DNA from: Terriglobia bacterium
GTDB lineage: Bacteria > Acidobacteriota > Terriglobia > Acidiferrales > UBA7541
DNA length: 64,000 nucleotides
Assembly (NCBI GenBank): GCA_020073375.1
Contig: JAIQFG010000002.1
Coordinates: 1-64,000 of the forward strand
Direction: 5' to 3'
Every line of letters begins with the position of its first letter. Positions within the stretch are counted from its first letter, which is position 1. Position numbers and translations under genes: made by a program. The notes under the pieces were generated by a model that saw nothing but the letters and a program-made list of their open reading frames with translations, was not told where the DNA came from and made no database searches. Shown here one piece after another: positions 1-64,000 of this stretch.

Positions 1-513
1 CAGCAGCCCGCAAATGGATTTCGCGTCGCGAAGCGTGCCTTTCTCGATCATGGAGGACGCCTGCTTCAGCGTGAATATTCGCGCCGTGATTTTCTCGTCT
101 TCTTCCGGCTGCGCTTCGCCCGACTGCAATCCCTGCGCCGCAAAGATCCACATCCACTCGTTCACGAAGCCCGGCGTGGGAACCACGCGCATCAATTTTC
201 GCAGGCGCTTTGCGGAATAACCGGTTTCCTCAAGCAGTTCGCGGCGCGCTCCGGCCGCCGGAGTTTCTCCCGGCTCCTTGCGCCCCGCCACCAGTTCCCA
301 GAGAAATTCGCCCACCGAATGTCGGTACTGCCGGATCAGCAGGACGCGCCCATCCTCAAAAATCGGGAGGACCACCACCGATCCCGGATGCACGATGATG
401 TCGCGGTCGGCACGCACGCCTCCGGGCTCAATCACCGTGTCCCGTTGCAAACGGAATACTTTGCCTTCATAGAGAGTCTTGCTCTTAAGCAGCTTTGCGC
501 GTCCCTTTGCCAA
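1..513 (-). CDS. Nudix hydrolase, ADP-ribose pyrophosphatase type (3' end cut by window)
   Basis: Absent from the ORF track because it runs off the window edge and starts with TTG. Reading the reverse strand gives 171 codons with a complete Nudix box at about residues 77-99 (GRKEPGETPAAGARRELLEE then TGY). A proline-glycine (VPTPGF) lies about 16 residues after the box, as in ADP-ribose pyrophosphatases, so hydrolysis of ADP-ribose or a similar nucleoside diphosphate is the likely reaction. The start is a TTG at 513 because GGAGG sits six bases upstream and an in-frame TGA lies just beyond; no ATG precedes the domain. Only a few C-terminal residues should be missing, since the family is usually 170-200 residues. 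Substrate is inferred. Confidence 0.85.
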   Translation of the reverse strand, partial: MAKGRAKLLKSKTLYEGKVFRLQRDTVIEPGGVRADRDIIVHPGSVVVLPIFEDGRVLLIRQYRHSVGEFLWELVAGRKEPGETPAAGARRELLEETGYSAKRLRKLMRVVPTPGFVNEWMWIFAAQGLQSGEAQPEEDEKITARIFTLKQASSMIEKGTLRDAKSICGLL

Positions 514-593
514 GATCGGCCTCCGAGCGATGCTCGATCAGTCTAGAGAATGGTTCGCGTTTGCACAACCTACGCGAAAGTCAAAAGCTCTAA

Positions 594-785
594 CACAGAG
601 GACACAGAGGGCACAGAGAAAGGAAAGAGATGAAATAAGAAATAAGAAGACGGGGATAAGAGGAGGGGGAAAGAAGACAGCTCTTCCAGCCCTCCTTGGT
701 AGCTTGAAGGTGGTCATTTCTTTTATGGTTTTCAGTCACCCTCTGTTTGCCTTTCTCTGTGACCTCTGTGTCCCCTGTGTTGAAG
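594..785. repeat. Inverted pair of CACAGAGG-type dispersed repeat
   Basis: Left arm holds tandem ACACAGAGG units (about 594-622), right arm the complement (TTTCTCTGTGACCTCTGTGT and so on, about 750-785), with about 120 bases between. A third copy of the same sequence lies at about 49921-49975. It is non-coding, and ORFs through it (479..1141, 590..1144) are shadows. Similar degenerate CACAGAG repeats are, from memory, common in intergenic DNA of Acidobacteriota. Confidence 0.6.
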
Positions 786-826
786 CCTTTCGCTTTTGCT
801 TTCGGCCCCAACCCCGCATCCGCCGG

Positions 827-855
827 TTGAACGCGAACTCCCCCTCGCATATACT
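827..855 (+). promoter_or_regulatory. Sigma70-like promoter of the LytTR regulator
   Basis: TTGAAC at 827-832 and TATACT at 850-855 are separated by 17 bases, with the ATG of the response regulator about 27 bases further on. There is no clear Shine-Dalgarno sequence in the short leader, so the mRNA may be nearly leaderless. Confidence 0.55.
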
Positions 856-881
856 TTCGTCCAGCAGATCCAATTTCTCCC

Positions 882-1652
882 ATGACCATCAACACGCTCA
901 TCGTGGACGACGAAAAACCGGCGCGCGACGAACTGGCTTTCCTTCTGAAGAGTTTTCCGGACGTCCACCTGGTCGGCCAGGGAAAAAACGGCGTCGAAGC
1001 GCTCGCTCTTATCAAGGAGCATTCCCCCGACCTGGTTTTTCTCGACGTGCAGATGCCCGGGCTCAACGGCTTTGGCGTGATCAAGAAGTTGATGGATCGC
1101 AAAGGGAAGCTGCCCCAGATCGTCTTCGCCACCGCGTTTGACAACTACGCCGTGCAAGCCTTTGAGGTGAACGCGATCGACTATGTGTTAAAGCCCATCG
1201 AGAAGGGCCGCCTGGCGCGCGCCATCCAGCGGGCAAAGCGCGCCCTGGAGGCCGAAGCCTCGCCCAGCGAGCGCCTGGAAACCCTGGTCAGCCAGATTGG
1301 AACGTCCAAGGCGCCGCCCGTTAAACTGCTGGTAAAAACGCAGCAGCGCCTTTTCCTGGTCGACGCCGAGGACGTGATCTTCGCCTCGATCGAGGACGGC
1401 ACCATCACGGTGGTCGCGCGCGAAGTCGAAGGCACGTCGAATTACCGCACCATCGAGGAGTTGCAAACGTCGCTCGATTCCGAGACCTTCTGGCGCGCGC
1501 ACCGCTCCTACCTCGTGAACATCAACCACATCAAGGAGGTTGTCCCCTGGTTTAAGTCCAGCTATATGCTGAAAATGGCGGACAAGAAGGCTTCCGAAGT
1601 TCCGGTCAGCCGCGCGCAGACCCGGCACCTGCGCGATTTGCTGAAGATGTAG
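882..1652 (+). CDS. LytTR-family response regulator transcription factor
   Basis: Two-component output protein that binds DNA after phosphorylation. Receiver domain at residues 1-120: acidic pair D9-D10, phospho-acceptor D55 in LVFLDVQMPG, T84 and K104 (VLKP), so all receiver residues are present. A linker of about 30 residues leads to a LytTR DNA-binding domain (about 150-254; motifs FWRAHRSYLVN and VPVSRAQ). Length 256 is typical of LytR/AlgR regulators. No sensor kinase is next to it in the window; the partner may be elsewhere. Starts at an ATG just downstream of a good promoter. Regulon unknown. Confidence 0.93.
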   Translation: MTINTLIVDDEKPARDELAFLLKSFPDVHLVGQGKNGVEALALIKEHSPDLVFLDVQMPGLNGFGVIKKLMDRKGKLPQIVFATAFDNYAVQAFEVNAIDYVLKPIEKGRLARAIQRAKRALEAEASPSERLETLVSQIGTSKAPPVKLLVKTQQRLFLVDAEDVIFASIEDGTITVVAREVEGTSNYRTIEELQTSLDSETFWRAHRSYLVNINHIKEVVPWFKSSYMLKMADKKASEVPVSRAQTRHLRDLLKM

Positions 1653-1667
1653 GCGAGTCGAAACGAG

Positions 1668-1982
1668 CTAATCCGGCGGATAGTGCTTCTGGTATTTTTC
1701 CCTCTTCATCCATTGTCGATGCTTGCGTTCGTATCTTTCTTGCTCTTTCGATGGCATGCCTTTCGTATCGGGAATTAACAATGCTCCGAGGATAATGACG
1801 ATGCCCAGCAATACTAGGGTCAGAGTCGGGAAGAACCCAAACCTTCCGAATCTGGGATTAAACACAGTTACCCAGTAGATTTCGTGGCTCCACGCATAAA
1901 ATCCAAGTGCAGCAAGGGCCACACCGATCATAGCGACCGTTAGTCTGGCTGCGATTCCTCGAATCCAATCACGGAATTTCAT
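1668..1982 (-). CDS. Small two-span membrane protein, unknown function
   Basis: A 104-residue protein with an amphipathic basic N-terminus, two hydrophobic segments (about 14-31 and 50-68) and a strongly basic, Glu/Lys/Arg-rich C-terminal tail (KEQERYERKHRQWMKREKYQ). I do not recognise a family. It converges on the LytTR regulator with a 15-base gap. Codon use is less GC-biased at third positions than its neighbours, which may mean recent gain or weak constraint. Confidence 0.6.
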   Translation of the reverse strand: MKFRDWIRGIAARLTVAMIGVALAALGFYAWSHEIYWVTVFNPRFGRFGFFPTLTLVLLGIVIILGALLIPDTKGMPSKEQERYERKHRQWMKREKYQKHYPPD

Positions 1983-2132
1983 GTCCTACTTCCAATCCCA
2001 ACCGGATGATTAATCGGGGATTCTACCATTGCGGCGTCACCCTCGGTTGGTTTTACGTCCTTGACCGAGTGCAAATAATTGCGCGTGGAATTAATCCAGA
2101 TGTGATGTGGTAGAATTCGGCGTCTAGCGGCA

Positions 2133-3281
2133 ATGGATTTTTCCCTCACCGACGATCAGCGCCTGATTCGCGACACCGTCCGCCACTTCATGGACGCCGA
2201 AGTGCGCCCCTCGATTCGCGCGCGCGACAAGGAAGAAAAATTCGCCGCCGAGGAACTTAGAAAACTCGGCGAGCTCGGCTGCTGCGGCATGTTGGTCCCG
2301 GAGGCCTGGGGCGGTGCGGGCGCCGACACGATTTCCTACACGCTGATGCTGGAAGAGGTCGCGCGTGTGGACGCCGCCATGGCCGTGGCCCTGAGCGTCA
2401 CCAACTCCCTGGCGACGTGGGCGATGTTCAAGTACGGCACCGAAGCGCAACGAGAAAAATATCTGAGACGCCTGGCGCGCGGAGAAATCCTCGGCGCCTT
2501 CTGCCTCACCGAACCGCAGGCCGGATCGGATGCCGCGGGAATCGGCACTTCAGCGGTGCGCCAAGGCAGTTGCTATCGCCTCAACGGCACAAAATCCTGG
2601 GTCACCAACGGCGGCGTCTCCGGCCTCTACGTGGTCTTCGCCAAGACCGATCCGTCCGCCGGAGCCCGCGGCGTCACCGCGTTCCTCGTCGAGCCTTCAT
2701 TTCCCGGCTTTCGAGTAGCGCGCTACGAGGATAAGATGGGACTGCGCACGTCGCGTTCGGCTGAGCTGGCCTTTACCGATTGCGAGGTCCCAGAAGCGAA
2801 TCGCCTTGGCGAAGAAGGGCAGGGCCTGAAGATCGCGCTCGAATTGCTCGACGGCGGCCGCGTAGGCATTGCCGCGCAAGCCGTGGGAATCGCGCAGGGC
2901 GCGCTGGAAGCCTCGGTGGCCCACGCCAAGCAGCGCCGCGCATTTGGCAAGACCATCGGCGACTTCCAGGCGATACAATGGATGCTCGCGGATATGCAGA
3001 CCGAAATTGAAGCGGCGCGCGCCATGGTCCAGAATGCGGCATGGCTGCGCGACACGGGTTCGGCGCGGGTCGGCCCCCAGGCTTCACGCGCAAAATTGTT
3101 CGCCGGAGAAATGGTGAATCGCGTCGTGTACAAAGCCGTGCAAATTCACGGCAGCCAGGGCTACTCGCGCGAGTCCGACGTCGAGCGCATGTACCGAGAC
3201 GCCCGCGTCATCACCATTTACGAGGGCACCAGCGAAATCCAGCGAATGGTGATCGCGCGCGATTTGCTGAGTGGCGCATGA
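2133..3281 (+). CDS. Acyl-CoA dehydrogenase
   Basis: FAD enzyme that introduces a trans-2 double bond into acyl-CoA and passes electrons to ETF. The 382-residue length and three-part fold are standard: N-terminal helices, a middle beta domain with FCLTEPQAGSDA (about 132-143) and WVTNGG, and a C-terminal helical domain ending in YEGTSEIQRMVIARDLL, where the Glu of YEGTSE is the usual catalytic base of short/medium-chain members. A TAGAAT -10-like box lies about 20 bases before the ATG. No ETF or beta-oxidation genes are adjacent, so chain length and pathway cannot be stated. Confidence 0.93.
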   Translation: MDFSLTDDQRLIRDTVRHFMDAEVRPSIRARDKEEKFAAEELRKLGELGCCGMLVPEAWGGAGADTISYTLMLEEVARVDAAMAVALSVTNSLATWAMFKYGTEAQREKYLRRLARGEILGAFCLTEPQAGSDAAGIGTSAVRQGSCYRLNGTKSWVTNGGVSGLYVVFAKTDPSAGARGVTAFLVEPSFPGFRVARYEDKMGLRTSRSAELAFTDCEVPEANRLGEEGQGLKIALELLDGGRVGIAAQAVGIAQGALEASVAHAKQRRAFGKTIGDFQAIQWMLADMQTEIEAARAMVQNAAWLRDTGSARVGPQASRAKLFAGEMVNRVVYKAVQIHGSQGYSRESDVERMYRDARVITIYEGTSEIQRMVIARDLLSGA

Positions 3282-3295
3282 GATTTGCGAAACAT

Positions 3296-3360
3296 GTAGC
3301 GCCCGCCTTCAGGCGGGCACGTTGTTTGCTCCAAAATGCCCGCCTGAAGGCGGGCGCTAC
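3296..3360. repeat. GTAG-type palindrome pair (GCCCGCCTTCAGGCGGGC subfamily)
   Basis: Begins GTAG and ends CTAC; two facing copies of GCCCGCCTTCAGGCGGGC-like palindromes are separated by about 16 bases. Lies 14 bases after the acyl-CoA dehydrogenase stop. The same element occurs at 16201-16265. REP-like architecture; could also act as a transcription stop or mRNA-stabilising hairpin. Confidence 0.8.
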
Positions 3361-3390
3361 AAGGAATAGTTTCATGGAGAATCCATTAGC

Positions 3391-4674
3391 GTGACATCGA
3401 AGAAACGAGTCCTGAGCGGCATGCGCCCCACCGGGCGCCTCCACATCGGCCACTATTTCGGCGCCCTGGAAAACTGGGTCCGGCTGCAGAACGATCCGCA
3501 ATACGAATGCTTTTTCTTCGTCGCCGATTGGCACGCGCTCACCTCGGATTACGCGGACACCTCGCAGGTCGCGCAGAATACCATCGAAATCGCCACCGAC
3601 TGGCTGGCCGCCGGCCTTGACCCGGCAAAATGCACGATGTTCATCCAGTCTTCGGTTCCCGAGCACGCTGAGTTGAATCTCCTGCTCTCGATGGTCACGC
3701 CGCTCGGCTGGCTGGAGCGCGTCCCCACGTACAAGGAAGCGCTCGACAACGTGAAGGACAAGGATTTGCATACGTACGGTTTTCTTGGATACCCGATCTT
3801 ACAGACCTCTGACATTGTTATGTACGGGGAAGTAGGCAGCCCACTCATCGTGCCCGTTGGTGAGGATCAGGTTTCTCACGTCGAACTGAGCAGGGAGATC
3901 GTTCACAGGTTCAACACATATTACGGTCTGGAAATCGATGTCACGAATCTTATGCAGGGCAAAGAGGGCGCCGGATTCGTCAATTTGATAGGCTACGTGC
4001 ACCGAACAAAGCCGGTTGGTGATCCCGACGCAGAAAGCCGATCCGAATTTCGTCGCAACATCCGTGCGGTAGCATTGGAATCCGGGATTTCCAATTTTCT
4101 TCAGAGGATAGACGAATACCGCAAATACTTCTCTTACGAGTTAAAGCTGAGCGAACCTCAGGCTCTTTTGACCAAGGCTCCCCGCATCCCCGGGACCGAC
4201 GGCAGGAAGATGTCCAAGAGCTACGGCAATTTCATTTCGCTCAGCGAATCGGACGAATCGATCCGCACCAAATCGCGTGCGATGATGACCGATCCGGCGC
4301 GCAAGCGCCGCACCGACCCCGGCAATCCCGACGTCTGCCCGGTCTACGACTGGCACAAACTTTTTTCGCCACCGGAAACGCTGCAATGGTCCGCCGAAGG
4401 CTGCCGCAGCGCCGGCATCGGTTGCATCGAATGCAAATCCGCGATGGCCGACAATTTAATCAAGTGGATCGCCCCGGTCCGCGCCCGCCGCGAGGAATAC
4501 GCCTCACATCCCGGCAAGGTCCTGCAAATCATCGACGAAGGCTCGGTCAAGGCCCGCGAAGTCGCGCAAAAAACAATGGCGCGCGTCCGCGAAGCAGTAT
4601 TCAATTGGAAAGACAAGCGCGCGGAAGTCGGACAACAGCAATCCTCCGCGCGAAACGTCAAGGTGGGGGAATAA
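3391..4674 (+). CDS. trpS: Tryptophanyl-tRNA synthetase, [4Fe-4S] type, with an internal insertion
   Basis: Class I synthetase charging tRNA-Trp. HIGH signature at residues 18-21 and KMSKS in DGRKMSKSYGN. The C-terminal region has cysteines spaced C-x21-C-x6-C-x2-C (DVCPV ... EGCRSAGIGCIEC), closely matching the iron-sulfur TrpRS known from Thermotoga. GTG start at 3391 with GGAGA ten bases upstream. At 427 residues it is long: between RFNTYYG and SEPQALLT there are about 70 residues (about 180-250) that ordinary TrpRS lack. DNA from about 3780 to 4160 uses AGG, ATA, CTT, TTA, GTT and TCT codons that are rare in flanking genes, so the block may have been acquired by recombination. All visible catalytic motifs remain. 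Followed one base later by scpA. Confidence 0.93.
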   Translation: MTSKKRVLSGMRPTGRLHIGHYFGALENWVRLQNDPQYECFFFVADWHALTSDYADTSQVAQNTIEIATDWLAAGLDPAKCTMFIQSSVPEHAELNLLLSMVTPLGWLERVPTYKEALDNVKDKDLHTYGFLGYPILQTSDIVMYGEVGSPLIVPVGEDQVSHVELSREIVHRFNTYYGLEIDVTNLMQGKEGAGFVNLIGYVHRTKPVGDPDAESRSEFRRNIRAVALESGISNFLQRIDEYRKYFSYELKLSEPQALLTKAPRIPGTDGRKMSKSYGNFISLSESDESIRTKSRAMMTDPARKRRTDPGNPDVCPVYDWHKLFSPPETLQWSAEGCRSAGIGCIECKSAMADNLIKWIAPVRARREEYASHPGKVLQIIDEGSVKAREVAQKTMARVREAVFNWKDKRAEVGQQQSSARNVKVGE

Positions 4675-4675
4675 A

Positions 4676-5509
4676 ATGGCGTCACCCTACAAAATTCATC
4701 TCGAATCGTACGACGGCCCGCTCGACCTCCTGCTCGATCTGATCAAAAAGCAGGAGATCGACATCCACAACATTCCCATCGCAAAAATCACGGGCCAGTA
4801 TCTCGACTACCTCCACAAGATGGAGCAGATGGATATGGATATCTCGGCCGACTTCATCTACATGGCCGCGACGCTCATCTACATCAAATCGAAAATGCTC
4901 CTGCCGCCCGATCCGCTGGCGAGTCCCGAGGAAATCGAAGACCCGCGCGCCGACCTGGTGCATCGCCTGGTGGAACACGAAAAATTCAAGAGCGCCGCGC
5001 AGCTCCTGCACCAGCGCCAGCAGATCGAGGAAAACGTCTGGTCGAAGCCGGACCGCTCGCTGTACGAGGGCCAGGAAGTGGAGGGCGAGCTGATCGTTTC
5101 GCTGGTGGACCTGGTCAAAGTGTTTCAGCAGGTTCTCGAGCGCCGCAAGGAGATCGTCAAGATCGAGCTGCACCACGACCAGTTCACCGTGGCGCAGATG
5201 ATGGAAATGCTCCGCCAGCAACTGATCGTATCGGAAGAGGGCATCGAGCTGATTTCGTTTTTCGAGTCCTGTGCGTCGCGCCACGCCATGATCGTCGCGT
5301 TGCTGGCCGTGCTCGAACTGGTGCGCCTACAGGCCGTTCTGCTCACGCAAAAGGAATTGTTTTCACAGATTCGTTTGAAGAAACACAAGCTGTTCGACGT
5401 CGTATTCGCGGGCGGAGTTCTGACCGGCGACTCGGACATCGAGCCGCTACACGGAATTGACGATCAATATTCAGCAGGCGGCGCCGTCACGGGCCCGCAA
5501 GGGGAATGA
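4676..5509 (+). CDS. scpA: Segregation and condensation protein A
   Basis: Kleisin subunit that bridges the SMC heads and, with ScpB, forms the bacterial condensin. The N-terminus YKIHLESYDGPLDLLLDLIKKQEIDI is the family hallmark; a mid helical region and C-terminal winged-helix (RHAMIVALLAVLELVRLQ) complete a 277-residue protein of normal size. ATG follows the trpS stop by one base and the stop overlaps the scpB start, so translation is likely coupled. Confidence 0.96.
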   Translation: MASPYKIHLESYDGPLDLLLDLIKKQEIDIHNIPIAKITGQYLDYLHKMEQMDMDISADFIYMAATLIYIKSKMLLPPDPLASPEEIEDPRADLVHRLVEHEKFKSAAQLLHQRQQIEENVWSKPDRSLYEGQEVEGELIVSLVDLVKVFQQVLERRKEIVKIELHHDQFTVAQMMEMLRQQLIVSEEGIELISFFESCASRHAMIVALLAVLELVRLQAVLLTQKELFSQIRLKKHKLFDVVFAGGVLTGDSDIEPLHGIDDQYSAGGAVTGPQGE

Positions 5510-6273
5510 ACATGAATCCATTGGAACTCAAGGGCGCTCTGGAAGCGATCATCTATGCCGCGGACGAACCCGCCACGCTCGACCAGATTGCGAACGCCGT
5601 GGGCGAGGACAAGGCCGTGGTGCGCGGCGCGCTCGACGAAATGATCGCCGGCTACGCGGGCGAAGATCGCGGCATGGAAATTCGAGGCGTTGCCGGAGGC
5701 TACCGCTTTTACACCAAGCCGCAGCATCATGACGTGGTGCGCCGCTTCATCAAGAGCCTGCGCCCGCCGCTGCGCCTGACGATGCCCGCGCTCGAAACCC
5801 TCGCCGTGATTTCCTACCGCCAGCCCGTCACCGGCCCGGAAATCCAGGAAATTCGCGGTGTAAATGTTTCCGGCGTGATCAAAACGTTGCTCGAAAAGCG
5901 CCTCGTCGTGACGGCGGGCCGCAAAGCCGTCATGGGCCGCCCCATCCTGTACCGCACGTCCAAAGAATTCCTGATGCGCTTCGGCCTTTCCGACCTCGAA
6001 GAATTGCCGAGCCTCAAGGAATTTGAGCAGCTCGCGCGCGCCGCACTCGGCTCGGATGAAGGCATCGCCCAGATCGAGCCAGAAGCCGGGTCCGCGGATG
6101 GACCCGCTGTTGAATCGATCCCCGAGCCCGCGGAACCCGTCGCTGCCGCGGAAGTTGCGCCCGCGCCAGAAACGTTCGAGGCCGCGGAATCTCCCGCGCT
6201 GGAAACTCAGGAAGCCGCCGCTTCTCCCTCGGAAACTATTCCAGGCAACGCACTGGCCGAAAGTGCCTCCTAA
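5506..6273 (+). CDS. scpB: Segregation and condensation protein B
   Basis: Dimeric winged-helix partner of ScpA-SMC. Two winged helices occupy about residues 1-165 (ALEAIIYAADEPATLDQIA; TLAVISYRQPVTGPEIQEIRGVN; MGRPILYRTSKEFL). The last 80 residues are an Ala/Pro/Glu-rich disordered tail, longer than in the E. coli-sized family and common in this lineage. Its ATG overlaps the scpA stop by four bases. Confidence 0.96.
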   Translation: MNMNPLELKGALEAIIYAADEPATLDQIANAVGEDKAVVRGALDEMIAGYAGEDRGMEIRGVAGGYRFYTKPQHHDVVRRFIKSLRPPLRLTMPALETLAVISYRQPVTGPEIQEIRGVNVSGVIKTLLEKRLVVTAGRKAVMGRPILYRTSKEFLMRFGLSDLEELPSLKEFEQLARAALGSDEGIAQIEPEAGSADGPAVESIPEPAEPVAAAEVAPAPETFEAAESPALETQEAAASPSETIPGNALAESAS

Positions 6274-6281
6274 AACCAGAC

Positions 6282-7067
6282 ATGCTTGAGCGGCTTCAAA
6301 AAATTATCGCCCGCGCGGGAATCGCCTCGCGCAGGCACGCGGAAGAATTGATCCTCAGCGGACAGGTGCGCGTCAACGGCGCGGTGGTGACTGAACTCGG
6401 CGCGAAGGCCGACCCTGACCACGACCGCATCGAGGCAGCCGGAAAACTCGCGCACGTTTCCGAAGAACACGTCTACCTGCTGCTCAACAAGCCGCCCGGA
6501 ATTGTCGCCACCCTCGCCGATCCCGAAGGCCGCCGCACGCTGCGCAATCTGCTGGTTGGAGTTTCCCAGCGCGTGTTTCCCGTCGGACGCCTCTACTATT
6601 TCGCCAGCGGCGCCGTGTTCCTTACCAACGACGGCGAACTTGCCGGACGGATGTTGAAAGCGTCTCCAATCCTTCCGCAAACTTTTTGGATAAAGGTAAA
6701 GGGCCGCCTCAGCGAGGCGCAAATGAAGACACTCGCGGCCTCGCTTCACGGCAAAGTTTTTCCCTTGCGCGCGCCCCATGCCGCGGGCAAGAATCCCCCG
6801 AATCCCTGGTACGAAGTTCAGCTGGCGGGTGTGCGCCGCGACCTGTTGCGCAAGAATCTACTGGACATGGGGCACCGCGTCGAAAAAATGAGGCGTGTGA
6901 AGCTCGCTTCGCTCGATGTCGACACCGTGCCCGAAGGACATTACCGCCGCCTGGGCCTGGAGGAAGTAGCGAAGCTCTCACGCGCGGTGGATTACGCGCT
7001 CACGCACCAGAAACCCGCGCCGGTTTCTTCCAAGGCGAAAAGCGCCAGGCGCGGACGTCCCAAGTAG
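6282..7067 (+). CDS. RluB/RsuA-family pseudouridine synthase-like protein lacking the catalytic Asp
   Basis: N-terminal S4 RNA-binding domain (about 1-50, RLQKIIARAGIASRRHAEEL) and an RsuA/RluB fold follow in the usual order, including NKPPG at 69-73 and LTNDGELA. The position normally held by the catalytic Asp of GRLD is Tyr105 (FPVGRLYYFASG; codon TAC at 6594-6596). The second active-site motif (E-G-R-N-R-Q-V-R-R in the family) is replaced by AGVRRDLLRK. Fold and RNA binding are likely; pseudouridylation of 23S rRNA is doubtful. It sits eight bases after scpB, the place where rluB is found in many genomes. The C-terminus is short and Lys/Ser-rich. Confidence 0.85.
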   Translation: MLERLQKIIARAGIASRRHAEELILSGQVRVNGAVVTELGAKADPDHDRIEAAGKLAHVSEEHVYLLLNKPPGIVATLADPEGRRTLRNLLVGVSQRVFPVGRLYYFASGAVFLTNDGELAGRMLKASPILPQTFWIKVKGRLSEAQMKTLAASLHGKVFPLRAPHAAGKNPPNPWYEVQLAGVRRDLLRKNLLDMGHRVEKMRRVKLASLDVDTVPEGHYRRLGLEEVAKLSRAVDYALTHQKPAPVSSKAKSARRGRPK

Positions 7068-7101
7068 GCGCATACAAGCTCCGATTCGAGAGGTCATGCT
7101 C

Positions 7102-7524
7102 ATGCTCCAGCCGCCGCTCCCGGAAGAGGCCGCAAAGATCACCGAACTGTTGGCTTCCGCGAAAACCGTGGCCGTAGTCGGCCTGTCTTCAAAACCGCAT
7201 CGCGCCAGCTTCGGCGTCGCCGAATACCTGCAGGAGTCCGGCTACCGCATCATTCCTGTGAATCCGAATGAAACCGAAGTGCTGGGAGAGAAATGCTACG
7301 CGCGCCTGGAGGACGTCCCCGAAAAAATCGATATCGTGGATATCTTCCGCCGCTCGGAACTGGTCCCTGAGATTGTCGACGCAGCCATTCGCATCGGCGC
7401 GCGCGCCATATGGATGCAGCAAGGCGTGGAAGATGAGCCCTCAGCGGCCCGCGCACGAAACGCAGGCCTCTTCGTAATCATGGACCGCTGCATAGCCCAG
7501 GAAATTCACCGCCGCCACAAGTAG
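7102..7524 (+). CDS. CoA-binding (YccU-like) protein
   Basis: Small Rossmann-fold protein of the CoA_binding family: VAVVGLSSKPHRASFGVAEYL near the N-terminus, VNPNETEVLGEKCY, and IWMQQGVED near the end. Members bind CoA in vitro; cellular role is not established. I prefer the ATG at 7102 to the one at 7096 because GAGAGG then lies eight bases upstream. The TAG stop codon is itself part of the GTAG that opens the downstream repeat. Confidence 0.9.
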   Translation: MLQPPLPEEAAKITELLASAKTVAVVGLSSKPHRASFGVAEYLQESGYRIIPVNPNETEVLGEKCYARLEDVPEKIDIVDIFRRSELVPEIVDAAIRIGARAIWMQQGVEDEPSAARARNAGLFVIMDRCIAQEIHRRHK

Positions 7525-7598
7525 GACAGGCTTTAGCCTGTCGCTTTTGACTTTTCGCAGGCGAGAGCCAACCCGACAGGCTTGAAGCCTGTCGTACT
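7521..7598. repeat. GTAG-type palindrome pair (GACAGGCTTCAGCCTGTC subfamily)
   Basis: GTAG followed by GACAGGCTTTAGCCTGTC, about 30 bases of spacer, then GACAGGCTTGAAGCCTGTC and GTAC. The initial GTAG contains the stop codon of the upstream CoA-binding gene. Same subfamily as 11951 and 14677. Confidence 0.8.
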
Positions 7599-7654
7599 GA
7601 AAACCTTTTCCACAGCTCGCATAATTGAGGAACAATTTCAGGGAGAAAAATCCC

Positions 7655-8857
7655 TCACGGCAGCACGTACACCAGCAAATTCCTTTTCCCCGGCTCCACC
7701 ACGGCCAGCGTTCTTCCATCCTCCGAAATGTCAAACTGCCGGAACTCAAGGTCATGCAAAATCGCTTGCGGCGTAACTTCCACGGCCGCCGGCATCGCGC
7801 CCCCCGCCGAATTGCTCAGCCCCGGCACCGACACCCACACCAGGTCGCCGGACCGCGCCGCCGCCCCGCGCTTCACCAGAACCCGCGTCTCGTCCGCGGA
7901 CCACGCCAGCAACCCGACGGCCACGCGTACCCGCGCCACACGCGTCGGCAAAACCGTGTCGCGAATTTCCAGTTGCTCATTGTCGATCCAATACGCAACC
8001 TTCTTGCCCGACGGAGAAATCTCCAGCCCTCCCGCATACCCGTCCAGCGTGGCCAAATCGCGCGAAGATTCCGCCCCCGGACCGATTTGAACCAGGCGTG
8101 GATGAAGCGAAGTGTCCGGGCTGCGTTCGATGGCCATGGCGTCGCCGCGTTTGCCGCCCCAGGCGAGCGCGGAAAACAGCCGCCCCGCGAACAGCGCGCC
8201 GCTGTTGCCGGTCATCACGTTTACTCGCATCATGGAAAAACTCCGGTCGAGCGGCAAGATAGGCGGTGGCGGTTCCTGTCTGCCGGCTTTGGGCGCAGCC
8301 GCGGCGGGCTTTTGGATTTCGGTCCAATAGGCCACAGTCGCGCCGTCGGCGAGCCATGCCGCATTGCTCGCGCCCGTGATTATGCTATCGCCGCCGGAGA
8401 CCTGGATTTCGCGCCCTGTGTCGTCCAGCAATAGCGTTGCGACGCCGTCGCGCGTGTCCCCGTCGTCGTTGATCATTTCACTGGTGGCCAGTTCCACCGC
8501 CAGCTTCGATCCGTCCGGCGACCACAGAAAGCCGCGCACGGTATAGCTGAACGGCAGCGTGCCGCGAACAAATTTATCGCCCTGCAGGATACGCCGCCGC
8601 TTGCCGTCACGATCCGCGATCCACAGGTCGTCGCGCTGCAGCTGAATTTTCTTTTCGGAAAATACATGCCTCACCGCATAAGCGATGCGCCCGTCGGCGG
8701 AAAACGCGAAGCGGGTCACGGTTTCGTCGATCTTGAATGCGGGAGAATCCTGCGCGCGAAGCGGGCAAACCTGGACGAAAACGGCCAACACCAGAAGGGG
8801 CAAGCAGGCGGTCGTCAGGTACGAAATCCTCGCAGCAGGGAATCGGGGAAATATCAT
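7655..8857 (-). CDS. Exported TolB/WD40-like beta-propeller protein
   Basis: 400 residues with a hydrophobic signal segment (about 12-36, ending VCPLRAQ) and repeated beta-propeller blades carrying SPDG/SADGR/SPSGKK motifs (AFSADGRIAYAV, LWSPDGSKLAVEL, EISPSGKKVAYW, DISEDGRTLAVV). Such PD40/TolB-like propellers are protein-interaction modules; no enzyme domain is present, so a function cannot be named. Its ATG overlaps the rarA stop (ATGA), so it is likely co-translated with rarA despite no obvious functional link. Confidence 0.8.
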   Translation of the reverse strand: MIFPRFPAARISYLTTACLPLLVLAVFVQVCPLRAQDSPAFKIDETVTRFAFSADGRIAYAVRHVFSEKKIQLQRDDLWIADRDGKRRRILQGDKFVRGTLPFSYTVRGFLWSPDGSKLAVELATSEMINDDGDTRDGVATLLLDDTGREIQVSGGDSIITGASNAAWLADGATVAYWTEIQKPAAAAPKAGRQEPPPPILPLDRSFSMMRVNVMTGNSGALFAGRLFSALAWGGKRGDAMAIERSPDTSLHPRLVQIGPGAESSRDLATLDGYAGGLEISPSGKKVAYWIDNEQLEIRDTVLPTRVARVRVAVGLLAWSADETRVLVKRGAAARSGDLVWVSVPGLSNSAGGAMPAAVEVTPQAILHDLEFRQFDISEDGRTLAVVEPGKRNLLVYVLP

Positions 8858-10200
8858 GGTTCAGGTTTCCGGCGTACTTTGAGACGCCGAATCTCTTCGA
8901 TCCGTTGCCTCAGCCGAGCCTCAAACCCCTGATCGGTGGGATGATAGAAGGTTTTCCCCAGAAGAGATTCCGGCAGGCAGGTCATGTCGGTCACCTTCTC
9001 GGCCTCGCTGTGCGCGTACTGATATCCCTTGCCGTAGCCGATATTTTTCATCAATCCAGTCGGCGCATTTCGCAAATGCAGCGGCACCGGCTCGGTGCGT
9101 GTTTCTTCCAGGGTCTTGGCTACGGCGCCGTATCCGGCGTAGAGCGCATTGGATTTCGGCGCGAGCGACAAATAGACGGCAGCTTGCGCCAAGGCAAGAT
9201 TTCCCTCCGGCGGACCCACAAAATCGGCGGCCTGCATCGCCGCAATCGTCACCGAGAGCGCGCCCGGTTCGGCCAGGCCAATATCTTCGCTCGCCATCCG
9301 CACCATGCGCCGCGCGATGTACAGCGGATCCTCGCCCGATTCGAGCATGCGTACCAGCCAGTAGAGCGCCGCATCCGGATCCGAATTCCGCACGGATTTA
9401 TGCAGCGCGGAAATCAGGTTGTAGTGCTCTTCGCCGGATTTGTCGTACAGCAGGAATTTCCGCTGCAGCAGTTCGGCCAGCATGTCCCGCGTGATGGTGC
9501 GTTTTCCGGCAGCGTCGGGTTCCACTGCGCGCACGCAGGCTTCCAGCGTGTTGTACGCGGCGCGCGCGTCGCCGCCGGAAAAGACGGCGATCTGCAGGAT
9601 GGCTTCGCCGCTGATCGCGAGATTTTCGTTTCCCAGGCCGCGCTCCCGGTCAGCAAGAGCCCGGTTTAGCAGCGCCTCGATCTGTTCGGTGGAAAGCGCC
9701 TGCAGCACGTACACGCGTGTCCGCGAAAGCAGCGGCGCGATTACCTCGAACGACGGGTTTTCCGTGGTCGCCCCGATCAGCGTGATGTTTCCGGCTTCCA
9801 CATGCGGCAGGAAGGCGTCCTGCTGCGCCTTGTTGAACCGGTGCACCTCATCAATGAACACGATGGTGCGCTTCCCGGCTCGCCGCGAATGTTCGGCTGC
9901 GGCCATCACTTCCTTGATCTCCTTGATGCCCGTGAGCACCGCGCTAAACGCGACAAATTCCGACCGCGTCATCCGCGCGATCAGCCGCGCCAGCGTGGTC
10001 TTGCCGCATCCCGGTGGCCCCCACAAAATCATCGAGCCGATGTCGTCGCGCTCGATCTGCGTGCGGAGGGGTTTCCCCGGCCCGAGCAGCGATTCCTGCC
10101 CGGTAAATTCATCGAGCGTGCGCGGGCGCATGCGCTCGGCCAGCGGCTGACCCGCGGCAGCGCCGCTCTCTTCCGGCTCGAGTTTCGCGAACAGGCTCAT
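8854..10200 (-). CDS. rarA: Replication-associated recombination protein A (AAA+ ATPase)
   Basis: RarA/MgsA family clamp-loader-like ATPase acting at stalled replication forks. N-terminal RPRTLDEFTGQESLLGPG, Walker A GPPGCGKTT, Walker B VFIDEVHRFNKAQQDAFLPHVE, sensor GATTENPSFEV, then the C-terminal MgsA tetramerisation region (DPDAALYWLVRMLESGEDP). I use the ATG at 10200 (MSLFAKLEPEE), giving 448 residues; the track start at 10278 lies inside the upstream methyltransferase gene. Confidence 0.95.
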   Translation of the reverse strand: MSLFAKLEPEESGAAAGQPLAERMRPRTLDEFTGQESLLGPGKPLRTQIERDDIGSMILWGPPGCGKTTLARLIARMTRSEFVAFSAVLTGIKEIKEVMAAAEHSRRAGKRTIVFIDEVHRFNKAQQDAFLPHVEAGNITLIGATTENPSFEVIAPLLSRTRVYVLQALSTEQIEALLNRALADRERGLGNENLAISGEAILQIAVFSGGDARAAYNTLEACVRAVEPDAAGKRTITRDMLAELLQRKFLLYDKSGEEHYNLISALHKSVRNSDPDAALYWLVRMLESGEDPLYIARRMVRMASEDIGLAEPGALSVTIAAMQAADFVGPPEGNLALAQAAVYLSLAPKSNALYAGYGAVAKTLEETRTEPVPLHLRNAPTGLMKNIGYGKGYQYAHSEAEKVTDMTCLPESLLGKTFYHPTDQGFEARLRQRIEEIRRLKVRRKPEP

Positions 10201-10213
10201 ACGCAATCCAGAT

Positions 10214-11110
10214 TTATTCCTTCGCCTTCCTCTGCCGCATGGCCTCATACAGCAGCACGGTCGCGGCCATCGCCGCATTGAGCGATTCCACGCCGACCGG
10301 CGAAGCGGGCGCGGCCTGCGGAATGCTCACGCACGCATCGGCCGCCTCCACAATGCCGTCCGGCAATCCCGCTCCCTCATTCCCGATCAGAATAGCCGCC
10401 GGCGATTTCCAGTCAGCCTCCCAGGGCTGCATTGTTGCGGGGCCGCGGCGCGGCCCTGCCTCCGCTTGTCCCTTTGTGGCTGCATAAACCTTCACTCCCA
10501 AAGCCCGCAACTTTGAAATCATGCCCTTCGTCGGCAGCCCATGCAGTAAGGGCAACCGCAGTGCGGACCCGGCGGAGGCGCGCAACGCCTTTGGTCCCAG
10601 CGGGTCCGCCGTTCCCATCGCTTCCACCGAACATGTTGCCGCGCCGGTTGCTCCAAACGCTTCCGCCGCGCGCAGGATCGTGCCCACGTTGCCTGGATCC
10701 TGTACGCCCGCCAGCACGGCCACCAGCGGCGTGCCGCGCACAAGGTCCTCCAGCGTCGCCGGCCTGGTCCGCACCAGCGCAGCGATTCCCTGAGGCGTCC
10801 GCGTATCCGCAACCCTAGCAAACAGCCGGTCCGAAGTCCGCAAGATCTGCGCGCCGGATTTCAGCAGCGGCGCAAGCCGCGCGATGTGCCGCTCTCCGGA
10901 ATCGCTTACCAACAGCGCCTCCACCTGCAGGCCGGATCCCAGCGCCGCTTCGACCATCCGCAATCCTTCGACGCCCACCACTGTGCCGCCCTCGGGCTCT
11001 CCCGCCAGCGCCGATCGAAATCGCTTCAGCCATCGATTGTCACGGCTGGTAATCGCCCCCGGGCCTGTGGACACGGATTGTTTACGAGCTGATTTGCGGG
11101 ACGGGGCCAT
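10214..11110 (-). CDS. SpoU/TrmH-family RNA 2'-O-methyltransferase
   Basis: SAM-dependent RNA ribose methylase with the knotted SPOUT fold. An N-terminal substrate-binding region (about 15-100) precedes motif 1 NVGTILRAAEAFGATG, motif 2 AILIGNEGAGLP and motif 3 VGVESLNAAMAATVLLYEA. The start at 11110 (MAPSRKSARKQS) gives 298 residues; the longer track start reads through the divergent promoter region. It lies 13 bases upstream of rarA on the same strand. The exact target nucleotide is unknown. Confidence 0.92.
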   Translation of the reverse strand: MAPSRKSARKQSVSTGPGAITSRDNRWLKRFRSALAGEPEGGTVVGVEGLRMVEAALGSGLQVEALLVSDSGERHIARLAPLLKSGAQILRTSDRLFARVADTRTPQGIAALVRTRPATLEDLVRGTPLVAVLAGVQDPGNVGTILRAAEAFGATGAATCSVEAMGTADPLGPKALRASAGSALRLPLLHGLPTKGMISKLRALGVKVYAATKGQAEAGPRRGPATMQPWEADWKSPAAILIGNEGAGLPDGIVEAADACVSIPQAAPASPVGVESLNAAMAATVLLYEAMRQRKAKE

Positions 11111-11306
11111 GGGTTTCAGCCTAACAAACCGCACTCGGACGGTAAAGCTCGTCGGCGCGGACAGCAGGATTTCCCGTCCGCCGTTCCCGTCTTGAATGGG
11201 CCAGACGTCTATGTTAGTTTCTCCCGGCAGGGGATATCGCGGTCCGCCAGTCTTTATCAAACATTCGGTCGAAGAAGAATTGAGGTTCATCACTTTGTTT
11301 GCTGAG

Positions 11307-11945
11307 ATGTTGAAAATTTCTCCCGATTCCCCCGACCCAGCAACGATCCGTTACGCAGCCGAAATGATCCGGCGCGGCGAACTGGTGGCCATTCCCACCG
11401 ACACATTTTATGGAATCGCGGCGGACCCCTACAATCTGGCTGCCGTGGACCAGATTTATCGCGTCAAAGGGCGCCCCGAAACCCGCGCTCTCCCGATTCT
11501 GGTCAATACGATTTCGCAAGCGGTATCGCTCGCGCGCGACGTTCCATACACATTTCACAAGCTTGCCGCCAAATTCTGGCCCGGCCCATTAACCCTGCTG
11601 GTCGAGGCCTCCACCGGCGTTCCCCTGAAAATCACGGCCAATACCGGAAACGTGGCCCTGCGCTGGCCAAAATCCATTTTTGTGAACGCCCTCATCGACA
11701 TGGTCAAGGGGCCCATCACCGGCACCAGCGGAAATATTTCCGGCCAGCCCGCCTGTGCCAGCGCTGGCGACCTGATGGAGCAAATGGGCGACCGCCTCCC
11801 CCTGATCATCGACGCCGGAGAAACCCCGGGAAACCTGGCTTCCACCATCGTGAAACTCGAGGGCGACGATTGGACCATCATGCGCGAAGGCGTAATCCCC
11901 GAAGACGCCATCCGCGCCGCCATCGAAGAAGAATCCGAAGAGTAG
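11307..11945 (+). CDS. Sua5/YciO/YrdC/YwlC family protein (threonylcarbamoyl-AMP synthase type)
   Basis: YrdC-fold protein that, in Sua5/TsaC members, makes threonylcarbamoyl-AMP for the t6A37 modification of tRNAs. Motifs: AIPTDTFYGIAADP, KFWPGPLTLLVEA, ALRWPKS, TGTSGNISGQPAC. The M at 11307 gives 212 residues, matching the single-domain family; the track start at 11196 adds 37 residues of non-family sequence overlapping the promoter area. A TTG at 11295 preceded by GAGG is another possible start. It lacks the extra C-terminal Sua5 domain. Confidence 0.92.
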   Translation: MLKISPDSPDPATIRYAAEMIRRGELVAIPTDTFYGIAADPYNLAAVDQIYRVKGRPETRALPILVNTISQAVSLARDVPYTFHKLAAKFWPGPLTLLVEASTGVPLKITANTGNVALRWPKSIFVNALIDMVKGPITGTSGNISGQPACASAGDLMEQMGDRLPLIIDAGETPGNLASTIVKLEGDDWTIMREGVIPEDAIRAAIEEESEE

Positions 11946-11950
11946 CCCCA

Positions 11951-11973
11951 GTAGGACAGGCTTCAAGCCTGTC
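11951..11973. repeat. Single GTAG-type palindrome (GACAGGCTTCAAGCCTGTC)
   Basis: GTAG plus one GACAGGCTTCAAGCCTGTC palindrome six bases after the sua5-like stop. The downstream bases (GCCATGCAAAT) resemble the spacer of the element at 14677, so this looks like a half element. Confidence 0.7.
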
Positions 11974-12129
11974 TGCTTCTTGTAGCCATGCAAATTCCGC
12001 AACGCCCCTCGCAATCCCACCCCCGCCCTCGCCACCCTTGAACCCGCCATACCTCCGTGAGAGGATTCCCACGACGGCGCCTGCCGCAATCCCAAAGCAG
12101 CGTCAGCGCAACCGCAGCTGGAGGGCATC

Positions 12130-13581
12130 GTGAATCGAAGGGACTTCGTAAAATTCGGAGGCGTTGCCGCCATCGAACTGGGCGCCGCCCGTTTGCTGAT
12201 GTCCCAGGCGCAGCCCGCGATGCCGGCAATGCAGGCAAACGCCGCCGCCCAGGACGCGTCCAAGGCGGACATCACTCTTCGCATCGCTCCCGTCGCCGTG
12301 GAACTGACTCCGACGCGCATCCTGAGCACCATCGGCTATAACGGGACGTCACCCGGTCCCATTCTTCGCATGAAGGAGGGCAAGCAAGTCACCGTGGACG
12401 TTTTCAACGAAACGGACGTGCCGGAACTGGTGCACTGGCACGGCCTGTTTATTCCACCGGAGGTGGACGGGGTGGAGGAGGAAGCCACGCCCTTCGTTCC
12501 ACCCCACGGACATTTCCGCTATCAATTCACGCCTCGCCCGTCGGGAACGCGCTGGTACCACTCGCACGTGATGGCCGGCGCCGACCTGCACCGTGGCACA
12601 TACACCGGGCAGTTCGGATTCCTGATTATCGAATCGGCGAATAACCCCGGCGCCTACGACAAGGAAATTTTTCTCGCCCTGCGCGAATGGGAGCCCTTCT
12701 TCAACCCCGAGGAAGAGGATGATGACGACGCCAGCGCCTCCGGGCCGCAGCCCGAGCGGCCCGCGAAACTTGATACCAATCCCTCCGGACTCGAAGTGGG
12801 CTACCAGATGTTTTCCATCAATGGAAAATCGCTGGGTGCGGGCGAACCCATTCGCGTCAAGCAGGGCGACCGCGTCATGATGCACCTGCTGAACGCCAGC
12901 GCCAGCATGAACCGCAGCGTCGCTCTGCCCGGCCACCACTTCCGAATCGTTTCACTGGATGGCAACCCGGTTCCCACTCCCAAAACGGTGGACGTCATCG
13001 ACATCGGTCCCGGCGAACGCGTCGGAGCTATCATCGAAATGAATCAGCCCGGCGTGTGGATTCTGGGCGTGACCGCCGATGACGTGCGCAACGGCGGCAT
13101 GGGCGTCATTGTCGAGTATGAAAACCAGCACAAGCAGCCGCAGTGGGTCGCGCCCTCAAAATCCGCGTGGGATTACATGATTTTTGGCGGCGCCGCGGCC
13201 CAGCCTGCTCCCGATCAGACCATCGACATGATCTTTCAAAAAATTCCCAGCGGCGCGGGCCTGTTCAACAGTTGGACCGTGAACGGCAAGGAATATCCGC
13301 ATGACCGGGAATTCGTACTCAAGCAAGGCGCGCGCCATCGCCTGGTTTTCCGCAACCGCAGCGAGGATGCGCACCCGCTGCACCTGCACCGCCACTCGTT
13401 TGAACTGGTGGAAATTAACGGGAAGGGGTCCAGCGGAATTATGAAGGACACCGTGGTGGTGCCCGGTTACGGCCGCGCCAGCGTGGATCTGATCGCCGAT
13501 CAGCCGGGCCTGACGCTATTCCATTGCCACATCCAGCAGCACATGGATTACGGATTCAAGGCGCTGTTCCGCTACGCGTGA
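12130..13581 (+). CDS. Tat-exported multicopper oxidase
   Basis: Three-cupredoxin copper oxidase coupling one-electron substrate oxidation to O2 reduction. GTG start; the N-terminus NRRDFVKFGG is a twin-arginine signal, so it folds with copper before export. All four copper motifs are present: HWHG, RWYHSH, HPLHLHRH and HCHIQQHMDYG. The axial type-1 position (ten after the Cys) is Phe, not Met as in CueO, typical of high-potential laccase-like enzymes. A Met-rich segment (MPAMQ) follows the signal and an acidic run (PEEEDDDDA) lies in domain 2. Substrate (Cu(I), Fe(II), Mn(II) or phenolics) cannot be told from sequence. Confidence 0.93.
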   Translation: MNRRDFVKFGGVAAIELGAARLLMSQAQPAMPAMQANAAAQDASKADITLRIAPVAVELTPTRILSTIGYNGTSPGPILRMKEGKQVTVDVFNETDVPELVHWHGLFIPPEVDGVEEEATPFVPPHGHFRYQFTPRPSGTRWYHSHVMAGADLHRGTYTGQFGFLIIESANNPGAYDKEIFLALREWEPFFNPEEEDDDDASASGPQPERPAKLDTNPSGLEVGYQMFSINGKSLGAGEPIRVKQGDRVMMHLLNASASMNRSVALPGHHFRIVSLDGNPVPTPKTVDVIDIGPGERVGAIIEMNQPGVWILGVTADDVRNGGMGVIVEYENQHKQPQWVAPSKSAWDYMIFGGAAAQPAPDQTIDMIFQKIPSGAGLFNSWTVNGKEYPHDREFVLKQGARHRLVFRNRSEDAHPLHLHRHSFELVEINGKGSSGIMKDTVVVPGYGRASVDLIADQPGLTLFHCHIQQHMDYGFKALFRYA

Positions 13582-13585
13582 ACGG

Positions 13586-13685
13586 GTAGCACAGCCACTC
13601 CTGGCTGTGTGGTTTTTGCCATCAATGTTAGATCGTGGACTCCCTGCGGCCTGTAACCCCACACAGACAGGAGTGGCTATGCTAC
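13586..13685. repeat. GTAG-type palindrome pair (CACAGCCACTCCTGGCTGTG subfamily)
   Basis: Starts GTAGCACAGCCACTCCTGGC four bases after the oxidase stop; the facing copy ends TGGCTATGCTAC at 13685. The terminal CTA at 13682-13684 is the TAG stop codon of the opposing gene. The element therefore fills the whole gap between two convergent genes. Confidence 0.8.
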
Positions 13686-14509
13686 TTGCCCTGCTTCTGC
13701 TCCGCAGGCTTCCCGATCTTCACGGTCACGCCAAATCGCTTGTAATTTTCATACCGCACGGTCATGCGGATGTGCACGTCGCCGCTCTTGAACGGCAGCA
13801 CGTCGTTTGCCCTCGTATACGTCGGGAACCAGTATTTTCCCTCGATGTTTTCGCGGAACGTTTCATAGTGCGGAAACAGATTTTCCCCGTTCTTGCTGTT
13901 CTTGACGTTTCCCACCGGCTGCCCGAACGTTTTCACGATCTGAAAATCCTTGTCGTCCACCCAGATGCGCCCTTGAAAATACCGCTGCTTTTTTTCCATC
14001 GTCTTCGGCGTAACGTCGAACACGTAGGTGTTGAGTTCGTCCAGCGGAACGTGGTCCACGTACTTGATGTCGTACTTGGAAACTTCCTCGCTGGTGAGCA
14101 CGAACGGGTAGACCTGCTCCAGATCGTTAAAGTCCTCCTGCGTCATGGTCAGCCGCTCAAGGGTGGAAACCGGGGCGAAGGTCACCTTTTCAACACGCCT
14201 TCCTCTGTCGTCGAATAAAATATCGCTCACCTGCTTAAATTCGCCGTCCACGTGGTTGGTGTCGTCCACCGTCTGGAAAATAAACGTCTGCGTATAGGTG
14301 AAGTTGTCGCGCTCAATTTTGAATTCTTCTTCCTGCGCCGCGAACCGACTGATAATTTCCTCGATGGGCATGGTCGGCGGCCCGAGTGTGGTGCCCGAGG
14401 TGTTGGTGCGCGGAGCATCCTGCGCCCGAGCCGGAAGAATCGCCAGAGACAAGCCCAGAGCCAGGATTGCCGGCAGAATTGCAGCCCCAGATGGTTTCGT
14501 TCGATTCAT
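13682..14509 (-). CDS. Exported LolA-like / outer-membrane lipoprotein-sorting-type protein
   Basis: 275 residues from the ATG at 14509, with signal peptide (AILALGLSLAILPARAQ). The mature part has a repetitive beta-strand pattern (NFTYTQTFIFQTVD, GEFKQVSDILFDDRGRR, TYVFDVTPKTMEKKQRYFQGRIWVDDKDFQIVKTFGQP, GKYWFPTYTRA) like the half-barrel LolA/LolB fold of proteins annotated as lipoprotein-sorting or DUF4292-like. Periplasmic lipid or lipoprotein handling is inferred from fold resemblance. The track start at 14806 lies in the repeat region and is rejected. Confidence 0.75.
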   Translation of the reverse strand: MNRTKPSGAAILPAILALGLSLAILPARAQDAPRTNTSGTTLGPPTMPIEEIISRFAAQEEEFKIERDNFTYTQTFIFQTVDDTNHVDGEFKQVSDILFDDRGRRVEKVTFAPVSTLERLTMTQEDFNDLEQVYPFVLTSEEVSKYDIKYVDHVPLDELNTYVFDVTPKTMEKKQRYFQGRIWVDDKDFQIVKTFGQPVGNVKNSKNGENLFPHYETFRENIEGKYWFPTYTRANDVLPFKSGDVHIRMTVRYENYKRFGVTVKIGKPAEQKQGK

Positions 14510-14676
14510 GATTCCATTCCCCTGCGCATGAAATTCCCCCAGGCCGCCTACCCCATAGAAAATATGTAACACAGAGTGCGCCGGGAAAGTACGCACATCG
14601 CCAAAATAAATCACTCCCCGCCCGGCGCACAGTTCCACAATCTTTGGAACCCCCGAGGGAGACAAGGGTTGCTTGA

Positions 14677-14803
14677 GTAGGACAGGCTTCAGCCTGTCGC
14701 CTTTCTTACAGTCCATGCAAATGTAAACCCGATAGGCTTCAGCTTGCCGCCATTCATCCATCTCTTGCAAGCCCAAACCCGACAGGCTGAAGCCTGTCCT
14801 GCT
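14677..14803. repeat. Three-copy GTAG-type palindrome cluster (GACAGGCTTCAGCCTGTC)
   Basis: GTAGGACAGGCTTCAGCCTG at 14677, a decayed copy (GATAGGCTTCAGCTTGCC) at about 14731, and a facing copy GACAGGCTGAAGCCTGTCC at 14781. It separates the divergently oriented LolA-like and MFS genes. Spacer words such as CCATGCAAATGTAAACCC recur between units. Confidence 0.75.
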
Positions 14804-14860
14804 CATTTGACACTCATTCTCGATCTCTGTTACGTTCCCTCGAATCGCGCGATCTCACCC

Positions 14861-16192
14861 ATGCCTAAACCCAGATTCCTGCGCCTCACGTTGATTGAAT
14901 GGATCATCTGCGCCGTCGCTTGCGTGGGCTTTGCGTTCGATACCTACGAGCTGCTTGTCCTCACGCTCACCGTCCAGCCGGCGTTATCCGAATTTCTGGC
15001 GGTGAACCCCGGCAGCCCCGGTTTCAACCAGTGGATCGGCGTGATGTTTTACGTCCCCGCGATCGCCGGAGGAATCTTCGGCCTACTGGGCGGCTACTTC
15101 ATCGACCGCTTCGGCCGCCGCCGCATTTTATTCTGGAGCATCCTGCTGTTCTGCTTTTCCGCTCTGGCCACGGCGGGTTGTTCGACGGCCCCGCAGCTCC
15201 TCTTTTACCGCTGCCTGACGTTTGTCGGCGTTTCGGTCGAATTTGTCGCGGCCACCGCGTGGCTGGCGGAACTGTTCCCCGAGCGCAAGATGCGCGAGAC
15301 CATTCTGGGCGTCACGCAGATTTTTTCCTCGGTCGGCGGCATTCTGATGGCCGGCGCGAATTATCTCAGCCTCGCGATCGGCCCTCACCTGCCCGCCATT
15401 CACGGCGGCCACGAAGCCTGGCGCTACACCATTTTATGGGGAATTTTTCCGGCCATTCCGCTGCTTGTCGTTCGCCCGTTCCTGCCGGAATCGCCGATCT
15501 GGCAGAAGAAAAGGGAGGAAGGCACCCTGCAGCGGCCCAGCATTCTGGAACTGTTCCGCCCGGAATTTCGCAAGACCGCCCTTCTTTCCTGCCTGATGAT
15601 GGCGTGCGCTTATGCCGTGTCCTTCGGAATGCTCCAGCATTTTGCGCGAGTCATTCCCGGGACACCCGCCGTGCGGGCACTGGCGCGAACCGACCAGCAG
15701 AAAATCGTGGCCATCTTCCAGAGCTATCAGGAATTTGGAGGCCTCTTCGGCCGCTCGCTGATGGCCCTGCTGGCCATTTTCATTGTCAGCCGCAGGCGCC
15801 TGCTTCATTTGTTTCAGATCCCCGGCCTGATTCTGATTCCGATCGTGGTTCTGCTTCCCGCGATCCGGGATACCGGGCTGCCCGGATGGGGAGTCTTATT
15901 GCTGGGAGTGGTGTCGGTGGCGCAATTCAGTTTCTGGGGAAATTATCTGCCCACGCTTTATCCCACCCACCTGCGCGGCACGGGAGAAAGTTTCGCGGCC
16001 AACGTGGGAGGAAGAATGCTGGGGACTTCCGCGGCGCTGATCACAACGAACATCGTCGCGTATATGCCCGCGAGCAGCGTCACCCGGCAACTGGGCTACG
16101 CCGCGGCGGTAGTCGGATTTTCCGCCTACGCCATCGGCTTCATCGCCAGCTTCTGGCTGCCCGAGCCGCGCCCTGAAGTGATGCTGGAATAG
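14861..16192 (+). CDS. Major facilitator superfamily transporter
   Basis: 443-residue inner-membrane protein with about 12 hydrophobic segments in two sets of six. The loop 2-3 signature GGYFIDRFGRRRILFWS matches the MFS G-x-x-x-D-R-x-G-R-R motif, of the sugar-phosphate/aromatic acid/metabolite:H+ symporter type. An acidic residue (D in FAFDTYELL) sits in TM1. ATG at 14861 is used; the track start is in repeat DNA. There is no good ribosome site, so another start is possible. Substrate unknown. Confidence 0.88.
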   Translation: MPKPRFLRLTLIEWIICAVACVGFAFDTYELLVLTLTVQPALSEFLAVNPGSPGFNQWIGVMFYVPAIAGGIFGLLGGYFIDRFGRRRILFWSILLFCFSALATAGCSTAPQLLFYRCLTFVGVSVEFVAATAWLAELFPERKMRETILGVTQIFSSVGGILMAGANYLSLAIGPHLPAIHGGHEAWRYTILWGIFPAIPLLVVRPFLPESPIWQKKREEGTLQRPSILELFRPEFRKTALLSCLMMACAYAVSFGMLQHFARVIPGTPAVRALARTDQQKIVAIFQSYQEFGGLFGRSLMALLAIFIVSRRRLLHLFQIPGLILIPIVVLLPAIRDTGLPGWGVLLLGVVSVAQFSFWGNYLPTLYPTHLRGTGESFAANVGGRMLGTSAALITTNIVAYMPASSVTRQLGYAAAVVGFSAYAIGFIASFWLPEPRPEVMLE

Positions 16193-16200
16193 CTAGTCAT

Positions 16201-16265
16201 GTACCGCCCGCCTTCAGGCGGGCACGTGCGCGACTCCGACGTGCCCGCCTGAAGGCGGGCGCTAC
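16201..16265. repeat. Second copy of the GCCCGCCTTCAGGCGGGC palindrome pair
   Basis: Almost identical to 3296-3360: GTAC in place of GTAG at the left, CTAC at the right, the same two facing palindromes. Eight bases after the MFS stop and upstream of the amidohydrolase 3' end, so it lies between convergent genes. Confidence 0.8.
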
Positions 16266-16296
16266 CCAAGCCGGAACCGGGGCCTGGCGCAATTCC

Positions 16297-17310
16297 TCAC
16301 GCCAGCTTCAGCCGCAGTAACTTCCGCGCATTCCCCTCGTAAATCTTGTACCGCTCCTCGGCCGAAAGCGGCAGCTCTTCAATGCAACGAATCGTTTCGC
16401 GAATGTATCCGGGCCCTTTCTCCGGATCGAACGGCGAGTCGGACGCAAACAGCACCTTATCGACGCCAAAAAACTCCAACCCGCATTGCATCGCGGGTCG
16501 CGAACCGAACGTCGCCGTGTCAGCGTAAAACATCTTGAAATAATCCTGCACGCGTTTTTTCAGCAGACGCCCCTGCGCGGCCAGATCCTCGTCCTCGGTG
16601 CGCGCCCCGAGCTGGTCCATCCCCGGCCCGGTGCGTCCGGAAAAGTAGGGAATCATCGCGCCCAGGTGATGCGTAATGATCTTGATGTGCGGAAATCTGT
16701 CGAAATATCCCGCAAACAAAATGCGCGCCATGGCCACGGAAGTCTCGTACGGCCATCCAAACGTCCACCAGATTTCGTATTTCGATTTATTTTCGGTCTT
16801 GTAATCGGCAAACGCCGCCGACCGCGTGGGATGAAGCCAGATCGGCAGATTGCGGTCCGCCAGCTTCTGGAAAATCGGCAGGAATTCCGGATCGTCCAAG
16901 GGGCGCCCGTTGATGTTGGAATAAAGTTGCACTCCGCAAGCTCCCAGTTGCAGGTATGCGCGGTCGATTTCCTGCAAGGTGGCCTCGACGTTGTTCAAGG
17001 GCAGGCCGGCCACAAATCCGGGGAAGCGGTCGGGATGTTTTTGCACCAGTTCGGCCATGCCGTCATTGGCGATGCGCGCCAGGTCCGGCGATTGTTCGGG
17101 GCCGCCCATTGCCTCAATCGGCGGCGCGGCCAGGCTCACCACCTGCGTGTAATCGCCGAACCGGTCCATCATCCGAAAGCGCATGTCGAGGTTCACCATG
17201 CACTCAATTTCCATGGAGCGTCGCTTGATGGTCGTGCCGCTCTCGGAAAGCTTGACCATGCGATCGCGCAAATTGTGCGGCAGAATATGGCAAAAAATAT
17301 CGACTTTCAT
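16297..17310 (-). CDS. Amidohydrolase-2 / ACMSD-like metal-dependent hydrolase or decarboxylase
   Basis: TIM-barrel enzyme of the amidohydrolase family 2 (relatives are ACMSD and resorcylate decarboxylases). Start MKVDIFCHILP at 17310 gives 337 residues. The usual N-terminal metal motif D-x-H-x-H reads D-I-F-C-H, so the first histidine is Phe; the second His, the later IITHHLGAMIPYF histidines and the Asp in VLFASDSPFD are present. Reaction (hydrolysis or decarboxylation of a carboxylic acid) is inferred from the family only. The track start 23 codons upstream lacks support. Confidence 0.82.
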   Translation of the reverse strand: MKVDIFCHILPHNLRDRMVKLSESGTTIKRRSMEIECMVNLDMRFRMMDRFGDYTQVVSLAAPPIEAMGGPEQSPDLARIANDGMAELVQKHPDRFPGFVAGLPLNNVEATLQEIDRAYLQLGACGVQLYSNINGRPLDDPEFLPIFQKLADRNLPIWLHPTRSAAFADYKTENKSKYEIWWTFGWPYETSVAMARILFAGYFDRFPHIKIITHHLGAMIPYFSGRTGPGMDQLGARTEDEDLAAQGRLLKKRVQDYFKMFYADTATFGSRPAMQCGLEFFGVDKVLFASDSPFDPEKGPGYIRETIRCIEELPLSAEERYKIYEGNARKLLRLKLA

Positions 17311-17792
17311 GGAGCTCTCTTTCTCGAAATCGAATCGCAGTGGATTTGGGCCCGCGCGTCCAACGAGCCTGTGATTCATTGCTCTCTGGAACTAAATTGT
17401 GCTGATTGGCCCGCTGAAGATAGCAAGCGAGTATCGGCGGTGTCAACGAAGCCTTGGCCGGACCCAACAGACATTCAGCAAATGGTCGCGCACAGGGTAG
17501 GGGCACGGCACTGCCGCGCCCGCTGCCCCCGGGCAACCTCGTCCATACCCCGTAACCAGTTGAAGAAAGGTTGCAACCTAGTCTTTGAATAGCGACTCCA
17601 ATAAGGCGACCATTAGATCGGTTGTCGTCGCATAAGAGTGTAAGTCCACTCAATTTCAATTCCCGCGGCCAAGCTCAGATAGGGTGGCATCAGCGTTTGC
17701 CGGCGTGCCTGCCTTAACGCAGAACTATAGGATTAAGTTTCTTGTACCGAAAAGCCGGGAAGCGCTTCTAATACCTAGGGGAGTGTCTGTCG
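17311..17792. other. Intergenic region upstream of the TonB receptor pair
   Basis: No gene seen in about 480 bases. It contains a decayed GTAG-type palindrome (GTAGGGGCACGG, facing CCGCGCCC, 17497-17520) and a perfect 12-base palindrome AGGTTGCAACCT at 17568-17579 that could be an operator. The receptor's ribosome site AGGGGAG lies about 10 bases before its ATG. Confidence 0.4.
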
Positions 17793-20378
17793 ATGAAGGG
17801 TTGGGGAAGCTGCCACATCAAGTTCTGCTGCCTGCGCGCGAGCCTGCTGCTCGCTGCGCTGGTGTGCGCTTGGGCCGGGCTTGCGCGTCCGGCCGCAGCG
17901 AGCCCCCAGGCCGCCACGGGGTCCATTTCGGGAAAAGTCAGCGTTACATCCGCCGACGGCACGCCGAGCTATCTTCCCAGCGTTACCGTCAAGCTCACGC
18001 CTTCCGCACCTGCCGCGGCATCACAAGCGGTCCTGACCACCAGCGAAGGGCGTTTTGAATTCACGCACCTGCCGCCCGGCGCCTATACCCTGGACGTCTC
18101 CGTGGATGGCTTCAAGCCCTGGACTGCGAACGTAACGCTGGACGCCGGCAAGGCTGTCACGCAAGACGCGTCCTTGCAGCTCACCACAATAGAAGAAAAA
18201 GTCGAGGTGCAGGCCGAAGCCACCGAAATTTCCACCCAGAGCGTGAGCGCCGCAGCCACCGTCAGCGAGCAGCAACTGGAAACGTTGCCGCTAAAGACCG
18301 GAAAATTTACGGAAGCCCTGTCCGTCTCTCCCAGCGTCATCCGCACACAGGAAGGCCGGCTGAATTTCAACGGCCAGGCCGAAAGCCAGGGCATGTTGCT
18401 GGTGGATTCGGCTGAGAATGTCGATCCAGTCTCCGGCAGCTTCGGAATACCCATTCCGGTCGACGCCATTCAATCCATGAAGGTATTTACCACGCCGGAC
18501 AGCCCGGCCTACGGCGGCTTTTCCGGCGGATTGACGACCGTTGAAATCCGTCCTCCAGTGCCCAACTGGAATTACAAGTTGCTCGAATTTTTGCCGTCGT
18601 TCCGAGCCAAGAACGACTCGCTGGTGGGCATCGCCAACTTCACGCCGCGCGTCGAAGTGGGCGGTCCGCTGATCAAGGACAAGCTTAACTTTTCCGAGGA
18701 CATCGGGTACGAATTCCGACGGGACCCGGTGCGCGGTCTCTCCTGGCCGTTTAACGAAACCTACACGCACAGTTTCAATTCCTTCACGAATTTTCAGTAC
18801 ACGATTTCGCCCAAGCACCTGCTCAACGTCAACGTGAACTTTTTCCCCTCGACCGACTTGTACTCGAACATCACCGCGCTGATTCCGCAGACCGCATCGG
18901 TGAACTTTCACCGTCGGGGAATTTCCGCCGGCGCCTCCGACGATTATCAGTTCGATTCGGGCACGGTTCTCAACACGGTTGTCCGTTACACCAACTATTA
19001 CAGCAACGCCGAAGGCCAGGGCCCTGCGGACATGACCATCAGTCCCACGGGATGGGGCGGAAACTTTTTCAACGCCTGGTGGCGCAACGCGAACCAGGTC
19101 GAAATTCTGCCAATGCTGCAGTTGCCTTCCAAAACGTGGCTGGGCACTCATGATTTGAAGTTCGGAGTGGACCTGCTCTACCGCGAGTTCGATTCCAGCA
19201 GCGTTTCCCGGCCTCTCCATCTCTTTGATCAGAACAATGCCGAGACCGAGACCATCAATTTTCAGGGCCCCGGATTGCTGAACGTGCGCGGCGCGGAACT
19301 TGCCGAATTCGCCCAGGACCGCTGGACCCTTACCAAAAGCCTTTCCATCACGTTCGGTGCGCGCGCCACCAGCCAATCCAACGGCGCCGCGCTTGCCTTT
19401 TCTCCGCGCGCCGGAGTTGCGTATTCCGTGGCCGGCGGCAAAATCGTGTTCCGCGGCGGAGCCGGGATGATCCAGGGCCACGTGCCGTTGCTGGCCGTCG
19501 ATTTCGCCAAGAATCAGGTTCGCGTCCTTAACTTTTTGGCCGGCCCTCTGGCGGGCCGGACCATCACCCTTCAGAATCTTTATTTTCCGGAAACCGGAAC
19601 CATTCCTGTCGGCCCGGATGATCTGGGCAACAGCCCGCGCACATTCACATGGAATCTGGAAAGCGAATATCAAGTTCGCAAGAATTTTGTCGTCCGCGCC
19701 ACCTACTATGAAACGCACACCAGGGATTTATTTTTTGTGAATCCGGTGATCCCGGCGGCCGGATCCGACGGTACGCTGGAGCTGCGCAATACAGGCTCTT
19801 CCCATTATCGCCAGGCTGAAATCGAAGGCCGTTACCGGCCCAGCGATCGCGCCGAACTCAACGTCTCCTATTCCTGGAGCCAGGCGCGCGGCGATTTGAA
19901 CACGCTTTCCGACACGTTCATTCCGTTTCAGGCGCCCGTATTGCGCCCCAACGTATACGGCATCCAGCCGTCCGATATACCGAACCGGGCCATCGCCTGG
20001 GGTTTTGTGCACATTCCCTGGAACTTCGTAATCAGCCCGGTCGCGGACATGCACAGCGGCTTCGCCTATTCCAATGTGGACGTGTTCCAGAATTATGTTG
20101 GCGCGCCCTACAGCCTACGCTATCCCGTGTATTTTTCCCTGGACGTGAAGGTCTACAAGGATTTTTCCGTTTCGATGCCGTTCGGCGACCGCTCCAAGAA
20201 GCGCAAAATTCGCCTGGGGGTTTACTCGCTGGACGTCACCAACCGCCAGAATCCGCATGACGTCTTCAGCAACAATTCGCTGCCGCTTCCGGGTAGCGCG
20301 CTCCCCGGCCCCTTCTTCGGAGAGTTCGCCGGGTTCCAACGCCGGTTTACAGGCCTGGCCATCAGCCTGGGGCAGTAG
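17793..20378 (+). CDS. TonB-dependent receptor with N-terminal carboxypeptidase-regulatory domain (copy 1)
   Basis: 861-residue outer-membrane transporter. Signal peptide (LLLAALVCAWAGLARPAAAS), an Ig-like CarboxypepD_reg domain (about 45-125: GSISGKVSVTSADG ... YTLDVSVDGFKPW), a possible TonB-box-like EEKVEVQAEA, plug domain (NFNGQAESQGMLLVDSAEN), then an antiparallel beta barrel ending in RRFTGLAISLGQ. Acidobacteriota carry many such OmpA/Oar-like receptors, usually about 1,000-1,200 residues; this barrel is shorter. Followed 325 bases later by a close paralogue. Ligand unknown. Confidence 0.9.
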   Translation: MKGWGSCHIKFCCLRASLLLAALVCAWAGLARPAAASPQAATGSISGKVSVTSADGTPSYLPSVTVKLTPSAPAAASQAVLTTSEGRFEFTHLPPGAYTLDVSVDGFKPWTANVTLDAGKAVTQDASLQLTTIEEKVEVQAEATEISTQSVSAAATVSEQQLETLPLKTGKFTEALSVSPSVIRTQEGRLNFNGQAESQGMLLVDSAENVDPVSGSFGIPIPVDAIQSMKVFTTPDSPAYGGFSGGLTTVEIRPPVPNWNYKLLEFLPSFRAKNDSLVGIANFTPRVEVGGPLIKDKLNFSEDIGYEFRRDPVRGLSWPFNETYTHSFNSFTNFQYTISPKHLLNVNVNFFPSTDLYSNITALIPQTASVNFHRRGISAGASDDYQFDSGTVLNTVVRYTNYYSNAEGQGPADMTISPTGWGGNFFNAWWRNANQVEILPMLQLPSKTWLGTHDLKFGVDLLYREFDSSSVSRPLHLFDQNNAETETINFQGPGLLNVRGAELAEFAQDRWTLTKSLSITFGARATSQSNGAALAFSPRAGVAYSVAGGKIVFRGGAGMIQGHVPLLAVDFAKNQVRVLNFLAGPLAGRTITLQNLYFPETGTIPVGPDDLGNSPRTFTWNLESEYQVRKNFVVRATYYETHTRDLFFVNPVIPAAGSDGTLELRNTGSSHYRQAEIEGRYRPSDRAELNVSYSWSQARGDLNTLSDTFIPFQAPVLRPNVYGIQPSDIPNRAIAWGFVHIPWNFVISPVADMHSGFAYSNVDVFQNYVGAPYSLRYPVYFSLDVKVYKDFSVSMPFGDRSKKRKIRLGVYSLDVTNRQNPHDVFSNNSLPLPGSALPGPFFGEFAGFQRRFTGLAISLGQ

Positions 20379-20703
20379 CCCCGCTTCCCGCCGAATTCCG
20401 CGCGTGCCGGTTATTCACTGCACAGTTTATCCCCATCATCCGCTGCTTCGAGTCCCGGCGGTGCCCTCCACATTGCAATTTCCGATCCCCCCCGGTTTGT
20501 TGAAAGCGTGTGACCACGCAGGGGCCAATAATAAGTTCGCTATTCCCGCCAATTTAGGACTATTCTTTCGCCAGATCCGGGCCCAAACTCGGAAATGGCC
20601 GCACTGTCGGACGCATTACCCGCCGCTACGGAGCAATCGGTTTGTTAGCAAGCTGAAATAGAACCCGCTCAACCTCCGCCGTCCTTTCGAGGAGTCTGTA
20701 CTA
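20379..20703. other. Spacer between the two receptor paralogues
   Basis: 325 bases without a convincing gene or repeat. GAGGAG lies 12 bases before the second receptor ATG. The length leaves room for a separate promoter; no strong -35/-10 pair was seen. Confidence 0.3.
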
Positions 20704-23250
20704 ATGAAGTTTTGTGCCGGGAATCTATTCGCGCCCCGCTCCGTTTGCGCAGGATTGCTGCTTGCGGCGCTGGTGTGCGCGCGGCCCGGATTTGCGCGCC
20801 CGCAATCCCAGTCAGGATCCGTTTCCGGCAGGGTCAGTGTTGCTTCCGACGCCAATGCTTCCAATAATCTCGCGGGAATTACCGTGACGCTCGCCGGCGC
20901 CGCCCCCGGCTCCTCGCCCCAAACCACATTGACCGACGGGGGAGGGCATTACAAATTCACGAAGCTGCCAGCGGGAAGCTACACCGTCAGCATCGCGATG
21001 GATGGCTTTAAGCCCTGGACCGCGACCGTCACGCTTGCCGAATCCCAGTCCGTGGTCGAGGACGCCGCGTTGCAAATCAATTCCGTCGAGGAAAAAGTCG
21101 AAGTACAGGGCGAGGCCACCGAGATCGCCACGCAAAGCGTCAGTGCCAGCGCCACCGTCACCAGCCAGCAACTCGATTCCTTGCCGCTGCGCACCGGAAA
21201 ATTTACCGACGCGCTTTCGGTCTCGCCCAGCGTCATTCAGACCCAGGAAGGGCGCCTGAATTTTAACGGCCAGTCCGAGGCCCAGGGCATGTTGCTGGTT
21301 GACGCCGTGGAAAACATGGATCCCGTGTCCGGAAGTTTCGCCATACCCATCCCGGTGGGCGCCATCAATTCCGTGCAGGTGTTCAGCACTCCGGACAGCG
21401 TGGCCTACGGCGGATTTTCCGGCGGTTTGACTAAGATCGAAATCAAGCCCCCGGCACCCGACTGGAATATGAAGCTATTCGATTTTATTCCGTCCCTGCG
21501 GGCCAAGAACGACCACCTGGTGGGCGTCGCGAACTTCACGCCGCGCATGGAATTCGGCGGCCCGCTGATCAAGAACAAACTCAATTTCTCCGAGGAGATC
21601 ACTTACGAATTCCGCCGCGACCCGATTCACGGCCTCACCTGGCCGCTGAACGAGACCTATACCCATAGCTTTCTTTCCTTCACGAATTTCCAGTGGACTT
21701 TTTCCCCCAGGCACATGGTCGCGCTCCACGTGAACTATTTCCCCACCACGAATCTGTTCGCCAATATCGATACGCTGATCCCGCAAGTCGCCTCGGTGAA
21801 TTATCACCGCAGGGGGGCGTCCATCGGCTTTTCCGACGACTATCAGTTCGACTCGGGCGCGGTCCTGATCACCGCCGTTCACTATTTGAATTTTTACAGC
21901 AACGCCGAAGGCCAGGGCGGCGCCACCATGACCATCAGCCCGTCGGGATGGGGCGGGAATTTCTTCAACGCCTGGTGGCGCAATGCAAATCAGGTGGAAC
22001 TCCTGCCCATGCTGCAGTTGCCCTCGAAAACCTGGCACGGCAACCACGAATTCAGATTCGGCGTCGACATCCTGAACCGCTCCTACCGCACCAGCAACGT
22101 CTCCCATCCCGTGGACTTGCTGGACCAGAACAACAGCCTCACTGAGACCATCACCTTTCAAGGTCCGGGCCTGCTGCAAGCCGCCGATACCGAGGTTTCC
22201 GAATATGCCGAAGACCATTGGTCTTTGACGCACAACCTTTCCTTTAATCTGGGCTTGCGCTCGACCACGCAATCGACAAGCCGGCGATTTGCTCTGGCTC
22301 CGCGCGCCGGACTGGCCGCTTCGCTGTTTGGCGGCAGGCTCGCCTTCCGCACCGGCGCTGGATTGATCTACGGGCACGTCCCTCTTCTCTCCGCCGATCT
22401 GGCCGGCGATCAGACTCGCACCGTCACCTTCACCTCCGGAGCGTTCGCTAATCAGCCGATTACTCTGCAAAACACGTATCTCCCGCCCAGTTCGAATTCC
22501 GCCGGGCCCGACGATCCGGGAAACAGCCCGCGCACCATTACCTGGAATTCAGAAATCGAAGCGGAAGTTCGCAAGAATCTCACCCTCCGCTTGAGCTATT
22601 ACGAAACGCACACCACGAATCTTTTCGTTGTGGATCCCATGCTGCCTGCCCCTGGAGCCGCCCCCGCCGGATTCCTGGTGCTGAAAAATACAGGCACCTC
22701 CAACTATCGCCAGGCGCAGATCTCCGCACGGTACCGCGCCGGCGAGCGCGCCGAGTTGAATGCGTCCTACGCCTGGAGCCAGGCGCGCGGCGATCTCAAT
22801 TCGCTATCCGACACCTACATCCCCTTCGAGGCTCCTGTCTTGCGCCCCAATACTTACGGCGTCCAGCCGTCGGATATCCCCCATCGCCTGCTCCTCTGGG
22901 GTTTTCTGCATATTCCCTGGAAATTCGTGGCCAGCCCTGTTGTGGACATCCATTCGGGCTTTCCGTACTCGAACATCGATGTCCTGCAGAATTACGCGGG
23001 TACGCCGAATTCCAACCGCTTCCCCATTTATTTTTCCCTGGATGCAAAACTTTACCGTGACTTCCATATCCGCCTGCCTTTCGGCGACCGCTCCAAGAAA
23101 ACGTCGATTCGCCTGGGCGTCTCCTCCATCGACGTGACCAACCGCCACAATCCCCATGACGTGTTCAACAACATCGCCTCCCCTCTGTTCGGCCAGGTCG
23201 CCGGCTTCCAGCGGCGCTTCACCGAAATGCTGATTGTTCTCACCAAGTGA
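20704..23250 (+). CDS. TonB-dependent receptor with carboxypeptidase-regulatory domain (copy 2)
   Basis: 848-residue paralogue of the preceding receptor with the same domain order: signal peptide (LLLAALVCARPGFARP), CarboxypepD_reg domain, EEKVEVQGEATEI, plug (NFNGQSEAQGMLLVDAVENMDP) and barrel. Long stretches are near-identical (GRLNFNGQ, SNAEGQG, GWGGNFFNAWWRNANQVE, LQLPSKTW), showing tandem duplication. Differences concentrate in the barrel after the DQNN motif and at the C-terminus, as expected if extracellular loops have diverged for different ligands. Confidence 0.9.
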   Translation: MKFCAGNLFAPRSVCAGLLLAALVCARPGFARPQSQSGSVSGRVSVASDANASNNLAGITVTLAGAAPGSSPQTTLTDGGGHYKFTKLPAGSYTVSIAMDGFKPWTATVTLAESQSVVEDAALQINSVEEKVEVQGEATEIATQSVSASATVTSQQLDSLPLRTGKFTDALSVSPSVIQTQEGRLNFNGQSEAQGMLLVDAVENMDPVSGSFAIPIPVGAINSVQVFSTPDSVAYGGFSGGLTKIEIKPPAPDWNMKLFDFIPSLRAKNDHLVGVANFTPRMEFGGPLIKNKLNFSEEITYEFRRDPIHGLTWPLNETYTHSFLSFTNFQWTFSPRHMVALHVNYFPTTNLFANIDTLIPQVASVNYHRRGASIGFSDDYQFDSGAVLITAVHYLNFYSNAEGQGGATMTISPSGWGGNFFNAWWRNANQVELLPMLQLPSKTWHGNHEFRFGVDILNRSYRTSNVSHPVDLLDQNNSLTETITFQGPGLLQAADTEVSEYAEDHWSLTHNLSFNLGLRSTTQSTSRRFALAPRAGLAASLFGGRLAFRTGAGLIYGHVPLLSADLAGDQTRTVTFTSGAFANQPITLQNTYLPPSSNSAGPDDPGNSPRTITWNSEIEAEVRKNLTLRLSYYETHTTNLFVVDPMLPAPGAAPAGFLVLKNTGTSNYRQAQISARYRAGERAELNASYAWSQARGDLNSLSDTYIPFEAPVLRPNTYGVQPSDIPHRLLLWGFLHIPWKFVASPVVDIHSGFPYSNIDVLQNYAGTPNSNRFPIYFSLDAKLYRDFHIRLPFGDRSKKTSIRLGVSSIDVTNRHNPHDVFNNIASPLFGQVAGFQRRFTEMLIVLTK

Positions 23251-23278
23251 ACCTTCTTCCCGAACCAACTATATGAGC

Positions 23279-23368
23279 GTCATTCCGAACCCGCGATTCT
23301 TGCGGGTGAGGAATCCCTCATTCTTTTTTCTAATCCGAAGAGCGATTCCTCGCTTCGTTCGGAATGAC
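23279..23368. repeat. Inverted pair of GTCATTCCGAA-type repeats
   Basis: GTCATTCCGAACCCGCGATT at 23279 with an internal CCCGCgattcttGCGGG hairpin and GAGGAATCCC; the facing arm GATTCCTCGCTTCGTTCGGA ends ATGAC at 23368. Widespread intergenic repeat type in GC-rich bacteria, located 28 bases after the second receptor gene. Confidence 0.7.
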
Positions 23369-23510
23369 GGCGATCTTTGAGCAGTTTAGACCCTTTAGCT
23401 CGCCCGGGAACCGGCGCGCTCCATGACTGACCTCCCGCTTCCGCGATCGCGATCCCCATTGCGCCGAATTTCCGCGAGTGCGGTATCCTGACTGCAGGGG
23501 CAAGGACAAC

Positions 23511-24647
23511 ATGCCAGACTCCGCGACCAAACCGAATTGGGGCCAGCCCCCCTGGACCATCGATTTTCATCCCGCGCGCCACCCCCTTCCCGAAGCGGTC
23601 GATTTCGCCGTGGTGGGCGCTGGATTTTCAGGCCTGGCGGCCGCGGCGCGCTTGCGGCGCATCGCGCCGGAAAAATCCGTCGCCGTATTTGACCGCGCAT
23701 TGATCGGCGCAGGCTCCAGCGGCCACACGGGAGGCATGGTCCTGGCCGAAACCGCCGCCGGAGATCTCCCCGGCCTCGGCGATGTGCTGGCCGGGTACAC
23801 AGAAATTCTGAAAGACCTGCGAGTGGACGCCGATCTCGCCCTTCCCGGCGTCTGGGAAATCGGCCGGACCGCCACCTTGTCCGATTCCCCTATTTCCTGG
23901 ACCGATTTCGGAAACCTGCGCGCGGTCAGGCAGGTTCCGGGAGGCTCGGTGGATCCCGGCCGTGTGCTCAGCGGCCTGGCACGCGCCGCCGAAACCTCCG
24001 GCGTTCTGATCTACGAGGATTCCGAGGTCACGGGCGCCGAGTTTGATAATGATGTGGCGCGCCTGCGAGTAGCGGGAAAAATCGTGCGTGCGGGTGCCGT
24101 GCTTTTCGCGACCAACGCCATGTCGTTGGAGCTGGCCGGATTATCCACCCGCACCAAGCCGAAATTCACGCTGGCGATTGCCACCGAGCCGTTGAGCGCC
24201 GCGCAACTCGAACAGCTGGGCCTGGCTTCCGGAAAACCTTTCTACACCATCGATTTCCCGTACTTGTGGGGCAGGCAATTGCGCAGCAGCGGCTTCATTT
24301 TCGGCGCAGGCCTGGTGCACCTGGAGAATTGGCGCGAGCTTCAAATCGTGGACGTGTCAAAGGGCGAAGCAAGGAAGCTCATCGCGCGGATCGAGACCCG
24401 CGTGCGCGCCCTGCATCCGGCGCTGCACGATGTCCAGTACACGCATCGCTGGGGAGGCCCAATCCTTATCGGCGACGACTGGCAGCCGATTTTCGCGCGC
24501 CATCCGAAGAGCCCACGTTCCATCGTCCTCGCCGCCTTCAGCGGACACGGCGTTGCGCAATCCGTGTATCTGGGCGCCTGGGCCGCCGAAGCCCTCTGCG
24601 GCCATAGGGATTTGCCTGATTGGAATTTCATCGACAAATCCGCGTAG
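23511..24647 (+). CDS. FAD-dependent oxidoreductase (DAO / OrdL-PuuB-like)
   Basis: 378 residues. The Rossmann FAD motif VVGAGFSGLAAAARL is preceded by a 30-residue leader, and a second FAD-contact stretch is SSGHTGGMVLAE; the C-terminal FSGHGVAQSVYLGAWAAEAL matches the glycine oxidase/gamma-glutamylputrescine oxidase-type fold. Such enzymes oxidise amines or amino acids to imines with H2O2 release. ATG 23511 is chosen because AAGGA lies four bases upstream. It follows the two receptors; whether they share a substrate is a guess. Confidence 0.87.
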   Translation: MPDSATKPNWGQPPWTIDFHPARHPLPEAVDFAVVGAGFSGLAAAARLRRIAPEKSVAVFDRALIGAGSSGHTGGMVLAETAAGDLPGLGDVLAGYTEILKDLRVDADLALPGVWEIGRTATLSDSPISWTDFGNLRAVRQVPGGSVDPGRVLSGLARAAETSGVLIYEDSEVTGAEFDNDVARLRVAGKIVRAGAVLFATNAMSLELAGLSTRTKPKFTLAIATEPLSAAQLEQLGLASGKPFYTIDFPYLWGRQLRSSGFIFGAGLVHLENWRELQIVDVSKGEARKLIARIETRVRALHPALHDVQYTHRWGGPILIGDDWQPIFARHPKSPRSIVLAAFSGHGVAQSVYLGAWAAEALCGHRDLPDWNFIDKSA

Positions 24648-24652
24648 TTTTC

Positions 24653-24726
24653 GTAGCGCCGGCGTCTCGCCGGCGGTTTTTATTCGCCCGAAAACGCAAA
24701 CCTGCCGGCGGGACGCCGGCGCAACG
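24653..24726. repeat. GTAG-type palindrome pair (GCGCCGGCGTCTCGCCGGCG subfamily)
   Basis: GTAGCGCCGGCGTCTCGCCG at 24653 and a facing copy CCGGCGGGACGCCGGCG ending CAAC, with about 35 bases between. Lies five bases after the oxidoreductase stop. Confidence 0.75.
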
Positions 24727-24834
24727 AAACCAGACCTGTTGCAAAATGAGATGTGAACGGCTCCTGATTTGTCAGGGAATCGGCAAAGCAGTTTTGTATT
24801 GATCGCGTAGCCCTCTGAGGAAATCCAACCCCGC

Positions 24835-25332
24835 TTACCAGGTGTTATAAGCCGTATTTTCAAATGGGGAGGTGCCGTCGGAAGAGGAATGCACGTCGGT
24901 GAGTCCCGAGGTGGTCTGCTCCGGCGAAAGCAGCACCTGCTCAAAATCAAGATGCCAATCCTTATTTCGCGTAAGCGGATCGGTGGGAATTCCGGAAATG
25001 TATTGCCCGGACACCAGATCGTCCAGCGAAGACGGCGCGGCCTGCTTATCCAAAGTGTATTGCTGGATGGCGTTGCGCATCACGAACAGATCCTGCTTCA
25101 GGGTGGCTTCTTTGGCGCGCAGCACCGACTTCTCATAGCGTCCCGCCGCGATGCCCGCCAGGATCAGGATGATCATGATCACGATCATCAGCTCGATCAG
25201 CGTGAATCCGCCCGAGCGAATAGCCCGCACAGCGCGTCGGCCGCGCTGCTGATCGAATCCTGCGCCGATTCCGATGGAGATGCCGCCCAGTTTCACCGAT
25301 GTCCTACCAGTCTTTGTATTTCGTTCCGTCAA
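24835..25332 (-). CDS. Type II secretion / type IV pilus-like pseudopilin (distal)
   Basis: Prepilin with a class III signal: a basic leader then G-FTLIELMIVIMIILILAG, cleaved between G and F by a prepilin peptidase. The rest (KEATLKQDLFVMRNAIQQYTLDKQAAPSSLDDL ... IPTDPLTRNKDW) matches the GspG major pseudopilin pattern. The track ATG overlaps the upstream gene by 29 bases; a GTG at 25296, just after that gene's stop and with AGGA upstream, is a good alternative. Ser/Thr-rich tail. Last gene of the secretin-pseudopilin run. Confidence 0.85.
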   Translation of the reverse strand: MTERNTKTGRTSVKLGGISIGIGAGFDQQRGRRAVRAIRSGGFTLIELMIVIMIILILAGIAAGRYEKSVLRAKEATLKQDLFVMRNAIQQYTLDKQAAPSSLDDLVSGQYISGIPTDPLTRNKDWHLDFEQVLLSPEQTTSGLTDVHSSSDGTSPFENTAYNTW

Positions 25333-25900
25333 TCGCCGTGCCCGTCGATTGCGAGTACACGTCGAACACGTTGTGTCCGCTCCAGCTGTCCGAGTCCGGA
25401 TCGTCCTGCACCGCGCGCAGTCCCCATTCCGGTTTGCCCGTCATCGGATCGATGGGAATCTTGCGCAGATAGCGCACCTTATTCGGCAACGCCGACGCGG
25501 ATGCAGAAGACGTCGCGGAAGTTCCCGCCGACGCCCCCGCGCTTCCTCCGCTGGCGGTGGCCAACGCACCGGCGCTGATGCCCGCCGGAGCGCTTGCCGG
25601 AGTGCTCGTGGTCACGCCGTCCACCAGCGTCTGCAGGTCGGGAGGATAATTCGCGCTGCCCACTTCGGTGCGGATCAGATTCTTGTCGGCGTCGTCCTTG
25701 TAGCGGTCGATGGCGTTGCGCATCTCGCGCAAGCTTCGCCGCAATTCCGATTCCCGCGCGCGCTGCACGGTCATTCGCGCCATGGGCAAGGCCGCCGACG
25801 AAAGCACGGCCAGAATCGCGCAGGCCATGATCAGTTCCAGCAGCGTCATTCCGGCGATACGGGTCCACCGGGCTTTGCGCCCCTGCGAACTTCGCCGCAT
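25304..25900 (-). CDS. GspG-like pseudopilin with Ala/Ser/Gly-rich insert
   Basis: 198 residues. Basic leader then G-MTLLELIMACAILAVLSSAALP prepilin helix, LREMRNAIDRYKDD, and the conserved C-terminal block LRKIPIDPMTGKPEWGLRAVQDDPDSDSW typical of GspG. Between the two, about residues 96-135 form a low-complexity insert (SASAPAGISAGALATASGGSAGASAGTSATSSASASA type) absent from standard GspG. It lies 17 bases after the secretin stop, so the three genes form one transcript. Confidence 0.87.
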   Translation of the reverse strand: MRRSSQGRKARWTRIAGMTLLELIMACAILAVLSSAALPMARMTVQRARESELRRSLREMRNAIDRYKDDADKNLIRTEVGSANYPPDLQTLVDGVTTSTPASAPAGISAGALATASGGSAGASAGTSATSSASASALPNKVRYLRKIPIDPMTGKPEWGLRAVQDDPDSDSWSGHNVFDVYSQSTGTAIDGTKYKDW

Positions 25901-25917
25901 TTGAGTTCCCGGAGTGA

Positions 25918-28182
25918 TTATTGCACCTGAATGGTGGCTTCGCTGGTAACCACCTGGATCGGCCGTTGCTGCGAATCCTTCGCGTTAACCTGCACGATGG
26001 AAAGCTGTGAACTTCCCGGAGCGACGCCCTTCACCACCACGCCGACCAGCGTCCCCGATCCGCTCACGCCCGGCGTATTCGGCATGCGCGTCGCGGACAC
26101 AATGGCCTGGCCGCGTTCCTTGTCCACGCGCTCCACGATGGCAATGTCCTGGGTTCCTCCGGATAGGAATCCGCCCTGTCTCACATCTTCGATCGACACC
26201 ATGGCCGGATTGAATTGCAGCAGCAGCGGTATGGAATACAGATCCTGCACGTTCTGCACGACGATTCCCAGCGTTGTCGTCTGCCCCGCCTTCAGCGTGA
26301 CCGTTGCCGGGTCAAATCGCAGCATCACATTTTGCGCGCCGGCAGCCGCAGCCGGTGCCGGAGCGGGCGCTGCGGATTGAGGAGTTGTGGGGGCAGGAGC
26401 CAGACCCGGCGCGCTCTGCGCCTTCGGCACGGGAGGCGCCATGATTTCGTTTTCCAGCCGCACTTCGGCGTTGGCGTCGCTGCCTGACGCAATGCTTCGC
26501 AGATTTTCCGCCGTCAGCGTCGGCAGCCGCACGATGTGCGGGATCAGTACGATCAGCACTTCGTTATCCTGATGTTCCACGGTGTCGTTGGAAAAGAAAT
26601 ATCGGAAGAAGGGAAGCTTGGCGAGCCCCGGCCACCCGTTAATGATGTCCGAATCGGTGCGCTCGATCAGCCCGCCGAGGATGTTCACCTCTCCATCTTG
26701 CAGACGGATATCATGCTCGATGCTGCGCTGGCTGATGATCGGTTGGCTGATTCCGCCGATGTTGGACGACCCGGTCACCGACGACACCACCACGTTCACC
26801 TTCATGCTGATTTCGTGATTTGGGTGGATGCGCGGCGTGACGTCCACGTTCACACCGACGTCCAAATACTGAAATTGCGTGTTCACCAGCGGGTTGACCA
26901 CGCCGGCCCCGGCTCCGGTAGCTCCCACTCCGATGCCCGCCTGAAAGCTTCCTGTCGCGACCGGAACGCGATCGCCCACGCGCAGCTTCGCTGTCTGCCC
27001 GTCCACCACGCGAATCTCGGGATTGTCGATGATCTGCGTCGATGTATCGGTCATCAGGAACGAGGCTTGCGCTCCCGGCAACGTCACGCTGTAATCCGCC
27101 GTGGAGAGCTTCTGCAATTGGTTCAGGGCCAGGGAAGTAGCCGTCTGCGTCGTGGTGCTGTTCGAAACGCCGCCCGGCGTGAACGCCAGCGTCGAGCTGG
27201 TGCCGGGTTGGATTCCCATATTCTTCAGCCGGTCGCGCCGCGCCTGCAGCACCGCTATCTGGATCACTACTTCGGGTTTCGCCTTGTCGATGTCGTCGAT
27301 GATTTTCTGCGCGAGCATCACGCGGTCCGGCGTGTCCCGCATCACGATGGCATTCTGCGCGTTGATCTGCTGCACGCGGCGCAAATCCAGCAGTTGGCGA
27401 ATGCTCGTAACGATTTCGGTCAATTCTTGCGGCAGGACCGTATTCTTCAGGTAAAACGTTTTCACCACTTCTTCTTCATAATCCTTGCGCTTTTGCGGCT
27501 GGTCCGGAATCACGAAAATAATGTTGGATGTCTCCGGCCGCCAGAACGCCTTGCTCTGCAGCGCCACGATATTCAGCGCCTGCTCCAGAGTCACATCGGT
27601 CAATTCCACCGAAATGCGCCGCGAGGTGAAATCCGAATCGAAAATCACCGTCAGCCCGGCCAGTTTTCCGATGGCGTCGAACACCGCCTTGGAATCGTTG
27701 GTCGCCCTCATGTTGATCGGCGCGCGCGACATTGGCGCCAGCTTCGGAGGCCCGACCATGAGGTTGGCGTCGTCGGCCGGGGAAGCCGGAGGCGCCATAT
27801 TCAGCGTCGTCCCTTGTTTCGCGGCCAGCAATTCCATGGTTGCCTGGACTTCCTGCGCGGCCACGGCGCTGGAAGGATCGATCATCTGCGCCTTGCGGAA
27901 TTCCGCCAGCGCCAGTTCCAGATTGGCTTGCTGGCGCAGCCGCCGGCCCTGATCCACGTGCCATTGCCCGGCCTCAAAGCGCATGCGCGCCGCTTTCAGC
28001 TTGTATTCGGTGTTGTTGGGCGAGGCCTGCAGCGCCTTATTGTAATAATCCAGGGCGGTGTCGTAATCCTTCAACGCTTCGGCCTTTTCGCCGGCGTTAT
28101 AATTCTGTCCGCCTTTGGGGCACCCCGCCAAGAGCACGGTCGCCGTGAGTAAAGCCATTCTCGAGAGATGCCGAATGTTCAT
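25918..28182 (-). CDS. Secretin lipoprotein with TPR and C-terminal cohesin domain
   Basis: 754-residue outer-membrane secretin of the GspD/PilQ superfamily. Lipobox LLAGC (about 17-21), TPR repeats (about 28-125: ALKDYDTALDYYNKALQASP), a secretin N-terminal STN-like domain (about 155-225), an N1-type domain (FYLKNTVLPQELTEIVTSIRQLL), the secretin pore (about 380-570: VPVATGSFQ; VDVTPRIHPN; IISQRSIEHDIRLQDGE; VLIVLIPHIVR), a Pro/Ala linker and a cohesin-like beta sandwich (about 620-750: VTLKAGQTTTLGIVVQN ... FNPAMVSIEDV). GGAG precedes the ATG. No GspE/F ATPase or platform gene is in the window. Confidence 0.9.
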   Translation of the reverse strand: MNIRHLSRMALLTATVLLAGCPKGGQNYNAGEKAEALKDYDTALDYYNKALQASPNNTEYKLKAARMRFEAGQWHVDQGRRLRQQANLELALAEFRKAQMIDPSSAVAAQEVQATMELLAAKQGTTLNMAPPASPADDANLMVGPPKLAPMSRAPINMRATNDSKAVFDAIGKLAGLTVIFDSDFTSRRISVELTDVTLEQALNIVALQSKAFWRPETSNIIFVIPDQPQKRKDYEEEVVKTFYLKNTVLPQELTEIVTSIRQLLDLRRVQQINAQNAIVMRDTPDRVMLAQKIIDDIDKAKPEVVIQIAVLQARRDRLKNMGIQPGTSSTLAFTPGGVSNSTTTQTATSLALNQLQKLSTADYSVTLPGAQASFLMTDTSTQIIDNPEIRVVDGQTAKLRVGDRVPVATGSFQAGIGVGATGAGAGVVNPLVNTQFQYLDVGVNVDVTPRIHPNHEISMKVNVVVSSVTGSSNIGGISQPIISQRSIEHDIRLQDGEVNILGGLIERTDSDIINGWPGLAKLPFFRYFFSNDTVEHQDNEVLIVLIPHIVRLPTLTAENLRSIASGSDANAEVRLENEIMAPPVPKAQSAPGLAPAPTTPQSAAPAPAPAAAAGAQNVMLRFDPATVTLKAGQTTTLGIVVQNVQDLYSIPLLLQFNPAMVSIEDVRQGGFLSGGTQDIAIVERVDKERGQAIVSATRMPNTPGVSGSGTLVGVVVKGVAPGSSQLSIVQVNAKDSQQRPIQVVTSEATIQVQ

Positions 28183-28300
28183 CCACGCTCCAGGTTGTGT
28201 GAATACGTCGAGTCAGTCTAGCATCCACTCAAAACTCGAACAAGGCGCGAGCTTGCGTGTGCTTGCGTATGGTTACTAGCCGCGGCTAAGATGGAATGCC

Positions 28301-28789
28301 GTGGCCAAGCCGACAAAAAAACAGGGGAAGCCAGCCGAGCTGCTGGTCGCTCAGAACCGTGCCGCCTCGTACAACTACCACTTGCTTGAGAAGCTGGAAG
28401 CGGGAATGGTGTTGCTTGGCACCGAGGTGAAATCTCTGCGCGAAGGAAAGGCGAATATCCGCGACGCCTACGCCGTGGTCCGCGCCGGCGCCGTCTGGCT
28501 CCTGAACGCCCACATTGGCGAATATCTCCCGGGCGGCATGCGCAACCATACCCCTCTGCGCCCGCGCAAGCTCCTGCTCCACAAACTGGAAATCGAAAAG
28601 CTGGATCGCAAAACCGACCAGGGGGGCTTGACGCTCATCCCCTTGCGAATTTATTTCAAGGACGGAACTGCCAAGTGCGAAATCGCCCTGGCGCAAGGCA
28701 AAAAGAAATGGGACCGCCGCCAGACGGAAAAGGACAAAGAGGCCAAGCGCGAAGTAGGCGAGGCCATGCGCCAATTCCGCCATCGGTAG
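28301..28789 (+). CDS. smpB: SsrA-binding protein
   Basis: Partner of tmRNA in trans-translation. 162 residues with the OB-fold core (NRAASYNYHLLEKLEAGMVLLGTEVKSLREGKAN) and the basic C-terminal tail (KKKWDRRQTEKDKEAKREV) that enters the decoding centre. GTG start at 28301 with AGATGGA upstream. The ssrA gene itself was not found nearby. Confidence 0.96.
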   Translation: MAKPTKKQGKPAELLVAQNRAASYNYHLLEKLEAGMVLLGTEVKSLREGKANIRDAYAVVRAGAVWLLNAHIGEYLPGGMRNHTPLRPRKLLLHKLEIEKLDRKTDQGGLTLIPLRIYFKDGTAKCEIALAQGKKKWDRRQTEKDKEAKREVGEAMRQFRHR

Positions 28790-28922
28790 GTCGCGCGTGC
28801 ACATCGCGTCAGGGGGCATACAAACCCAATGCACCTGATTTGAGTTACAACTGGATTGCAGCAGGTTGAATTTTTCGCGCTGCCTTTTCGGGCCGCGCCA
28901 TATCGTTCGGAGAAGGGAACTC

Positions 28923-30419
28923 ATGGAACTCACCGTCGACACACGCCCGGCACCGAAAATCGCGATCGAAGCCCTGGTCACCTACGCATTCGAGAATGAA
29001 AAGCCCGACACCGGAGTCCTCGCGCAACTCGATCAGGCCGCCGGAGGCGCGCTCTCCAAACTGGCCGCTGCCGGAGAACTCACCGGAAAAATGCTGGAAA
29101 CCACCCTGCTGTATTACCCGCAGGGCCTGGCCGCCCAGCGACTTTTGATCATCGGCGCGGGCAAAAAGGAAAAATTGGGCACCGCCGAATTGCGCCGGCT
29201 GGCCGCCGCTGCCGTTCGCAGTCTGAAATCGCGCCAGGTGAGGCAGGTCGCCTTCCTGGTCCGTGAAGGCGAGCGCAGCGAGTCCGCCGCGCAGGCCGTC
29301 GTCGAGGGCATGATCCTCGCGAATTTCGATTACGACAAATACAAAACGGACAAGAAGCCCGGCGGGGAAATTACATTCGCGTCGCTCGCCGGCTGGGACG
29401 AATCCTCGCGCGCCGAAGCTGATCGAGGCCTTGCTCGCGGACGCATCGTCGCCGAATCCCAGAATTTTGCGCGCGACCTGGGCAATGAGCCTTCCAACCT
29501 GCTCACCCCGCGCATGCTCGCCGACCGCGCCGCAGCCATGGCCCGCGAAGCAGGCCTCTCGGTGGACGTCCTCGACGAAAAAAGAATCGCGGAACTGAAA
29601 ATGGGCGCCCTGCTCTCGGTCGCGCAGGGCAGCGCGGAACCCCCGCGCATGATCGTCATCACCTACACGCCCGAAAACCTGAACCCGAACGCCCCCGTCC
29701 TCGGCCTGGTCGGTAAAGCCATCACCTTCGACACGGGCGGAATTTCCATCAAACCCTCCAACGACATGGAAAAAATGAAGTACGACATGTGCGGCGGCGC
29801 CGCCGTGATCGGCGCGATGCGCGCAATCGCCGCATTAAAACCGTCGTGCAAAATTACCGCCGTCGTCCCCTCCAGCGAAAACATGCCCGGCGGACGCGCC
29901 CAAAAACCTGGCGACATCCAGATCGCCATGTCCGGAAAATCCATCGAGGTTATCAACACCGACGCCGAAGGCCGCCTGGTCCTGGCCGACGCCATCACCT
30001 ACGCGAAAAAACTGGGTTGCACGCACCTTGTAGACGCCGCGACCCTCACCGGCGCTGTGGTCGTCGCCCTTGCCAACGTCAACGTCGGCGTGTTCGGCTC
30101 CGACCAGACCTTCACCGACCAGCTCCTCGCCAGCTCCAAAGCCGCCGGCGAGAAAATGTGGCCCCTCCCCATCGACGACGACTACCGCGAAATGATCAAG
30201 AGCGGCATCGCCGACATTCAAAACGTGGGCAGCGGCAAAGGCGGCGGCGCCATCACCGGCGCCATGTTCATTAAGGAATTCACCGGCGACACCCCGTGGA
30301 TTCACCTGGACATCGCCGGCCTTGCCTGGCAGGACGACGTAAAACCCTGGAACGCAAAAGGCGCAACCGGTGTAGCCGTCCGCACCATGGTCGACCTGGC
30401 AATGAAGTTCGGAAAGTAG
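28923..30419 (+). CDS. pepA: Leucyl aminopeptidase (M17)
   Basis: Cytosolic hexameric two-metal aminopeptidase. The catalytic domain shows the metal and active-site motifs GKAITFDTGGISIKP, KYDMCGGAAV and the signature NTDAEGRLVLADA. ATG at 28923 with AGAAGGGAAC upstream gives 498 residues, the normal size; the track start 19 codons earlier is unsupported. One detail: the usual Gly after the catalytic Lys (GKG) is Ala. The stop TAG sits in a GTAGTAG that begins a REP-like repeat. Confidence 0.95.
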   Translation: MELTVDTRPAPKIAIEALVTYAFENEKPDTGVLAQLDQAAGGALSKLAAAGELTGKMLETTLLYYPQGLAAQRLLIIGAGKKEKLGTAELRRLAAAAVRSLKSRQVRQVAFLVREGERSESAAQAVVEGMILANFDYDKYKTDKKPGGEITFASLAGWDESSRAEADRGLARGRIVAESQNFARDLGNEPSNLLTPRMLADRAAAMAREAGLSVDVLDEKRIAELKMGALLSVAQGSAEPPRMIVITYTPENLNPNAPVLGLVGKAITFDTGGISIKPSNDMEKMKYDMCGGAAVIGAMRAIAALKPSCKITAVVPSSENMPGGRAQKPGDIQIAMSGKSIEVINTDAEGRLVLADAITYAKKLGCTHLVDAATLTGAVVVALANVNVGVFGSDQTFTDQLLASSKAAGEKMWPLPIDDDYREMIKSGIADIQNVGSGKGGGAITGAMFIKEFTGDTPWIHLDIAGLAWQDDVKPWNAKGATGVAVRTMVDLAMKFGK

Positions 30420-30444
30420 TAGCACAGGCAATCCTGTCTGTGTG
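30419..30444. repeat. Single GTAG-type palindrome (CACAGGCAATCCTGTCTGTG)
   Basis: GTAGCACAGGCAATCCTGTC, a half element of the CACAGGC subfamily, directly abutting the pepA stop codon. Confidence 0.7.
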
Positions 30445-30546
30445 ATTTTGTGCCCCAAACCCGCCCATCGAATCGTGCCCTGGAGGGGCGCGGGTATCCC
30501 ACGCTCTCAAGTAAACGAACCACCCGGCCGATTCATAAGATAGGCA

Positions 30547-30552
30547 TATAAT
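30547..30552 (+). promoter_or_regulatory. Possible -10 box of acetate kinase gene
   Basis: A perfect TATAAT lies 54 bases before the ackA ATG in a short AT-rich patch (CATAAGATAGGCATATAATC). No convincing -35 hexamer at the right spacing. Confidence 0.35.
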
Positions 30553-30605
30553 CTGCCTTGATTGAAAATCCCATTCACGAACCATTTCGCGCGGAAGCAA
30601 AATCG

Positions 30606-31850
30606 ATGAACATACTGGTTCTCAACGCCGGCAGCTCCAGCCTGAAATTTCAAATCATCGCCACCGATCTCGACCGCATCCGCCAGGATGCCGACGCGCG
30701 CCTGCTGCGCGGCGAAGTTGACCGAATCGGCGGCGAAGCCGTCGTCACCTTCCAGAAAGGCGACGGCCCCAAGCAAAAACTCACCGCCTCGCTCCGCGAT
30801 ATTTCCGCGGCCCTGGACTACGTCATCCGCTGGATTGCCTCCCCCGATTCTGGCATCTCCGAAATCCAGAGCGTTTCCGACATCCACGCCGTCGGTCACC
30901 GCGTGGTCCACGGCGGCGAACTGTTCACCGATTCAGCGATCATCACCGACGAAGTGGTGAAGGGCATCGAAAACTGTATCGACCTCGCGCCACTGCACAA
31001 TCCCACCAACCTGCGCGGCATCCGCGCCGTCCGCGATCTGCTGGGCCATCAGATGCCGCAAGTCGCCGTTTTCGACACCGCCTTTCATCACTCTCTTCCC
31101 GTGCATGCCTACCTGTACGCCATCCCCTACCACTTGTACCTGCGCTACCGCATCCGCCGTTACGGCTTTCACGGAATCTCGCATCGCTACGTCGCCTATC
31201 GCTACCGCACGCTGCGCAATCTTGAACGCGACCAGGCCAATCTGGTGAGCCTGCATCTGGGCAACGGCTGTTCGGCCGCCGCCATTCGCGCCGGCGTTTC
31301 CCTGGACACTTCCATGGGCATGACTCCGCTCGAAGGCCTGGTCATGGGCACCCGCTCCGGCGACGTCGACCCCGCCGTTTTGAGCCTGATTGCTTCCAAG
31401 GAAGGACTTTCCCTGCACGAAGTGGAAAGCATGCTCAACAAGCAATCCGGCCTGCTTGGAATTTCCGGCCTCACCAACGACATGCGCACGCTGCAGGGCG
31501 AACTGACCGAACATGACGACCGCCGCGCCCGCCTGGCCATCGAAATCTTCTGCTACCGCGCCAGGAAATATATCGGAGCGTATTTGGCGGCTATGGGCGG
31601 TGCCGACGCCATCGTCTTCACGGGAGGGATCGGAGAAAACTCCCCGGAAATCCGCCGCCGGATCTGCGAAGGGCTCGAGTGGGCGGGCTTGTCGCTGGAC
31701 GAAAACAAGAATCAGCAGGCAGTAGGCCGCGAAGAAGTGGTTACCAAGGAAGGGTCGCGCCTGGCGGTTTATGTAATTCCCACTGACGAGGAACTCCTGA
31801 TCGCCCGGGACACCGCCCGCTGCATCCTGGGCGAACCCAATCCGTCTTGA
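30606..31850 (+). CDS. ackA: Acetate kinase
   Basis: Interconverts acetyl phosphate + ADP and acetate + ATP. ASKHA-fold motifs: N-terminal [77 protein letters not shown], and [10 protein letters not shown]. Start at 30606 gives 414 residues, typical; GGAAG lies upstream. No phosphotransacetylase gene is adjacent, so the acetyl-phosphate source is encoded elsewhere or is phosphoketolase. Confidence 0.95.
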
Positions 31851-31852
31851 AT

Positions 31853-32317
31853 TTATTCCGGGATTTCCAGCACGCGCGCGAGTTGCCCCCGCAAATCCTT
31901 GGTCCGGAACCCGGGCGAACCAAAGCAGTCTTCGCCCTGGCGCAGAACGGGCAGCCACCAGCAGTCGTTTTCGACAGGGAAAAGTTGAAAAATGGAAACG
32001 CGCGACCCTGCCAGGGCCGCCGCCAATTTCCTGCGGTGTGCCGGCGGAACCGTGGAATCCACCAGAAGCACGGCTACCGATTTTTTCCGGACAAATTCGG
32101 GCGTGGCGCGCAGCGATGCGGCGAACGCGAAATCGCAGCCCAGTTCTCTGAGCGTCACTTGCAGTGGCGCTCCCCAGGACGTGTTTCGGCCCACCATTAA
32201 AATTCGCGATTTGACTGCGGGGGACGACTCGGGCAGGGCGCGCCGATAACTTTCTCTCGCTCCGGCCGGATGCCGGGCGGCGGCAATGCTGGGTGAAACC
32301 TGTGGAACGCTTGACAT
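31853..32317 (-). CDS. Receiver-like degenerate protein, unknown function
   Basis: 154 residues converging on ackA with only two bases between stops. The middle has the alpha/beta rhythm of a response-regulator receiver: SRILMVGRNTSWGAPLQVTLRELGC (beta1-alpha1), VAVLLVDSTVPP (beta3), VSIFQLF (beta4). The acidic pair after beta1 is missing (GR instead of DD) and the conserved Lys region is unclear, though an Asp remains at the end of beta3. If a receiver, it is unlikely to be phosphorylated normally. Several similar orphan pseudo-receivers occur in Acidobacteriota (recollection, not searched). Confidence 0.55.
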   Translation of the reverse strand: MSSVPQVSPSIAAARHPAGARESYRRALPESSPAVKSRILMVGRNTSWGAPLQVTLRELGCDFAFAASLRATPEFVRKKSVAVLLVDSTVPPAHRRKLAAALAGSRVSIFQLFPVENDCWWLPVLRQGEDCFGSPGFRTKDLRGQLARVLEIPE

Positions 32318-32468
32318 GCAACCCTCCCTAATTTGCGCCGGGAGAGGGTGAGGACTTAGACTGGCGCAAAAAATAAATTACCGGAGCGCGGATTTCCAGT
32401 CAAGATAAAATAATGAATCTGTGGAAAAAGCCGCACGGGTGGAAATTCAAGAAAACAAAATTCCGCAC

Positions 32469-33713
32469 TCAATTCTTCTGCGTTTGGGGCGCCTCGGCTC
32501 CGGGAGGGTTCTCGGCGGGTTGCGGCGCAATCGAAACCTGCTCGCCCTCCTGCAGCGCATCCGGCGGATTAACCACCACGCGGTCGCCCGCTTCGATTCC
32601 CTCCAGAACTTCCACTGCATTGCCGAAATCCCTGCCAATCGTGACCGGTTTCATCACCAGGCGACTGTCTGATCCCACCACCGCCGCCATTGTGCCCTCG
32701 GGGCGGAATAGCAGCGCATTGATCGGCAGCGATAGCCGCTGCCCGCTGTACCGCACGTCAAAGTGCACCTGCGCGTAGGACCCCGGGAGTAGCGCCCCCG
32801 ACGGGTTCGGCACATCCACCTCGGTCAGCAGCGTTCGCGTCGCGGGGTCGATCACATTTGCCGTACGCACCACGGTGCCGCAAAAATTGCGCCCCGCCAA
32901 TTCCGCAAGCGTGAGGCACGCCTTCAAGCCCTCGTGGATCGACGGGCCGAACGATTGCGGCACCGAGACGTACGCGCGGATCGGGTCGATCTGCGCAAGG
33001 TTGAACATCTGCTTGGTGGCCGCCCCGCCGTTGCCCGCATTGATCAGTGTTCCAGGATCCACGTTGCGTTGCGTAATCACTCCGGTGAACGGCGCGTACA
33101 CCCGCTTGAACGATTCCAGTTCTTCCAGCCGCTTCACGTTGGCTTCGGCCGATTGCACCATGGCCCGTTTCGCCGCCAGATCCCCGTTGGCGTTGTCGGC
33201 GTCCTGCCGGGAAACCGAATCCGTTTTCAGCAGATCCTGATACCGAGTGGCCGTGATGCCCGACAAATTGACGTTGGCTTGGGCTGTGCCCAGGTCGGCG
33301 CGGGCCTGCGCCAGTTCCTGGTCCACTTCCGGTGTGTCGATCTCGGCCAGGATATCGCCGCTCTTCACCCGGCTTCCAATGTCCTTGTACCATTTCTTCA
33401 AGTAGCCGTTGGTCCGCGAATAAATCGGGGATTCCACGTACGCCTTGAGCGTCCCGGGCAGCACCATTTCCGATCCGCCGTTGATGGGCGTTGCGTGGAT
33501 CACTGAAACGTACGGCACCGACATCAGTTCGGTCCTCTGAGCCAGCACCTGGTGCTCGCTGCGCCGCTGCAGGACGGAATAAATTCCCAGAACCCCGAAA
33601 ATCAGAAAGAGAATGAAGAACCAGCGCAATAGCGCGCCCCGTCCCCCGCGCGGCCCCTCCGGCGCGCCCGAGTTTTGCGATTCGTTGTGCGACCCTCTGG
33701 ATAATTCGGACAT
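32469..33713 (-). CDS. RND efflux periplasmic adaptor (membrane fusion protein)
   Basis: 414 residues. One N-terminal TM (RWFFILFLIFGVLGIYSVL), a lipoyl-like half motif (VESPIYSRTNGYLKKWYKDIGSRVKSGDILAEIDTPEVDQ), a coiled-coil hairpin (about 115-190), second lipoyl half (YAPFTGVITQRNVDPGTLI), beta-barrel and membrane-proximal domain (LPINALLFRPEG). Ends Pro/Gln-rich. It links the inner-membrane pump to a TolC-like channel. It follows the permease gene by 31 bases; no outer-membrane factor is encoded here. Confidence 0.92.
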   Translation of the reverse strand: MSELSRGSHNESQNSGAPEGPRGGRGALLRWFFILFLIFGVLGIYSVLQRRSEHQVLAQRTELMSVPYVSVIHATPINGGSEMVLPGTLKAYVESPIYSRTNGYLKKWYKDIGSRVKSGDILAEIDTPEVDQELAQARADLGTAQANVNLSGITATRYQDLLKTDSVSRQDADNANGDLAAKRAMVQSAEANVKRLEELESFKRVYAPFTGVITQRNVDPGTLINAGNGGAATKQMFNLAQIDPIRAYVSVPQSFGPSIHEGLKACLTLAELAGRNFCGTVVRTANVIDPATRTLLTEVDVPNPSGALLPGSYAQVHFDVRYSGQRLSLPINALLFRPEGTMAAVVGSDSRLVMKPVTIGRDFGNAVEVLEGIEAGDRVVVNPPDALQEGEQVSIAPQPAENPPGAEAPQTQKN

Positions 33714-33744
33714 TTACGCTAAGCTCCCGAAATTCGTACTTCCA

Positions 33745-36700
33745 TTATTGCGCGTCTGGAATCACCGCGCCCGCTCGTGCGCCGCCTTGATGTCGCTTGT
33801 GGACCAGCGAAAACACGCAAGGCACGAAAAACAACGTCGCCACCGTGGCCACAATCAGCCCGCCGATCACCGCGCGCCCCAGCGGCGCATTCTGCTCGCC
33901 ACCCTCGCCCAGGCCCAGCGACAGCGGCACCATCCCGATGATCATGGCCACGGCCGTCATGATTACCGGCCGAATGCGCACGAATCCCGCCTGGACGGCG
34001 GCCTGCGCGGCCGGAATGCCTTCGTTCAGCCGCTCCCGCGCGAACGAAATCATCAAGATGCTGTTGGCCGTGGCCACGCCCATGCACATGATCGTCCCCG
34101 TCAGCGATGGCACGTTCAGCGTCGTATGCGTCAGCAGCAGAATCCAGATGATTCCCGCCAGCGCTCCCGGCAGCGCCGTGATAATGATGAACGGATCAAG
34201 CCACGACTGGAAGTTTACAACAATCAGGAAGTAGACCAGCACGATGGCCACGCCCACGCCCGCGCTCAGGCCCGCGAACGAAGACGTCATCGTCGCTACC
34301 TGCCCGCGGCGGATCATCCGCGTGCCGCGCGGCAACTTGCCCTGAAAATCCTTGAGTATGCTCTGAATATCCGCGTCCACCCCGCCCAGGTCGCGCCCTT
34401 CCACCGAGGCGTATACGTCCAGCAGCGACTGCGTATCGTACCGGCTCACCAGCGCGGGTTCGACATTCACCCGCACCTGCGCCAAATTTCCCAGAATCTG
34501 CGGTGTGCTCGTATTCGACGAAGCCACCGGAATATTTGTCAGCGACTGCATGGAGTTCACTTTGTATTGCGGCACCTGCACGGCAACGTTGTATTCGATT
34601 CCGGTCTGCGGATTCACCCAGAACGAAGGATTGATCTGAAAGCTCGAGCTCAACGAAAGCAGCACGCTATTCCCCACGTCCTGTTGCGTCAGCCCCACTG
34701 ACTGGGCCTGCGTGCGGTCCACGTCCAGAAAAATAGTCGGAGCGGACCGCAACTGCTGCACGTGCACGTCCACCGCTCCCGGTACATGCTGGATCCGTTC
34801 GGCAATCTGCTGCGCCAGCGCGTAATTTTTGTCGATGCTCGGCCCCACCAACTGGATATCGACGGGGGAGGGAACTCCAAAATTCAGGATCTGGCTGACC
34901 ATGTCGGCGGGTTGAAAAAAGAATTGCGTTCCGGGAAACTGTTCAGCAAGCCTTTGCCGCAATTCGTCCACGTAATGAATCGTCGGCATTTTTCGCGTGG
35001 GCTTCAGCCCGATCAGAATTTCCGCGTCGGATTCTCCGATCACGCCCGAGTTGCTGTACGTCGTGTTGATCGTGCTGTTGAACAGCCCGATGTTGTCGAG
35101 AATGTTTCCCAAATCCTCGGGCGGAATCACGCGCCGGATCAGATTGTCGACCCCGTCCGCCTCCCGCGCGGTTTCCTCCACGCGCTGCCCGGCGCGGGCG
35201 CGCATGTGCAGGCGGATCAGCCCCGCGTCCACCGAGGGAAAAAAGTCGCGGCCCAATACCGGCGCCAGCGCCACCGACGCCACGCAAAACAGCAAAAACA
35301 GCGAGACGAACAGCCACGCGTGATCCACGCAGAACGTCAGCCCGTTGCGGTAGCGCTCGCGCAGCCGGTCAAACCCTTGCGCGAACCGCCGCTGCGCCCG
35401 CGAAAAAATATCGTTTCCTGTCGCGTATTCCTCGCCATGATGACCCTTCAGCAGGTACATCGCCATGGTCGGCACCAGGGTCCGCGAGAAAACGTAAGAC
35501 GCCAGCATCGCGAACACCACCGCCTCGGCCAGCGGCACGAACAGAAATCTCGCCGTGCCTGTCAGGAAAAACATGGGCACGAACACAATGCAGATGCACA
35601 GGGTGGAAACCAGCGCCGGGATCGCAATTTCCTGCGACCCGTCCAGAATCGCCTGCACCGTATCCTTGCCCTGCGCCAGGTTTCTCTCGATGTTCTCGAT
35701 CGCCACGGTCGCGTCGTCCACCAGGATCCCCACGGCCAGCGCCAGCCCTCCCAGCGTCATCAGGTTGATCGTTTCATGCAGCGCGCTGAGTATCGTGATG
35801 GATACCAAAATTGAAAGTGGAATCGAGATGGCGATGATCACCGTGCTCCGCCAGCTTCCCAGGAACAGCAGAATCATCAGCGCCGTCAGGCACGCCGCCA
35901 CCAGCCCTTCGCGGATCACCCCTTGCACGGCTGCGCGCACGAAAATCGATTGGTCGAACAGCGGCGTAACCACCACCTTTTCGGGCAGCAGCGATTTGAT
36001 CAGCGGAAGCCGCGAGTAAACCTGCGACACCACGTCCAGCGTCGACGCCGAGCCCGCCTTGTAGATCACCATCAGCACGCCGCGCTGCCCGTCCATTCGA
36101 ACGATATTAATTTGCGGAGAGAATCCGTCGCTCACGCTGGCGACGTCCCGCACGTAAATTGTCGCCCCGTTGCTGGTGCGGATCGGCAGATCGTTCAGCT
36201 CGGCAATCGTATTGGTCGAGCCGTTCATCTCCACGTTGAATTCGGTCGGCCCCAGCTTCGCAGTCCCTGAAGGCAACGCCAGATTTTGCGAGCTGATCGC
36301 GTTGATCACGTCGACCGGAGACAGCCCCTTGGCCTGCAATTGCGGAATATCCAGGTTCACCGAAACCTGCCGCAATTTTCCCCCGTACGGATAGGGAATC
36401 GCGGCGCCGGCAATCGTGGCCAGCTGGCTGTGCACCACGTTCCAGGTGTAGTCGAACAGTTCCTGCTCGGAAAATCCGTCGCCCTTCACGCCGAGTTGCA
36501 GGATGGGCACAGCCGAGGCGGAATACGTAATGATAATCGGGGAGGAAATGCCCGGCGGCAGCTGGCGCAGCACTGTCTGCACCACGTCGCTGATCTGCAC
36601 CAGGCCGATGCGCACGTCGGTCCCGGGCTGAAAATATACCTTGGTGATCCCGCGCCCAGAGACGGTTTGCGATTCAACGTGCTCCACGTTGTCCACCACC

Positions 36701-36918
36701 GTGGTCATGAAGCGTTCCACGATCGAGACGATGCGCGCGTCCATCTGCGTCGGCGACAGCCCGCTATAATTCCAGCCAACGCTCACCACGGGAATGTTGA
36801 TATCCGGGAAAATGTCGGTGGGCGTGCGCTGCAGCACGATCGGCGTCATCAGCACAATGATCAGCGCGGCCACGATGAACGTATATGGCCGCGTCAGCGC
36901 GATGCGTACTATCCACAT
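33745..36918 (-). CDS. RND-family efflux permease (HAE1/AcrB-like)
   Basis: Proton-driven inner-membrane exporter with 12 TMs and two large periplasmic loops. Start MWIVRIALTRPYTFIVAAL at 36918 gives 1,057 residues; the track's 71-residue extension runs into the divergent promoter. TM4 carries the proton-relay Asp pair in LAVGILVDDATVAIENIERN. In TM10 the family motif G-L-S-A-K-N-A reads GVATANS, so the Lys equivalent to AcrB K940 is missing. Genes are ordered permease then adaptor, the reverse of acrAB. Substrates unknown. Confidence 0.92.
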   Translation of the reverse strand: MWIVRIALTRPYTFIVAALIIVLMTPIVLQRTPTDIFPDINIPVVSVGWNYSGLSPTQMDARIVSIVERFMTTVVDNVEHVESQTVSGRGITKVYFQPGTDVRIGLVQISDVVQTVLRQLPPGISSPIIITYSASAVPILQLGVKGDGFSEQELFDYTWNVVHSQLATIAGAAIPYPYGGKLRQVSVNLDIPQLQAKGLSPVDVINAISSQNLALPSGTAKLGPTEFNVEMNGSTNTIAELNDLPIRTSNGATIYVRDVASVSDGFSPQINIVRMDGQRGVLMVIYKAGSASTLDVVSQVYSRLPLIKSLLPEKVVVTPLFDQSIFVRAAVQGVIREGLVAACLTALMILLFLGSWRSTVIIAISIPLSILVSITILSALHETINLMTLGGLALAVGILVDDATVAIENIERNLAQGKDTVQAILDGSQEIAIPALVSTLCICIVFVPMFFLTGTARFLFVPLAEAVVFAMLASYVFSRTLVPTMAMYLLKGHHGEEYATGNDIFSRAQRRFAQGFDRLRERYRNGLTFCVDHAWLFVSLFLLFCVASVALAPVLGRDFFPSVDAGLIRLHMRARAGQRVEETAREADGVDNLIRRVIPPEDLGNILDNIGLFNSTINTTYSNSGVIGESDAEILIGLKPTRKMPTIHYVDELRQRLAEQFPGTQFFFQPADMVSQILNFGVPSPVDIQLVGPSIDKNYALAQQIAERIQHVPGAVDVHVQQLRSAPTIFLDVDRTQAQSVGLTQQDVGNSVLLSLSSSFQINPSFWVNPQTGIEYNVAVQVPQYKVNSMQSLTNIPVASSNTSTPQILGNLAQVRVNVEPALVSRYDTQSLLDVYASVEGRDLGGVDADIQSILKDFQGKLPRGTRMIRRGQVATMTSSFAGLSAGVGVAIVLVYFLIVVNFQSWLDPFIIITALPGALAGIIWILLLTHTTLNVPSLTGTIMCMGVATANSILMISFARERLNEGIPAAQAAVQAGFVRIRPVIMTAVAMIIGMVPLSLGLGEGGEQNAPLGRAVIGGLIVATVATLFFVPCVFSLVHKRHQGGARAGAVIPDAQ

Positions 36919-37138
36919 GAATTGGTCCTCTGGCCCCCGATAAAAAGTGCAAACAGTATAATCCGCGAACGCGCCTCGCGGCAGTTTGCCCTTTGCGGAT
37001 GTGCTTGTTTGGATGCCCGGAATCGCGCCGTCGTTACATTTTCCCGCTCTTCTGCCTCCGCGCCCGCGCGAAACAGGACTCGTGACCTCGGCTGGACGTC
37101 GCTTGTGACGCGCATCACACACAAACTTCAATGAACAA

Positions 37139-37168
37139 TTGAATTTCTTTTTGCTTTGCTGCTATAGT
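37139..37168 (+). promoter_or_regulatory. Sigma70-like promoter of the act-cox operon
   Basis: TTGAAT at 37139-37144 and TATAGT at 37163-37168 with an 18-base spacer. Predicted transcription start near 37175, leaving a leader of about 220 bases before actA. An AT-rich stretch (ATAATTTTATATTGTAATC) follows. Confidence 0.55.
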
Positions 37169-37230
37169 GTTTCGCGCGGGCGACGGGCGAAGAAAATAAT
37201 TTTATATTGTAATCTTAGATGTACCCGTAG

Positions 37231-37388
37231 CAGTCCGGTAGCGCAAGCGCATCAGTGGGATAACACTGCCGGGTTGTACCCCCTTCATCAGGTAAGGGCG
37301 CCGTTTCCCGCAAATTGGGACCGCACGACCGGTTCACAGAGAGGCGCTCAGTCCGTCAGGCTGTAGACCTCGGTGTGTCTTTCCGAGG
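37231..37388 (+). promoter_or_regulatory. Structured 5' leader of the act-cox operon
   Basis: Two hairpins are visible. The first nests CCGG (37235) with CCGG (37269) outside CAGTG-GGATAA-CACTG (37253-37268), with GCGCAAGCGC bulged. The second pairs CCTCGG (37368-37373) with CCGAGG (37383-37388) around a nine-base loop; its 3' arm contains most of the Shine-Dalgarno GAGGG for actA (ATG 37398), so it could hide the ribosome site. No known riboswitch consensus was matched. Confidence 0.4.
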
Positions 37389-37397
37389 GACGCAGGT

Positions 37398-38048
37398 ATG
37401 GCTCAAATCTTTCATCACAGTACGAATACGATTGCGCGCGTGAGCATTTACGGCGCGGTTATCGTCATTGCATTGCTGGGATTCGCCCTGAACGTCGTCA
37501 ATCAGACTTCCTACGTCACCGAAGTTCACAACGCGCGCCCTCAGCCCGTCCCGTTCAGCCACAAGCATCACGCTGGCGAACTCGGCCTCGATTGCCGCTA
37601 TTGCCATTCCTCGGTTGAGGTTTCCTCCTCCGCTGGCATGCCCCCGACGCAGACCTGCATGACCTGCCATTCCCAGATTTGGACCAGCGCCGCAATGCTC
37701 GAGCCGGTCCGCGCCAGCTACCGCGATTCCAAACCCATTTCCTGGACGCGCGTCAACGCCGTCCCCGATTTTGTCTATTTCAATCACAGCATTCACGTAG
37801 CCAAGGGCGTCGGCTGCACCACCTGCCACGGGCCCGTCGCCGAGATGAACATCACCTGGCGTGCCGAAACCTTATATATGCGCTGGTGCCTGGATTGCCA
37901 CACTGCTCCCGAGAAATATCTGCGGCCGCGCTCGGAAGTGTTTAACGCCTATTACCAGCCCCCCAGCGACCGGCTGGCGCTGGGCGAAAAACTGATGAAG
38001 GAATACAAGGTGCAAAAGCTTACGGCCTGCACCACGTGCCATCGTTAG
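37398..38048 (+). CDS. actA: Alternative complex III subunit A, pentaheme cytochrome c
   Basis: 216 residues: one N-terminal TM (about 14-35) and five CXXCH heme motifs (CRYCH, CMTCH, CTTCH, CLDCH, CTTCH), the number known for ActA. It carries electrons from the quinol-oxidising membrane part of complex III toward a cytochrome c or oxidase at the periplasmic face. The pattern VPFSHKHHAGELGLDCRYCHSSVE is typical. First gene of the operon; seven bases separate it from actB. Confidence 0.93.
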   Translation: MAQIFHHSTNTIARVSIYGAVIVIALLGFALNVVNQTSYVTEVHNARPQPVPFSHKHHAGELGLDCRYCHSSVEVSSSAGMPPTQTCMTCHSQIWTSAAMLEPVRASYRDSKPISWTRVNAVPDFVYFNHSIHVAKGVGCTTCHGPVAEMNITWRAETLYMRWCLDCHTAPEKYLRPRSEVFNAYYQPPSDRLALGEKLMKEYKVQKLTACTTCHR

Positions 38049-38055
38049 GGAGCAC

Positions 38056-41000
38056 ATGGATTTCATGGACATTGAAAAAAATATCGGCGGCGACACCAGC
38101 GGGGAACTGACCGCGCCGCACAAAGACGCTCCCGAGCAGGGCGCACCTCGCTTCTGGCGCGGCCTTGAGGAACTCGCCGACACCCCCGAATTCCGTGATC
38201 ACAAGGAAAATGAGTTTCCGCACGGCGCCAATGATCCCGACGCGAAACTGAACCGCCGCGAACTCATGAAAGTAATGGCAGCCTCTGCGGCCTTTGCCGG
38301 GCTGAGCGGCTGTACCAAGCTGCCCACGCAAAAAATCGTTCCCTACGTCCGCCAGCCCGAGGAAATCATTCCCGGCAAGCCGCTCTTTTACGCCACGGCT
38401 GTTACCCTGAGCGGCGTCGCCACCGGCGTGCTGGTCGAAAGCCACATGGCCCGGCCCACCAAGATCGAAGGAAATCCCGATCATCCGGCAAGCCTTGGCG
38501 CCGCCGATTCGTTCGCGCAAGCTTCCGTCCTTGGCCTTTACGATCCGGACCGCTCGCGCGCTGAAGTTCACGATGGCCGCCTGGCGAGCTGGGCCGAATT
38601 CCAGAGCGAGCTTTCCCTCGCCCTCGGCGGCCCGACCGGCGCCGCGGGACTGCGCCTGCTGACCGGCACAATTACATCGCCATCGCTGGGCGATCAGATC
38701 CGCGGGCTGCTCTCGCAATTTTCCGGCGCCAAGTGGGTGCAGTACGAATCGGTCACGCGCGACAATTTTCGCGAAGGCGCTCGCCTCGCGTTCGGCGAGG
38801 TCGTCAACACCGTCTACCGTGTTGCCCAGGCGGACGTCATCCTCGCCCTCGATTCCGATTTTCTTACGGCCGGGCCGGGAAGCCTTCGCTACGCCCGCGA
38901 ATTCGCGCGCAAGCGCCGCGTGGAAAACGAAAATTCAAAAATGAACCGCCTGTACGCCGTGGAATCCACACCGACCAGCACCGGCGCGATGGCCGATCAT
39001 CGCCTGCGCCTACGCGCTTCCGACGTCGAGGGTTTCACGCGCGCCCTGGCCCGCGAGTTGGGCCTGAATTCCGTTGCCGCCCCGGCATCCGCGCCGCAAG
39101 TCCCCGCCGAATGGATTCCCGCGCTTGCTCGCGACCTCAAGCAGCATTCCGGCGCATCCCTGGTGGTTGCCGGCGATCAGCAGCCTCCCGTCGTCCACGC
39201 CATCGCTCACGCCATCAATCAGGCGCTGGGAAATTTTGATAAGACCGTCTATTTCACCGAGCCCATCGAACAGTCGCCATCCAATCAATGGAGCTCGATG
39301 GGCGAACTTGCCGCCGACATCCGCGCCGGCAGCGTCAGCACTATCGTCATCCTCGGCGGCAATCCGGCTTATGACGCGCCCGCCGACCTCGGCTTCAAGG
39401 AACTTCTTCCCAAGGTCACGTTCAGCGCGCGCCTCGGCCAGCACGAAGACGAAACCTCGGCGCTGTGCCACTGGCACATTCCGGAAGCTCATGAACTCGA
39501 ATCGTGGGGCGACGCCCGCGCCTTCGACGGCACTGTTTCGGTCATCCAGCCGCTGATCGCTCCTCTGTATGGCGGCAAAACGGCCTGCGAACTCCTCGGC
39601 CTGTTGAGCGGCAAGGGCGCCAAGTCGCCGCATGACGTTGTCCGCGATTATTGGAAGGCGCAAAAAACCGACGAGCCGCGCTTCGACGCATTCTGGGAGA
39701 AGACGCTGCGCGACGGCGTCGTGGCCGGCACGCAATTTCCGCCCAAGCAGGTTTCGCTCAAGCCCGGAATCGCCGCGGAACCTCCGGCCGCCACTCCGCA
39801 AGGCCTGGAAATCGTGTTTCGTCCCGACCCGACAATTTATGATGGACGCTTTGCCAACAACGGCTGGCTGCAGGAATTGCCCAAGCCCATGACCAAGCTC
39901 ACCTGGGACGCGGTAGCCATGGTGAGTCCGAAAACGGCAGCGCGTCTGGGCATCGACAGCTCGCAAGCCGTCGAACTCAAGTATCAGGGCCGCACGATTG
40001 TCGCGCCGGTCTGGGTGATGCCGGGCCACGCCGATGAAAGCGTCACCGCATTTCTGGGCTACGGTCGCACGCGCGCCGGACGCGTCGGCACCGGCACTGG
40101 CTTTGACGCCGGATGGATTCGCACCTATGCCTCGCCGTGGATCGGCGCGGGCCTGGAAATTCGCCGCACCGGCGACAAGTGGCCTCTCGCCGCAACACAA
40201 ACGCACAACACCATGGAAGGCCGCGAGCCCATCCGCGTCGCCACGCTCGATGAGTACGCCAAAAATCCAAAATTCGCGCAGGCCGAGGCGGTCGAAAATC
40301 CGCTCTCCCTCTACCCCGATGTGAAGTACGAAGGCAATGCCTGGGGCATGGCCATCGACCTGAATTCCTGCACCGGCTGCGGCGCCTGTGTCACCGCCTG
40401 CCAGGCCGAAAACAACATCGCCGTCGTCGGAAAAACCGAAGTCATCATCGGCCGCGAGATGCACTGGATCCGCATCGACCGCTACTTCGAAGGCGATGCC
40501 GACGGCCCGAACACATTCCACCAGCCGCTCTTGTGCCAGCACTGCGAAGACGCCCCCTGCGAACTGGTTTGCCCTGTCGCCGCAACTGTGCACAGCCCGG
40601 AAGGCCTGAACGAAATGGTCTATAACCGCTGCGTGGGCACGCGCTACTGCTCCAACAATTGCCCGTACAAAGTCCGCCGCTTCAATTTCCGCCTCTATTC
40701 GGACTGGGATACGCCCAGCCTGTTCGGCATGCGCAATCCGAACGTCAGCGTGCGCAGCCGCGGCGTCATGGAAAAGTGCTCCTACTGCGTGCAGCGCATC
40801 AACGCGGTAAAAATCGACGCGGAAAAGCAGGATCGCCCCGTGCGCGACGGCGAAATCGTCACCGCCTGCCAGCAGACTTGCCCGTCCGAAGCCATCGTCT
40901 TCGGAAACGTCAACGATCCGAACAGCAAGGTCTCGCTGCTCAAGGCGAAAAACAGAAATTACAAATTGCTCGAGGAACTCAACACGCGCCCCAGGACCAC

Positions 41001-41058
41001 GTACCTGGCAAGATTGCGCAACCCCAATCCGGAAATTGAAAAGTCAGCGGGAGCCTGA
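38056..41058 (+). CDS. actB: Alternative complex III subunit B, molybdopterin-like/iron-sulfur protein
   Basis: 1,000-residue periplasmic fusion of a molybdopterin-oxidoreductase-like domain (about 100-720) and a four-cluster ferredoxin-like domain. Tat-type motif NRRELMKVMAASAAFAGLSGC lies about 65 residues in, after an N-terminal TAT-proximal extension. Fe-S cysteines: CTGCGACVTAC, CQHCEDAPCELVC, CVGTRYCSNNC, CSYC ... CQQTC. In studied ActB proteins the molybdopterin domain holds no cofactor; that is family knowledge, not seen here. Confidence 0.94.
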   Translation: MDFMDIEKNIGGDTSGELTAPHKDAPEQGAPRFWRGLEELADTPEFRDHKENEFPHGANDPDAKLNRRELMKVMAASAAFAGLSGCTKLPTQKIVPYVRQPEEIIPGKPLFYATAVTLSGVATGVLVESHMARPTKIEGNPDHPASLGAADSFAQASVLGLYDPDRSRAEVHDGRLASWAEFQSELSLALGGPTGAAGLRLLTGTITSPSLGDQIRGLLSQFSGAKWVQYESVTRDNFREGARLAFGEVVNTVYRVAQADVILALDSDFLTAGPGSLRYAREFARKRRVENENSKMNRLYAVESTPTSTGAMADHRLRLRASDVEGFTRALARELGLNSVAAPASAPQVPAEWIPALARDLKQHSGASLVVAGDQQPPVVHAIAHAINQALGNFDKTVYFTEPIEQSPSNQWSSMGELAADIRAGSVSTIVILGGNPAYDAPADLGFKELLPKVTFSARLGQHEDETSALCHWHIPEAHELESWGDARAFDGTVSVIQPLIAPLYGGKTACELLGLLSGKGAKSPHDVVRDYWKAQKTDEPRFDAFWEKTLRDGVVAGTQFPPKQVSLKPGIAAEPPAATPQGLEIVFRPDPTIYDGRFANNGWLQELPKPMTKLTWDAVAMVSPKTAARLGIDSSQAVELKYQGRTIVAPVWVMPGHADESVTAFLGYGRTRAGRVGTGTGFDAGWIRTYASPWIGAGLEIRRTGDKWPLAATQTHNTMEGREPIRVATLDEYAKNPKFAQAEAVENPLSLYPDVKYEGNAWGMAIDLNSCTGCGACVTACQAENNIAVVGKTEVIIGREMHWIRIDRYFEGDADGPNTFHQPLLCQHCEDAPCELVCPVAATVHSPEGLNEMVYNRCVGTRYCSNNCPYKVRRFNFRLYSDWDTPSLFGMRNPNVSVRSRGVMEKCSYCVQRINAVKIDAEKQDRPVRDGEIVTACQQTCPSEAIVFGNVNDPNSKVSLLKAKNRNYKLLEELNTRPRTTYLARLRNPNPEIEKSAGA

Positions 41059-41075
41059 GCGGAACGGAATGACTT

Positions 41076-42476
41076 ATGGCGGATAGTCCGGCGGACAAAC
41101 TCGCGGAGAAGATGGCGACCGCGCCGATCCTCGGCCCGGGGCACGATTTCGCCTCGGTCACCGACAAGATCAGCTCCATCGTCCTGAAACGCCGTCCTCC
41201 GAAATGGTGGTGGGTGGGGTTTGCCATCGCGTTCGCATTGGTCATGCTGATGCTTTATTCGATCACCTACCTCCTCATTGTGGGCGTGGGCATCTGGGGA
41301 ATTCAGGTTCCGGTGGGCTGGGGCTTTGCGATCATCAATTTCGTCTGGTGGATCGGAATTGGGCATGCCGGCACGCTGATTTCCGCCATCCTTCTTCTCT
41401 TGCGCCAGCAGTGGCGCACCTCGATCAACCGCTTTGCCGAGGCCATGACCCTTTTCGCGGTGGCCTGCGCCGGAATGTTTCCGTTGCTGCACATGGGCCG
41501 CCCGTGGCTCGCCTATTGGATGTTCCCCTATCCGGACACCATGAAAATGTGGCCGAATTTCCGCAGCCCGCTCGCCTGGGATGTGTTCGCCGTCTCCACC
41601 TATGCCACCGTCTCGCTGCTGTTCTGGTTTGTCGGCCTGCTCCCGGACCTGGCCACGCTGCGCGACCGCGCGAAAAATCCCGTCGCCAAGATTATCTACG
41701 GATTTCTGGCCATGGGCTGGCGCGGCTCGGCCGTGCATTGGTACCGGCATGAAACCGCTTCGCTGCTCCTCGCCGGCCTTGCGACTCCCCTGGTGCTCTC
41801 CGTGCACACCATCGTGAGCTTTGACTTCGCCTTCGGCATCGTTCCCGGATGGCACGCCACGATTTTCCCTCCCTACTTCGTGGCCGGCGCCATTTACGCC
41901 GGATTCGCCATGGTCCTCACTCTTTCGATTCCCGTGCGCAAAGTATTCGGCCTCGAGGATTTCATCACCATGCGCCACCTCGACAACATGGGCAAGGTGC
42001 TGCTGGCCACCGGCCTGATCGTCGGTTACGGCTACATGATGGAAGCCTTCAGCGCCTATTACAGTTCCGATCAATACGAGCGCTTCATGATCCTGAACCG
42101 CATGTTTGGGCCCTACGCGGGCATCTATTGGTGCCTGATTTTGTGCAACATCGTGACGCCGCAGTTCCTGTGGTTCCGCAAGGTCCGCTCCAAGGTCGGC
42201 GCTCTGTTCGCCATCGCCATGGTCGTCAACGTGGGCATGTGGCTCGAGCGCTTCGTCATCGTGGTCACCAGTTTGCACCGCGATTTCCTGCCGTCGTCCT
42301 GGGGCATGTATTACCCCACGCGCTGGGACTTCGCTCTCTTTTTCGGAACCATTGGTTTGTTCTTGACCCTGCTGTTCCTGTTCCTGCGCTTCCTGCCGTT
42401 GATTTCCATTTATGAAATGCGCGCGCTGGTCAGCGAAGAGGACAAGAAAGCGGAAGGATGGTCGCCGGCGGACTAG
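41076..42476 (+). CDS. actC: Alternative complex III subunit C, NrfD-like quinol-binding membrane protein
   Basis: 466 residues with about ten TMs, PSR-C/NrfD family. Conserved features: WWIGIGHAGTLISAILLL, MFPLLHMGRPWLAYWMFPYP, HTIVSFDFAFGIVPGWH. Believed to hold the quinol-oxidation site with ActF. A 205-base gap before actD contains a lone palindrome. Confidence 0.94.
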   Translation: MADSPADKLAEKMATAPILGPGHDFASVTDKISSIVLKRRPPKWWWVGFAIAFALVMLMLYSITYLLIVGVGIWGIQVPVGWGFAIINFVWWIGIGHAGTLISAILLLLRQQWRTSINRFAEAMTLFAVACAGMFPLLHMGRPWLAYWMFPYPDTMKMWPNFRSPLAWDVFAVSTYATVSLLFWFVGLLPDLATLRDRAKNPVAKIIYGFLAMGWRGSAVHWYRHETASLLLAGLATPLVLSVHTIVSFDFAFGIVPGWHATIFPPYFVAGAIYAGFAMVLTLSIPVRKVFGLEDFITMRHLDNMGKVLLATGLIVGYGYMMEAFSAYYSSDQYERFMILNRMFGPYAGIYWCLILCNIVTPQFLWFRKVRSKVGALFAIAMVVNVGMWLERFVIVVTSLHRDFLPSSWGMYYPTRWDFALFFGTIGLFLTLLFLFLRFLPLISIYEMRALVSEEDKKAEGWSPAD

Positions 42477-42539
42477 GAGAAAAAGCGGGAGAGTAATCGC
42501 GGGAGTGCAAAAAGCGGTTTCCTGAAAACGGTTTGTGGG

Positions 42540-42557
42540 TCGCGGCTTCAGCCGCGA
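42540..42557. repeat. Lone palindrome TCGCGGCTTCAGCCGCGA inside the act operon
   Basis: A perfect 18-base palindrome in the actC-actD gap, followed by CATCCGG. Core GGCTTCAGCC is shared with the repeats at 14677 and 61861. It may act as an intra-operon hairpin that changes mRNA stability. Confidence 0.6.
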
Positions 42558-42681
42558 CATCCGGAGGCGTGAACTGCAAGCGCTTTCGCCCCTGGCGGCT
42601 TGTTGAGTTTAGTGGCTGGAAATTCATGAGGTGGCCCGGGGCAGTTTCCCGGCCGCGGCAAAAGGAAATGAACGATAGGAA

Positions 42682-43221
42682 ATGAAGCAGACAGAAACAA
42701 TCTACGGCCTGATGGCGGAATTCACCACCGCCGAGCAGTTGCTCGAGGCCGCGCACCGCACGCACGACGCCGGATACCACCGCGTCGACGCGTTTTCGCC
42801 ATTTCCCATAGAGGGCCTGGCGCACGCGGTCGGCTTTCACCGCACGCGACTCCCGCTGGTCGTTCTCGCCGCGGGTATCTTTGGCGCAATCGCGGGGTTC
42901 GGCATGCAGTATTACGCCGCCGCGGTCAGTTACCCCATCAACGTGGGCGGACGCCCGCTCAACAGCTGGCCTGCGTTTATTCCCATCACGTTTGAAATGA
43001 CGATTTTGTTCGCGGCCGCCGCGGCCGTCTTCGGCATGTTCATCATGAACGGCCTGCCCACGCCGTACCACCCTGTCTTCAACGTGCCGCGCTTCGCGCT
43101 GGCTTCGCGCGACCGTTTTTTCCTGTGCATCAAGGCGGGCGACCCCATGTTCGATCTGGAATTGACCAAAAAATTCCTGGCCACGCTGAATCCGCGCGAG
43201 GTGTCTGAAATTGACGTTTAA
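42682..43221 (+). CDS. actD: Alternative complex III subunit D (DUF3341)
   Basis: 179 residues: cytoplasmic N-terminal domain ([41 protein letters not shown]) and two TMs (about 55-78 and 100-125), typical of DUF3341/ActD. Integral subunit without cofactors. Its end overlaps actE by 11 bases. Confidence 0.92.
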
Positions 43222-43822
43222 CTTCCACCCGCCGATGCCGTTTCGCGCCCCGCGCCTGCTCGCCGGCCTGGCCCTGCTGCTCGCTTGCGCGGGGTGCCGC
43301 CAGGATATGCACGTGCAACCGCGTTACAATCCCTATGACGCCACCGATTTCTTCGAGGACGGCCAGTCCGCGCGCCTTCCGGTCGAAGGCACCGTCCCGC
43401 GCGGCGATCTCAAACTGGGCCCCAACGAACTGCTCTACACCGGAAAATTCGACGGCCAGCCCTCGGAATCTTTTCCCTTTCCCGTGACTCGCGAAATCCT
43501 GGACCGCGGCCGTGAACGCTTCAATATCTATTGCTCGCCGTGCCACGGATTTTCCGGCGATGGCGACGGCATGATCGTCCAGCGCGGTTTCCGCCGCCCG
43601 CCCTCGCTGCACGAAGAGCGACTGCGCACCGCCCCGGCCGGACACTTCTTTGACGTCATCACCAACGGGCAGGGCGTCATGTACCCCTACGGTTACCGCG
43701 TTTCGCCCCCGGACCGCTGGGCCATCGTCTACTACATCCGCGCGCTGCAACTCAGCCGCCAGGCTTCGGTCAGCGATCTGCCCGAAGAGCAGCAGAAAAA
43801 ATTGCTAGGCGGGACGCGATGA
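43211..43822 (+). CDS. actE: Alternative complex III subunit E, monoheme cytochrome c lipoprotein
   Basis: 203 residues. Lipobox LLACAGC (about 23-29) followed by a cytochrome c domain with one CSPCH motif and an axial-ligand Met region ([26 protein letters not shown]). TTG start at 43211 is supported by GAGG nine bases upstream, within actD; the ATG at 43235 is the alternative. Stop overlaps actF (ATGA). Confidence 0.92.
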
Positions 43823-45000
43823 CCGATACGCGCAACGATTCCTTGAATCTCAACCGCTTGCCCATGCAACTGGCCGGGGCCGGGGCCGTCCTGCTGGCGG
43901 TCTGCGCCGCCGCCGGTTTTGCCGACCGCGCCGATTTTTTCCGTTCCTACCTGGTCGCCTATCTGTTCTGGATCGGCATCACGCTCGGTTGCCTGGCCGT
44001 GCTCATGGTGCAGCACCTCACCGGAGGTCAGTGGGCGCTTGTGATCCGCCGCATTCTCGAAGCCGGCACGCGCACGCTGCCCTTGATGGCCGTCGCCGCG
44101 ATTCCCCTGCTGCTCGGAATGCATTCGCTCTATTCCTGGTCGCTCCCGGGGCAGACTGATCCCGTGATTCTCGGCAAGCAGCTGTACCTCAACACCAATT
44201 TCTTCATTGTCCGCATGGTGATTTATTTCTGCGTCTGGTTCAGCCTCGCCTATTTTCTGAACAAAGGCTCCCGCACGGAGGACGCCGAAGGCGCCGGCCT
44301 TCCGCTCGCTTTGCGCCTGGAAGCGATCAGCGGTTTCGGACTGGTGCTCTACGGCTTCACCGTGACCTTTGCCGGGATCGACTGGGTCATGTCGCTTGAG
44401 CCGCGCTGGTATTCCACCATTTACGGATTGCTGTTCATGGTCGGCCAGGCGCTGGCGGCCATGGCCTTCTCCATTGCTGTCCTGATCTGGCTGTCCGACA
44501 GCGAGCCGCTCTCGCGTTCCGTGCAGCCCGCGCACTATCAGGATCTCGGCAGCTTCCTGCTGACCTTCGTCATGCTCTGGGCCTATCTGGAATTTTCGCA
44601 GTTCCTGATCATCTGGGGCGGCAATCTCAACTCGGAAATTCCCTGGTACTTGCGCCGGATGCAGGGAACCTGGGGCCACGTCGGTTTGCTTCTGGTGGTG
44701 CTGAATTTCGCGCTGCCGTTTTTCCTGCTGCTCTTCCGCCACGTCAAGCGCCGCAAGCGTTCGCTGCTGATTGTCGCGGGCCTGGTGTTGCTCATGCGCC
44801 TGGTGGACATGTTCTGGATGGTGCTTCCCGCGTTCGGCGGCGGCAACGCGCGCCTCACCTGGATGAACGTCGCCCTGCCGCTCGGTTTTGGCGGAATCTG
44901 GCTCGCCTATTTCATCTGGCAGTTGCAAAAGGCGCCGATTCTCCCGGTTCACGATCCCCGCATGGAAGGAGTGGCGCAACATGCCGCCGGACATGGATAA
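43819..45000 (+). CDS. actF: Alternative complex III subunit F, NrfD-like membrane protein
   Basis: 393 residues, about ten TMs, ActF/quinol:cytochrome c oxidoreductase membrane subunit. Motifs include [42 protein letters not shown]-type sequence and [23 protein letters not shown]. Second membrane anchor alongside ActC, without the quinol site in known structures. Confidence 0.92.
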   Translation: [393 protein letters not shown]

Positions 45001-45454
45001 ATCGCACGGCGCTCCCAACTCTTCTCCGGGCTATGAAACGCGCGACGCCAACACCGGCGGCGTGCTGAATTTCCTGGTGATCATGGCCGTGGTCCTCGTG
45101 TTGACCGGGCTGGTCTCCTGGGGAGTGTTCCGTTATTTCGCTTCGCACGAGCAGGAAAATGCCGCTGCTTCTCCCTTCGCCGGCACGCGCCCGCTTCCGC
45201 AGGGCCCGCAGTTGCAGGTCACGCCGCGCGAGGACTGGCTGAAGTACCGCGCAGCGCAGCAACACAATCTGGAAACGTACTCCTGGGTGAACCGCGAAAA
45301 GGGAATCGTCAGCGTTCCCATCGACCAGGCCATGGATATTATCGTGAAGAAAGGTTTGCCCGTGCAGGGCCAGGCCGCGCCTTCCGAATCACCCAAGCCC
45401 TCTGATGCGGCCAAACCCGCCGAGCCCGCTGCGAATGGGGGCAAAAAACCATGA
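44981..45454 (+). CDS. Single-span membrane protein of the act-cox operon, unknown function
   Basis: 157 residues from the ATG at 44981, chosen because AGGAG lies nine bases upstream; the longer track start lies inside actF. One TM (about 28-50, LNFLVIMAVVLVLTGLVSWGVF), a conserved-looking segment PLPQGPQLQVTPREDWLKYRAAQQHNLETYSWVN and a Pro/Ala/Lys tail. The latter resembles the short quinoprotein-neighbour proteins seen beside sco in many caa3/ACIII operons. Perhaps an assembly factor or accessory subunit; this is inferred from position only. Confidence 0.75.
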   Translation: MPPDMDKSHGAPNSSPGYETRDANTGGVLNFLVIMAVVLVLTGLVSWGVFRYFASHEQENAAASPFAGTRPLPQGPQLQVTPREDWLKYRAAQQHNLETYSWVNREKGIVSVPIDQAMDIIVKKGLPVQGQAAPSESPKPSDAAKPAEPAANGGKKP

Positions 45455-46305
45455 ACGCCAATACCATCGCGGCCCTCTGCCTTGCGGTCATCGCGCTGGC
45501 CGCGTCGCCCGCTCATGCGCAGATGAACTCCGCCGCCCCCCCGATTCTTCGCGAGGTCAGCATTTCTCAGAATCTCAACGCGCAGATTCCCGCGGATCTT
45601 CCATTTCGCGATGAAAATGGAAATCCCGTTCGCCTCGGCGACTATTTCGGCGCCAGGCCCATCGTGCTTTCCCTGGTCTATTTCAATTGCCCCGCGCTCT
45701 GCACCGAAGTCCTGAACGGGGAATTGCACACCATGCAGGCCAGTTCGCTCACCCTCGGCAAGGATTACGACGCCGTCTCCGTGAGCTTCGATCCCAAGGA
45801 CACCCCGGACGTGGCCCGCGCCAAACGCGATGTCTACACTGCTCAATATCGGCAGTTCGGCCGCCCCGCCGCCGCGCAAAACTGGCATTTCCTCACGGGG
45901 GACGCCGCCTCCATCAACGCCCTGACCAAGGCCGTCGGATTTCATTACGCCTATGACCCGGCCATCAACCAGTTCGCGCACGCCGCCGCCATTGTGCTTC
46001 TCACTCCCGATGGCCGCGTTTCCCGCTACTTCTACGGCATCACCTACGCCGCGCGCGATTTCCGACTGGGCCTGGTGGACGCCTCCAGCGGAAAGATCGG
46101 CACGCTCACCGACCAGGCCATGCTGTTCTGCTATCAGTACGATCCGGAAACGGGCAAGTACGGCATGGTCGTTATGAATATCGTCCGCGCCGGTGGCGCT
46201 TTGACGCTGCTGGCCCTGGGAATTTTCATGTTCGTGATGTTCCGGCGCGATCGCCGGAACGCTTTGGCTTCATCCGCGGCGAATTCCGCCGCCAGGCTTT
46301 CATGA
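45451..46305 (+). CDS. SCO1/SenC/PrrC copper chaperone
   Basis: 284 residues. Signal peptide (AALCLAVIALAASPAHAQ), a thioredoxin-like fold with the copper motif C-x3-C in VYFNCPALCTEVLNG and the distal His (NQFAHAAAIVLLTPDG), and a C-terminal TM (GGALTLLALGIFMFVMF). It delivers copper to the CuA site of subunit II of the oxidase encoded next. ATG overlaps the previous stop. Confidence 0.93.
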   Translation: MNANTIAALCLAVIALAASPAHAQMNSAAPPILREVSISQNLNAQIPADLPFRDENGNPVRLGDYFGARPIVLSLVYFNCPALCTEVLNGELHTMQASSLTLGKDYDAVSVSFDPKDTPDVARAKRDVYTAQYRQFGRPAAAQNWHFLTGDAASINALTKAVGFHYAYDPAINQFAHAAAIVLLTPDGRVSRYFYGITYAARDFRLGLVDASSGKIGTLTDQAMLFCYQYDPETGKYGMVVMNIVRAGGALTLLALGIFMFVMFRRDRRNALASSAANSAARLS

Positions 46306-46315
46306 GGACGGAATT

Positions 46316-47281
46316 GTGATGCAAGGTTTTCCATTTCAACCCGAACAGGCTTCCACGGTCGCGCAGTCGGTCGATCACCTTTACCTTTTCCTGACCGCCC
46401 TCACCGTGTTTTTTTCCACCGTCATCTTCGCCACCATTTTTTATTTCATGATCAAGTACCGCCGCCGCTCTCCCGGCGAGCGCCCCAGGGCCATCGAAGG
46501 CTCTCTCCCGCTGGAAATCCTGTGGACCGCGATTCCCACGCTGATCGTGGCCGTGATTTTTATCTGGAGTTCGAGCCTCTATGTCCGCAACGCCGAGCCC
46601 CCCAAGGGTGCCATGGAACTGTTCGTCACCGGCAAGCAGTGGATGTGGAAGGTGCAGCATCCGGAAGGGCAGCGCGAGATCAATGAATTGCATGTGCCGC
46701 TAGGCCGCCCCGTGAAGCTCACCATGACTTCGGAAGACGTCATCCACGATTTCTTCGTTCCGGCGTTCCGCGTGAAAAAAGACGTCCTGCCCGGCCGCTA
46801 CACTTCCATGTGGTTTGAGCCTACCAAGCTGGGAACCTTCCACTTGTTTTGCGCCCAGTATTGCGGCGCATTTCACGCCGGAATGATCGGCTCGGTAATC
46901 GTCATGGAGCCCGACGAATACGAGCGCTGGCTGGCCGGAAGCGTGCCAGGCGAATCGCCCGAGGCCGCCGGCGAAAAACTGTTCCTACAGCAGGGCTGCG
47001 GCACCTGCCACATTGCCGATGGCTCGGGCCCCGGCCCGTCCCTGCTCGGCGTCTTTGGGAATCCGGTCAAGCTCACCACCGGCGAATCCGTTCCGGCCGA
47101 TGACGCTTACATGCGCGAATCCATCCTGGCGCCCCGCGCCAAGATCGTGGCCGGATTCGTTCCCATCATGCCGTCATTCCAGGGACAACTCACCGAGGAA
47201 CAAATCGGCAATCTGATCGCTTATCTTCGCGTTCTGGGCAAGTCGCAACCACCGCAGCCAAAGGAAGAGGGGAAGAAATGA
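46316..47281 (+). CDS. coxB: Cytochrome c oxidase subunit II with fused cytochrome c (caa3 type)
   Basis: 321 residues. Two TMs, a cupredoxin domain with the CuA ligands [12 protein letters not shown], and a C-terminal cytochrome c domain with CGTCH and [21 protein letters not shown]. Direct electron entry from ActA/ActE to the fused heme is likely. Start is GTG 46316 or the ATG three bases later. Stop overlaps coxA. Confidence 0.94.
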
Positions 47282-48898
47282 GCACGGCCACGCTGGAACC
47301 ACGCGTGCACGCACCGCGCAACTATCTGAACGCCGACTACGGCTGGAAGTCGTGGCTCTTTACTCTGGACCACAAGCGCATCGCGCTGCTGTATCTGGTC
47401 TCGATCACGTTCTTCTTCATCGTCGGCGGGTCCTTCGCCGTCCTCATGCGCATTCAGCTGGTCGATCCGCAGGGCGCTATCGTCCAGCCGGAAACCTACA
47501 ACAAATTGTTTACCCTGCACGGCGTGGTCATGATTTTCTTTTTCCTCATCCCGTCCATCCCTGCCGTGCTCGGTAATTTCCTGGTGCCGCTGATGGTCGG
47601 CGCGCGCGACCTGGCCTTTCCCAAGCTCAACCTCCTCAGCTGGTACATCTACATTGTCGGCGGCTTGTTCACCCTGTATTCCACGATCGCCGGCGGCGTC
47701 GATACCGGATGGACGTTCTACACTCCCTATAGCAGCACCTACTCCAATACGCAGGTCACGGCCGTGGCCGTCGGCGTGTTCATCACCGGATTTTCGTCCA
47801 TCCTCACCGGACTGAATTTCATCGTCACCATTCACAAGATGCGCGCGCCGGGCCTTACCTGGTTCCGCATGCCCCTGTTTCTCTGGGCCATGTACGCCAC
47901 CAGCATTATCATGGTCCTGGGCACTCCGGTTCTGGCCATCACCATATTCCTTTTGGCGCTCGAGCATCTGTTTCACGTCGGCATCTTCAGCCCGGCCCTA
48001 GGCGGCGACCCTCTTCTGTTCCAGCACCTGTTCTGGTTCTATTCCCATCCCGCCGTCTACATCATGATTCTTCCGGCCATGGGAGTGGTCAGTGAAATCA
48101 TCGCCTGCTTCTCGCGCAAGCGCATCTTCGGCTACAAAATCGTCGCCTTTTCCAGCGTGGCCATTGCCGTCCTCGGCTTTCTGGTTTGGGGACATCACAT
48201 GTTCGTCACCGGCCAGTCCGTCTACGCCGGCATCATCTTCTCGCTGCTCAGTTTTCTGGTCGCTATTCCTTCCGCGATCAAAGTCTTTAACTGGACCGCC
48301 ACTCTCTATAAAGGTTCCATCTCGTTTGACGCCCCCATGCTCTACGCCATGGGCTTCATCGGCCTGTTCACCATGGGCGGCCTCACCGGATTGTTCCTGG
48401 CTTCGCTCGCCACCGACGTGCACCTGAACGGCACCTACTTCGTTGTCGCCCACTTCCACTACATCATGGTCGGCGGCGCGGTAATGGGCTATCTCGGCGG
48501 GATCCATTTCTGGTGGCCGAAAATTTCCGGCCGCAAATATCCCAACGGCTGGGCGGCTCTGGCTGCGGCCATCATCTTTATCGGTTTCAATCTCACGTTC
48601 TTTCCGCAATTCGTCCTGGGGTACCTGGGCATGCCGCGCCGCTACGCGTTTTATCCCGCGGAATTCCAGGTCCTCAACGTCATGTCCTCCGCCGGAGCCA
48701 CCGTGCTCGGCGTCGGCTACCTGATCCCGTTGATCTACTTATTCTGGTCCATGCGTTACGGCCCGATTGCCGAACCCAATCCCTGGGGCGCCACCGGCCT
48801 GGAATGGCAAACGCCTTCGCCGCCGCCCACCGAGAATTTCTCGAAGATTCCGGTCGTAACCGAAGAAGCGTACGCCTACGCGGAACAGGAGGCCGGCC

Positions 48899-48906
<8 letters not shown>
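47278..48906 (+). CDS. coxA: Cytochrome c oxidase subunit I, heme-copper oxidase type A2
   Basis: 542-residue catalytic subunit with 12 TMs. Ligands seen: low-spin heme His in [14 protein letters not shown], CuB/Tyr crosslink in [12 protein letters not shown], CuB His pair in WGHHMFVTG, heme His pair in [11 protein letters not shown]. The usual Glu of HPEVY is Ala, but the preceding YS motif is present, which defines type A2 oxidases. It reduces O2 to water and pumps protons. Confidence 0.96.
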
Positions 48907-49590
<684 letters not shown>

Positions 49591-49591
<1 letters not shown>

Positions 49592-49917
49592 TGTCACACA
49601 TCGTCGTGCCGCAAAAGACGTACATCTACATCTTCCTGACGCTAATCGGCCTCACGGCGCTCACCACCGGCGTCGCCTACGTCGACCTCGGCCCGTTCAA
49701 CACCGTGGTCGCGCTGGCCATCGCTTTTTCCAAAATGCTTCTCGTAATCCTGTTCTTCATGAACGTGCGCAACAGCAGCGGCCTGATCCGCATCATCATC
49801 GTCGCCGCTTTTTTCTGGTTCGCCCTGCTCATCGCCTTCACCATGAGCGATTACCGCACGCGAACCTGGACCCCCGCCCCAGATTCCTGGTCCTCCGCCC
49901 CTCCCACCCATCCCTAA
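49591..49917 (+). CDS. coxD: Cytochrome c oxidase subunit IV (prokaryotic type)
   Basis: 108 residues with three TMs (YIYIFLTLIGLTALTTGVAY; VVALAIAFSKMLLVILFFMNVR; IIIVAAFFWFALLIAFTMSDY). Matches prokaryotic COX4/CtaF-like proteins. Starts in the TAATG overlap of coxC. Last gene of the operon; a Pro/Ser/Thr tail ends at 49917. Confidence 0.88.
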
Positions 49918-49920
49918 CTT

Positions 49921-49975
49921 GGTTTTCTCCGTGCCCTCTGTGTTCTCAATGTCCTCTGTGTTAAAGCCTTCAGGT
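49921..49975. repeat. Third copy of the CACAGAGG-type repeat
   Basis: TTCTCCGTGCCCTCTGTGTT then CAATGTCCTCTGTGTTAAAGCC. Its sequence matches the right arm at about 750-785, including the AAGCCTT that follows. Sits immediately after the coxD stop. Confidence 0.6.
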
Positions 49976-50067
49976 TTTCTTAAGCCCAGCCAAATCTCGC
50001 CCGCGCAAGCCGCAATGCTCGCCCTCAAAAATAAAATTGTGTGTTGGATCAAACCAGAAACAGAAAA

Positions 50068-50089
50068 CCCGTCCGTTTTCGCGGACGGG
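50068..50089 (+). terminator. Hairpin, probable terminator of the act-cox operon
   Basis: Perfect stem CCCGTCCG/CGGACGGG around TTTTCG, followed by CTTTCC. The T-tract is short, so it may be only partly rho-independent. Located 150 bases after coxD in a 386-base gap with no gene. Confidence 0.5.
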
Positions 50090-50303
50090 CTTTCCAGAGG
50101 GGAGAATAGTTCAGTGCCAATGCGCGGTAGGCACGCGAACTCTTTATCCTCGCCGTGAGTCTAGAAGAGGCCAAATACCGTTGTCAAGTGGAGAAATGAT
50201 TGAAACGAAACGACTATAAGATGCGTAGAATGTGATACTTGCTGCCAGTACCTCAGGTATTAGGTGAGGTTTTCCGCCACGTTTTCAACAGCCCGCCCGA
50301 ATT

Positions 50304-51419
50304 CTAATAGAAGTCCTTTGCCTTGATCGGCTTGCTGGAAATTCCCAATTGTAGAATTTCGATCTGCTTGTCGCGATCGAAAACCTTGTTCGGAAGGAAA
50401 ATTTTTATCACTACTCGAATTCCGCCGAATCCGATGCCCGCGGCAATCGCCAGGACCATGATCGCGCCAGTTCCCATGAACGCGCCAACGATCATCGGCC
50501 CGATTCCCGGTTCGGTATACGATGACTTGGGCTCATCCCAGGTGACGGCGCTCTCGTATCCCACCTGATCGAGAATCTTGTTCGCCGAGTCCCTGGACTC
50601 GGCGCCCACCACCACAGCCACGATCGAACTCACGCGCTTGCCGAACAACACCGTCTGTCCCGCGGGCACCGCGCCCGGAGGATCGAATGTAAACCGCCGC
50701 AGCATTCCCGAAAATTTCATGGCCGCAATCTGCTGCGTCGGGTACGACGCCACCAGCAGCGTCTCTTCCTTGCCCGCAATCTTGTACCGCGCCACGATCG
50801 TCTCCGCGCTGTGGTCGAACCCGACCCAGTCGTCGGTCCCCAGCGGAACGAATTGCGCCAGGCTCCGCGGCCCCAGGAAATAGTGCTCGGAATCCTTCAC
50901 GCGGTCCTTCTCCGGCAGGTGCTCGCCGATCGTGGGGTAGGGCGTCTGGTCCGCCTGCTTGTTCAGCAGATCGGCCAGCTCTTTCAAGTCCGCATCGGAG
51001 GGCCGAGCCTGCTTCGCGGGCACGGTGACGTCCACCAGCATCTCGCCCACCACCATTAGCGCGCGCGCCTGCGAAGCGCTGGCATACGCCCCCAGCTCCA
51101 CCACGGACATGGAATTATCCCGCAGGAATGTGTATGCGCCGTAGGCCGAGCTCGGGTCCCGAAGCCGGTACATCGTAATGGCCGCGGTTTGAGTGCCCTG
51201 GGCATAGTTCCGCTGCTCAATCGATTTGACGATGTATTCGCGAAAGCCCGTCGCGTTCGAGCCGAGTAGTTGATCCAGAGCGGCCGGAGATGTTACGGAG
51301 GGAGCCCCGGATGCGTTCCACCTCCCAAACGCAGCGGGAAGAGCGGCAGGCGTGCCGGCCGCACGCGAGGCCGCGCCAAAGCACAAAATGGCAACCACCA
51401 GGAAGAGGGTTCGTTTCAT
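50304..51419 (-). CDS. Membrane-anchored exported protein, DUF6599-like
   Basis: 371 residues: signal peptide (TLFLVVAILCFGAASRAAG), a soluble alpha/beta region (YIVKSIEQRNYAQGTQTAAITMYRLRDPSSAYGAYTFLRD, GEMLVDV), and a TM near residue 315 (IVGAFMGTGAIMVLAIAAGIGFGGIRVVIKIFL). The DPSSAYGAYTFLR segment is what I recall from acidobacterial DUF6599 proteins; I cannot confirm it. Function unknown. It is 26 bases downstream of the amidase gene on the same strand. GTG at 51425 is a possible alternative start. Confidence 0.65.
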   Translation of the reverse strand: MKRTLFLVVAILCFGAASRAAGTPAALPAAFGRWNASGAPSVTSPAALDQLLGSNATGFREYIVKSIEQRNYAQGTQTAAITMYRLRDPSSAYGAYTFLRDNSMSVVELGAYASASQARALMVVGEMLVDVTVPAKQARPSDADLKELADLLNKQADQTPYPTIGEHLPEKDRVKDSEHYFLGPRSLAQFVPLGTDDWVGFDHSAETIVARYKIAGKEETLLVASYPTQQIAAMKFSGMLRRFTFDPPGAVPAGQTVLFGKRVSSIVAVVVGAESRDSANKILDQVGYESAVTWDEPKSSYTEPGIGPMIVGAFMGTGAIMVLAIAAGIGFGGIRVVIKIFLPNKVFDRDKQIEILQLGISSKPIKAKDFY

Positions 51420-51445
51420 GGCCACCTATATTAGACGCTAAGAGT

Positions 51446-53824
51446 TTACTGCGAGTTCCCGGATCGCGCCACTATTCCTGCGCGGGTGCCGGGAGCGGGG
51501 TGTGGCTGGTTGTTGGCGAGGCTGTTGGTGCTCTGCAAATAGTTTTCGATTCCGTGGTAGAGGCCGTCGGCCACCTTCTGCCGGTTCTCGGGCTTCTTCA
51601 GCCACTGCTCGTCGGAAGGATTGGAGATGAAGGAAATTTCAGCCAGTACCGAAGGCATGTTCGCGCCGATCAGCACGACAAAGGGCGCCTTGCGCACGCC
51701 GCGGTTGCGGTCGCCGTGATTGAGCCCTTCCATTCGTTTGGAGAGCGAATCCTGAATGATCCCGGCGAAGTCGCGCGACTCCTCGATCTTCTCGTTCTTC
51801 GCGATCTTCTGCACGATGTCCTGCAGGTCGTGGACGCCGTTTTCCGACAGCGCGTTTTCGCGCGAAGCCACTTCCATGGCGTCGCTCGATCCGGTGAAGT
51901 TCAGGTAGTACGTCTCGATGCCGCGCGCGTGGCGGTCCTGGCTGGAATTGGCGTGAATCGAGAGAAACAGGTCGGCATGCGCGTCATTCGCGATCGACGT
52001 GCGCTGCTCGAGCGGAATGAACGTGTCGTCGTCTCGCGTGTAGACCACGTCCGCCGAAGGCAATTTCTGCTGGATCAGTTTTCCGACGCGCAGGGCCACG
52101 TCCAGGCACAGGTCTTTTTCCATCAAGCCGGACGGGCCGATCGTGCCGGTGTCCTTGCCGCCGTGTCCCGCGTCGATCACGATGCGCCCGATCTTCAGCC
52201 CCAGCGCGCGCGTCAGCGAATGTTGCCCGTCGCGCGTGAGCTCTGGAGTGGGCGGCGGCCCCATTTCCGTGGCCTGGTCGTGCGCCGATTTCTTCGCGCG
52301 GAACGGCTTCTTTGCCGGCGAAGCGCTCAATTCGGGTGCTGCTGGTCCTGCCAGGTCAGGTGTGTTCGCTTCAGCCGATAGAGTTTCCGATGGCGCGTTC
52401 TTTTTCGCCTGGTCCGGAGCAGACTGGGGGGCGGCATCCGTATTGGACTTGGCGACAGTCTTGTCCGCGGGTTTCGCCGTCTTCTTCAGCGCGGGCTTCG
52501 CATCGTCCGCCGCAGGGGCGGGCGCCTTTGCGCTGGCGCTGGAATCGTTCACGACCGTTTCTTTTGCAGGCGCGGACTTATCCGCCGGCTTGTCTTTCAG
52601 TGCGATCCCTGCGGACTCGGCCACCACCCGCTCAGCGGCTTTCGCTGCGGGCTTTGCCAGGGCTTCCTTGGTCGGCACATCGTTTTTCGCAGGCGGAATA
52701 TCGGTGGTCGGGCCCGGCGGCGGCGCAGCCGCGCGCGCGGCCTGCTCGGCGGCGCTCGCAGTGCCGTACACGTCCACCACTAGCCGGTACGGATCGGGCA
52801 GCAAAAACACCGAATAATCCTTGGCGCGATTGACTTCCAGCACCACGCGTACCACGCCCGAGTGATTCTGCGCCACGCGCACGTCTTTCAGGTACCCCCC
52901 CTCGCCCACGTCTACCGGAGCGTGCAGCAGCGCGGGGCTGATTTTTGCGCCTTCAATGTCAAAATAAATCCGGTCGGGATTGGAGATGCGCGCCGCCTGG
53001 TATTTCACCTGCGCGCCCACGTCGATCACGATCCGCGTGTACATGTCCGCGTTCCAGGTGCGAATTTGCGAGACGCGCGCCCCCGCGCCGCTTGCCGCTG
53101 CGGACCCCGCCGTCGGGAACTGCATGGCGATTTGCTTCGCGTCTGGTTTTGCATCCGGGGGCGGGGAAGTCTTCTCAGCGGTGGCTTGCTTTGTCGGAGC
53201 CGGCGCGTCGGGAGCCGCCTTTGCCTTCGCGGATTTCGCGCCGGGACCGTTCGTCGCATTCGCAGTCTTCATCGCGCCCAGAATCGCCACGACTTCCGGC
53301 GCATGAGGCGACTTCGGATGCAGCGCCAGAAACTGCTCGTACGTTTTTTGCGCCAGCACGGCGTCATGCAGATCGTCCTGCTCGATGTGCGCGATGGACA
53401 GCAGCGCGCCTTCGCGGAATTTCGTGGTCGGATATTGCTTCAGCAAAAACTGATATTCATCGATGGACGATTGATAATATTTTTCGTCGAACAGGTCCCC
53501 CATGGTGCGATACAGCTCGGCCGCCTGATTGATCGACTGCGGCACCGGCGCCGCCCGCGGCGTGATCAGGTACACGCGCTTGTATTCGCGCACCAGCGCC
53601 GTGTAATCCTTCAGTGAGCGCTTGATTTCGGTTTGGGATTCCAGCTCCATCCGCGCTTTTTCAGCGCGGTCGAACTGCGCTTTCGCCGCGTCGCGCCGTT
53701 CGGGCGAAGTGGTGTCATTGCCGGATGCCAGAAGGGGGAAAAACGACAGAACTAGCAGGGGCGCGAACAAAACGCGTAAACTTGGCCGGGTTGAAGCGGC
53801 TTGCTGCCGCAAGGTTTGCCTCAT
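51446..53824 (-). CDS. N-acetylmuramoyl-L-alanine amidase with TPR and AMIN domains
   Basis: 792-residue periplasmic hydrolase cleaving the lactyl-amide bond of peptidoglycan. Order: signal peptide, TPR-like helical region (about 40-170), AMIN domain (about 240-350, TRIVIDVGAQVKYQAARISNPDRIYFDIEG), a long Ala/Lys/Pro-rich linker (about 360-540) and Amidase_3 (about 560-780). Zinc ligands: DAGHGG, MEKDL, SIHAN; catalytic Glu in LAEISFISNP. The linker is longer than in AmiC. It shares an ATGA overlap with the transglycosylase gene upstream, linking two wall hydrolases. Confidence 0.93.
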   Translation of the reverse strand: MRQTLRQQAASTRPSLRVLFAPLLVLSFFPLLASGNDTTSPERRDAAKAQFDRAEKARMELESQTEIKRSLKDYTALVREYKRVYLITPRAAPVPQSINQAAELYRTMGDLFDEKYYQSSIDEYQFLLKQYPTTKFREGALLSIAHIEQDDLHDAVLAQKTYEQFLALHPKSPHAPEVVAILGAMKTANATNGPGAKSAKAKAAPDAPAPTKQATAEKTSPPPDAKPDAKQIAMQFPTAGSAAASGAGARVSQIRTWNADMYTRIVIDVGAQVKYQAARISNPDRIYFDIEGAKISPALLHAPVDVGEGGYLKDVRVAQNHSGVVRVVLEVNRAKDYSVFLLPDPYRLVVDVYGTASAAEQAARAAAPPPGPTTDIPPAKNDVPTKEALAKPAAKAAERVVAESAGIALKDKPADKSAPAKETVVNDSSASAKAPAPAADDAKPALKKTAKPADKTVAKSNTDAAPQSAPDQAKKNAPSETLSAEANTPDLAGPAAPELSASPAKKPFRAKKSAHDQATEMGPPPTPELTRDGQHSLTRALGLKIGRIVIDAGHGGKDTGTIGPSGLMEKDLCLDVALRVGKLIQQKLPSADVVYTRDDDTFIPLEQRTSIANDAHADLFLSIHANSSQDRHARGIETYYLNFTGSSDAMEVASRENALSENGVHDLQDIVQKIAKNEKIEESRDFAGIIQDSLSKRMEGLNHGDRNRGVRKAPFVVLIGANMPSVLAEISFISNPSDEQWLKKPENRQKVADGLYHGIENYLQSTNSLANNQPHPAPGTRAGIVARSGNSQ

Positions 53825-54549
53825 TCGTTCGTAAAAACCACCCGCCCGTCCGCCTCCACCGCGCGATAAATCGGCTGCCGCGCCTCGAAACTTCGGGGCA
53901 GGCGGTCGGATCCGGGCCGGTAATAGGAATCCGTCACTTTCTGCACGTACTCGCGCGTTTCTCGAATCCGCGGCACTCCCCCTGCGCGATCCACGGCGCC
54001 CGGCCCGGCGTTATACGCCGCCAAGGCCTTGTCGAGGTCGCCATTATACCTCTCAAGCAGGCTATGAAGATAGCGAACTCCGCCGTCCAAATTCTGTTTC
54101 GGGTCCAAAGCATTACTCACGCCCATCTGGTGCGCTGTTTGCGGAACCAGCTGCATCAGCCCCAGCGCCCCGCGCCGCGAAATGGCCGTCGAATTATAGT
54201 TCGATTCCGTCTCAATCACTGCCCGCACCAGCGCCGGGTCCACTCGATACCGCGCCGATACTTCGCGAATCATTTCCTCGATCTTCCCGCGGTTGGCCAG
54301 CGCTGCCGCCGAAAGTTCAGGAGCGGTTAGTGCGGAGCCTTGCCCGCTGCGCAGCGAAACTTTCGTAAACCCGGCAGGTAGGGCTGCCGATTTCCTGGTT
54401 GCAGCAACAACCACTGGCGGATCCGCGTTCACGAACACTCGTTTCCCGCTGTCATCCAGGTAGGAAACAATTTGCGCCTGCGCGGGTATCGTGCTCAAGG
54501 CCAGCATTCCGAATAAGATAACCAATGAATTGGACAGTGTGCGCGTCAT
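53821..54549 (-). CDS. Lytic transglycosylase (SLT family) with DUF4124-like segments
   Basis: 242 residues from the ATG at 54549. Signal peptide; DUF4124-like block (IVSYLDDSGKRVFVNADPP); SLT domain (about 95-215) with catalytic Glu in AVIETESNYN, GALGLMQLVPQTA, NLDGGVRYLHSLL and ALAAYNAGPGAV. The C-terminal PIYRAVEADGRVVFTNE looks like a second short DUF4124 strand set. It cleaves glycan strands to 1,6-anhydroMurNAc. Stop overlaps the amidase start. Confidence 0.92.
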   Translation of the reverse strand: MTRTLSNSLVILFGMLALSTIPAQAQIVSYLDDSGKRVFVNADPPVVVAATRKSAALPAGFTKVSLRSGQGSALTAPELSAAALANRGKIEEMIREVSARYRVDPALVRAVIETESNYNSTAISRRGALGLMQLVPQTAHQMGVSNALDPKQNLDGGVRYLHSLLERYNGDLDKALAAYNAGPGAVDRAGGVPRIRETREYVQKVTDSYYRPGSDRLPRSFEARQPIYRAVEADGRVVFTNE

Positions 54550-54743
54550 TGTATGGCGTGCCCCGTGGGCCGGCAAAAGCCGTGCCCGGAATATGGATTC
54601 GCACCTGATCCGTTCTGGGAAGGCAGCGTGGTTCCGCCGCCTGAGTCGAAGAGGGCTCCAAATCGAGCCTCACCTGTGGTACCAGCTACAGCTCGCGACT
54701 GGACGAAGCAGGCTTCGCCCGGAACGTTCTGGCGCGATTGAAA

Positions 54744-57446
<2,703 letters not shown>

Positions 57447-57841
57447 GAGGACCTCAAGTTCCGTGATTTGTAATTCGCGACTGGTGACTCGTGAAAATCC
57501 ATTCGAGTCCGCTCCCGTTACCTGTGTTTTTGTTGAATAGGAATCTCATCCCGGGGATAAACCCTCTCGGGCAAATCATTATCGCAGAGGGTAAGCACTG
57601 CCGCAACGCGCGCATGGCTCCGCGACAACATATTCAACGAATTACGTCCGCTCGCCGACAGCCAATGCTATGGATCATTTAATTGAGTTTGACCGAGTCA
57701 CGAACCATGCGTATCTTCAACTTGTGATGTGAGATAAACCGCAGCAGGATGCCGCCGGCCGGCGGTCCTCGGCCGCGAGCGCGGCTCTGGCGCCGAATGC
57801 CTTTGTGCAACCGGCTCGGAGGGCCCCCGAAGCAAACGACC
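57447..57841. other. Intergenic region upstream of alaS
   Basis: About 395 bases without a recognisable gene or strong repeat. Nearest alaS is a stretch TTCGCGACTGGTGACTCGTG that looks like a decayed dispersed repeat. Small ORFs here (57679..57873, 57698..57955) are not supported. Confidence 0.3.
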
Positions 57842-58237
57842 ATGTATCTCAAATGCGCCCATCCTGATTGCACCTCCGATTTTGACAGCGGGCACGGCCG
57901 CCTGTTCCGCTTCCAGCAGAATCCGCAGCAATCCGAGCAGCCCTCCCACTGGCATTCAGTGAAGCATTTCTGGCTGTGCGGCCGTTGCTGCGAACTTTAC
58001 ACCATCGGATACCGCAAGGGTCTTGGCGTGCTCCTGATGGACCGCGTGGAGGCGGGCATTTCCTCCGAGCAGGCCGCGCATTTCATGCTGCAAGCCGATC
58101 GCGCGGCGGATCGCCCCGCGCAAACGCGCCGCGCGCGCGCCGCGGTTCACGAGCGCAAGCGCAAGATCAAGCCGGCGCCGGTGCAGGCCAGCGCCATCGA
58201 AATACTGGAAAACAGGAATTTGGAAAGGAGAGGCTAG
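57842..58237 (+). CDS. Small zinc-ribbon-like protein, unknown function
   Basis: 131 residues. Two cysteine pairs, CAHPDC (about 5-10) and CGRCC (about 43-47), suggest a zinc ribbon around FRFQQ ... HWHSVKHFWL; the remainder is helical and basic (RADRPAQTRRARAAVHERKRKIKP). I do not recognise the family by name, though similar proteins seem common in Acidobacteriota. The ATG at 57842 is the first residue of the domain; upstream residues in the track are Pro/Arg-rich noise. Five bases after its stop begins a winged-helix gene. Confidence 0.65.
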   Translation: MYLKCAHPDCTSDFDSGHGRLFRFQQNPQQSEQPSHWHSVKHFWLCGRCCELYTIGYRKGLGVLLMDRVEAGISSEQAAHFMLQADRAADRPAQTRRARAAVHERKRKIKPAPVQASAIEILENRNLERRG

Positions 58238-58242
58238 ACGAA

Positions 58243-58470
58243 ATGAACGAGGAAATCGGCAAGGTAGCCGGCGCAATCTGGCATGCCCTGGAAGCGAACG
58301 GAGAAATGACGCTCACAAAACTGAAGAAGGAAATCAGCGCCGAAGCGCCCGTGTTCGACTGGGCCATCGGCTGGCTCGCGCGCGAGGACAAACTCAATTT
58401 GGCGCGCGAAAAACGAACCGTCCGCGCCTGCCTCAAGGGCTGGCACGGACAGAGCGCGAACGCCGCGTAA
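58243..58470 (+). CDS. Winged-helix domain protein (DUF2582-like)
   Basis: 75 residues forming one winged helix: EEIGKVAGAIWHALEANGEMTLTKLKKEI ... VFDWAIGWLAREDKLNLAREKRTVRACL. Matches the pattern of the DUF2582 winged-helix family (DNA- or protein-binding, otherwise undefined). AGGAG lies 12 bases upstream of the ATG, inside the end of the zinc-ribbon gene, so they are probably co-translated. Confidence 0.75.
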   Translation: MNEEIGKVAGAIWHALEANGEMTLTKLKKEISAEAPVFDWAIGWLAREDKLNLAREKRTVRACLKGWHGQSANAA

Positions 58471-58599
58471 GCGGCCGCATGAAAAATTCCTAAGGCCTTC
58501 CGCTGGTGTCGATTCGTGAACGCCTTCCCACCGGCTCGAGGATTCCTACCTCAAAATTTCCCTTGGCGAATGGTTCAGTTTGCGCGCGGTTTGGTTTTG

Positions 58600-58679
58600 T
58601 AGGACAGGCACTCTTGCCTGTCCGGTTTAGATTCCCATCTCCGCAGGCAAAACCGGACAGGCAAGAGTGCCTGTCCTAC
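58600..58679. repeat. GTAG-type palindrome pair (GACAGGCACTCTTGCCTGTC subfamily)
   Basis: GTAGGACAGGCACTCTTGCC at 58600 and the exact facing copy ending CCTGTCCTAC at 58679, about 30 bases apart. The final C of CTAC is the first base of the CTA that forms the stop codon of the opposing RcnB-like gene. Confidence 0.85.
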
Positions 58680-59134
58680 TACTCGAAATGGAAAATATCG
58701 AGAACGATTTTTGTCCGCCGGTTCATCAGCACGATGTGGCCGCCGACCACGACGCGTTCGCAATCCGGGGCGGGCGGTGGCAGCTGCCGGTCCAGGTCCA
58801 CCGGAATCGGGGCGATGTGCGCCTCCAGGTCGACTGGAAACGCGGCGCGGACCACCAACTGCCTCTCCAAACCAGGAGGAAGGCGATCGCGCTTGGCAAG
58901 TCCGGGCGGAAGATGCCGGTAATGGGCAGAGTACCAGCCGCGCATCTCGTCGCGATCATGGTCCGCGAATCCGTATCCACGGCGATCGTCGTCATCGTCG
59001 TGGTCCTTGCGTTTATCTTTCCAGTGCCCGTTGTCGTGCTCATGACCGTGGTCATGCTTATCGGCAAACGCGGCGCTTCCCGGCAACGAACAAGCTGCAA
59101 GCACAGCAAAGGCAAGCCATTTTCTGGTTTTCAA
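58679..59134 (-). CDS. Exported His/Asp-rich RcnB-like protein
   Basis: 151 residues from a TTG start at 59134 (GGAGG six bases upstream; the track ATG lies before that ribosome site). Signal peptide KTRKWLAFAVLAACSLPGSAAFA. Then a metal-binding-type run (DKHDHGHEHDNGHWKDKRKD and DDDDDRR), a repetitive HLPPGLAKRDRLPPGLERQL segment and a C-terminal RcnB-like strand (ERVVVGGHIVLMNRRTKIVLDIFHF). RcnB in E. coli is a periplasmic Ni/Co homeostasis factor; a metal role here is inference. Confidence 0.75.
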   Translation of the reverse strand: MKTRKWLAFAVLAACSLPGSAAFADKHDHGHEHDNGHWKDKRKDHDDDDDRRGYGFADHDRDEMRGWYSAHYRHLPPGLAKRDRLPPGLERQLVVRAAFPVDLEAHIAPIPVDLDRQLPPPAPDCERVVVGGHIVLMNRRTKIVLDIFHFE

Positions 59135-59234
59135 GGGTTCCTCCGGCATAGGTTGACTGGGGATCCAGAATAGTGGTCCGGTCGGCAGGGTTCAATTGAC
59201 CTGAAGGACAGTGTTTCCAGGGCAGGCAGTTTAG

Positions 59235-59347
59235 GTAGCACAGGCACTCTTGCCTGTGTGCTTTTGGAGGATCAACGTCCTGCGCCAGCTCACCTGCTTG
59301 ACCTAACAATGATCGCAAAACCCGCAAAGGCAAGAGTGCCTGTGCCA
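59235..59347. repeat. GTAG-type palindrome pair (CACAGGCACTCTTGCCTGTG subfamily)
   Basis: GTAGCACAGGCACTCTTGCC at 59235 and a facing GGCAAGAGTGCCTGTGCCAC at 59347, with about 70 bases between. Located in the 232-base gap between recX end and the RcnB-like gene. Confidence 0.75.
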
Positions 59348-59366
59348 CGCAACGCGCCCCAACTTC

Positions 59367-59891
59367 TCACGCCTCTTCCGAGGCCGCATCCGCAATCTCA
59401 TCCACCACAATATTCGCCACCGCGCGCAATTCCCGCCGGATCGTCTCGCCGGAAAATCCCGCGCGCAGCAAACTGCGATATAGCGACGCTTTCTTGCGCT
59501 CGTCCAGCGGCCCGCGCAACGTCTTCAGCCGCCGCGTGAGCCGCGCGCGCACTGTCGCGCCGTCGTCCGAGTCCGCCGCGCGCTCGGCCAGCGCCGCCTC
59601 GATGTGCCGGTCGGGCACGCCGTGCCCGCGCAGATCGCGCGTGATCCGGAACGCCCCCTGCTTGCGCAATTCCGACCGCATCCGCACAAACTGCTTTGCG
59701 TACCGCGCGTCATCCAGATATTTGTGATCCCTCAGCCGGCTCATAACCGCACCGACCGTTTCCTTCTCCTCCGCGCGCCGCTCCAGGTACACGCGCAGGT
59801 CGTGCACCGAGTACGCGTGCCGAGCCAGCGCGTTAATCGCCGCCGTGTACAGTTCGGTTTCGCTGGAAAGCTTTCGCGGGGCTTTGCGCAT
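59367..59891 (-). CDS. recX: Regulatory protein RecX
   Basis: 174 residues with three RecX helical repeats (AINALARHAYSVHDLRVYLERR; DDARYAKQFVRMRSELRKQGAFRITRDLRGHGV; ERKKASLYRSLLRAGFSGETIRREL). Inhibits RecA filament extension. ATG at 59891 (MRKAPRKLSSETE) fits the family. recA is not adjacent. Confidence 0.9.
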   Translation of the reverse strand: MRKAPRKLSSETELYTAAINALARHAYSVHDLRVYLERRAEEKETVGAVMSRLRDHKYLDDARYAKQFVRMRSELRKQGAFRITRDLRGHGVPDRHIEAALAERAADSDDGATVRARLTRRLKTLRGPLDERKKASLYRSLLRAGFSGETIRRELRAVANIVVDEIADAASEEA

Positions 59892-59931
59892 GAGCCAAGC
59901 ATAGAGGCAGGGAAGCAAGGAGGCAAGCAAA

Positions 59932-60032
59932 GTAGCACAGGCACTCCTGCCTGTGTGGTTTTTGCAATCGCGCCTGGGATTGATCTGGAATATTTATCTA
60001 CAAAACCACACAGCCATGAGTGGCTGTGCTAC
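59932..60032. repeat. GTAG-type palindrome pair (CACAGGCACTCCTGCCTGTG / CACAGCCATGAGTGGCTGTG)
   Basis: GTAGCACAGGCACTCCTGCC at 59932 and CACAGCCATGAGTGGCTGTG then CTAC at 60032. The left and right arms are different subfamilies (GCAGG versus GCCA core). CTA at 60029-60031 is the stop codon of pilT. Confidence 0.8.
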
Positions 60033-61174
60033 CGCCGGCTGAAACCCTCGAACTCGGTCATGGTGCGCTCCATCTCTTCTCGCGCCGAATCCGAGGCCGA
60101 GCGGATACCCTGGATGCGCAGTTTGAAATCGTCCGGGTTGGAGGCGCGCATAAGGGCTTCTTCGTAGGTGACCAGGTTGCGGGTATAGAGATCGAACAGC
60201 GACTGGTCGAATGTCTGCATGCCGTACTGGCTGGTGCCGGCGGCGATGGCGTCATGAATCAGCCGCGTCTTGTCCGGATTGATGATGCAGTCCCGGATGT
60301 AGGCGGTCGCGATCATCACCTCGACGGCCGGAACGCGTCCATTATTGTCGGCGCGGCGCACCAGGCGCTGGCTGATGACGGCCTTGAGCGTCGCGGCCAT
60401 CTGCAGGCGAATCTGTTTCTGCTCGGGCGGAGGAAATACGGCGATGATGCGCTGGATCGTCTCGGTCGCATCCAGCGTGTGCAAGGTGGAGAAAACCAGA
60501 TGCCCGGTTTCCGCCGCCAGCAGCGCCGTGGCGATCGTTTCCAGGTCGCGCATTTCGCCGACCAGAATCACGTCCGGGTCCTGGCGCAATCCGGCGCGCA
60601 AGGCAGTCGAAAAATTGGCGGTATCGACTTCCACCTCGCGCTGGTTGATGAAACTTTTCTTGTCGCGGTGCAGGAATTCGATGGGGTCTTCGATGGTAAT
60701 CACGTGATCGGACCGCGAGGTATTGATGCGGTCGATCATGGCGGCCAGCGTGGTGGATTTCCCCGACCCGGTCGTTCCCGTCACCAGCACCAGCCCGCGC
60801 TGTTCCTCGCAAATTGTCTCAATCACGTGCGGAAGATCGAGTTCCTCGATAGTGCGGATTTTAGTGGGAATGACGCGCAAAACCATCCCGACGTTGCCGC
60901 GCTGCTGGAACACGTTCACGCGGAAGCGCCCCAGCCCGGCCACGCCATAGGCCATGTCGAGTTCGGCGGTCTCCTTGAATTTCTGCTTCTGGCGGTTGGT
61001 CATCATGCTGAACGCCATCGAGAGCATTTCTTCCGGAGTAACGCGCGCCACGTCGGTCTGAGGCATCAGTTGACCGTCGATGCGCAAATAGGGATGGTTG
61101 CCCACCTTCAGGTGAAGGTCGGACGCCTTGGTTTCAACGGCGCGGCGCAGCAGATCGTCGATGCTCAGTGCCAT
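60029..61174 (-). CDS. pilT: Twitching motility ATPase PilT
   Basis: 381 residues, hexameric retraction ATPase of type IV pili. N-terminal PAS-like domain (ALSIDDLLRRAVETKASDLHLKVGNHPYLRIDG), Walker A GTTGSGKSTT, Asp box ITIEDPIEFLH, Walker B DVILVGEMRDLETI, His box STLHTLDATETIQRI, and a partly degenerate version of the C-terminal AIRNLIRE motif (AYIRDCIINPDKTRL). No other pilus gene is adjacent, but the secretin cluster at 25 kb may belong to the same machinery. TAG stop comes from the REP-like repeat. Confidence 0.94.
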   Translation of the reverse strand: MALSIDDLLRRAVETKASDLHLKVGNHPYLRIDGQLMPQTDVARVTPEEMLSMAFSMMTNRQKQKFKETAELDMAYGVAGLGRFRVNVFQQRGNVGMVLRVIPTKIRTIEELDLPHVIETICEEQRGLVLVTGTTGSGKSTTLAAMIDRINTSRSDHVITIEDPIEFLHRDKKSFINQREVEVDTANFSTALRAGLRQDPDVILVGEMRDLETIATALLAAETGHLVFSTLHTLDATETIQRIIAVFPPPEQKQIRLQMAATLKAVISQRLVRRADNNGRVPAVEVMIATAYIRDCIINPDKTRLIHDAIAAGTSQYGMQTFDQSLFDLYTRNLVTYEEALMRASNPDDFKLRIQGIRSASDSAREEMERTMTEFEGFSRR

Positions 61175-61278
61175 AGTCAGCCCGTCTCCGTGAGGAGGAT
61201 CGCTTTTAGCAAACTAGCATCGGGAAACTACCCCGGCAAGCGCGCCAAAATTCGATGACGCCGCTTAGTAACGGTCCG

Positions 61279-61293
61279 GTAGCACAGCCACTT
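61279..61293. repeat. Truncated GTAG-type element
   Basis: GTAGCACAGCCACT then divergence (TTCCGCAGCG): a broken left arm of the CACAGCCACTCCTGG subfamily. No right arm is found. Confidence 0.5.
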
Positions 61294-61422
61294 TCCGCAG
61301 CGTGTCAAGTCAAGACAAGCTATCTTGCCGCCCTATGCCGGCACATTCGCGCATCGCAAAATCATCCCTCTGGCCACACCCCGGCCCAGCGAGGTAGATG
61401 TACAATCCCCGAGGAAGTCGCC

Positions 61423-61773
61423 ATGTTCAAGCTGAAGCGAATTTACGATCCCCCGAAACCATCCGACGGCTACCGCATCCTGGTGGACAGAATCTGGCCC
61501 CGCGGCATGTCCAAGCAAAAAGCCCAGGTCGACCTCTGGCTGAAAGAAATCGCTCCGTCCGGCGCCCTGCGAAAATGGTTCGCGCACGACCCCGAACGTT
61601 GGACGGAATTTCAAAAACGCTACCGCCATGAATTGCAAACACAATCGGCGCTGACAAACGAAATCAAACTCCTGGAAAAAAAGCACCGCACCATCACCTT
61701 GATTTATTCCGCCCGAGATGAACGCCACAATCAGGCCGTCGCACTTCTCTCATACCTCAAACGCCGCAGCTAA
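61423..61773 (+). CDS. DUF488 family protein (YeaO-like)
   Basis: 116 residues from the ATG at 61423, GAGGAAG upstream. YeaO-type features: KRIYDPPKPSDGYRILVDRIWPRGMSK, DLWLKEIAPSGALRKWFAHDPERWTEFQKRY and TLIYSARDERHNQAVAL. DUF488 members have no assigned reaction; cysteine-free here. The longer track start reads through repeat DNA. Confidence 0.88.
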   Translation: MFKLKRIYDPPKPSDGYRILVDRIWPRGMSKQKAQVDLWLKEIAPSGALRKWFAHDPERWTEFQKRYRHELQTQSALTNEIKLLEKKHRTITLIYSARDERHNQAVALLSYLKRRS

Positions 61774-61860
61774 CCCTCCCAACTGCTCACGGAAATATCG
61801 GTAAACCATAGTTCCACCATTCGGCGCTGTCCCAATTTGAACACTGGTCGGAATTCGGAT

Positions 61861-61985
61861 GTCGGGGCTTCAGCCCCGACGAAGGTATCCTCGAGTAAGG
61901 GGTTTTAACCCCTGAAGCTTCAAGGGCTAAAGCCCATGAAGAACGGAGCGCGAATGTCCGAGCTGAAGCTCGGACCTCCGGCTAC
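61861..61985. repeat. Cluster of four palindromes (GTCGGGGCTTCAGCCCCGAC type)
   Basis: GTCGGGGCTTCAGCCCCGAC at 61861, AAGGGGTTTTAACCCC at about 61897, AAGGGCTAAAGCCC at about 61922, GTCCGAGCTGAAGCTCGGAC at 61956, ending CGGCTAC at 61985. The region 61774-62099 has no gene; this cluster fills much of it. Confidence 0.65.
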
Positions 61986-62099
61986 TCGCGCAAATCTCAA
62001 ATTACCACAGCGCCCCCTTCACCATGCTTGACGTCCCCCGCAACGCCCAGTACGCTGTCGGTGCGCTTGCCGCGCTCAAGGGGAACCCTCCGGCGAACG

Positions 62100-62927
62100 A
62101 TGGCCACCACCGATCCCAAGATCCTGGAATCCAGCCAAATCTCCGTGGCCGACGCTATCTCCGGCGGCCTGAAGCGCCGCCTGTTGCACGTCCAGGAATA
62201 CACGCTGCTTTCGGCCCGTTCCATCGCTTGCCTGTTCAGCCCGCCGTATTACATGTCCGATGTCCTCGAGCAGATGGACATCATCGGCGTTGGCTCGCTG
62301 CCCATCGTGCTGCTCACCGGATTTTTCATCGGAGCGGTCATGGTCCTGCAAACCGCCGCGCAGTTCGAGCGCTTCGGCCAAACTGCGCTCACTGCGGACG
62401 TCGTCTCCCTCGCCCTGGTCCGCGAACTGGGCCCATCCATCACCGGCCTGCTCGTCGCCGGACGAAATTCCTCCGGCATCGCCTCCGAACTCGGCTCCAT
62501 GCTCGTCACCGAACAGGTGGACGCCATGCGCGCCATGGGCACCGACCCCATCCGCAAGCTCGTCACCCCGCGCGTTATCGCCACCACGCTCATGCTTCCC
62601 CTGCTCACCGCTCTTGCCGATTTACTCGGCCTGATCGGCGGCTACTTGGTCTCGGCCTTCACGCTCCGCCTGAACGCCGTGACCTTCTGGACGCGCGCCC
62701 TCGACATCCTGGAATTTTCCGACCTCATGCAGGGCCTCAGCAAGCCCATCATTTTCGGCATCATCCTATCCACCGTCGGTTGCTATCAGGGCCTCAACGT
62801 CAAGGGCGGCACACAAGGCGTCGGCCGCGCCACCACCCAGGCCGTCGTAACTTCTTCCGTCTTCATCCTCATCTCCAATTTCTTCCTCACCAAACTAATG
62901 CTGTTCCTCGCCGGCCACGTTTTCTAG
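62100..62927 (+). CDS. mlaE: Mla-type phospholipid ABC transporter permease
   Basis: MlaE/TrgD4 family permease, about five TMs; 275 residues from the ATG at 62100. Family motifs MVLQTAAQFERFGQTAL, ALVRELGPSITGLLVAGRNSSGIASELGSM (ExGxxxxxxxxAGR type) and VTEQVDAMRAMGTDPI. A TTG at 62028 would add 24 residues of unlikely sequence. First gene of an mlaEFD operon that maintains outer-membrane lipid asymmetry. Confidence 0.93.
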   Translation: MATTDPKILESSQISVADAISGGLKRRLLHVQEYTLLSARSIACLFSPPYYMSDVLEQMDIIGVGSLPIVLLTGFFIGAVMVLQTAAQFERFGQTALTADVVSLALVRELGPSITGLLVAGRNSSGIASELGSMLVTEQVDAMRAMGTDPIRKLVTPRVIATTLMLPLLTALADLLGLIGGYLVSAFTLRLNAVTFWTRALDILEFSDLMQGLSKPIIFGIILSTVGCYQGLNVKGGTQGVGRATTQAVVTSSVFILISNFFLTKLMLFLAGHVF

Positions 62928-63033
62928 TTTCCAAACTGTGAACCAATCGGTTTCCGCCCACGCCCCATTTCCATCTATAATCTTCCAGTGCGCCCGTGGC
63001 TCGATCCGCAATGCCGCCCGCGCTCCATTCCAA

Positions 63034-63852
63034 ATGAGTTCGGACACGCCCAACGAACCCGTCATCTCCTTCCAAAACGTAAGCATCGGCTTCGACATGG
63101 GCGACGTCCTCAGCGGCCTCTCCTTCTCCGTCGCTCACCAGGAAACCAAAGTCCTCATCGGCGAAAGCGGCACGGGAAAAACCCTCACCCTGAAGCTGGC
63201 CGCAGGCTTGCTCCGCCCTGACTCCGGCACGGTGCGCATGTTGGGCCGCGATCTGGCAACTTTGTCCGAAAGGGAATTGCTCGCCTTCCGCCGCCAAATC
63301 GGATTTGTCTTTCAGGAAGGCGCGCTGTTCGATTCCCTCACCGTCGCCGACAACGTCGCCTACTCCCTCCGCGAGGAACACGTCAGCGAGGATGAAATCG
63401 CGCCGCGCGTCCTCGAATCCCTGCGCTTCGTGGAAATGGAACACACTCTGGAAAAATTGCCCGGCGAACTTTCCGGCGGCATGAGGCGCCGCGTTTCCAT
63501 AGCCCGCGCCCTGGTCAGCCGTCCGCAAGTCGTCCTTTACGATTCGCCCACCGCGGGCCTGGACCCGGTCACTTCGCAAACCATCATCACGCTGATCCTT
63601 CGCCTGCGCGACACACAGGGAGTCACGTCCGTGCTGGCCACGCACCGCCTGCAGGACGCCTTCGGCCTGGCCAACTACCGCTTCGACGGCGAAACCGGTC
63701 GCGTCGTCCCCATTTCCAATAACGGCAACGCCCGCAAGACAGGTGCCGCCACCAACTTCGTCGTCCTGCGCGGTGGAAAAGTTTATTTCGAGGGCAGCCC
63801 GCAACTTATCGAACAGTCACGCGACGATTATTTGCGTCGCTTTTTGCTCTAA
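63034..63852 (+). CDS. mlaF: Mla-type ABC transporter ATP-binding protein with altered Walker B
   Basis: 272 residues. Walker A GESGTGKT (43-50), Q-loop FVFQEGALFD, signature LSGGMRRRVSIARAL, D-loop, and H-switch ATHRLQDAF. The Walker B reads VVLYDSPTAGLDP: the catalytic Glu after Asp170 is Ser171 (TCG at 63544). Otherwise a standard MlaF. The longer 62938 start adds residues that do not match the family; the start is not certain. mlaE ends 106 bases before. Confidence 0.9.
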   Translation: MSSDTPNEPVISFQNVSIGFDMGDVLSGLSFSVAHQETKVLIGESGTGKTLTLKLAAGLLRPDSGTVRMLGRDLATLSERELLAFRRQIGFVFQEGALFDSLTVADNVAYSLREEHVSEDEIAPRVLESLRFVEMEHTLEKLPGELSGGMRRRVSIARALVSRPQVVLYDSPTAGLDPVTSQTIITLILRLRDTQGVTSVLATHRLQDAFGLANYRFDGETGRVVPISNNGNARKTGAATNFVVLRGGKVYFEGSPQLIEQSRDDYLRRFLL

Positions 63853-63892
63853 TGCAGTTAGCATGTTCCCGATTTCCTGAGGAGGCGCACGA

Positions 63893-64000
63893 ATGGCACA
63901 TCAGAAGCAATTAACCTGGAGCGAGCTGCGTGTCGGACTTTTCGTTCTGGCCGCCACCACCTTATTGATCGTCGTCATTTTTTACGTCACTGGCGGCGCC
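63893..64000 (+). CDS. mlaD: MlaD/MCE-family lipid-binding protein (partial, 5' end)
   Basis: Only 36 residues are in the window and it is absent from the ORF track. GAGGAGG lies seven bases before the ATG. MAHQKQLTWSELRVGLFVLA followed by a TM (ATTLLIVVIFYV) is the standard N-terminus of MlaD/MCE proteins. With mlaE and mlaF upstream the assignment is firm. Confidence 0.85.
   Translation, partial: MAHQKQLTWSELRVGLFVLAATTLLIVVIFYVTGGA

Follow-up and report, generated by a model that had tools for sequence, protein, structure and literature searches.

The tryptophanyl-tRNA synthetase gene trpS of the Terriglobia bacterium contig analyzed here (a stretch of 64,000 nucleotides, hereafter the window) contains an insert that is a hypervariable domain. 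In its family of soil Acidobacteriota, replacement of this domain between closely related species is much more rapid than that of the other parts of trpS, the product of which is the essential enzyme charging tRNA with tryptophan. The window copy was probably imported from another genus together with some neighbouring sequence, as judged from alignments and trees. The explanation we favour, with a chance that we put slightly below even, is that this imported copy of an exchanged hypervariable domain has been retained as a surface for evading an antagonist.

The trpS gene extends from position 3391 to 4674 of the forward strand and encodes 427 amino acids. By sequence, its product is a genuine TrpRS: it matches PF00579 (4e-59), scores 266.1 bits against TIGR00233 with its curated cut-off of 176.75, and contains the class I signature KMSKS in intact form. 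The best solved match is the T. maritima-type TrpRS 2g36 (6e-103; 43% identity over the structural alignment), which is assigned to the same two families. The two proteins share the same catalytic core and the same cysteine quartet, but 2g36 lacks the insert and leaves window residues 179-248 unmatched. The gene is present as a single copy in the assembly, with one match in the window's genome (G000), and is followed by scpA, which adjoins trpS in 64 of the 71 loci examined. The cysteines C316, C338, C345 and C348 (4336..4434, forward strand), aligned to those of 2g36, are invariant in a 64-sequence alignment; they are the four cysteines of the putative cluster site of an Fe-S TrpRS of the T. 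maritima type. An earlier note, made from the letters of this DNA, had stated that the KMSKS loop and these cysteines are unaffected by the unusual block upstream of them, and this holds. The GRKMSKS loop (4201..4221, forward strand) lies shortly 3' of the block and is common to the sister species. Just 5' of trpS, at 3295-3361, a 30-nt inverted repeat (TGTAGCGCCCGCCTTCAGGCGGGC...) is found, the core palindrome pair of which is present again at 16206-16260 (4 matches, chance expectation none), as in a REP-like element. One family genome contains a second, distant TrpRS without insert at 49% identity (L082, G025:C122:1189-2151), which is a paralogue or a contaminant, the contamination of G025 being 4%.

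The insert domain comprises 75 amino acids (LEIDVTNLM...FSYELKLS; 3928..4152, forward strand) and was delimited by alignments, AlphaFold and profile hits. Alignments with solved TrpRS leave out residues ~179-248 (2g36 covers 5-178 and 249-403), and about 70-75 residues are absent from most other class members, in agreement with the ~70 extra residues claimed before. The AlphaFold model contains helices at residues 184-188, 191-200, 214-231, 233-239 and 241-246, with local pLDDT values of 63-96. When modelled alone, the domain folds likewise (mean pLDDT 83.7), and it is thus confidently predicted to be a small helical domain. Nearly every TrpRS examined from the window's own family (f1) has an insert of 60-102 amino acids at the same site, ruling out a single-lineage oddity, and so have some members of f2 and f3. 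A G..N(F)...L core is conserved; since most f1 inserts share it and fit one profile, their sequences suggest that they are largely homologous and have split into many divergent types. The insert may also be lost or shortened: L066 (G006) has only 30 amino acids at this site, a remnant or short form, as compared to the 70 amino acids of L010 (G018) from the same genus.

No credible sequence or fold relative of the insert was found in Pfam, PHROGs, PADLOC, PDB or BFVD, matches being absent or at background. A known domain was rejected on the basis of the Pfam, PADLOC and PDB sequence and fold searches; scattered PADLOC matches among 59 members (best 0.0012, each in one member) were treated as chance. 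Searches for a mobile element or intein in the host gene gave neither a family match above background (Pfam, PHROGs, PADLOC) nor a fold match, and a phage origin was rejected because PHROGs and a viral fold library were negative. A scan of viral contigs did detect TrpRS genes, but these are only distantly related. In 89 family genomes all strong hits of the insert profile lie inside trpS, and silent donor cassettes were not detected, with no hit outside trpS stronger than E=0.015, a limit which divergent copies may escape.

The insert is part of a block of low GC3. This block had been placed at 3780-4165, which is nearly exact: the best two-change-point model gives 3763-4167, with a GC3 of 0.56 inside and 0.78 outside, and a log-likelihood ratio of 10.1 as compared to 8.8 for the highest of 150 permutations. 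The AGG, ATA, TTA, CTT, GTT and TCT codons pointed out for it are present. Of 68 family members, 65 have a lower GC3 in the insert than in the flanks (Wilcoxon p=1.6e-12), and amino-acid composition was ruled out as the source of this deficit (expected 0.737, observed 0.566). Foreign codon use is therefore mainly a property of the insert throughout the family. In the window, the low-GC3 tract is peculiar in extending unusually far upstream (fourth lowest of 68 for the difference between middle and flank). At the same site, the relatives carry inserts of different sequence rather than the same insert, and these are GC3-poor rather than of normal GC3, contrary on both counts to what the earlier note had named as grounds for dropping its claim.

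Codon comparison with the sister genome G005 (L002), the flanks of which are 96% and 94% identical to the window, delimits a recombinant block at 3766..4179 (forward strand, +/- about 15 nt), in line with the GC3 change-points. Synonymous identity to L002 is ~0.7 through codon ~120, is abruptly lost at ~122-126 and abruptly returns at ~260. The upstream part of the block (3778..3927, forward strand), apparently co-imported, comprises GFLGYP..., the long loop GEVGSPLI, the GEDQ motif and the helix leading to RFNTYYG. Its dN to L002 is 0.228 with dS saturated, as compared to a dN of 0.020 and a dS of 0.53 in the flanks. At the amino-acid level, it is nearest to TrpRS of g7 and g5 (0.86-0.88), with values of 0.74-0.79 for the window's own genus. 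The 18-residue loop and the pre-insert helix of the window match g5/g7 better than the own genus, and the loop change that had been claimed is real, as the window reads YGEVGSPLIVPVGEDQ where three insert-bearing congeners have the four residues shorter YDA(D/N)(L/F)VPVGEDQ.

In the insert tree, the window insert grouped with g5/g7 members with a support of 98, whereas the flank data reject a clade of the window with g5/g7 (AU p=1.3e-5). Taken by themselves, the insert data are compatible with the genus grouping (AU p=0.29), the insert tree being weakly resolved with its 80 columns. The case for exchange thus follows from the support for the foreign grouping together with its rejection by the flanks. 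Of the two interpretations offered in the earlier note, the recombinational mosaic therefore stands, given the abrupt breaks against the sister, the resemblance of the block to other genera and the flanks that reject this grouping.

Hypervariability is found across the family, many or most of the genomes compared being MAGs. Pairs with close flanks (94-98% identical) often carry inserts that are no more identical than those of unrelated pairs (background, 4-30%), for example 27% for L001/L002, 28% for L022/L030 and 4% for L004/L009. In 13 of 14 chosen close pairs, a stretch of 60 amino acids is 12-28% identical as compared to 81-93% elsewhere. For 71 insert-bearing sequences, the Spearman correlation between insert and flank identity is 0.08, whereas that between the N- and C-terminal flanks is 0.76. 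The nearest neighbour belongs to the same genus in 63 of 64 cases when judged by the flanks, but in 36 of 64 when judged by the insert. Likewise, the flanks require 15 genus changes on the tree, which is the minimum, and the insert 32; the flank tree agrees with taxonomy while the insert tree does not. This discordance between insert and flank histories is that of a recombinationally exchanged hypervariable domain. Within the window's genus, four insert-bearing genomes carry three insert types: the window insert groups with g5/g7, the inserts of L002 and L003 with g11/g13/g5 and that of L005 with g7 (L005/L008 weakly supported). Each of these foreign groupings is rejected by the flanks (AU p between 1e-5 and 2e-4). 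In g12, the species L067 has the g2/g6 insert type and its sister L119 the g12 type. The second interpretation, an accessory domain, holds as well, but not as a one-off, since nearly the whole family carries and exchanges it.

We place the accessory domain after the acceptor-arm helix of TrpRS and before its KMSKS strand. Recombination in conserved flanking motifs, GFLGYP / VPVGEDQ on the left and PRIPGTDGRKMSKS on the right, would swap its types between species as well as between genera; conserved motifs for such recombination are present on both sides of the insert. In the window, a g5/g7-like donor may have supplied a tract of ~410 bp with loop, helix and insert, and the exchange would have been kept because new types are favoured. 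Replacement of old types by new ones, next to catalytic flanks that still follow the species tree, argues for selection on the insert. The turnover by exchange thus suggests diversifying selection, perhaps for evasion of an antagonist that targets TrpRS. In E. coli TrpRS, the helix preceding the insert site and CP1 read the acceptor arm (PMC12135181). Surfaces that read tRNA are expected to be conserved and not so variable between sister species, so that the effect on tRNA binding considered before found no support, the earlier interpretation being partly supported overall, and the driver is most likely not a partner of the cell's own. The likeliest driver would be a trans-acting antagonist, for instance a phage protein, a toxin or kinase, or an antibiotic, that docks at this surface or close to it, and the domain would be an evasion surface and neither a catalytic nor a tRNA-reading part. 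Turnover of the insert would in this respect resemble an arms race with a putative antagonist.

A nearly neutral mosaic, in which ordinary homologous recombination between related trpS genes replaces a weakly constrained domain at no benefit, since a tolerant region lies between conserved motifs, appears less likely to us. The low GC3 would fit relaxed codon selection or AT-richer donors, and in same-type pairs the insert dN exceeds the flank dN. In L032/L034 it is 0.043 as compared to 0.009 at equal dS (dN/dS about 0.5, faster than the flanks), and this faster amino-acid change within one type indicates that relaxed constraint contributes. Other same-type pairs are strongly constrained, with a dN of 0.029, a dS of 1.11 and a dN/dS of about 0.03 for L014/L016, which speaks against neutrality. 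Purifying selection within some types, the intact frame and the predicted fold indicate that the insert is more than filler and probably functions as a domain. Replacement in nearly all of the chosen close pairs, while the conserved flanks keep the species tree, and retention of fold and core motif also argue against a neutral mosaic.

Other synthetases point in both directions. In the same species pairs, GluRS lacks a low block (minimum 0.68), and this is not what a neutral mosaic would lead one to expect. MetRS has a low block in 2 of 9 pairs, and TyrRS a C-terminal one in many pairs; such sharp differences between close species favour a neutral origin, and, given the turnover of a peripheral TyrRS domain, the cause is not necessarily confined to TrpRS. 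In MetRS of L266/L274 and L265/L276, a segment of 60 columns, likely in the anticodon-binding part, is 27-33% identical as compared to 84-86% elsewhere. In tyrS (G000:C13:68187-69383, outside the window; L202-L220), it is the C-terminal S4-like domain that differs sharply, G026/G094 being 97% identical elsewhere and 60% over the C-terminal part, and the types of this domain seem to recur across the genera g1, g5 and g12. Furthermore, among 169 orthologous ORF pairs of the window contig and its G005 counterpart, the trpS insert contains the second-lowest 60-column segment, the lowest (0% identity) being judged an alignment gap. A strict pattern filter applied to these pairs returned nothing, since the flanking segments overlapped the imported loop region.

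It is also conceivable, though unlikely, that the insert serves regulation or protein docking and, in each lineage, co-evolves with an endogenous partner that changes fast, instead of with an enemy. A folded, constrained domain with a variable surface and the widespread synteny with scpA are consistent with this. However, insert types cross genus borders alone, whereas such a partner would have to move too, and none stands out next to trpS, where scpA is what usually follows.

A more specific form of antagonism, in which an insert beside the KMSKS loop blocks HipA/HipT-like toxin kinases from phosphorylating its serine, is in our view distinctly improbable. TrpRS has a precedent as a toxin target, as HipT phosphorylates E. 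coli TrpS at Ser197 in KMSKS and S197A abolishes phosphorylation (PMC6581861). HipA_C kinases are patchy in the family, exceeding the cut-off in 27 of 89 genomes, and the equivalent serine is replaced by alanine in g3, g4, g8, g9, g12 and one g13 member. This RMAKS sequence, in which the serine corresponding to E. coli Ser197 is lost, is found in L017, L018, L021-L030, L067, L068 and others, including one of the two g13 genomes. Inserts are still hypervariable in RMAKS clades, so that a HipT-like kinase cannot by itself account for the variability. HipA_C matches in the window genome all stay below the threshold, GluRS, the HipA target, retains LSKR and has no variable block, and TrpS is apparently not acted on by Legionella HipT (PMC10653801). 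Given the latter result and the hypervariable RMAKS inserts, HipT-type kinases are a candidate and not the answer.

An assembly artefact, with chimeric contigs joined at the conserved motifs at both edges of the block, is very improbable even though most genomes are MAGs, as the pattern recurs with open frames in about 70 assemblies, contiguous ones included, and as exact matches to the relatives compared do not exceed 26 nt (left junction), 23 nt (within the block) and 27 nt (right junction), except for 41 nt with the sister L002 in the right flank, which leaves a chimera with a compared relative unsupported.

An accessory TrpRS insert at this site is already known in the sense that NF008922 (PRK12283) models one. 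TrpRS of this kind, e.g. that of Legionella adelaidensis (L151), have the insert at the same site as the window, and the gene order trpS-scpA-scpB-rluB in Legionella is the same. The window protein aligns with NF008922 over the full length of the profile, but its score of 483.4 bits is below the curated cut-off of 572 for the whole protein, as are those of four other insert-bearing members (471-510 bits); the Legionella TrpRS scores 718. The family insert profile gave no detectable match to the Legionella insert, although divergence could hide homology. In L151, the trpS-scpA-scpB-rluB block is located on a record labelled plasmid, where its neighbours are apparently housekeeping genes. Within the same phylum, Acidobacteriaceae TrpRS (L121-L124, L126) carry an insert of the 'APWEL' type at the same site. 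Unlike in the window's family, this is one conserved type across two genera and not hypervariable, and it is missing from other members of the same genus; that it stays one type indicates that the site itself does not force variability. Neither a description of such a TrpRS insert nor of hypervariable exchange of such a domain in an aminoacyl-tRNA synthetase was found in the open-access papers searched.

Target-recognition domains of type I restriction HsdS proteins are homologous, divergent and swapped by recombination in conserved flanks. The trpS insert may be viewed as analogous, but HsdS domains sit in defence proteins, whereas its host is a single-copy housekeeping enzyme. As markers for the history of whole genes, aminoacyl-tRNA synthetases are treated as slow and vertically inherited; trees of trpS in family f1 must exclude the block. 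Part of an essential enzyme can thus turn over like a surface antigen while its flanks differ by only a few percent. This turnover offers a direct handle on the selective agent acting on TrpRS, and the ready-made natural insert variants allow swap experiments. We tentatively propose, as quite possible, that the exchangeable domain changes the face which TrpRS turns toward phage, toxin or antibiotic antagonists. If true, together with the turnover of the TyrRS C-terminal domain, this would make translation enzymes a wider arena for arms races.

Follow-up and report, generated by a model that had tools for sequence, protein, structure and literature searches.

Pseudouridine synthases share one Asp, described as the sole residue of the superfamily to be both essential and absolutely conserved (PMC7822408); when it is mutated in TruA, TruB, RluA, or RsuA, activity is lost (PMC3919597). 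In E. coli RluB, the RNA is anchored by Arg17, and the target, U2605 of 23S rRNA, lies within the stem-loop 2587–2607 of the peptidyl transferase center (PMC3919597). This stem-loop belongs to helix 93, not to helix 89/90 as given in the preliminary description of the locus reported here. The Y140F and R108A mutants of RluB retain approximately 3% and 0.6% activity, respectively (PMC3919597). RlmB and RlmL, which modify the same 23S region, can help large-subunit assembly without modification (PMC11194073), and TruB and RluD likewise do more than modify RNA (PMC7356742). The assembly effect of E. coli RluC, however, requires its Asp (PMC11194073), so that a role in binding alone does not follow as a matter of course. 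None of the papers found in a literature search describes a protein such as that examined here.

Architecture and active-site motifs of the RluB-like protein

We analyzed the first 64,000 nucleotides of a contig from a soil acidobacterium of the Terriglobia (JAIQFG010000002.1, hereafter the window), which encode an RluB-like protein (the window protein). The features of the locus are listed in Table 1; the two upstream genes are named scpA and scpB after the preliminary description and our recognition of the sequences.

Table 1. Coordinates of the RluB-like gene, its motifs, and its neighbors in the window.
Feature	Residues	Position	Strand
scpA, context neighbor		4676..5509	+
scpB, overlaps scpA; immediate upstream neighbor of the RluB-like gene		5506..6273	+
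RluB-like protein, S4 and pseudouridine synthase fold, Tyr for catalytic Asp	261 aa	6282..7067	+
S4 RNA-binding domain	3–45	6288..6416	+
Motif II, GRLYYFASG	102–110	6585..6611	+
Motif IIa, QTFWIK	133–138	6678..6695	+
Motif III region, GVRRDLLRKN	183–192	6828..6857	+

Pfam matches (PF01479, S4, 47.7 bits; PF00849, PseudoU_synth_2, 31.9 bits; over the cut-off) and the predicted structure both gave the RsuA/RluB/RluF architecture, an S4 domain followed by the pseudouridine synthase fold. The AlphaFold2 model had a pLDDT of 91.4 and matched RNA-bound RluB (4LGT) and ribosome-bound RluB (9CL9) with TM scores of 0.73–0.76; its top PDB matches included RNA-bound RluB, RNA-bound RluF, and RluB on a pre-50S particle. 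The preliminary description of an intact S4 domain, fold, and scp gene position with no frameshift was correct. The closest solved structures were RluF and RluB. RluF, the 23S pseudouridine(2604) synthase (3DH3), shares fold and domain order and was the best sequence match by E-value; RluB (4LGT, 4LAB, and 9CL9) was 28–30% identical. The scores against the RluB (NF007976) and RluF models were 94.6 and 94.4 bits, both far under the cut-offs; the curated cut-off of the RluB equivalog, 290 bits, is not decisive here, because orthodox acidobacterial copies (145.6 and 167.2 bits) also fall short of it.

Adjacency to scpB was retained in most relatives with either the variant or the orthodox RluB type. 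At the loci of genus g4 (e.g., L023, L030, and L179), the variant did not adjoin a recognizable scpB in 11 genomes. Farther upstream, trpS (3391–4674) was a mosaic, in which residues ~150–255 were unlike those of the sister species and both ends were ~95% identical; the congeners also differed among themselves in this segment, which suggests repeated exchange of an internal part of trpS.

The catalytic Asp (RluB Asp110) is replaced in the window protein by Tyr105 (codon TAC, 6594–6596), as had been read from motif II, and the catalytic Tyr of motif IIa (RluB Tyr140) by Phe135. RluF, by contrast, has its catalytic residues. Gln133 occupies the position of Lys/Arg138 of RluB, which is Lys or Arg in nearly all orthodox proteins. 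The base-flipping Arg103, two residues N-terminal of the Asp position, is present and corresponds to RluB Arg108. According to the alignment with the nearest solved structures, Asp187 lies opposite Arg194, the motif III residue named for RluB (PMC3919597), and Arg190 lies opposite Arg197; the EGRNR stretch is gone. Position 187 was Arg, Asn, Gln, or His in orthodox acidobacterial RluB and position 190 was Arg in 41 of 41, so the constant basic residue of motif III is residue 190. Motif III (AGVRRDLLRKN, residues 182–192) is thus changed as reported previously, being rewritten and charge-reversed, but its constant Arg is kept, as it is in all 80 proteins of the variant clade described below. 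Arg17 of the S4 domain, the counterpart of the RluB RNA anchor, was likewise invariant in these 80 proteins.

Changes private to the window species and a second RluB

All five congeners read GRLDY and have Asp at residue 105 and Tyr at residue 135; Tyr105 and Phe135 occur in the window species only. These results indicate that Tyr105 arose on the branch of the window species (GAC to TAC relative to the sister species). A Tyr fixed throughout the lineage is ruled out, and the change is a local one, which the preliminary description had counted against its own reading. Among 158 sites invariant in the congeners, the window protein carries six changes (E46D, S76A, D105Y, A107F, Y135F, and R191K). 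The three active-site motifs account for four of the six (hypergeometric P 0.006; we drew the motif boundaries after the changes were known), and the catalytic set R103/D105/Y135/R190 accounts for two (P 0.007).

Tyr105 differs from Asp by one base and was seen in one genome only, itself assembled from a metagenome, which would fit a sequencing or assembly error. We consider such an error very improbable, and chance likewise unlikely, because three codons of the active-site region differ from those of the congeners: besides D105Y, Y135F (TTT versus TAT) and the private A107F (TTC versus GCN), the last of which requires more than one base change. The remainder of the gene is clean.

The dN/dS value of the gene relative to the sister species (G005) was 0.096, within the range of the neighboring genes (0.06–0.28). 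This value, together with the intact, high-confidence fold, agrees with the earlier statement that the gene is not decaying. The opposing case, that the Asp to Tyr change is recent and was tolerated when another RluB took over, with no function retained, draws on the private and recent nature of all the changes, on the presence of a second RluB, and on the number of replacements on the window branch (22 versus 13 on the sister branch). Such early decay is unlikely; the gene has neither a stop nor a frameshift, and variants with dead motifs in the tandem clade described below persist in many species under selection. Silent changes were also raised on the window branch (48 versus 34), so that faster evolution of the whole gene is a weak and non-specific signal.

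Four PF00849 proteins were found in the window genome: an RluA-type protein (contig C96), an RsuA/RluB-type protein with GRLDKASEG (C22), an RluB-type protein (C35), and the window protein. The C35 protein has the motifs GRLDLNSEG and EGKNREIRK and scored 167 bits against the RluB model, compared with 100 for RluF and 79 for RsuA. The second RluB with GRLD that the preliminary description had proposed to look for is therefore present. No C35-type RluB was found in the five congeners, where only homologues of the C22 and window types were detected, and the nearest relatives of the C35 protein among the genomes compared were only 46% identical and lay outside the family. The genes flanking it were 91% and 88% identical to those of the sister species, where they occur on separate contigs, which indicates that C35 is native to the window genome or genus. 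A contaminant contig is unlikely for the same reason, and the base composition of C35 also fits the window. The C35 RluB gene thus looks acquired, as judged from its sequence relationships. The 23S target of RluB, ACAGTTCGG, was intact within an LSU rRNA of the window genome, which rules out target loss as the cause of the catalytic loss.

A clade of variant RluB-like proteins

Of 61 related genomes, 56 gave a match to the window protein, as did 84 of the 89 genomes belonging to the family (counts that include more distant paralogue matches). In a tree of 110 proteins, all variants of family f1 and of the sister family f3 clustered together (SH-aLRT 98), with every orthodox copy outside the cluster. 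This variant clade comprises 80 proteins from subdivision-2 acidobacteria, to which the window also belongs, and the sister family. Among the variants, residue 105 was Glu (58 proteins), Asp (16), Pro (5), or Tyr (1), whereas all 42 orthodox relatives have Asp; parsimony on the tree gave eight state changes at this residue. Residue 133 was Gln in every variant (Lys or Arg in 41 of 42 orthodox proteins). Residue 187 was Asp or Glu in every variant and never in an orthodox protein. The base-flipping Arg103 was lost in 26 of the 80. The dN/dS values of the variants were mostly 0.01–0.23, and by this measure the variants are under purifying selection.

The motif III change is found in all 80 members, including the 16 with Asp; it is therefore ancient and not in itself proof of inactivity. 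It is also older than Tyr105, so the joint loss of two independent motifs, from which the preliminary description had argued, did not take place. In RluB, motif III makes contact with the major groove of the RNA, and its charge is reversed in the variants (Arg, Asn, Gln, or His to Asp or Glu); helix 93 may for this reason no longer be the ligand.

The clade can also be read as working synthases with an altered active site, in which only the window species, the tandem subclade, and the family with Pro105 are inactive. Residue 105 was acidic in 50 of 50 f1 variants from genomes without a second RluB, which argues that an acid at this position still matters there, and all but two kept Arg103. Furthermore, Arg190 is invariant, Arg103, Asp105, and Tyr135 are all intact in 15 of the 80 variants, and in several genera the variant is the sole protein of the RsuA/RluB family. 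In f1 genomes without a second RluB, Glu105 is mostly accompanied by His107 (GRLEYH), and the two residues are possibly a compensating pair. Against working synthases stand the absolute conservation of the Asp in the superfamily, which the 42 orthodox relatives bear out, and the charge reversal in motif III of all members. We regard this reading as possible, although somewhat short of an even chance.

In G037 (family f2, 99% complete), a genome from the order to which the window also belongs, PF00849 was represented only by an RluA-type protein, and no RsuA/RluB-family member was found.

Proposed retention for RNA binding and the tandem pairs of genus g5

We favor, with a probability of roughly 0.6, the reading that the window protein is a true pseudoenzyme, for which catalysis became dispensable through the acquired RluB and which is retained for a role in binding RNA or in 50S assembly. 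On this reading, the subdivision-2 clade would be losing the catalytic apparatus of its resident RluB-type protein while keeping the protein itself. With the Asp nucleophile replaced by Tyr and the assisting Tyr by Phe, isomerization of uridine by the window protein would be impossible, and Psi2605 would be made instead by the orthodox RluB on C35. The window protein would still be expected to recognize 23S RNA resembling helix 93, or some new RNA, by means of its S4 domain and RNA groove; because Arg17, Arg103, and Arg190 are kept, it could plausibly recognize a stem-loop. Freed from catalysis, it would be retained for binding, and a part in RNA folding or in assembly of the large subunit would be the simplest such role. 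RlmB, the RlmL domain of RlmKL, TruB, and RluD offer a parallel in the suggested binding of pre-50S RNA or RNA folding without chemistry, but these proteins retain their own active sites, whereas that of the window protein was lost naturally. The repurposed RNA-binding protein of the preliminary description is plausible and favored, on evidence other than that first given, namely the repeated loss of the Asp under purifying selection and the co-existence of an orthodox RluB.

For the clade as a whole, we put forward tentatively, at close to even odds, that an order-level group derived from RluB gave up pseudouridine synthesis and became a selectively maintained RNA-binding family, probably acting in 50S assembly, the Asp having been lost separately some nine times or more (roughly counted by hand from the tree), in some cases beside an intact RluB. 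The Tyr105 substitution taken alone is of less interest than this broader picture. In the clade, 64 of the 80 members are without the supposedly universal Asp in a gene under purifying selection, and 24 species have an intact RluB as well. The clade therefore provides a clean natural experiment on whether modification or binding of the ribosome precursor is what matters, and it could show whether Glu is able to stand in for Asp in pseudouridine chemistry.

These 24 species belong to genus g5 and carry a full-length variant together with an orthodox RluB, mostly adjacent and with the orthodox gene downstream. The partnered variants read GNLEY in 23 species and GSLDY in one. Asp105 was thus lost in 23 of 24, and Arg103 was lost in 24 of 24. 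Among the 51 family members that have no orthodox partner of this kind, a set in which the window genome is counted, Arg103 was lost in 2. In regards to known criteria, these variants are doubly disabled, since the R108A mutant of RluB has only 0.6% activity (PMC3919597). Their dN/dS values in four pairs were 0.011, 0.072, 0.042, and 0.176.

The tandem case is a single event, because the species form one clade, and the window species would be the second. The association with a second RluB thus comprises only two evolutionary events, with one independent pair for the tandem clade; these are too few to prove statistically that the loss is made possible by a second RluB. Replacement by a second RluB is also no general rule, because residue 105 is Pro in family f3 although no second RluB is present there. 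Tandem duplication within the family is a possible source of the adjacent orthodox copies of g5, but a single gain in the g5 subclade requires fewer events than ~10 losses (event counts made by hand from the tree), and in the tree these copies grouped with those of other Terriglobia. At two loci, L062 (G031) and L199 (G076), the orthodox RluB was frame-split, by a frameshift or an assembly error, and the adjoining degraded variant was intact.
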